A DNA stretch of 23,193 nucleotides. Source: a virus. Both the position numbers and the translations under genes were made by a program. Below, piece after piece: positions 1-23,193 of the stretch (the stretch's first letter is position 1; each line of letters begins with the position of its first letter). The notes beneath the pieces were generated by a model. The model saw nothing but the letters and a program-made list of their open reading frames with translations. It was not told where the DNA came from and did no database searches. The DNA is taken from the IMG/VR virus record IMGVR_UViG_3300042503_000445, positions 1 to 23,193 of that record, one strand, 5' to 3'.

Positions 1-458
1 AGCCTGAATCGTGCATTTGTTCCGAGTGCTTCAGAGACATACGCATCTGGCACGATGGTAAGAGCGCGATCTCGGCTCGTTGCGATTGGGATGTATCGGC
101 TGATCTGCGCGCTCTTGCCAGTCAGCGTGCCGGTGTTGATCGTCCAGCGAAGCACATTGCCAGAGCCAGCGGAAGCGTCAGCGACCACAGCGCAGGTGAT
201 CGCGCCTGCGCTGTTGACATCCGTGAAAGTCCAGTACGGCAGTGGGTTCTCTTCTGTAATCGTGTCGCCTGCTGCATCTGGTGGAATAGCAAAGTCACCG
301 TTTGCCACGCCAGCCTGGATCTCGCGGAGCGCGGCTTGACCAAACAGCAGCGCGGTCTCGCCGTCGCTCGATGTGCTGATGAGCGGTGCGCCCTTGTCGG
401 CGTTGACTCCACCCTCAAACGCGCCGAAGCCTTCTAGGTTTGTGCCGTACTTACCCAC
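1..458 (-). CDS. Tail-associated / putative receptor-binding protein, N-terminal part (cut by window edge)
   Basis: Open frame of 152 codons running off the left edge, starting at a GTG (456-458) preceded by GGAGGAG at good spacing and 2 bases after the stop of the minor tail gene. The product begins GKYGTNLEGFGAFEGG. It then reads like a beta-sandwich or carbohydrate-binding-module fold (for example LPYWTFTDV, SGNVLRWTINTG and AQISRYIPI), as found in phage proteins that bind cell-surface sugars or decorate the tail tip. No transmembrane or enzyme motif is visible. It is the last visible gene of the tail module, downstream of the hub-like protein, which suits a tail fibre or receptor-binding role. 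The family is inferred from composition and position only, and the C-terminus is missing. Confidence 0.7.
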   Translation of the reverse strand, partial: MGKYGTNLEGFGAFEGGVNADKGAPLISTSSDGETALLFGQAALREIQAGVANGDFAIPPDAAGDTITEENPLPYWTFTDVNSAGAITCAVVADASAGSGNVLRWTINTGTLTGKSAQISRYIPIATSRDRALTIVPDAYVSEALGTNARFR

Positions 459-460
459 GA

Positions 461-1891
461 TTACTCTCCTCCAACTAAGCCGCGCAGGCCGCTGATGTAT
501 TTTCTGCGGAAGTCCGCTTCGATCTCGTACTGCACCTGATAGGTGCCGCCGCCTTCTGCGAAACGGATCGTCACGGTAGGGATGTACAGGATGGTAGATG
601 AGAGGTCGAGCATAGGCGCGGTGATCTTCACATACTGCCCTGGCAGCCACGCCTTGACGAGCGTATACGGCGTTGCAGCTGCGGCTGGGTACCCCTGCGT
701 GTAGCCGTACTCCCAGTCTGGCGCGGAGGTCTGGCTGAGGTTGCCACCGGCAATCGTGAACGAGACGGTGCGGCGCGGCTGCGCTCTGGTCACCATCGTG
801 CCGCGAGCGAGCGAACCGATCTGAACGCCACGGTCTGACTTCTTGACAATCTTTGGTGCGCTGAACACTTCGTGTGCAAGAGGACCATTGCGGCTCGCAA
901 GCCCTGCACCGTTGCGGCTGTAGGTACCGTTGTAGGTGCGGAAGTATGGGTCATTGGTCGGAGCCGTTGGAAAGGTCTGGTTGCTGTCGTAGCGCGCATA
1001 GGTCGAGTCAGCCATCACGAAGATGCCCTTGACGATGCTGTCGTGATCAAGGTTGACGCTCAGGTCACGAGCTAACAGGCGCGTCGGTGTGGTGGTGCTG
1101 CCAGTCTGGATGTTGGCAGGATCGGTCACGATCTCTGCCGGAGCTGTGGCATACGCTGGAGCTACGGTCTTAGGGCCGTAGTTGAGTCGCCCATCGCCAT
1201 CAATCCAGAAGCGGTATTGAATATCAGCGATGCCGCCTGCCGCCTCTGCCACGCTATCAAGTGCGCTCTGCAAAGTGGTTGCCTTGAATGTCTGCTTTCC
1301 GATGATCTGCGCTGTGCCTGTGTAGATAGCTCGCGTTGAGCCAGTGATCACGGCGGTGTTCAGGATCTCGCGTGTGGTCGCATCGTTGACCTGGGTATGC
1401 ACGCGAGCCAGCAACCCATTGATGATGTCTCGGTCGGTGCTTGTGCTCGTGCCAAGGGTGAACGAGTCCACGAATGAGGTGGCGCGGATGCCTGTCTTAC
1501 CGTTGCGGATAATCGTGGACTGAAGCCAGCCAGTAGCGCCAGTGACCTGCACGGTTGCGCGTGTGCCTACGCCGTTCTCTAGCAGCTCGCCTTGGATGTT
1601 GCTGATATAGCCAAGAAAGAGCGGTGTGCTGACGCTGTACCGGCTGTCAAAGAACTGCACGCGCGCATTGTCGTAGACGGCACCTGATCGCCACCACGGC
1701 GTAGTGCCGCTTGGAGTCTTTGGCTCAATGACCGTGAAGTTCATTGAGCCAGGTGCGCTATCTCCAGAGAGCGTCAGGCTCAACGATCCGAGTTCTACAT
1801 ACGGTGTTGTGGTTGCCGACGGTGCAGGGAGGTCGAGCAGGTTCGCGCCGCTGTCTACCCCAGCAATGATCAGGCTGAATGGGTTCGCCAT
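461..1891 (-). CDS. Minor tail protein (tail hub / baseplate-like)
   Basis: 476-residue protein starting at ATG 1889-1891, directly abutting the TAA of the tape measure gene. It is beta-rich throughout. Features typical of siphovirus distal tail or hub proteins include an N-terminal segment with VELGSLSLTLSGD, a FLGYISNIQGEL strand pair and a DGDGRLNYGPK loop around the middle. The same layout is seen in proteins that follow the tape measure gene and form the tail tip. The ribosome binding site is weak (GGCGG), so translation is probably coupled to the gene before. A specific Dit or Tal assignment cannot be made by eye. No peptidase or lysozyme motif was seen. Confidence 0.75.
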   Translation of the reverse strand: MANPFSLIIAGVDSGANLLDLPAPSATTTPYVELGSLSLTLSGDSAPGSMNFTVIEPKTPSGTTPWWRSGAVYDNARVQFFDSRYSVSTPLFLGYISNIQGELLENGVGTRATVQVTGATGWLQSTIIRNGKTGIRATSFVDSFTLGTSTSTDRDIINGLLARVHTQVNDATTREILNTAVITGSTRAIYTGTAQIIGKQTFKATTLQSALDSVAEAAGGIADIQYRFWIDGDGRLNYGPKTVAPAYATAPAEIVTDPANIQTGSTTTPTRLLARDLSVNLDHDSIVKGIFVMADSTYARYDSNQTFPTAPTNDPYFRTYNGTYSRNGAGLASRNGPLAHEVFSAPKIVKKSDRGVQIGSLARGTMVTRAQPRRTVSFTIAGGNLSQTSAPDWEYGYTQGYPAAAATPYTLVKAWLPGQYVKITAPMLDLSSTILYIPTVTIRFAEGGGTYQVQYEIEADFRRKYISGLRGLVGGE

Positions 1892-3013
1892 TTACTGATT
1901 GCCGCCGCGACCACCAGAATTGATTCGGCGGAGCGCCTGAGAGATGACGGTGTCAACCTTCTGCGTGCCGATGTTGACCGTGGTTGTGACCGTGGTTGCT
2001 CCACCACCGCTGCTGATTGGAATCTGCCGACCAGTGTTCGGATCAACCGTGTAGCCAGGAGCGGTATTGATGATAGGCACTGGAATGCTCTGACCAGTCA
2101 GGCGAAGCAACTCTTTGTAGACCTCATTGAACAGCTTGATGGCATTCGTAGCCGTGTCCAACGCACTGGTGATTGGTCTAAACACATTATCCCAGTAGCC
2201 CTCTTGCTCAATCTGGAAGTTGAGTCCTAGCAAGTCGCCAGTTTCTGAGATCGTTTCCATCAACGGATTGAAGGAGTCTTCAATGACTCGACCAATGCCT
2301 GCGCCCATATTCTCAAGCACGCTGATCACTGCTGGGATCACGGTCTCGGTCATAAAGTCAAGCGCCGCGTTGACGGCTGGGAGCAGGCGATAGCCGAACT
2401 CTTCCATCTTCTCGTTGATAGCCACCTGAGCCGCGAGATACTTGCCGCCTGTCGTATTAGCGATCTCTGAGGCGATGCCTGAATACTTCGCCGAGATCGC
2501 ATTGAGGATCTCCTGCGTCGTAGCGCCCTTGTTGACCTGTACGCCAAGCGCGCGCAGACCCTTCAGTTGCCCCTGTGCGCCCTTGCCGATGGTCTCAACG
2601 ACATCAGCGAGCGACTGCCCTGTGACTGCGGCCACATCAGCTGCGACGCTGTTGGCTTCTAGGATGGTGGTCTGGTCAGCAAAGAATCGTGACCCCACTT
2701 CGATACCGGCACGCACCTGGTCATCGGTGATGCCGAGCGCAGCCATCGCGGCCGTCTGCTGCTTGACCTTCTTGGCAAGATCGTCAGTCAGGAATCCGCG
2801 TGCCTTCAGCGCAGCGTTCAGGCGCGCATTGGACATCTCGTCTTCTGCTGCTGCCTTGACCGCATCGAACGCAAACTTGGCGAGTGCAGCTGCGGCAACT
2901 CCTGCTGCGGCAAAGCCAAACTGGAGCGCCTTGAGGCTCTTGTTGACCTTGTTGATATTGCCGGAGGCGGCGTCTCGTGCGCTGATCGTTGCGTTGACTG
3001 CGACATTAGCCAT
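1892..3013 (-). CDS. Tail tape measure protein (short)
   Basis: 373-residue protein. The N-terminus (ISARDAASGNINKVNKSLK) is a classic tape-measure start, followed at about residues 30-55 by an Ala-rich hydrophobic segment (FGFAAAGVAAAALAKFAFDAVKAA). Long helical stretches follow (residues 60-260), including LAAQVAINEKMEEFGYRLLP and FMTETVIPAVISVLENMGAG. The C-terminus is Gly/Thr-rich. It lies between the tail chaperone block and the minor tail gene, as expected. Length sets tail length: at about 0.15 nm per residue this would be a tail of only about 56 nm, which is short for a siphovirus. AAGGTAGG lies upstream of the ATG. No lysozyme or peptidase domain is seen. Confidence 0.88.
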   Translation of the reverse strand: MANVAVNATISARDAASGNINKVNKSLKALQFGFAAAGVAAAALAKFAFDAVKAAAEDEMSNARLNAALKARGFLTDDLAKKVKQQTAAMAALGITDDQVRAGIEVGSRFFADQTTILEANSVAADVAAVTGQSLADVVETIGKGAQGQLKGLRALGVQVNKGATTQEILNAISAKYSGIASEIANTTGGKYLAAQVAINEKMEEFGYRLLPAVNAALDFMTETVIPAVISVLENMGAGIGRVIEDSFNPLMETISETGDLLGLNFQIEQEGYWDNVFRPITSALDTATNAIKLFNEVYKELLRLTGQSIPVPIINTAPGYTVDPNTGRQIPISSGGGATTVTTTVNIGTQKVDTVISQALRRINSGGRGGNQ

Positions 3014-3022
3014 TCTTGATAC

Positions 3023-3778
3023 CTACCTTGCTGCCTTGATTCCCATAATGGTGCGCTTCATTAGTGCGCCTTCAACGGTGCCGGTGGTGACGATGGTCTC
3101 CCTAGGTCGAGTTCCCTTCTTCTTAGATCCGAGAACGGTCTCTAGATAATCGGCATCCTTCCAGTAGCGGCCCCACGGCTCGGACTGCCAGCGCGACGCG
3201 GTCTTGTTCTTGTAGGAGGCTTCTAGCCCTAGCACCTGATTGCGCTTTGCCGTGTCATTCATCAACAGCACAATCGTTGCGGCCATCGCGTCTTTCCCTA
3301 CTTGGATCTTAGCGGCAACCGTGTTGAGTACGAAGTTATCGCCACGAACACCTGGATGCAGGAAGCCTGGCGTTGGTCCGAAGATTGAGTGACCTGCACC
3401 AAGTCGATCAAGCGCGGCATTGACTGCCTGACCGGCTTGCTGACCGCCAGTCAGTTTAGGGATGCGGTGTGCCTTGACCCCTTTGACGACCAGCCAGCCG
3501 TACCACACACCCTTGCGTCCACCGACAGGACCGACCACGGCACCTGGTCGAGTGATGCGAGACTTGCGCCCACGCACAGCCTTGGCAAGTGCCTTGGAGT
3601 CAGTCGGCGCAGCAGCTCGCACATAGGGTGCAAGAGCGCGAGCAGCGTTGACGGTGGCGAACTGCTCTAGCTTGCGGATGCCCTTCCAGCCAAGCGTCTC
3701 CAGAAAGACCTTCTGGAGCGCGTCAGTCTGCTTGCGGACATCGCCTTGGATCTCAAGCTCTAGACCGTTGACTGCCAC
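3023..3778 (-). CDS. HK97 gp10-like tail completion / neck protein in unusual position
   Basis: 251 residues, GTG start (3776-3778) directly after the TAA of the T-like gene, with AAAGG upstream. The N-terminal half resembles HK97 gp10-type head-tail joining proteins. It has an Ala/Arg-rich helix (FATVNAARALAPYVRAAAP), the AAPTDSKALAKAVRGRKSR strand region, a V-V-G-P-V-G-G loop, and the HPGVRGDNFV motif near residues 140-155. The C-terminal 90 residues (KNKTASRWQSEPWGRYW onward) are an extension I do not recognise. In most HK97-like phages gp10 lies before the major tail gene, whereas here the gene sits between the chaperones and the tape measure gene. Structural role is likely; the exact role is inferred. 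Confidence 0.65.
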   Translation of the reverse strand: MAVNGLELEIQGDVRKQTDALQKVFLETLGWKGIRKLEQFATVNAARALAPYVRAAAPTDSKALAKAVRGRKSRITRPGAVVGPVGGRKGVWYGWLVVKGVKAHRIPKLTGGQQAGQAVNAALDRLGAGHSIFGPTPGFLHPGVRGDNFVLNTVAAKIQVGKDAMAATIVLLMNDTAKRNQVLGLEASYKNKTASRWQSEPWGRYWKDADYLETVLGSKKKGTRPRETIVTTGTVEGALMKRTIMGIKAAR

Positions 3779-3988
3779 TTACTTACCTTTCGGCTGCATC
3801 TCTGCGTGGAGTTCCCACGCTGCAATGACTTGCTCTACCGGCAGGCTCGCCACTTGGTCTGGCCACATCCCAAACTTCTGGGCAAGGATGTGGAAGATGA
3901 TCTCTGGCGGTGGAGCGATCGCTTGACCGTGCGCCATCCGCCGTGCAGCGAGCCTTACTTGGGGTCCAGTTGATTCCCCTTCGCCCAT
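3779..3988 (-). CDS. Tail assembly chaperone, T-like downstream frame
   Basis: Open frame overlapping the end of the upstream chaperone gene by 34 bases in the -1 frame. The first ATG is at 3988, but no Shine-Dalgarno sequence precedes it, and the frame remains open upstream of that ATG. The C-terminal part (MWPDQVASLPVEQVIAAWELHAEM) has the W-x-x-L-P-x-E-x-x-x-A-W look of the T domain of siphovirus G/GT chaperones, which help the tape measure protein fold and load the tail tube. It is probably expressed mainly as a -1 frameshift fusion with the 3955-4221 gene. An independent start cannot be excluded. Confidence 0.65.
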   Translation of the reverse strand: MGEGESTGPQVRLAARRMAHGQAIAPPPEIIFHILAQKFGMWPDQVASLPVEQVIAAWELHAEMQPKGK

Positions 3989-4221
3989 TGCGCCATCAAC
4001 TCGGTGAGTGCTTCTACCGGTGCGTCAAGGATGTCGGCGATCTCTTCGCCGTTGAGACCCTTGAAGTTGTGCGATACGACCAGAGCGGCGAACGCTGGTA
4101 GCACTCTGGATGGGATTGCTGACTGGAGGTCAAGAAGAATCCTTGCGGATACTCCTGCCCTGAGTTCAGCCTTCCACCCTGCGAAGTCGCCATCAAGAGT
4201 GATGGTGCGATTCTCGGCCAT
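3955..4221 (-). CDS. Tail assembly chaperone, G-like upstream frame
   Basis: 88 residues, ATG 4219-4221 with AGGAGGATCAAT upstream. It lies directly after the major tail gene and before the T-like frame, which is the standard position of the siphovirus G gene. The product has a short beta start (NRTITLDGDFAGWKAELRAG) and then helices (RILLDLQSAIPSRVLPAFAALV, GEEIADILDAPVEALTELMAQW). This resembles small tail-tube chaperones that recognise the tape measure protein. It ends at TAA 3955-3957. The function rests on gene order and overlap with the next frame rather than on a strong sequence motif. Confidence 0.72.
   Translation of the reverse strand: MAENRTITLDGDFAGWKAELRAGVSARILLDLQSAIPSRVLPAFAALVVSHNFKGLNGEEIADILDAPVEALTELMAQWAKGNQLDPK
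3974..3981 (-). other. Candidate -1 ribosomal frameshift site in the tail chaperone overlap
   Basis: On the coding strand the overlap contains AAGGGGAA, read in the upstream frame as AAG GGG AAT. A tRNA on GGG can re-pair fully after a one-base backward slip because the base before it is also G. The next -1 codon is GAA, entering the T-like frame and joining MAQWAKG to ESTGPQV. This is not a textbook X-XXY-YYZ heptamer, so the exact slip point is an inference from gene layout. Confidence 0.4.
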
Positions 4222-4236
4222 ATTGATCCTCCTACT

Positions 4237-4251
4237 AGCGCCCTAGGCGCT
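4237..4251. repeat. Small inverted repeat between major tail and chaperone genes
   Basis: AGCGCC-CTA-GGCGCT is a perfect 6-base stem with a 3-base loop in the 35-base gap between the major tail gene stop and the chaperone start. No T-run follows, so it is unlikely to be a full terminator. It could lower read-through or protect the abundant major tail mRNA. Confidence 0.4.
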
Positions 4252-4256
4252 CTGCT

Positions 4257-5258
4257 TTACGGCGCTGTTGCCAGCGGCGAATCGATGACGATCTCAAGCG
4301 ACTTGCCTGAGGTCGTGTCGTATGCCAGACGGCAGGTGATCTCATTCACCACAACGCCCTCGTTATCGGATGACAGAACGACGATGTTCTCGATCTCCCA
4401 CGAGCCGAGAATCCACACGCCGTAGTTATCGGTGGTGGTGCCGTACAGACGCAGGTACTTCTGCGTGGCGATGTCGGTGATTGGGAAGCTCGTGCCAGCG
4501 GCTGCGTTGCTCGCCACCGTGAAGGTGAGCGTTGCATCAAGCACGCCGGTCAGCGCTGCCGTGGCGGCCGTGAGGCTGCCGTCAAGCGCCGTGACCATCC
4601 CAACGCCTGTCGTGATCGACAGGTTGAAGTTGTAGATCGAAGCGTAGTCAGTTGCGCCTGAGCCAGCCTTGTCAGGGAAGTTCGTGTCGGTGCTCAACTT
4701 CATCAAGCGCCCAGCCAAGAATGGGTTTGCAGGGATTGCCGTAGGGAACGCGAGCGCTGAAGTCGCAGCCGTCGTTGCGGCGAAGGTTGCGCCAGCCTGG
4801 AGCAGACCTGTTGCGTCAGCAGACATCGTGATCTCGGTAGGCGCAGCATCTCGCACGAGATACTTCTGCACGCCGTCGGTGACCAAGAAGGAGTAGAAGA
4901 TCAGCGTGTCGACATCGCCCTGTGTTGGCGACCAAGTCCAGCTGTAAGGGCCAGCGCCTGTGGTGCTCGCGCCAATCGCATCAAAGATCAGCGGAAGGGT
5001 TCGCATAGAAGCAGGACCCTCAGCGATGGTGATGATTGGAGCCTTGCCGGTAATGGTTGGCTGGCTCGCCTGAATGGCGGTGCGCTTGCCAACGGATACG
5101 GTCTCGCCCAAGTCGACAGAAATCCCCAAATCCAGAGACCCCACAGTCTCGTTGAACAGGATCTCGCCAGTGGCGGTTCCCATTGCAGCTGCGGTTCCGA
5201 ATGCGGCCTGCGACGCAGTAGCGATTCGCGTCAGAGCCTTTGCGCCGAAGGTTGGCAT
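4257..5258 (-). CDS. Major tail (tube) protein
   Basis: 333 residues from ATG 5256-5258, chosen because AGGAG lies 6 bases upstream. A longer frame to 5300 would add a basic stretch (RSPRRARRYE) and would overlap the preceding gene. The product is Thr/Ala/Gly-rich and beta-rich. The N-terminal half holds GEILFNETVGSLDLGISVD, and the middle has PYSWTWSPTQGDVDTL. The C-terminal half includes GVWILGSWEIENIVV and GVVVNEITCRL, similar in style to tail tube monomers. The position after the tail terminator and before the G/T chaperones is the canonical one. The central Ala/Thr-rich segment (about residues 170-190) may be a surface domain. Confidence 0.82.
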   Translation of the reverse strand: MPTFGAKALTRIATASQAAFGTAAAMGTATGEILFNETVGSLDLGISVDLGETVSVGKRTAIQASQPTITGKAPIITIAEGPASMRTLPLIFDAIGASTTGAGPYSWTWSPTQGDVDTLIFYSFLVTDGVQKYLVRDAAPTEITMSADATGLLQAGATFAATTAATSALAFPTAIPANPFLAGRLMKLSTDTNFPDKAGSGATDYASIYNFNLSITTGVGMVTALDGSLTAATAALTGVLDATLTFTVASNAAAGTSFPITDIATQKYLRLYGTTTDNYGVWILGSWEIENIVVLSSDNEGVVVNEITCRLAYDTTSGKSLEIVIDSPLATAP

Positions 5259-5274
5259 CTCGTATCTCCTTGCT

Positions 5275-5706
5275 CTACGCGGTGAACGCCACGGTGTCAA
5301 AGACCGTGACTTCCGCAGTTGCCTGAACCGTCAGGTAGTCCTGATCGGCGTAAGTATCTGTGCCGAGTGTAGTACCGGTGACTGCCACCTGCGCCGCGTT
5401 TCCACTAATGGTCACAGCTCCATCGAACACGGTGCGTAGCCACGCTCGCCAAGTGTAGAGGTCACGGTACTTCTCATCCATCCGTGGGATCGGTAGCAGG
5501 TAGATGACGATGTTGACCGTCAGCACCGTGGTGCGGTTGCCGTTGCCGATGCTGATCTGGTCGCCGCCAGGGAAGAGGACCGCGCACGGTGTGATTGGCA
5601 GCGACTCAGGCGGAGTGGCGTAGCACTTACGGAGCGTGTAGCCAGTCGGATCTGTCGCGGCTTCTACGCGCGTAGCAATGGCGTCTAGGATCGTGAGGTC
5701 GGTCAT
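5275..5706 (-). CDS. Tail terminator / tail completion protein
   Basis: 143 residues, ATG 5704-5706 overlapping the TGA of the connector gene (ATGA). The product has a helix (LDAIATRVEAATDPTG), a strand run around AVLFPGGDQISIGNGNRTT, then VNIVIYLLPIPRM and an aromatic-rich helix (YRDLYTWRAWLRTVF). It ends in strands (YADQDYLTVQATAEVTVF). This alpha/beta pattern and position immediately before the major tail gene match gpU-like tail terminators, which form the ring that stops tube growth and joins the head. Family assignment is by layout and general pattern. Confidence 0.65.
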   Translation of the reverse strand: MTDLTILDAIATRVEAATDPTGYTLRKCYATPPESLPITPCAVLFPGGDQISIGNGNRTTVLTVNIVIYLLPIPRMDEKYRDLYTWRAWLRTVFDGAVTISGNAAQVAVTGTTLGTDTYADQDYLTVQATAEVTVFDTVAFTA

Positions 5707-6302
5707 ACCGCCAAGCCACCGCGATTGCGGTACGGCTCAAGGATCAGCGCGGCCTCTGGGTGCAGGGCGCGGCTCATTCGCAGGATGCCGCCAAGGTCAG
5801 CCGATCCGATCACGCCGAACGGAGCGGTGCGGCTATTCCACACAGCGCCAGCCTGGATGATCGCCGCCTGTGTGACGGCGGCTGGGAGGGCAGGGAATCC
5901 GAACACGCCGAGCACCTTGACGCCAAGGAAGATGTTCTTAGGGAAGTTCTTGGTAAAGGCGTTGCTGCGGCTAATGCCGGTGTACGGCAAGCCGTCTAGC
6001 GCGTAGTTCTTTGGTGTGAGCTGGAAGTCGGTGCCAGCAGTCCAGGTCGTGGAGTAGGTGCCATTCTCAAGATCGTCAGTGGTCAGCGTCGTAACGCTCA
6101 CGAGATCATCGGTCAGCACATAGTCGTAGGCTTCAGCGGTGTAGTAGCGCGTCTCGGTCGCGGTGCCGAAGCCAGTCTTTCGGTCGCAGTAGAGATCGAT
6201 CAGCGTGTCGGTTGCGTCCAGCACATTCTGAAGCGCAGCGTCATCGGTGTTGTCAGTAATGCCAACCGCAGCCTTGAACTGCGCCAGTGTTGCGTACGAC
6301 AT
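5703..6302 (-). CDS. Head-tail connector / adaptor protein (HK97 gp6-like)
   Basis: 199 residues, ATG directly after the TAA of the preceding gene, with AGGAGG upstream. The N-terminal helices (LAQFKAAVGITDNTDDAALQNVLDATDTLIDLYCDRK) are the typical start of gp6/gp15-like connector proteins, which dock as a dodecamer under the portal. A beta-rich insert follows (ETRYYTAEAYDYVLTDDL, TTWTAGTDFQLTPKN), then a C-terminal helix (ALPAAVTQAAIIQAGAVWNSR). Position between capsid and tail terminator genes agrees. Confidence is good for the connector role. Confidence 0.8.
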   Translation of the reverse strand: MSYATLAQFKAAVGITDNTDDAALQNVLDATDTLIDLYCDRKTGFGTATETRYYTAEAYDYVLTDDLVSVTTLTTDDLENGTYSTTWTAGTDFQLTPKNYALDGLPYTGISRSNAFTKNFPKNIFLGVKVLGVFGFPALPAAVTQAAIIQAGAVWNSRTAPFGVIGSADLGGILRMSRALHPEAALILEPYRNRGGLAV

Positions 6303-6569
6303 TTAGCGGCCTCCTGACTGAAGTACATAAAGTGTTTCCGAACTGGTTGCGATTGCCCAAAGTTCTTCTGTTTCTGGGAGCCAGAAACTATGAGTCGAAC
6401 CGGAGTGCAATGAGAACCCATTGCCTGCTGTGATGTTTGCACCACCGATAAAGATCGTATGATTGCCAGTTGTATCACAATGCACCGTCACCCAAGATGC
6501 ACCGACGCGACCAGTCGCAACCTTTACGGCTGTGGTGTTGACGGCAAGAGCTTGGCTGACAATCGCCAT
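6303..6569 (-). CDS. Small capsid-adjacent beta-rich protein
   Basis: 88 residues, start ATG overlapping the TAA of the gene before by one base (TAATG). Nearly the whole product is beta-strand: SWVTVHCDTTGNHTIFIGG, then ITAGNGFSLHSGSTHSFWL, then EELWAIATSSETLYVLQSGG. Small proteins of this pattern often follow the capsid gene in tailed phages and are commonly left unnamed. A head fibre or decoration role is a guess. It has no Cys pair or catalytic motif. Confidence 0.65.
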   Translation of the reverse strand: MAIVSQALAVNTTAVKVATGRVGASWVTVHCDTTGNHTIFIGGANITAGNGFSLHSGSTHSFWLPETEELWAIATSSETLYVLQSGGR

Positions 6570-6805
6570 TAGGCTTCAGGCTCCACGATTTCCGCCACGC
6601 TGACAGCCTGTGTAGGCAGGGTTGCGGTCCTATTGCTCTTTTTCACCTCAGCGCGCTCTACGAGCCGCGTTGGTGCCAATGCTTCGACATCTGCAACAGC
6701 CTCAGCCAAGCCAAAGCCGATGAGGCTCTCCGCCTCTGCCTTTGGCAGATCAACGAAAGCCCCTGACGGATATTCACCGCGTCGCTTGCAAAGTCGAACG
6801 AGCAT
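6569..6805 (-). CDS. Small hypothetical protein downstream of capsid gene
   Basis: 78 residues, ATG 6803-6805 with AAGGAG upstream, the first gene after the hairpin that follows the capsid gene. The product starts MLVRLCKRRGEYPSGAFVDL and has a helix PKAEAESLIGFGLAEAV. This is a short SH3-like start plus a helix, as in small phage proteins found between capsid and connector genes. The C-terminal half (ERAEVKKSNRTATLPTQAV) looks unstructured and ends in acidic residues. No function can be assigned beyond a link to head assembly by position. Confidence 0.65.
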   Translation of the reverse strand: MLVRLCKRRGEYPSGAFVDLPKAEAESLIGFGLAEAVADVEALAPTRLVERAEVKKSNRTATLPTQAVSVAEIVEPEA

Positions 6806-6829
6806 TTGTTTCTCCTTACTTGCGGTTCA

Positions 6830-6853
6830 GGGGAGCCGCCGAAGCGGCTCCCC
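6830..6853 (-). terminator. Strong GC hairpin with UUCG tetraloop after the capsid gene
   Basis: On the coding strand GGGGAGCCGC-TTCG-GCGGCTCCCC forms a perfect 10-base stem closed by C(UUCG)G, one of the most stable RNA tetraloops. It lies about 28 bases past the capsid gene stop and ahead of the next gene's ribosome binding site. No U-run follows, so it is more likely a partial terminator or a 3' end that protects capsid mRNA than a complete intrinsic terminator. Confidence 0.7.
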
Positions 6854-6862
6854 ATCCCCACT

Positions 6863-6879
6863 AACTAGCCGAGCTAGTT
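6863..6879. repeat. Small inverted repeat just past the capsid stop codon
   Basis: AACTAG-CCGAG-CTAGTT, a 6-base stem with a 5-base loop, immediately downstream of the capsid stop and upstream of the larger UUCG hairpin. It may form a tandem hairpin with it. Significance is uncertain. Confidence 0.35.
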
Positions 6880-6881
6880 GA

Positions 6882-8033
6882 TTAGGCGTTCTTCAGGAAC
6901 TTGACAGCCGAAGGCTGTGCAAGTCCGGTCGCGCCACGGACCTGAACCTTGTACGAAACAAGGCCAAGGTTCCACGCGTACTCGCGTGAAGCCTCAACGG
7001 TCACGCCGCCAACGATGGCGGTCTTGATCTGACCAAGGTCACCGAACAGCACAGCCTTAGCACCGGTCGCAGGGACCGCAATGCCAGGAGCCGTGTAGAC
7101 AGGCTTGCCAAGGAGACGATCAACGCCACCCTGTCCGCCTGGCTGGAACAAAGGCAGCGACGATGAAGTCGTGCCAAGGATCTGACCAAGGGCCGTGTCG
7201 CTCATCAGGAAGCCTGACTTCGCGGCGTTTCGGTACTGCTGCTTCACCGAGTACTGAAGGGCAACAAGTTCCGCGTATGTGTATACGACGGTGCCTGCGG
7301 CCGTTCCACCGGTACCAGCAGCGGTTACGACAGCGGTGCTCGCGGCTGCGCCGTGGGCAATCGCCATCTCCTGGCCAGCGGCCTCGCTGATCATCGACGC
7401 AATGTCAAACGCTGCGTCCTGAACAAGCTCGTCCGAGATCTGAACAAGTACTGCGTACTTCACTGGGGTAAGGCTCAGAGCCGACCCTGTGAAGTCATCT
7501 TCCGTGATCGTGCCAGCTTCGGCGACTGAACCAGCCGTCGTGCCGAGCGCGGTCACAGTTGGGAACTTGATGTTGTTGCCGGTAGCAACCTGGATCACAT
7601 CCACAACTGCTGGGTTGATGTATGGGTTGATCTGGCCAGCAATCACATTGACGCGATTGAAGACCGAGACTGGGTTTCCGAGACCGGTTGAGGTCGTGAT
7701 GTCACGATACTCGAAAGTATCAACACCAGCAGCCATACCGATTGCTCGAAGGCGGTCGTTATCCGTGGCGGCCTTAGGAGCCGTTGGATTCACAACAGCG
7801 GCGAACTCGGCGCGAGCCTCGTCAGCCGACTTACGAGCCTCATCAGAAGCCTTCTCGGCGCGGAGGGCTTCGGCAATAACGCCAGCCTCAGCAACGAGCT
7901 TCTCGAAGCGTGCCTTGTCTTCACCCTCAAGGGCGATTCCCTTGTCGGCTGCCTCTACGGCAATGCCGCGAGCCTCAACCAAAAGATGCGCTCGCTTATC
8001 AGCAAGCTTTGCGATGTCAGACATTGTCTGCAT
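6882..8033 (-). CDS. Major capsid protein (HK97 fold)
   Basis: 383 residues from ATG 8031-8033. This start is chosen because GGAG lies 5 bases upstream. An ATG at 8048 has no nearby Shine-Dalgarno and lies in a hairpin stem, and an ATG at 8024 is also possible. Residues 1 to about 100 form a charged helical region (KARFEKLVAEAGVIAEALRA), typical of the scaffold-like delta domain that the prohead protease removes. The rest has HK97-fold signatures: FPTVTALGTTAGSVAEAGTI (E-loop/N-arm region), LSLTPVKYAVLVQISDELV, GVDRLLGKPVYTAPG and the C-terminal strand ASREYAWNLGLVSYKVQVRG. It lies directly downstream of the protease gene. A hairpin follows the gene. Confidence 0.93.
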   Translation of the reverse strand: MQTMSDIAKLADKRAHLLVEARGIAVEAADKGIALEGEDKARFEKLVAEAGVIAEALRAEKASDEARKSADEARAEFAAVVNPTAPKAATDNDRLRAIGMAAGVDTFEYRDITTSTGLGNPVSVFNRVNVIAGQINPYINPAVVDVIQVATGNNIKFPTVTALGTTAGSVAEAGTITEDDFTGSALSLTPVKYAVLVQISDELVQDAAFDIASMISEAAGQEMAIAHGAAASTAVVTAAGTGGTAAGTVVYTYAELVALQYSVKQQYRNAAKSGFLMSDTALGQILGTTSSSLPLFQPGGQGGVDRLLGKPVYTAPGIAVPATGAKAVLFGDLGQIKTAIVGGVTVEASREYAWNLGLVSYKVQVRGATGLAQPSAVKFLKNA

Positions 8034-8042
8034 CCTTTCTCC

Positions 8043-8071
8043 GCGCATAGGCGGACTATCTGTTTATGCGC
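8043..8071 (-). promoter_or_regulatory. Leader hairpin ahead of the capsid gene
   Basis: In the gap between the protease and capsid genes, the coding strand has GCGCATA and TATGCGC as a perfect 7-base stem around a 15-base loop (AACAGATAGTCCGCC). The stem holds the first in-frame ATG (8048) and ends just before the GGAGAAAGG binding site used by the ATG at 8033. It may set which start is used or act as an mRNA processing or stability element. No promoter was recognised in the 87-base gap. Confidence 0.5.
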
Positions 8072-8135
8072 TCCTTGGTGGGATACCTGATCTGCGGACT
8101 CGCCGACTTAGGGCGGTGGGGCAGTGGCTCGTGAC

Positions 8136-9611
8136 CTAGAGTGCGTCACCTTCTGCCGCCGAGATCGTCAGCAAAGCAGCGGCGATTGACGGATCAATCC
8201 CCACAGGCTTTGGCGCGAGCTTGGAACGGACAGCATCAATAACAACCACTTCCTCGGCGGACAGTTCGCGTCCAGCCTTGATTGTTTCCAGTGTGGCAAG
8301 CAGCGCCTCAGCCTCTACGCCGATCTTTGGCGCAGTGACTTGGCGGATTGCCGTGAGACCAAGGGTTGCAGGGTAGGCAGGGGTCTGGCCACCGGCGGCA
8401 AGGATGCTCACCTCAAAGAGGTTGGCTTCCTTGATCGTGCGGTTGTTGCCATCCCACGCATCCTGAACCTTCTGGAAGCCGAATGACATTCCAGCTGCGG
8501 CGCTCTCGTGCGTCAGCATCGAGATGACCTTGGCTGCGTCTGGATCGGCTGGGTCGAGTTTCGCCTCAACGCGAAGGCCAGTCTCATCCTCAGTCAACTG
8601 AAGGCGACCGCTTGCCGTGGTGGCAAGGGCGCGTGTCTCGTCGTGACCAAAGAGGAAGGCGATGATCTTCTGTCCTGCGGATGCGCGAGCCAGTGAACGC
8701 TTGAAGGCGTTCGGCGCAATGCGCTCCTCGAATGGCAGACCGGCAGAAGGGCTGTTCCAGATAGAGGCGTAGCCAGTGAAAGTTCGCTGACCGTCAGCAC
8801 CAGCCTCAGCAAGTCGGAACTCACCGATTGGTACCGAGCGAGTTTCTTTCTCTTTCATATCAACAATCTCCCTATCTTCAGCTGCGATCAAAGCGTCTGC
8901 CCACGAGAGTACGCGATCAGTCGCTTCTGGGTCAGTTGTTTCCACACCCCAGAGAAAGCCAGCAACGGCACCTGGACCTGGGAAGTCTGGGTTATCCGAA
9001 TCGCTGTTCTGCGGTACGCCTTCCCAGTCGCCACGGTGTCGGCGAATCCAGGCTGCGGTGCGGATCACTTTGTCGGTGTCGGCTCGACCAGCGGCAAGTT
9101 CTCGCGCATCGGCGATGGTCTCAGGCTGCAAGCCTTCGCCGCCGAGACCGTCCTCAACGAATGCCAAGCCTCTGGCTGCTGCATCGCGGATGTAGTTCGG
9201 CACTTCGTACACAGCGCGCTCCTCGTCAGCGATGTACTCCTCTGGCGAGTACGCTTCAAGACCAAGACCGCGTGCCATCTCGCGGACGGCTGGGTCATTG
9301 TCAATCGCGTATTCCAACTCAGTGCCGTACTGCTCTTTCAGCAGGCCGTACTTGTACTCCTTGAATGGGAAGCCGGTGGCGAAGGCACTGCCCTCGAAGT
9401 CGTTCAGGTGTACCTCTTCCACGCCAGCAACCTTGTTCTCTTGCAGCCAGGCGCGCGTCTCTTGGAGGCGGTCAATCTTGCGCGCCGAGACGATGATGAT
9501 CTGCTTGTCGCCTGACATCACCTCTTCGTTGAGCGCATCGATGAGCGGCTGATTCGGCTGCTCGTTCTCAAGGATGAGCGTGCCGTCTAGGTCGACAATG
9601 ATGTAGCTCAC
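8136..9611 (-). CDS. HAD-like phosphatase / linker domain / HK97 prohead protease fusion
   Basis: 491 residues, GTG start (9609-9611) overlapping the portal stop (GTGA), with GGAG 8 bases upstream. Residues 1 to about 125 form a HAD-like domain: IVDLDGT (D7, D9), IVSAR (S42), a lysine around 84-87 and DNDP (D104, D106). Residues about 130-245 are a helical domain (VPNYIRDAAARGLAFVE ... WIRRHRGDWEG ... GPGAVAGFLWG) like linker modules seen fused to phage head proteins. Residues 252-491 are the protease, with family S78/U35 features: GHDETRALA (H323), GMSFGF (S376) and LFEVSIL (E400). The protease cuts the capsid delta domain and itself during maturation. The HAD domain's role here is unknown. 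Confidence 0.88.
   Translation of the reverse strand: MSYIIVDLDGTLILENEQPNQPLIDALNEEVMSGDKQIIIVSARKIDRLQETRAWLQENKVAGVEEVHLNDFEGSAFATGFPFKEYKYGLLKEQYGTELEYAIDNDPAVREMARGLGLEAYSPEEYIADEERAVYEVPNYIRDAAARGLAFVEDGLGGEGLQPETIADARELAAGRADTDKVIRTAAWIRRHRGDWEGVPQNSDSDNPDFPGPGAVAGFLWGVETTDPEATDRVLSWADALIAAEDREIVDMKEKETRSVPIGEFRLAEAGADGQRTFTGYASIWNSPSAGLPFEERIAPNAFKRSLARASAGQKIIAFLFGHDETRALATTASGRLQLTEDETGLRVEAKLDPADPDAAKVISMLTHESAAAGMSFGFQKVQDAWDGNNRTIKEANLFEVSILAAGGQTPAYPATLGLTAIRQVTAPKIGVEAEALLATLETIKAGRELSAEEVVVIDAVRSKLAPKPVGIDPSIAAALLTISAAEGDAL
8868..8872 (-). promoter_or_regulatory. Internal ribosome binding site for a free prohead protease
   Basis: GGGAG on the coding strand lies 9 bases before an in-frame ATG (8856-8858, residue 252 of the fusion), exactly at the boundary between the linker and the protease domain. 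Initiation here would give a 240-residue stand-alone protease (8136-8858). Such internal starts are inferred, not proven. Confidence 0.55.
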
Positions 9612-10789
9612 GCCTCTGGCTCCTTGCCTACGGTGCCGATATTGAGCGGCTTCCAGAACTCATCGCCGCCAACTGGGAGCGGTGGTCGGTCCTCTAGGCT
9701 TCTGATCTCGTCTAGATTTAGGAAGCCATTTGTGAGCGCCACTGCGTATGCGTCGTAGCGCTCCTTGGTTGTAGGTCGGAGCAGGCCGTCAATGTTGAAC
9801 TTGATGAAGGTCGTGTTGCCAACGATCAGCCGCTGAAGCCCTGCCTCAATGCGCGCGATGAGTGGACCAAGCCCTAGGCGCAGCCACTCGATGCTGATCA
9901 CTTCAACGCTGCTGTAGGAGGTGTTGCCACCTGGGTACTGGAGCAGGTGGAGTGGCACGCCGTAGATACGAGCGATGGACTCAACGCCCCAGTGCATCGT
10001 CTCAACGAGCTGCATATCGCTGATCTTGGCGCTCATCTGCTGGAAGTCTGCGCCTCCGGTCAGGACTGCAATCTTGTGCATCTTCTCTACGCCTTCGTGG
10101 CGACGGCTGAAGGATGCGCGCAGCGAGTCCGCGACATCCTGCGTCAACTCACCTGGCACCTTGATGACGGCACTAGGAGCAGCGCCATTCTCGTAGAACT
10201 TCGCGGCGTAGAGCTGCGTGGCAGAGGCGAGTCCGAGTGTCGTGCGGTGATGCTCGACAGGCGACATTCCGCGCATCGTGCCAGCGGTGGCGAAGAGTGG
10301 GATATGCACCATCTGGTCTGGACCAACGCTGAACGCCGTGTCGCCAGTGGACACGATGTAGATCGGTGCGCCCATCTCGTCCATTCGGATCTCAACCTTC
10401 TGTGGGTCAAGCACGCGCGTCTCAACGACATCGCCAAGTCGGTCAGTCAGGAACAGGATGAAGGCGTTGCCGTCAAGCAACAGACTGGATACAACTGCGT
10501 GGCGCATCTGGAACCCTGTGTAGTTTGGGTTCGCAGGGATCGGTCGCTCCAGCCAGAGTGGGCGCGTCACCGGTCGGCGCACGCCGCCATCGCGGATGAA
10601 GGCACCAACTGGGAGGCTCGCTACGGTGTCGGCGTACAACTTCACGGCCGCGTACAACGCGCCAATCGATGTTGCATTCTGCTGATTGAGTTGGACTCCG
10701 GCTGACGATTCGGCTGGCTTATCGCTGAGCCACTGTCCGCCAGAAACATTGCGTTGCTCGGTGCCTAGAAGGCGACGGAGGATGCTCAC
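9608..10789 (-). CDS. Portal protein (HK97 type)
   Basis: 393 residues, GTG start with AGGAG 7 bases upstream, overlapping the stop of a 45-residue membrane protein gene. It matches the HK97 portal family: early ATSIGALYAAVKLYADTVASLP, then NYTGFQMRHAVVSSLLLDGNAF, VLDPQKVEIRMDEMG, RIYGVPLHLLQYPGGNTSYSS and the late EIRSLEDRPPLPVGGDEFW. The last motif is a hallmark of this family. The length is normal. The portal is the dodecameric DNA gate at one capsid vertex and the docking site for the terminase. It is followed directly by the protease and capsid genes in canonical order. Confidence 0.95.
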   Translation of the reverse strand: MSILRRLLGTEQRNVSGGQWLSDKPAESSAGVQLNQQNATSIGALYAAVKLYADTVASLPVGAFIRDGGVRRPVTRPLWLERPIPANPNYTGFQMRHAVVSSLLLDGNAFILFLTDRLGDVVETRVLDPQKVEIRMDEMGAPIYIVSTGDTAFSVGPDQMVHIPLFATAGTMRGMSPVEHHRTTLGLASATQLYAAKFYENGAAPSAVIKVPGELTQDVADSLRASFSRRHEGVEKMHKIAVLTGGADFQQMSAKISDMQLVETMHWGVESIARIYGVPLHLLQYPGGNTSYSSVEVISIEWLRLGLGPLIARIEAGLQRLIVGNTTFIKFNIDGLLRPTTKERYDAYAVALTNGFLNLDEIRSLEDRPPLPVGGDEFWKPLNIGTVGKEPEA

Positions 10790-10923
10790 TTACGATCTCC
10801 TAGCGTATAGCCGAGCGCAGCAATGGCTACGCCTGTGGCGATCAATGCGACTGGGATTGAGAATAGCGCGAGACCTGCAATCACAAGCACCGCACCCACA
10901 ACCTCAAGGATATTCTGAATCAT
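10786..10923 (-). CDS. Small membrane protein between terminase and portal genes
   Basis: 45-residue frame. Its ATG overlaps the terminase stop (ATGA), and its own stop overlaps the portal GTG (GTGA), so both ends are coupled. The product starts MIQNILEVVGAVLVIAG, continues with a long hydrophobic stretch (LFSIPVALIATGVAIAALGY) and ends in charged GDRK. This predicts one long or two short transmembrane helices. The function is unknown; small membrane proteins occur at this spot in several siphovirus groups. A holin-like or DNA-entry role would be speculation. Confidence 0.75.
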   Translation of the reverse strand: MIQNILEVVGAVLVIAGLALFSIPVALIATGVAIAALGYTLGDRK

Positions 10924-12512
10924 AGGTTCACCCACTCCACTTTCGCTGTCTGCTTTGGTTCAACCTTCAGGAACTTTACACCCTGGAACGCCACAACGGC
11001 GGAGACCGCTGCGTCGATCCTGTCAGGCGAAGCCTTGTATGCCTTGGTCAAGACCTGCCCATAGCGCGTAAGGCGCGTGTGGACATTGCTGATATGTCGA
11101 GCTAGGAGCGGCGAGCCATCGTGGCGCAGCCCTTCGCCAGTCGCTACGGCCGTGAAGAATCGGTCCACGGCTGGACCCATCCGCTCAATCGTGGCGGTAG
11201 GGAATACTGCCACGCGCTTGCCGTACCGGCGCGTCCACTCTTCAATCTCCGAAGCCCAGCCTGGAGGGTCGCAGAACAGTGTTGCATTGTAGGTCTGCAT
11301 CAACTGGTCAACCACCGCATCAACCTCCCCACGCGGCACGGTCCAGTCAGGGTCTCGGTTGGTGTCGGACTTCTCCCACGCCTTGATCAAAAACAAGTAG
11401 CCGTCCATCGTGCAAGCCGTCAAAACTGTCGCGTCACGCGCATAGCTTCCGTCCATACCGACGCTAATCTGCTCACCTGGAATCAGTTGCCGCCCTGTGT
11501 CCTTCAGGCGCATCCAAGCCTCAGCACCGATCCAGCGGTCTGGCGGCTGCACAAAGCGGTTCAGGTGGTAGCGCTGCCACTCGTGCATCGGCACTTCGTT
11601 GGCTCGTGCCAACAGTCTGTCAAGGTCAACGAAGGCAGGAGCGCTAGGGTTCGCCTGCTCCAGCGCCGCCCTGCGGCCATCGTCTGTCTCTAGGTCGTGG
11701 CTGTCCGCAGCAGCCCACCACTCGACTAGGAAGCCAGGGTCAGCCACTTCGCCAGAGGCGATGCGCTTGGCGTAGGTCAGCATCCTGCCGAGCAGGGTGT
11801 TCTCATCGGAGCCTGCGGTTGAGATGTTTAGTTCGAGCGCCTCGGCGCGCTTTGCCAGTGAGTTGGACAGCACGAGATGCACGCGCTCCTTGTTGCCAGT
11901 CCACTCGTGCAGCTCGTCAGCGATGAAGCAGGTAGGTCGCCCACCGTCATTTGTACCGGCTGCGGCAGCCACGCGGTACATCCGGCCAGGTCGATCCTTG
12001 ATCAGGATCTCGGTGTCGTAGACCTCAAAGTGCGAAGCGAGTGGACCTTGCGAAATCATAATCCGAGCAGTGCCAAACAGGAGATCCGCCTGCTCGAACG
12101 ATGCAGCGGCAATCGGCAAATTTGGGGATTTTGGAGCCTTCGGTCCTGCCAGTTCAGCCAAGGCGATAGCGGCGAGCAGCTCGGTCTTGCCGTTGCCTTT
12201 GGGCGTACCCAGCAGGGCGCGCTTGACGATGCGCTTGTTGGTGGCTGGGTCGTACTCGTAGATCCGCCAGATGTAGGCACGCTGCCACGGCTCTAGCCTG
12301 AACGGCTCGCCAAACTTGTCGCCCTCACCGTGAACAAGATTGGTCTCAATCCACCGGCAGACCAAGCCGCCCCAAGATGGTGGCGGAGGACTACTGATCG
12401 GCGACGAGTAGAGCGGCCTCTTCTGCGGTGTCTTCAACGGTGTCGACTTCGGTGTAGCGTGGGTCGGCTTCGTTGTTGGCTTCCGCAATGGTGGCGTTGG
12501 TGATCCTTGCAT
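10920..12512 (-). CDS. Terminase large subunit
   Basis: Up to 530 residues. Walker A GTPKGNGKT at residues 102-110 and Walker B CFIADELHEW at about 195-204 (D199, E200) form the packaging ATPase. The C-terminal nuclease domain begins near SVGMDGSYARDATVL and ends with DRIDAAVSAVVAF. The start at ATG 12512 has an excellent GGAGG 6 bases upstream but lies 122 bases inside the small-subunit gene. The first roughly 45 residues are Pro/Thr/Lys-rich, and conserved sequence begins at about PSWGGLVCRWIE. No later ATG or GTG precedes that point, although a TTG at LVCRW is possible. The protein pumps and cuts DNA at the portal. Confidence 0.93.
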   Translation of the reverse strand: MQGSPTPPLRKPTTKPTHATPKSTPLKTPQKRPLYSSPISSPPPPSWGGLVCRWIETNLVHGEGDKFGEPFRLEPWQRAYIWRIYEYDPATNKRIVKRALLGTPKGNGKTELLAAIALAELAGPKAPKSPNLPIAAASFEQADLLFGTARIMISQGPLASHFEVYDTEILIKDRPGRMYRVAAAAGTNDGGRPTCFIADELHEWTGNKERVHLVLSNSLAKRAEALELNISTAGSDENTLLGRMLTYAKRIASGEVADPGFLVEWWAAADSHDLETDDGRRAALEQANPSAPAFVDLDRLLARANEVPMHEWQRYHLNRFVQPPDRWIGAEAWMRLKDTGRQLIPGEQISVGMDGSYARDATVLTACTMDGYLFLIKAWEKSDTNRDPDWTVPRGEVDAVVDQLMQTYNATLFCDPPGWASEIEEWTRRYGKRVAVFPTATIERMGPAVDRFFTAVATGEGLRHDGSPLLARHISNVHTRLTRYGQVLTKAYKASPDRIDAAVSAVVAFQGVKFLKVEPKQTAKVEWVNL

Positions 12513-12942
12513 TCAGTTCCTCCAGGCTGCGAGCGGCTTCCCCATAGACGATGCCCAGTTGCAGCCCTGCCTTAGGGTGCAGACCGAACCGATCCTCCAG
12601 CTGCCGGATCTCGGCATCGACTGCTGAGCGTTGACGATACATCGGATTGAGGATCTTCTGCCCTTGTGAGCCTACGCTCATCGGCTCCTCACGCAGGTAG
12701 GTGTCCATTCGCTCGCGCTCCTCGTACATCGAGAAGAGCCGTTCGAGTGCAGGGTACTGCGCAGGCTGAACCACCTGAGCGAAGGGCGAAGCCCAGAACA
12801 CTTCCCAAGACTTGACCCAGCGCTCGGTCAGATGAGCCGGTGGCGTAGGGATTGAGCGTGGATCAACCTCGATCTGGGGCAGCACGCCAAGGTCTTTGGT
12901 CGCTCGGTTCTGTCTTTTCTCAGGTGGTTTCTTCGCGCTCAT
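12391..12942 (-). CDS. Terminase small subunit (P27 family)
   Basis: 183 residues, ATG 12940-12942 with TGGAG upstream. The middle carries the P27-family pattern: LTERWVKSWEVFWASPF, QYPALERLFSMYEERERM, the QGQKILNPMYRQ motif at about residues 93-104, and RQLEDRFGLHPKAGLQLGIV. The small subunit recognises phage DNA and guides the large subunit. The acidic C-terminal tail (EVDTVEDTAEEAALLVADQ) is coded in the region that overlaps the large-subunit frame. The gene is immediately upstream of the large subunit, as expected. Confidence 0.9.
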   Translation of the reverse strand: MSAKKPPEKRQNRATKDLGVLPQIEVDPRSIPTPPAHLTERWVKSWEVFWASPFAQVVQPAQYPALERLFSMYEERERMDTYLREEPMSVGSQGQKILNPMYRQRSAVDAEIRQLEDRFGLHPKAGLQLGIVYGEAARSLEELNARITNATIAEANNEADPRYTEVDTVEDTAEEAALLVADQ

Positions 12943-13025
12943 AAAAAACTCCAGACCCTACGCAGGCTCCACACCGTACAGGAGATTGACGAACTCGTCG
13001 CTGGGTACTGTAGCACGCACGCTTT

Positions 13026-13220
13026 CTAGGATTTTGACCGCCCTCCCCTAGAGCGATCACGCTTGGCAAAGCCGTCACCCTTGAAGTGGACAGGCGTGGC
13101 TACCAGTTGCAGGATCATCCAAGGTCCACACTCGCAGCGTGGTCGGACTGGTTCGTAACTAACTTGCAGTCGCTCTTCGATGCGGCCGCACGATGGACAC
13201 TTGAAACTATAGAGCGGCAC
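13026..13220 (-). CDS. FmdB-like zinc ribbon protein
   Basis: 64 residues from GTG 13218-13220. This start is chosen because it yields the family's usual N-terminus, MPLYSFKCPSCGRIEERL; a longer in-frame reading upstream would be an Ala/Ser-rich shadow of the next gene. Zinc ligands are C-x2-C (KCPSC) and a second Cys pair in PRCECGPW. The end, VHFKGDGFAKRDR, is also typical of the family, whose members are small zinc proteins of uncertain regulatory function. It overlaps the preceding zinc protein gene by 14 bases. AAGGA lies about 11 bases upstream. Confidence 0.78.
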   Translation of the reverse strand: MPLYSFKCPSCGRIEERLQVSYEPVRPRCECGPWMILQLVATPVHFKGDGFAKRDRSRGGRSKS

Positions 13221-13419
13221 TAGGTACCCAGTCCTTGCCAGCCCAGTAGGGCTTGCCTGCCTTACGGTCTTGGGTGCGGCGGCAGTAGCTGCACTCACCG
13301 CAGGTTGGACTATTCGGCACGATGTCGCGCTTGCACTGGTTGCAATACAGGACACGAGCGCAGGCTCGGCGCTTGCCAAGCCCACGGATGTCTCCAGGCT
13401 TGCACAGGTGTTGGATCAC
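13207..13419 (-). CDS. Small Cys-rich zinc-binding protein
   Basis: 70 residues, GTG start overlapping the stop of the glycosyltransferase gene (GTGA). The product has eight Cys, several in pairs: LYCNQCKRD and PTCGECSYCRRTQDR. Positive residues surround them, and the end is GKPYWAGKDW. The layout suggests one or two zinc-binding knuckles that could bind nucleic acid. No family is recognised. Its closeness to the FmdB-like gene and to the terminase genes suggests a role late in infection or in packaging. Confidence 0.65.
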   Translation of the reverse strand: MIQHLCKPGDIRGLGKRRACARVLYCNQCKRDIVPNSPTCGECSYCRRTQDRKAGKPYWAGKDWVPSAAL

Positions 13420-14621
13420 TTCTTAGCCCTGCGCTGTGCGCGGTTGGCAACTTCTGTCTGTCCAATGCCGAGTCGGATCTTGCCTGACTGGATGGACTTG
13501 AACAGCGGCTCCCACTTCTCCTTGTAGACCTTGTCTGCGTCGTACTCGTCCATCGTTGCGGCTAGTGCGGTGCGGTTGATCTTTCCGCGCTTGGTGTCTG
13601 CATAGTTAGCCAGCAGGGCAAAGTAGATCGCGTCCACATTAGGGATCTTGCTGAACGCCTCGTGGAAGTCTTCCCAGTGCAACTGACCCTTGACGATGTG
13701 ACCGTGGTCACGCACTAGCTCTGGCTGCGCCGTGTGATCAGTGACGATGACTGGCGTGCCTACGGCCTGAGCCTCAATGACTGGGAGACCAAAGCCCTCA
13801 GAGCGTGAGGCTAGGAGCAGCACATCGGCGGAGCGCATTAGGCTTGCCACCGTCTCTGCCGGTACGCCAGCGCGCATCTGGACTGAGTTCACCCAGCGGA
13901 TGCGATCCTCTGGAGCGCCAAGCGCCTTGAGTAGTGGGATCAGGTTGATGCCGTCCATATGACCCCACTTGTCGGTGTGCAGGTAGAGGTAGGCATCCTC
14001 GTGCGTCTGGGCTAGGCGCACCCACGCGGTGAGCATCTCAGGGAACGACTTGCGCTTCCCCTTGTTCATCGCGGTGACGATGGTCAGGTGTGCGCCCTCT
14101 GGTACTCGCAGAGTCTGACGCATCGGCTCTACACCGCTGTGCCAGATTGCGCGGTCAATGGCGTGAGGGATGTAGGTCAGGCGGTCTCGTGGTACTCCAG
14201 CCTCCAACAGCAGCTGCTCGCCGTTCTTGCTCATTGCCACGATGTACTTGTTGCCACCCTTGATGCACCACTCAGCGACGCGGCGTGGCACAGGCGAGTG
14301 ATCCACCGGCACCCAGCAGACGAGCGGCAACTCGTGCCAGCCGTCGGCGACACCAGTCCACACATCGAACAGGGTCAGGCCGAAGCCACCGTCTCGTGCA
14401 GCCAGCGCGATGTTCTCTGGCCCTGAGTCGTTGGCGTACTTCAGCAAACCCTCTGCGTAGATCTTGATGCCGTTCCACTCCATATTCACAGGAGCGCCGT
14501 AGTTCGCAGCCACGCTGAAGTCGTGACCTGCCGCTAGTGCGCGCAGTCCGAGCTGCGCGATCTGCGTGCCGTAGCCGGTCGGTGCCATTGGCGTGTTAGA
14601 GACTGCGACGATCTTTGCCAT
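13416..14621 (-). CDS. GT4-family glycosyltransferase (GT-B fold)
   Basis: 401 residues, ATG 14619-14621 with AGGAGG 5 bases upstream. The N-terminal domain begins KIVAVSNTPMAPTGYGTQIA, with the Gly-rich acceptor-side loop. The C-terminal donor-binding domain has LTIVTAMNKGKRKSF (K-loop), and the diagnostic E-x7-E motif SEGFGLPVIEAQAVGTPVI lies near residue 280. GT4 enzymes move sugars from nucleotide-sugar donors. The acceptor here could be DNA, a virion protein or a host surface polymer; the sequence does not say which. It ends with a basic NRAQRRAKK tail. It lies between the HNH endonuclease and terminase genes, an unusual insertion in a packaging module. Confidence 0.9.
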   Translation of the reverse strand: MAKIVAVSNTPMAPTGYGTQIAQLGLRALAAGHDFSVAANYGAPVNMEWNGIKIYAEGLLKYANDSGPENIALAARDGGFGLTLFDVWTGVADGWHELPLVCWVPVDHSPVPRRVAEWCIKGGNKYIVAMSKNGEQLLLEAGVPRDRLTYIPHAIDRAIWHSGVEPMRQTLRVPEGAHLTIVTAMNKGKRKSFPEMLTAWVRLAQTHEDAYLYLHTDKWGHMDGINLIPLLKALGAPEDRIRWVNSVQMRAGVPAETVASLMRSADVLLLASRSEGFGLPVIEAQAVGTPVIVTDHTAQPELVRDHGHIVKGQLHWEDFHEAFSKIPNVDAIYFALLANYADTKRGKINRTALAATMDEYDADKVYKEKWEPLFKSIQSGKIRLGIGQTEVANRAQRRAKK

Positions 14622-14630
14622 TGCGTCCTC

Positions 14631-14963
14631 CTACTTGTGCTTGGTCACCTTGCCGTGACAGGTCCTGCATAGCGTCCTCAGCATATAGGTCGGCACGATA
14701 AGCGCGCCACCCTCAGCCAGTGGAACGAGATGGTCGGCGGTGAGTGGGTTGCTGGGGTTGTTATCCCTCTGGCCGCACAGTTCGCAGAAGGGAACCTCTT
14801 TGCGCTTCTGGATAGAGAGCCTCCGCCAGTCAGGCGTTCGATAGGGCGATGGCCCACGGTTGCGCGCCCACTCGGTCGCCTTACGCGGTCCACAGACATT
14901 GCAGCGGTCACCGTGCGTGGTGAGTACGCCGCAGGTCAGGCAGGGGCGCTGGGTACGCTTCAC
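14631..14963 (-). CDS. HNH endonuclease (terminase-associated)
   Basis: 110 residues, GTG start coupled to the metallopeptidase stop (GTGA). An N-terminal zinc ribbon has C8/C11 and C21/C24. Then RTPDWRRL leads to the HNH core: C60/C63, ADHLVPL (D77, H78), and LCRTCHGK (C99, C102, H103). HNH nucleases next to the terminase are common in HK97-like phages, where they assist cos cleavage or packaging. All expected HNH residues appear present. The gene precedes the glycosyltransferase and terminase genes on the same strand. Confidence 0.88.
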   Translation of the reverse strand: MKRTQRPCLTCGVLTTHGDRCNVCGPRKATEWARNRGPSPYRTPDWRRLSIQKRKEVPFCELCGQRDNNPSNPLTADHLVPLAEGGALIVPTYMLRTLCRTCHGKVTKHK

Positions 14964-15367
14964 GCCTTGGGGAAGTTAGGGAGGCTCAGGTAGGGAGCCA
15001 AGATGCGAGCGAGATGCTCGGTTGCGCGCTCCTCTGCGTCCTCCAGTTGTGGCTCTAGGACAGCCCACGCCAACTTGCCGAGTGACTCCTCCATCGTCTC
15101 GGTCACGCGCGCATATCGAGCAAGCACTAAGTGCAGCAGCTCGTGGGTCAGGATCAGTCGCTGCTTCTCTGGGGTCTGCGTCCAGAAGTCGTGGCTCACG
15201 CGAAGGTCAGCGGTTGGCTGTTGGGCGTGTGCGTCAATGTCTGCCCACGCGTCCACATCGGATGCGGCCTCAACGATGGTGAGTTCCCACGAGTCAACGC
15301 CGAGCAGTACCTGTGCGTCCGCTACCCATCCCCTGAGTGCGGTGAACTTGTCCTGCGCCTTAGCCAT
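14960..15367 (-). CDS. Zinc metallopeptidase-like protein (HExxH)
   Basis: 135 residues from ATG 15365-15367, chosen because AGGAGG precedes it; a longer reading to 15430 would be Ser/Arg-rich and lacks support. HELLH at residues 75-79 (LTHELLHLVLARY) is the zinc and catalytic motif. Upstream strands (DSWELTIVEAAS, TADLRVSHDFW) resemble SprT/ImmA-like small peptidases of phages. A third ligand may lie in ETMEESLGKLAW. The substrate is unknown. The stop overlaps the HNH start. Confidence 0.72.
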   Translation of the reverse strand: MAKAQDKFTALRGWVADAQVLLGVDSWELTIVEAASDVDAWADIDAHAQQPTADLRVSHDFWTQTPEKQRLILTHELLHLVLARYARVTETMEESLGKLAWAVLEPQLEDAEERATEHLARILAPYLSLPNFPKA

Positions 15368-15560
15368 TTGCCCTCCTGTAGTGGTGGAGCAGGAGTGGAG
15401 TCGCACCACTCGTTCCTTGCTGACCGGCAATAGCCGTGATGGTCCTGCAAGCGTCTGCGCTGCCCCAGGTTAGACCCTGCCGATGGGAGGACTCCACCGG
15501 CAGGGCGAGTGACAGCAGCACGCCAAACGGCCGCGCTGTCGCCAACAAAGCGTAGCGCAT
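15360..15560 (-). CDS. Possible small secreted or membrane protein
   Basis: 66-residue frame beginning at an ATG that shares a base with the TGA of the zinc protein gene (TGATG). The product starts MRYALLATARPFGVLLSLAL, a plausible signal or membrane segment, and then SSHRQGLTWGSADACRTI and a short tail ending HHYRRANG. It fills an otherwise empty 192-base gap and overlaps the metallopeptidase start by 8 bases. The tight overlap at both ends supports it. No family is recognised and no clear binding site is seen, so it may be spurious. Confidence 0.45.
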   Translation of the reverse strand: MRYALLATARPFGVLLSLALPVESSHRQGLTWGSADACRTITAIAGQQGTSGATPLLLHHYRRANG

Positions 15561-16009
15561 CACTTTGGATTCCTGAGTGGAAGTGGCGATACAGGTCGGA
15601 GTGGGCAGGTCTGATCCCAACAGGTCGGTGTCTTCTCTTCATCGCCAGCGCAGACACGGCACATCAAGTCAACCGCAGCGGTGTAGCGGTGCAACTTGGC
15701 GATGAGAGAATCATCTGCCTCATCCTCAATGCGTGACTTCACCCAGAAGATGTCAGCGTCGGTGACGAAGGTGCCGCCGTAGTAGCGCTCTCGCGCCCAG
15801 TGAACACTCTTGCCGTATTGCGGCATCAAGTTGAACAGCGCGTTGAGTTTGACTCCGAGCTTCAGCGACCACGCGGCACAAGCCTGTTGGAACTCGCGCT
15901 GCTCGATGGGTAATCCGCGATGGTCACCTGGACTACGCCTCTGCCGAGCGGCGCGAGACGAGAGAACGCGGTTGGACTTAGGTCGATTGCTCGGCTGCGA
16001 GATGTCCAC
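15560..16009 (-). CDS. Hypothetical zinc-binding protein with C-terminal Cys cluster
   Basis: 149 residues from GTG 16007-16009, with GGGAGG about 12 bases upstream. The C-terminus has MCRVCAGDEEK and TCWDQTCPLRPVSPLP, a C-x2-C plus C-x4-C-P-L-x-P cluster that recurs in small phage proteins of unknown role. The middle (SVHWARERYYGG, IFWVKSRIEDEADDSLIAKL) is helical. The first 50 residues overlap the RlpA-like gene by 148 bases and look like a shadow frame, although IEQREFQQACAAWSLKLG reads as real protein. An alternative start is the CTG at 15865, which overlaps the RlpA-like stop as CTGA and would give 101 residues. Confidence 0.6.
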   Translation of the reverse strand: MDISQPSNRPKSNRVLSSRAARQRRSPGDHRGLPIEQREFQQACAAWSLKLGVKLNALFNLMPQYGKSVHWARERYYGGTFVTDADIFWVKSRIEDEADDSLIAKLHRYTAAVDLMCRVCAGDEEKTPTCWDQTCPLRPVSPLPLRNPK

Positions 16010-16353
16010 GGCTTGTTTAGGCCCTCCCTACACGATCCACAATAGTCGCGTACCACAACGATCACGCACTTGGTCGCATCGTCCTTCCGGCAGACGCGCA
16101 GTCTAAACGGTTTGGCTCCCCAGCGCCAGCGCCCTACCGCTGCGTACATCACCAGCTCGCCACCCCTGCCGCCTTGTGCCTTGGACTTATACGGCGAGCA
16201 GGTGTTCTTGTATCCACCGACGCAGTACTTCTCGCCCTTGGCGGAGGTGCTGCCATACCAGGTCGCTACGCCGCTGACCGGTACGCCGCTTAGCGTCAGG
16301 TCTGGTCCAGTGCTGCTTGTGAGCAGCGCCAGAGCCAGCAGTAGCGCTGTCAG
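15862..16353 (-). CDS. Secreted RlpA-like double-psi beta-barrel protein (CTG start)
   Basis: 163-residue frame whose only upstream start candidate is a CTG (16351-16353) overlapping the TGA of the resolvase-like gene. The next in-frame stop upstream is only about 12 codons away, with no ATG, GTG or TTG between. Residues 1-14 are hydrophobic (TALLLALALLTSS), a weak signal peptide without basic residues. The core matches the RlpA/DPBB pattern: GVATWYG at 28-34, VVVRDYC with D103, and RAIDLSPTAFSRLAPLGRG at 121-139 with D124. Six Cys (44, 52, 88, 96, 105, 108) suggest disulfides outside the cell. Such proteins bind or cleave peptidoglycan, so a lysis or wall role is inferred. Confidence 0.72.
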   Translation of the reverse strand: MTALLLALALLTSSTGPDLTLSGVPVSGVATWYGSTSAKGEKYCVGGYKNTCSPYKSKAQGGRGGELVMYAAVGRWRWGAKPFRLRVCRKDDATKCVIVVVRDYCGSCREGLNKPWTSRSRAIDLSPTAFSRLAPLGRGVVQVTIADYPSSSASSNRLVPRGR

Positions 16354-16712
16354 CTGCTGGTGTCCAGTAGGTCGATGAAGTCCTCAAAGTCAAGGACAAT
16401 CATCGTGCGGCGCTTGGTGCCAGGTCCAGGTGCGTCGCCTACGACGAGTGCGCTGATCTGGCTGGAGTTGCCAAGTACGGATCGCAGCCAGCCGTCGTAG
16501 CGCTCTGAGTACGAGCCGTTGCCCACCTTGCACTGGATGGCGATCCAGTCGGACTGCACATCTACCTTGCCGCCGAACTGGCCCACGCGAACGCCGCCGA
16601 TCTTCTCGGCGACCTCACGCTCGAATGAGTTGCCCTTGTTGCGTGCGCGCTTGCCGCGCTTCGCCTTGTCTTTGTTCTGCTCGTCAATGTCTAGGTCGCT
16701 CATCTTGCTCAC
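16350..16712 (-). CDS. Holliday-junction-resolvase-like endonuclease (PD-(D/E)XK)
   Basis: 120 residues, GTG start coupled to the preceding stop (GTGA); an ATG three codons later (16703) is an alternative. After a lysine-rich N-terminus (KDKAKRGKRARNKGNSFE) come the nuclease residues: E31 in FEREVAEKIGG, D51 in GGKVDVQS, and Q60-x-K62 in WIAIQCK. This is the Hjc/RecU-like arrangement, with Q in the usual E position. Such enzymes cut branched DNA before packaging. The end is DFEDFIDLLDTSS. Confidence is good for the fold and moderate for the substrate. Confidence 0.75.
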   Translation of the reverse strand: MSKMSDLDIDEQNKDKAKRGKRARNKGNSFEREVAEKIGGVRVGQFGGKVDVQSDWIAIQCKVGNGSYSERYDGWLRSVLGNSSQISALVVGDAPGPGTKRRTMIVLDFEDFIDLLDTSS

Positions 16713-16999
16713 TTCTGTACCAGCCTTCCTAGCCGTGCGTGTCCGCCATCGGACAGTGTGAACACGGACTGTTGCAGTTCTAGGTGTCCGGCCTTGATCA
16801 AGTCCGCGATGGTTGCTCGGTTGAAGATATGTTCGTTCAGGAAGAACCAGCCCTCTGGCGCGATTGCGTCCGAGTACCGGATGCTCAACTTGGCAAACTG
16901 TCTGCCGATCTTAGGGTCATAGCACCAAGCATCTGCACCCTCTTGCACACATCGAATGCCCTCATCCAGCTCAGGAGTGAGGATCTCGATGTTGCTCAC
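16709..16999 (-). CDS. Hypothetical protein, 96 residues
   Basis: GTG start at 16997-16999 overlaps the stop of the preceding gene (GTGA), giving the N-terminus SNIEILTPELDEGIRC; a GTG three codons earlier is possible. The product has an aromatic patch (GADAWCYDP, APEGWFFLNEHIFN) and a helix (RATIADLIKAGHLEL), then FTLSDGGHARLGRLVQK, which looks like a winged-helix wing and end. I do not recognise a family. It sits between two small proteins and the resolvase-like gene in the accessory block. Confidence 0.65.
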   Translation of the reverse strand: MSNIEILTPELDEGIRCVQEGADAWCYDPKIGRQFAKLSIRYSDAIAPEGWFFLNEHIFNRATIADLIKAGHLELQQSVFTLSDGGHARLGRLVQK

Positions 17000-17187
17000 T
17001 TCACGCACGCCTTATGCCGCCACTCAAAGCGACGGCCGTTCTCGTGGATGACGAGTATGCGCTGCGCTGGGAAGACGATGCGCTTGGGGTCGGTGTAGTC
17101 AATCACCTTGCCGCAGTCGGTGCAGTTGGTCACCGTCCATACCGGCGGCTTGGCGGCTCCTGCGCGCTTGGTCTTTACGCCTGCCAC
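16996..17187 (-). CDS. Small C2HC zinc-binding-like protein
   Basis: 63 residues from GTG 17185-17187, chosen because GGAGG lies 8 bases upstream; an earlier GTG at 17202 would overlap more of the membrane protein gene. The N-terminus is basic (AGVKTKRAGAAKPP). Probable zinc ligands are C-x2-C (NCTDCGK) and H-x2-C (RHKACVK) at the end, separated by a strand-rich section (RIVFPAQRILVIHENGRRFEW). The function is unknown. It overlaps the preceding gene by 13 bases. Confidence 0.65.
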   Translation of the reverse strand: MAGVKTKRAGAAKPPVWTVTNCTDCGKVIDYTDPKRIVFPAQRILVIHENGRRFEWRHKACVK

Positions 17188-17360
17188 TGCAATGACCTCC
17201 ACATCCAGACCACTGTCGCTGCCGTGGTGAGCAGGAAGATAAACGACGGTACAACACCGATACCACGCTTGATGCTAAGTGGCAGGGATGCGAAGACCAC
17301 CAAGAACAGCGCGGTGTTGATGATGATCAGCGTCACGCCGACATAGGCGAAGGCGCTCAC
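17175..17360 (-). CDS. Small two-helix membrane protein
   Basis: 61 residues from GTG 17358-17360, overlapping the stop of the previous gene (GTGA). Two hydrophobic segments, AYVGVTLIIINTALFLVVFA and SFIFLLTTAATVVWMW, flank a short basic loop (SIKRGIG). The size and topology would fit a class II holin, and it lies about 0.8 kb ahead of the RlpA-like secreted protein gene. However, the tail is not strongly charged and no endolysin is seen beside it. The holin role is speculative. Confidence 0.65.
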   Translation of the reverse strand: MSAFAYVGVTLIIINTALFLVVFASLPLSIKRGIGVVPSFIFLLTTAATVVWMWRSLQWQA

Positions 17361-17572
17361 AGGTCGCACAGCCCTGAGAGCAACGCCATCCGGTCGGTTG
17401 CCAACTCTACGGCTCCCTCAATGCTGTCAGCCTGGAAGGTGAGTTCTGACCCAGCCGAGTCGATGAGTACCACCGTCCAGAGTGGCGGCTCACCGACTCG
17501 CACTAGGCCGTCGTAGTGGTAGCCGAGCTGCGCGGCGCGTGTTTCTAGCGCGTTGAGGTCAGTGCTGCTCAC
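17357..17572 (-). CDS. Hypothetical protein, 71 residues
   Basis: GTG start at 17570-17572 with AGGAGG upstream, overlapping the kinase stop (GTGA). The product begins SSTDLNALETRAAQLGYHYD, with an amphipathic helix, then strands (LWTVVLIDSAGSELTFQA) and a final helix (EGAVELATDRMALLSG). This is a compact alpha/beta/alpha pattern. No family is recognised. It is placed in the accessory block between the kinase and the membrane protein gene. Confidence 0.65.
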   Translation of the reverse strand: MSSTDLNALETRAAQLGYHYDGLVRVGEPPLWTVVLIDSAGSELTFQADSIEGAVELATDRMALLSGLCDL

Positions 17573-18162
17573 GATTCCTCCTCGTAGGATGACTGCCAAA
17601 GACCGTTATTCACCATATGCTTACGAAGGATTGCGTACGAATCCTCCGCTGTCAAGTCTGTTGTGTCGATCTGGAGATCGTATTCCGTCTGTAGGTAGCC
17701 AAACTCGGTCACATCGCTGACCCCTTGCAGCACCCCACGGCGCTGAGTCCGAGCCTCTGCCGATGCGTGAACCCTGACGATGACGATGCCTGGGATGTGG
17801 TGTCGGAGGTAGTGCGCCTCTAGCGGCAGCCGCACATCGTCTACGGCGACGAGCCGGTTGGCGCTCTTGATCTTCAGGTACTCGCTGTGCCACGCCTTGA
17901 TCCAGAACGATGCATCGATCTCACGCAGCTGCGCGCCGATCTCCTGCAAGATCTCACGGCCGGAGACTTCAACATCCAGCCCTAGGCGGCGCTGGCTGTA
18001 CTGCTTGCCCTTGTCAAAGTCCTCCCCATAGCCCAGTGCAGCCACGGTGCGGATCGTCTCCGCAATCGGTAGCACGGTGTACGGATGCATACGGCGCTGC
18101 TCCAGCATTGCCGCAAGCGTTGACTTCCCTGACCCCTGTGGTCCGACAAATGCGATGTTCAC
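17569..18162 (-). CDS. P-loop kinase, probable deoxynucleoside monophosphate kinase
   Basis: 197 residues, GTG start with AGGAGG upstream, overlapping the methyltransferase stop (GTGA). Walker A GPQGSGKST occupies residues 7-15. The motif REILQEIGAQLREIDASFW, followed by RLVAVDDVRLPLEAHYLR and a late basic region with RTQRRGV, resembles phage dNMP kinases of the T4 gp1 type, which phosphorylate deoxynucleoside monophosphates, including modified ones. Close kin such as adenylate-kinase-like or other small P-loop kinases remain possible. Adjacent to the DNA methyltransferase, it may serve nucleotide supply or base modification. Confidence 0.78.
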   Translation of the reverse strand: MNIAFVGPQGSGKSTLAAMLEQRRMHPYTVLPIAETIRTVAALGYGEDFDKGKQYSQRRLGLDVEVSGREILQEIGAQLREIDASFWIKAWHSEYLKIKSANRLVAVDDVRLPLEAHYLRHHIPGIVIVRVHASAEARTQRRGVLQGVSDVTEFGYLQTEYDLQIDTTDLTAEDSYAILRKHMVNNGLWQSSYEEES

Positions 18163-19544
18163 TGTGTGTCCTCCTCTAAGTTCAGCCCCATACCAGGTTG
18201 CGCTGCGGCGATTCTCGCCTCAATGATCGCAACATACTCTGGCTCTCGTTCGCAGCCAATCCAGTTCACGCCTTCGCCAATGGCTGCCACTGCAGTGGTA
18301 CCAGACCCCATAAACGGATCAAGCACCGTTCCGCCCTTTGGCGTGACGAGCCTGATCAGATAGCGCATCAGGTCAACCGGCTTTACGGTGGGGTGGATGT
18401 TGCGCTCAGGATTGCCTGGGTGCTTTCCGTCAGCAGTCTGTTCGACATAGTTCCAGTCATCGTGATCACACGAAGGTCCTATTGTTGTTTTCTCCCAGTC
18501 AATCGCACGAGTTCCGCAGACATTACATTGCGGCTTTCTCATTGACCCATACGATGTGGCTCTCCGTGTCGCAGCAAACCCATCAAGCCCAGCGTTGCGC
18601 TCGGAGCGGCTTGCCTTTGCAACATAGAAGAATCGAGAAGCGCCGCCTGCTCCGCCATAGCCGAAGTCTGGCGTTCCAGGTGGCATCCTGCCGATACCTC
18701 CGCCGTAAACATTAGTCTCAAAGTTTGAGCCACGATGCTTTACTGCAACGCCGTCTTTCTGCACTCCGCTCTGCTCATCAAGCATCGCAGCGGCTTCCTC
18801 ATCAAGCAAGATGTTGGCTGGCCAACGGCCAATGACTTCAGCCGCTGCGGCGCTACCCATTCCAAGCTCGTAAATACTATTTCTCGACGCGTTTTTACCT
18901 CTAGAAGATTGCAAACGATTGTCCGTGCCAATCCGGCTTGCGTCAATGTTGAGCGCGCCAGTGCCGTGGGTCAGCACATTCTCGGCAACTGTGCCAATCA
19001 GTGGCTTGCGTGCCAGCACGATTGGCTCAACGGCTGGCTTCAATGCGGTTCCCCACCCTTGCCACTTTTTTGCTGCTTCAGACGGTTCTTTGATGTCGTA
19101 CTCGCCTGGAGATGCGTTCATCCTTGCCGTGTCGCCATCTTTGCTTTCTGGATTGTTCCAACTTTTTCCCTTGGCTATGACTTTGCCCTCAAAGCCAGCC
19201 GCCTTGTCAATCGCCTTGCTCACATCAAGGCTCTTAGGGAAGCCTGAGCCGTAAAGCCACATCAGCGTGTCTCGGATCTCAAAGCCAGCATCTTCAATGC
19301 CAGCGGCGAGTCGGTGATACATCCGCGTGCCGCCAAAGGCGAGCAGGTGTCCACCTGGCTTCAGCACGCGAAGCGCCTCACGCGCCCACTGCTCACTCCA
19401 AGTCTGGAAGCCCAGCGGCGTGCCAAAGCCATCCCACGCCTTGCCCATAAACTCAAGACCGTAGGGCGGATCGGTGACGATTGCGTCCACGCTGTTTGCC
19501 TCAAGCGTCTTCATCTGCTCAACGCAGTCACCAACGAGTAGCAC
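18159..19544 (-). CDS. DNA methyltransferase (beta class, DPPY) with zinc-like insert
   Basis: 461 residues, GTG start with AGGAGG 5 bases upstream. Motif IV DPPYGLEFMGK lies at residues 25-35, and motif I DPFMGSGTTAVAA near the C-terminus. This order marks the beta class, whose members make N6-methyladenine or N4-methylcytosine. The central region includes a target-recognition part and a Cys-rich insert (CNVCGTRAIDWEKT, SCDHDDW) likely to bind zinc. TVKPVDLMRYLIRLV is the usual lead-in to motif I. No restriction partner is adjacent, so it is probably an orphan methyltransferase protecting phage DNA or marking it. Confidence 0.92.
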   Translation of the reverse strand: MLLVGDCVEQMKTLEANSVDAIVTDPPYGLEFMGKAWDGFGTPLGFQTWSEQWAREALRVLKPGGHLLAFGGTRMYHRLAAGIEDAGFEIRDTLMWLYGSGFPKSLDVSKAIDKAAGFEGKVIAKGKSWNNPESKDGDTARMNASPGEYDIKEPSEAAKKWQGWGTALKPAVEPIVLARKPLIGTVAENVLTHGTGALNIDASRIGTDNRLQSSRGKNASRNSIYELGMGSAAAAEVIGRWPANILLDEEAAAMLDEQSGVQKDGVAVKHRGSNFETNVYGGGIGRMPPGTPDFGYGGAGGASRFFYVAKASRSERNAGLDGFAATRRATSYGSMRKPQCNVCGTRAIDWEKTTIGPSCDHDDWNYVEQTADGKHPGNPERNIHPTVKPVDLMRYLIRLVTPKGGTVLDPFMGSGTTAVAAIGEGVNWIGCEREPEYVAIIEARIAAAQPGMGLNLEEDTQ

Positions 19545-19847
19545 TCAGACCTCCTGTGCCGCGTATTGCGCGCGGCGCTTGGCGTTGCGTTCAACGCGGT
19601 TAGCCTCATACCAGCGGCGCATACCAGCTAGGTAGCGGTCACGGTGGCGTGCGTACTTCTCGCGCTGGTATTGCCGCTCCGCCTCTGGCGTTCGATAGCC
19701 ACGAGTCTTGACTGGCTTTGGTCGCTGCATTGCAACACCCTCAGTCACGCAGGCTCGACATACCAGGGCGGTTCCGTCGTAGAACTCCTCATCGGCTGGC
19801 CAGTCATCATCGCAGCCAAGACAGTGGCGCTCGTCCAGCTCACTCAC
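19545..19847 (-). CDS. Zinc-binding protein with basic coiled tail
   Basis: 100 residues from GTG 19845-19847, with AGGAGG upstream and overlap with the endonuclease stop (GTGA). The N-terminal half has C-x2-C pairs: HCLGCDDDW and VCRACVTEG. The rest is very basic and aromatic: TPEAERQYQREKYARHRDR and YEANRVERNAKRR, predicting a long positive helix. This suggests nucleic-acid binding. Proteins with this arrangement are common neighbours of phage nucleases. The exact function is unknown. Confidence 0.7.
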   Translation of the reverse strand: MSELDERHCLGCDDDWPADEEFYDGTALVCRACVTEGVAMQRPKPVKTRGYRTPEAERQYQREKYARHRDRYLAGMRRWYEANRVERNAKRRAQYAAQEV

Positions 19848-20251
19848 TTGTTCACCCTCCTGAGGTAGTCGATCCACATATGAACGCGCTGTGGATAGCG
19901 CTCAAAGAATCCGATGGCTCGGTTGCAGGGTGAGCAGAGCAGCGCCCTGACACACTTGCCGCACGAGATCGGCGTTCCCTTTGTCCTGCCGGTACTGAGT
20001 GTCTCGTAGGTGCAGCAGCGTGGATCGTGGTCCACCGTCACCGCCCTAGTCTCGCCAAAGCGGAGTGGCTCCTTGCACGCTCCGCATCGATCAGCCTGTG
20101 CCAGCCGTAAGGCCGTGTACTGCTCCATCGTCATCCGATGGTTGTAGAGGGTGTACTTCAACACCCTCACAGCTCGTTCGCTCTCAGTCTCTTTCTCCCT
20201 CCAGGCTCTCGTTGCAAGCGCTCGCTTGCTTGGCTCCTCTTGCTTACGCAT
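19844..20251 (-). CDS. Endonuclease VII-like HNH/recombination endonuclease
   Basis: 135 residues, ATG 20249-20251 inside the last codons of the preceding gene. The family pattern is clear: YNHRMTMEQYTALRLAQADR leads to C56-x2-C59 (RCGACKE), then VDHDP (D74, H75, D76) and SCGKCVRALLCSPCNRAIGFF, with zinc ligands. Endonuclease VII-type enzymes resolve branched DNA before packaging. All expected metal and zinc residues are present. An AGGA motif lies upstream. Confidence 0.88.
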   Translation of the reverse strand: MRKQEEPSKRALATRAWREKETESERAVRVLKYTLYNHRMTMEQYTALRLAQADRCGACKEPLRFGETRAVTVDHDPRCCTYETLSTGRTKGTPISCGKCVRALLCSPCNRAIGFFERYPQRVHMWIDYLRRVNK

Positions 20252-20684
20252 TCTTCTTCAGTCCTAGAATCTCGTTCAGTGGCGTGAGCCTTCCAGAGCC
20301 AGAGCGTTTAGGGGATATAGGGGTTCTATTCTTTTCTCCTTCTCTTTCTCTTTCTCTGTCCGTTGACCTACCCCTGTTTTGATCTCGCCACTTTTGTCCA
20401 CGAGAGGTCGAGGTGGGGTCGACTTGATAGCGAGAGTAGTTCGACACGGCGATGACTCCGTCTCCAGATTCTGTCAGGAGGCCACTTTTCAACAGCCCAT
20501 CCACACCCCTAAAGAGGCGTGCGCCGATCACCGTCTTCAGGTGCTGTCGGTTCTTGAAGATGCCACCGGATCGCAGCAGCTTCACCTCACCAATGATCGT
20601 GATGAACGCGCGGAACTGCGTGTCAGTCAGCGCCGAGATCTCTGCGTCTCGGTGTGCATTTGCTACCCACTTGAACCAAACCAT
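20244..20684 (-). CDS. Replisome-organizer-like winged-helix protein
   Basis: 146 residues, ATG with GGAGG 4 bases upstream. The first 90 residues have the pattern of phage replication-initiator N-terminal domains: MVWFKWVANAHRDAEISALT, FRAFITIIGEVKLLRSGG, then GVDGLLKSGLLTES and VIAVSNYSRYQVDP. The C-terminal part is polar and includes a repeated Arg-Glu stretch (REREREGEK) coded by a hexamer repeat. A role in origin binding or helicase loading is inferred; no helicase gene is in the window. It is separated from the recombination genes by a hairpin. Confidence 0.62.
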   Translation of the reverse strand: MVWFKWVANAHRDAEISALTDTQFRAFITIIGEVKLLRSGGIFKNRQHLKTVIGARLFRGVDGLLKSGLLTESGDGVIAVSNYSRYQVDPTSTSRGQKWRDQNRGRSTDREREREGEKNRTPISPKRSGSGRLTPLNEILGLKKNA

Positions 20685-20706
20685 TCGTCCTCCGCTCTGT
20701 GTTAGT

Positions 20707-20743
20707 GGCTGGGAGAGGTGGAGGTCACCAGTCTCTCCCAGCC
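20707..20743 (-). terminator. Long hairpin between recombination and replication genes
   Basis: GGCTGGGAGAG and CTCTCCCAGCC form a perfect 11-base stem with a 15-base loop in the 78-base gap. On the coding strand no U-run follows, so it may be a weak or Rho-type terminator, a processing site or a protein-binding site that divides the early operon. No clear promoter was found beside it. Confidence 0.55.
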
Positions 20744-20762
20744 GTAGATGATGCCGCTCAAC

Positions 20763-21488
20763 CTAGAACGGCAGGTCCTCAAGCGCTGTCTCCAGCTCAG
20801 GGTTGCCATCGTGCAGCCCCTTCGCCTTGGCGGCAAGCATTGCCTCACCCTCATCGCGCACCTGCGCGTTGACCCACGCGATGCTTGGCTTGCGCTGGCA
20901 GAAGGTGCCGTTGGTCTTGCCAGAGCAGGCGTGGAAGGCGTTGTACGGCTTGCCAGCCTTGCTGATACCGGCAGGCTTGAACGACCAGGCGGTGCGGTGA
21001 TCAGGGCATTCACCCTCTGCGAACAGCATTGCTGCTGCTACGGCCACATCGCTCGTAGAAACCGACGGCTGAGATACCCTCACAGAATCAACGGAGAGGG
21101 GTCTAGGAGCCACGGAGAGGCTCGCGCCTGTGCCAGAGGCATAAAGAGACCGCCCAACCCCAATCTGGGCAGCGCAGCGGCGCAGAGCGTCACTGGCTGC
21201 TGACTTGAGTGGCTCGTCATCCTGCGCGCTGTTTGGGTAGCCAAAGTCCTGTCGGACGGTGGTGACCCCATCGATCACGGCGACGAGTGTGCCGTGTACC
21301 ACGAAGCGCTGAGCGTCTGCGACCTTGACCTCAAACTGCCAGCCAGCCAAGCCCAAGACATCGTCAAGGCGCTGAGCTACGGCTCGTGCATCTGCGTAGG
21401 TGAAGGTCATTCCGCCGCGCCCTGGGCGCTGCTTCAGATCCGTGCCGGTGAACGGTGCGGCCAGTGCCGCTGCGATTTGCTTACTCAT
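20763..21488 (-). CDS. Rad52-family single-strand annealing protein with SSB-like tip
   Basis: 241 residues from ATG 21486-21488, chosen for GGAGGA 7 bases upstream; the frame extends 8 codons further. The N-terminal 125 residues carry the Rad52/Rad22 pattern: LKQRPGRGGMTFTYADA, GWQFEVKV, TVRQDFGYP and the hallmark EPLKSAASDALRRCAAQIG. A flexible linker (VAPRPLSVDSVRVSQPSV) leads to a probable zinc module with C161-x2-H164 and C188-x8-C197. The last five residues are EDLPF, like the SSB C-terminal tip that recruits repair proteins. It anneals single strands produced by the exonuclease encoded upstream. Confidence 0.88.
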   Translation of the reverse strand: MSKQIAAALAAPFTGTDLKQRPGRGGMTFTYADARAVAQRLDDVLGLAGWQFEVKVADAQRFVVHGTLVAVIDGVTTVRQDFGYPNSAQDDEPLKSAASDALRRCAAQIGVGRSLYASGTGASLSVAPRPLSVDSVRVSQPSVSTSDVAVAAAMLFAEGECPDHRTAWSFKPAGISKAGKPYNAFHACSGKTNGTFCQRKPSIAWVNAQVRDEGEAMLAAKAKGLHDGNPELETALEDLPF

Positions 21489-22047
21489 TCTCTGCTCCTC
21501 CAAACTCTTCAACTGGCAGCAACTTTGCGGCTACCAGATTCAATGAACTCGCCTTTGCAATGTGACCGCTCTCGAATACCGTTCCCTCCTTCACTTCAGT
21601 TGCCAGATAGAGATACTGGCGCTTATCCATCACTCCGAGCAGCCACGCGCGCTGGAATCGCGTTGGACTCGGTGGTCCATTGCGATCCTCTCCAGGTGCG
21701 AGCTGCAAGTGAACGAAGGCGTAGTAGTCCACCGCTTGGTGGTCTCGGATGTAATCAAAGATGCTCACCTCAACATCGTCGCCAGCCGGTCGGCTCCACG
21801 CCTTGGTCTTGACATCGACTTTGAGACCGCACACTTCGTAGTCGTGCGTCGTCAGGTCCACTGGGATGTACGGCAGGAGACGATCTCGCAGCGCCTTCTC
21901 AAACACGGCCTGCCCTAGCACGCCAGTCCAAGTGGTGTTGCCGCTCGCCTTCTCCTTACAGAAGCGCATCCCAGCGTTGGACTGCGCCGACTTGAACATC
22001 TCCTCTGCCCTGACGATGATCTCTGGGGTGATGATGACTTCAATCAC
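21481..22047 (-). CDS. Small PD-(D/E)XK-like nuclease
   Basis: 188 residues from GTG 22045-22047, with AAGGAGG upstream and overlap with the exonuclease stop (GTGA). A longer in-frame reading upstream is Arg/Ser-rich and lies within the exonuclease gene. Nuclease-like features are WTGVLGQAVFEKAL (E50), HDYEVCGLKVDVKTK (D78-x-K80) and a strand around YYAFVHLQL. This GxxGQxxFE...DxK pattern is typical of small restriction-fold enzymes found in phages. It sits between the exonuclease and annealing protein genes, so a recombination role is likely; the substrate is unknown. Confidence 0.7.
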   Translation of the reverse strand: MIEVIITPEIIVRAEEMFKSAQSNAGMRFCKEKASGNTTWTGVLGQAVFEKALRDRLLPYIPVDLTTHDYEVCGLKVDVKTKAWSRPAGDDVEVSIFDYIRDHQAVDYYAFVHLQLAPGEDRNGPPSPTRFQRAWLLGVMDKRQYLYLATEVKEGTVFESGHIAKASSLNLVAAKLLPVEEFGGAENE

Positions 22048-23009
22048 GCCTGATCCTCCTTGCCGCCAAAGACTCGGAATACTCGCGCGCCTGGCTTCTC
22101 TGCGGTGAAGCGCTTGATAGCTTCTCCGTAGGTGTCTGGCGCAACCGTTCGCAGGACATCCGCGATGCTCTCCCAGTCCACCTTGACGCTGCTCTTGTTG
22201 GTCTTCCAGGTGGCAAGCCAACCCTGACCCTTGACTCCTTCGCCATCGGCGATGGCTTCCTTGATGGCGATTGCCATCTCCTTCAGCGCGGCATCGGCAG
22301 CCTCTGCCTCAACCTTCGCTTCGATGTAGAGGCGCGCAATGTGATCCAGCTGCGCGTCAGCCACGGCGTAGGTGTTGTTGCTCTGCGGCTTGACTTCAGC
22401 GAGCGTGTCGCTGTCGTTGCCGGTCAGAGGTGGCGGAGTCTTGGACTGCACCAACTCGCGGAACAGGACGGCCTTGTCGAACAGTTGCGTCTGGTAGACA
22501 GGGTCAGCCTCTACGCGCTCAATGCGGAACACCAAGCCAGAGAGCAACACAGCGACATCGCAGTACGACGCGCCAGTGATGAACATCTGCCACTGCACCT
22601 GGTCGACATACTCAGGCGGCACTGGGTACAACTGCCAGCGGCTGCTCGTGGAGGTCTTGATCTCTACAAGACCGTCGGTGTCGCCCACGATGGTGCGATC
22701 CAACGAAGCCATCGCCCAGGGATGCTCCTTCAGGCGAACGATGCCGTTGCTCTTTCGCAGCTTCTTGCCAGTCTCGGCGGTGTAGTAATCGGCGACTGCC
22801 TGCTCTAGCAGTTGACCGCGCTGTGCGGCCGCTCCGACTTCCTGCTCACCAACCTGACCAGTCAACTCTGCCCAGAGTCGATACGCGGTCTTGTACGGCG
22901 ACGAGCCGTTGATGGCGGTGATGCCGGTGGCGGTGATGCCGCCCTTGCGCATCTCGAACCACTCTGGACTCCGCTGCGGTGCGGATACAAACTCAAAGCG
23001 CTTGCTCAT
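22044..23009 (-). CDS. YqaJ/lambda-type exonuclease
   Basis: 321 residues, ATG with GGGAGG 5 bases upstream. The family start RSPEWFEMRKGGITATGI (from residue 13) is followed by RGQLLEQAVADYY (E69), MASLDRTI (D104) and LVEIKTSTS (E116, K118), then PPEYVDQVQWQM. These are the metal-binding residues of lambda exonuclease-like enzymes, which digest one strand 5' to 3'. The C-terminal 100 residues are helical (AKVEAEAADAALKEMAIAI) with a closing DNA-contact-like region. With the annealing protein downstream it forms a two-part recombination system. Confidence 0.92.
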   Translation of the reverse strand: MSKRFEFVSAPQRSPEWFEMRKGGITATGITAINGSSPYKTAYRLWAELTGQVGEQEVGAAAQRGQLLEQAVADYYTAETGKKLRKSNGIVRLKEHPWAMASLDRTIVGDTDGLVEIKTSTSSRWQLYPVPPEYVDQVQWQMFITGASYCDVAVLLSGLVFRIERVEADPVYQTQLFDKAVLFRELVQSKTPPPLTGNDSDTLAEVKPQSNNTYAVADAQLDHIARLYIEAKVEAEAADAALKEMAIAIKEAIADGEGVKGQGWLATWKTNKSSVKVDWESIADVLRTVAPDTYGEAIKRFTAEKPGARVFRVFGGKEDQA

Positions 23010-23137
23010 TGTGTCCTCCCAAAGACTGGCTGGCTCTTAGCGATCTGAATCAACAGCGCCCAGCACACGCCGCAGATCTGGTCACGCTTCTGTGTTGACT
23101 TGGTCTTCACTGGACCCTTGCAGTACGCGCACCTCAT
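23006..23137 (-). CDS. Tiny zinc ribbon protein
   Basis: 43 residues, ATG 23135-23137 with GGGAGG upstream. Its stop overlaps the exonuclease start (ATGA), and its own ATG overlaps the stop of the membrane protein gene before it. MRCAYCKGPVKTKSTQK and ICGVCWALL supply two C-x2-C pairs, a minimal zinc ribbon. Tight coupling at both ends supports a real gene. The function is unknown, probably nucleic-acid related. Confidence 0.72.
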   Translation of the reverse strand: MRCAYCKGPVKTKSTQKRDQICGVCWALLIQIAKSQPVFGRTQ

Positions 23138-23193
23138 CGAACTGCCTCCCAGATCACAACAGCGATAACCCAGGCGACCATCAATGCGATGGT
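23134..23193 (-). CDS. Small membrane protein, C-terminal end (cut by window edge)
   Basis: Only the last 19 codons and the stop are in the window. The visible residues TIALMVAWVIAVVIWEAVR form a transmembrane helix ending the protein. The stop overlaps the next start (ATGA). A shadow reading cannot be fully excluded, but the overlap fits the operon style. Confidence 0.5.
   Translation of the reverse strand, partial: TIALMVAWVIAVVIWEAVR

Follow-up and report, generated by a model that had tools for sequence, protein, structure and literature searches.

The closest described counterparts of the gene junction considered here are the -4 (NTGA) overlaps of termination-reinitiation, at which two genes of the same operon and orientation share four bases (Huber 2019 PMC6728339; PMC10666635; PMC12548453). 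This is the commonest geometry for termination-reinitiation in bacteria (PMC10666635, PMC12548453), and the known overlaps of this kind have the form ATGA or GTGA, and in most groups a Shine-Dalgarno (SD) sequence is typically located within the upstream gene (PMC6728339; PMC10666635; PMC12548453). The phage junction described below shares the overlap and the common orientation with these systems; however, it reads CTGA (ATAA in three relatives), has no clear SD sequence and is followed by a conserved RNA hairpin that begins 16 nucleotides from the start. Among phages, gene VII of f1 and the lysis genes of ssRNA phages use AUG or UUG starts. In the work referred to in PMC12548453 and PMC10666635, these are likewise weak sites that are enabled by translation of the preceding gene, and the coat/lysis pair of phage fr overlaps by 34 nt (PMC10666635), as compared with 4 nt here. 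In regard to the start codon itself, CUG initiates poorly, since neither the wild-type nor a variant tRNA-fMet is efficient on it and the initiation complexes formed on it are unstable (PMC11497404). CTG starts account for 20 of nearly 85,000 annotated genes in a survey cited in PMC11983097, a rarity that is partly due to the fact that gene callers disallow this codon. A likeness is provided by the rep gene of the FIB replicon of F-like plasmids, where a CTG start was proven by N-terminal sequencing, its change to CTC abolishes function, and its use is thought to keep expression low (PMC11983097). The FIB rep and the phage gene have in common both the CTG start and a mis-annotation at a downstream GTG, but the former has a good ribosome binding site and no stop coupling was described for it (PMC11983097).

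The window, by which we mean the whole 23,193-nucleotide stretch of DNA analysed, comes from a tailed phage with an HK97-type portal, protease and capsid, of which it represents a 23-kb fragment. Nearly all of its likely genes are carried by the minus strand, including the gene of interest, and no tRNA gene was found in it. This gene (15862..16353, minus strand) encodes an RlpA-like double-psi beta-barrel (DPBB) protein of 163 aa when read from a CTG at 16351..16353, which overlaps the TGA (16352-16350) of a PDDEXK/RusA-like nuclease gene upstream (16350..16712, minus strand; GTG start; weak match to PHROG 244, E=0.0015). As the nuclease-like gene ends in AGC-TGA, the bases CTGA at 16353-16350 form a 4-nt stop/start overlap between two genes in the same orientation. 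The DPBB frame is closed upstream by an in-frame TGA (16384..16386, minus strand), and the ten codons between this stop and the CTG (16383-16354) are open. The CTG is followed by a hydrophobic leader (TALLLALALLTSSTG), the GVATWYG motif, the DPBB domain and the stop codon TGA at 15864-15862. It had been stated in an earlier note on this DNA that no ATG, GTG or TTG lies between the upstream stop and the leader, and this is exact, the frame being free of these codons from the TGA at 16386-16384 down to a GTG at 16152 (16150..16152, minus strand). An ORF finder limited to ATG, GTG and TTG hence gives 16152..15862 (96 aa), the truncation which that note had expected of standard callers and by which the leader and the GVATWYG motif are lost. 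Its observation that the CTG overlaps the stop codon in the same manner as GTG or ATG do elsewhere also holds, as the window contains five GTGA junctions of this kind (18162, 16712, 14963, 13419, and 9611) and one ATGA junction (5706). An overlap of this form by itself proves nothing, because a gene terminated by TGA necessarily contains an NTG in the -1 frame, and the evidence must come from related sequences.

Searches of viral contigs yielded about 90 related contigs, whereas tblastn searches with the DPBB or nuclease protein against 50,697 phage records, and a search of genome contigs with the DPBB alignment, detected no relative. The start codon at the homologous position was recorded both for contigs in which the DPBB gene is adjacent to the nuclease gene and for distant ones with other upstream genes. 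In 35 distinct junctions it was CTG in 21, ATG in six, ATA in three, GTG in three and TTG in two, and when the sequences were de-duplicated in another way (33 junctions) the corresponding numbers were 23, 4, 3, 2, and 1. Canonical starts are thus located at this very codon in several lineages, and at least eight start-codon changes are required on a weakly resolved tree of the nuclease. The 4-nt overlap is also retained in distant relatives with different upstream genes (ATGA in L179, L180, and L182; TTGA in L187), in L193, where GTGA at the homologous codon follows a distant nuclease homologue, and in L051, which has kept CTGA although its upstream gene is unrelated. In the three ATA relatives (L024:3088, L043:4360, and L053:4360) the overlap is ATAA with a TAA stop, and no ATG, GTG or TTG is present for about 20 further codons; an AUA start in these relatives would be rarer still than CTG. 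A different arrangement is seen in about 20 relatives (L003, L029, L034, and others) which contain an extra gene between the nuclease and DPBB genes; in these the DPBB gene starts with ATG and its leader has the N-terminal sequence MAQVV or MAEVV. The alignment of relatives, which the earlier note had named as a check, therefore shows CTG, ATG, TTG, GTG or ATA exactly at this codon, and no start conserved elsewhere, which would have spoken against the CTG, was found among them. An odd start of this kind could in itself be a sign of a sequencing error or a pseudogene. However, more than 20 distinct sequences, which come from many metagenomes, have CTG here, the DPBB frames are intact throughout, and an identical DPBB protein with the same CTG is encoded by L002, a contig obtained from another metagenome. 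Error was consequently rejected as an explanation on the basis of these many independent contigs, and we give the alternative as a whole virtually no credence.

The position at which coding begins in the DPBB frame is also indicated by a switch in the pattern of constraint. Upstream of the CTG, variation is highest at the first codon position of the DPBB frame, which corresponds to position 3 of the nuclease frame, whereas downstream of it the peak is at position 3 of the DPBB frame, and a crude dN/dS ratio in this frame is 0.43 after the CTG as compared with 1.13 before it. Based upon these substitution patterns, the leader is coding in the DPBB frame and the codons preceding the CTG are not. 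The latter observation bears upon the suggestion that a -1 frameshift close to the 3' end of the nuclease gene gives rise to a nuclease-DPBB fusion, with no need of a start codon. The DPBB gene does lie in the -1 frame, and in the window the ten codons that precede the CTG contain no stop in this frame. However, the upstream codons are constrained in the nuclease frame only, no slippery heptamer of the form X XXY YYZ is present in any junction with a stop/start overlap, and canonical starts occupy this position in relatives. Further, L049 and L007, which have the nuclease arrangement, contain a stop in the DPBB frame one codon upstream of the start position, which together with the lack of a heptamer excludes a frameshift fusion in them and as a general mechanism for the family. 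A frameshifted fusion, which the earlier note had listed among the outcomes that would speak against its proposal, is accordingly considered extremely improbable for the window as well.

Two other positions for the start were also considered. Translation could begin further downstream, at the GTG at 16152 or at internal GTG codons in relatives, leaving the leader untranslated; this is what ORF finding with ATG, GTG and TTG indicates, and a viral RlpA-like entry (A0A6J5MTZ7), as annotated, is only 87 aa long. However, the leader and the GVATWYG motif evolve like coding sequence, the GTG that relatives have at codon 33 of the frame is missing in the window, L054, and L061, and a start at 16152 would, in the structural model, delete the first strand of the fold. 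On account of the leader constraint and the non-conserved internal GTG, a downstream start was rejected, and its likelihood appears to us to be very slight. Alternatively, another near-cognate codon of the leader could serve as the start, since the CTG codons at 16341, 16338, 16332, and 16326 are all in frame. In the relatives, however, it is only the codon at 16353 that is replaced by ATG, GTG, TTG or ATA, while the leucine codons 5 and 9 of the leader remain CTG, and a start at one of these other codons is thus highly unlikely.

The use of CTG is specific for the DPBB gene, as the NTGA start of the nuclease gene is never CTG. The nuclease gene starts with GTG or ATG in all 64 distinct relatives, and in 63 of these the start is part of an NTGA overlap (46 GTGA, 17 ATGA, and no CTGA). 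Compared with these 0/63 nuclease starts, the excess of CTG at the DPBB gene has a Fisher probability of 2e-13, although the sequences are related and both this and the Mann-Whitney values therefore overstate the significance. The C preceding the TGA is partly accounted for by codon preference, AGC being favored over AGT for serine (120 vs. 20). The gene 3' of the DPBB gene (16009..15560) starts with GTG in 36 and ATG in seven of the relatives, and an odd start for it was rejected, as the conservation of these codons indicates that it is ordinary despite an overlap of 148 nt. This overlap with the DPBB gene (about 148 nt, 16009-15862) is in another frame, and both frames stay open across the family. 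Apparent CTG starts at 17202, 17008, and 15620 in the window were also set aside, since 17187 (GTG), 16999 (GTGA), and 15560 (TGATG) are likelier as true starts, and the CTG codons are probably part of the sequence upstream of these.

Concerning how ribosomes reach the CTG, no clear SD match was found at the DPBB CTG sites. The predicted SD energy at the CTG in the window is -3.0 kcal/mol, as against a background of -3.3, and the mean energies are -4.5 kcal/mol for the CTG sites and -7.7 kcal/mol for the GTG starts of the nuclease gene. Considering the lack of a clear SD sequence, the poor performance of CUG and the fact that reinitiation sites most often have the form of a -4 overlap, coupling would be the likeliest source of ribosomes. 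In the reading that we favor, and regard as likely to be correct, a ribosome terminating the nuclease-like protein at the UGA would slip back by one base and restart with fMet on the overlapping CUG, possibly with help from the hairpin, and the DPBB product would be translated from the CTG at 16353. As the codon is poor and no clear SD sequence is present, expression would be expected to depend upon translation of the upstream gene and to yield little protein. De novo initiation provides another possibility, in which a free 30S subunit binds at the CTG and translation of the nuclease gene only opens the RNA structure. The region around the junction is strongly structured (z -4.2), and RNA unfolding has been described as an alternative model for coupling (PMC12548453). 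The lack of a clear SD sequence, the poor codon and the persistence of 4-nt overlaps behind different upstream genes, however, make this possibility rather unlikely.

The suggestion that the favored reinitiation at the CTG is assisted by RNA structure is based upon a feature that went beyond what the earlier note had seen. Stem-loops within the coding sequence about 15 nt 3' of the start, such as those of E. coli fepA and bamA and the eukaryotic downstream hairpins of Kozak, reportedly activate initiation. In those cases initiation is de novo, and the starts that are helped are AUG codons or lie in a weak context. The predicted hairpin in the DPBB gene (16302..16338, minus strand) lies at a similar distance, extending from +16 to +52 as counted from the C of the CTG, but here it is associated with a near-cognate start within a stop/start overlap. 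It consists of an outer CUGG/CCAG stem and a top GCUGCU/AGCAGC stem, with a folding energy of -20.3 kcal/mol. In comparison with synonymous recodings that have the codon usage of the phage its z-score is -3.71, the strongest +15 structure among the 35 genes of the window, and against a background mean of -0.16 only 0.6% of folding windows are as extreme. The second strongest (z -2.8) is predicted for a small gene at 15360-15560, which starts with the ATG at 15560 in a TGATG overlap.

The presence of a stem-loop about 15 nt 3' of the start is supported by both prediction and comparison. All 22 of the near-cognate junctions folded (19 CTG and 3 ATA) have z-scores of -1.4 or lower relative to synonymous recoding, with a mean of -3.0, whereas the 16 ATG relatives with an inserted gene, which are generally without the hairpin at +16, have a mean of -0.6. 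Canonical starts in the adjacent or distant arrangements give mixed values (mean -1.5), and a +15 structure is also predicted for L062, L072, L179, L182, L191, and L194 (ATG) and L075, L079, and L193 (GTG), which indicates that near-cognate starts are not the only ones to have the hairpin. In the adjacent class the sliding-window minimum is located at +15. Pair counts reveal compensatory changes at alignment columns 84-99 and 82-101, and the covariation score exceeds those of all 500 shuffles and of all slides, although conservation is poor at two middle pairs and the third-base constraint in the leader extends beyond the paired (stem) positions (p=0.34). No Rfam match was obtained in 15800-16800 at E<=1. 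Based upon these sequence comparisons, the hairpin is probably real. From the usual toeprint distance, a hairpin starting at +16 would coincide with the leading edge of a ribosome whose P site is occupied by CUG; it may hold the ribosome there, and it possibly helps initiation in this manner. More tentatively, and with less than even confidence, we suggest that the overlap and the leading-edge hairpin form an element that relaxes start-codon choice, permitting CUG or even AUA to be used without an SD sequence, for one secreted protein only, while neighboring overlaps keep GTG or ATG.

The assignment of the product is based upon a match to PF03330 (38.6 bits vs. a cut-off of 28.8; E=1.3e-9) and the invariance of G28, W32, Y33, D103, D124, L125, and S126 across 63 sequences. 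An AF2 model from a deeper alignment (pLDDT 76) has a helix at residues 2-11, and its Foldseek matches include PA4485 (4avr), the Streptomyces papain inhibitor, loosenin and expansins; it also matches RlpA-like proteins from uncultured phages. With 26% identity to 4avr, the protein is far from those that have been solved. With RlpA-like proteins (PF03330; PA4485, 4avr) it has in common the DPBB, the GVATWYG motif, the invariant Asp in VRDxC, the IDLS motif and a hydrophobic leader, but the lipobox Cys and SPOR domain of canonical RlpA are both missing, and one DPBB is the only Pfam hit in the 163 aa of the protein. The leader (M-TALLLALALLTS; 16317..16353, minus strand) is a probable signal sequence with homologous leaders in relatives, although it contains no Lys or Arg, which is unusual in a signal peptide. 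From its sequence, the product is likely secreted, and it is probably a cell-wall-acting protein. Wall lysis is a possible activity, for which protease inhibition and carbohydrate loosening are the alternatives among DPBB proteins.

A CTG start is thus already known from FIB rep and stop-coupled starts are common, and what appears to be new is their conserved combination with a hairpin: in the open literature, we found no description of a CTG or ATA start within a -4 overlap that is conserved across a phage family together with a hairpin at +16. The interchange of CTG, ATA, TTG, GTG, and ATG at one overlap, when neighboring overlaps are never CTG, constitutes a natural start-codon test, and this family of uncultured aquatic phages provides a clean test case for ribosome restart at a normally disfavored codon. 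Because the junction is short and portable and natural variants of it exist, the effects of coupling and of the hairpin on start-codon choice are directly testable. These results also point to a class of secreted proteins of phages whose genes would be called too short by ORF finders, with loss of the leader. Two other genes of the window may be mentioned. The prohead protease gene (8136-9611) encodes the protease in residues 277-407, while its N-terminal part weakly matches HAD-type phosphatases (Cof/HAD-IIB), which is an uncommon fusion, and a gene for a GT4-type glycosyltransferase (13416-14621) is located between the terminase region and an HNH nuclease gene.
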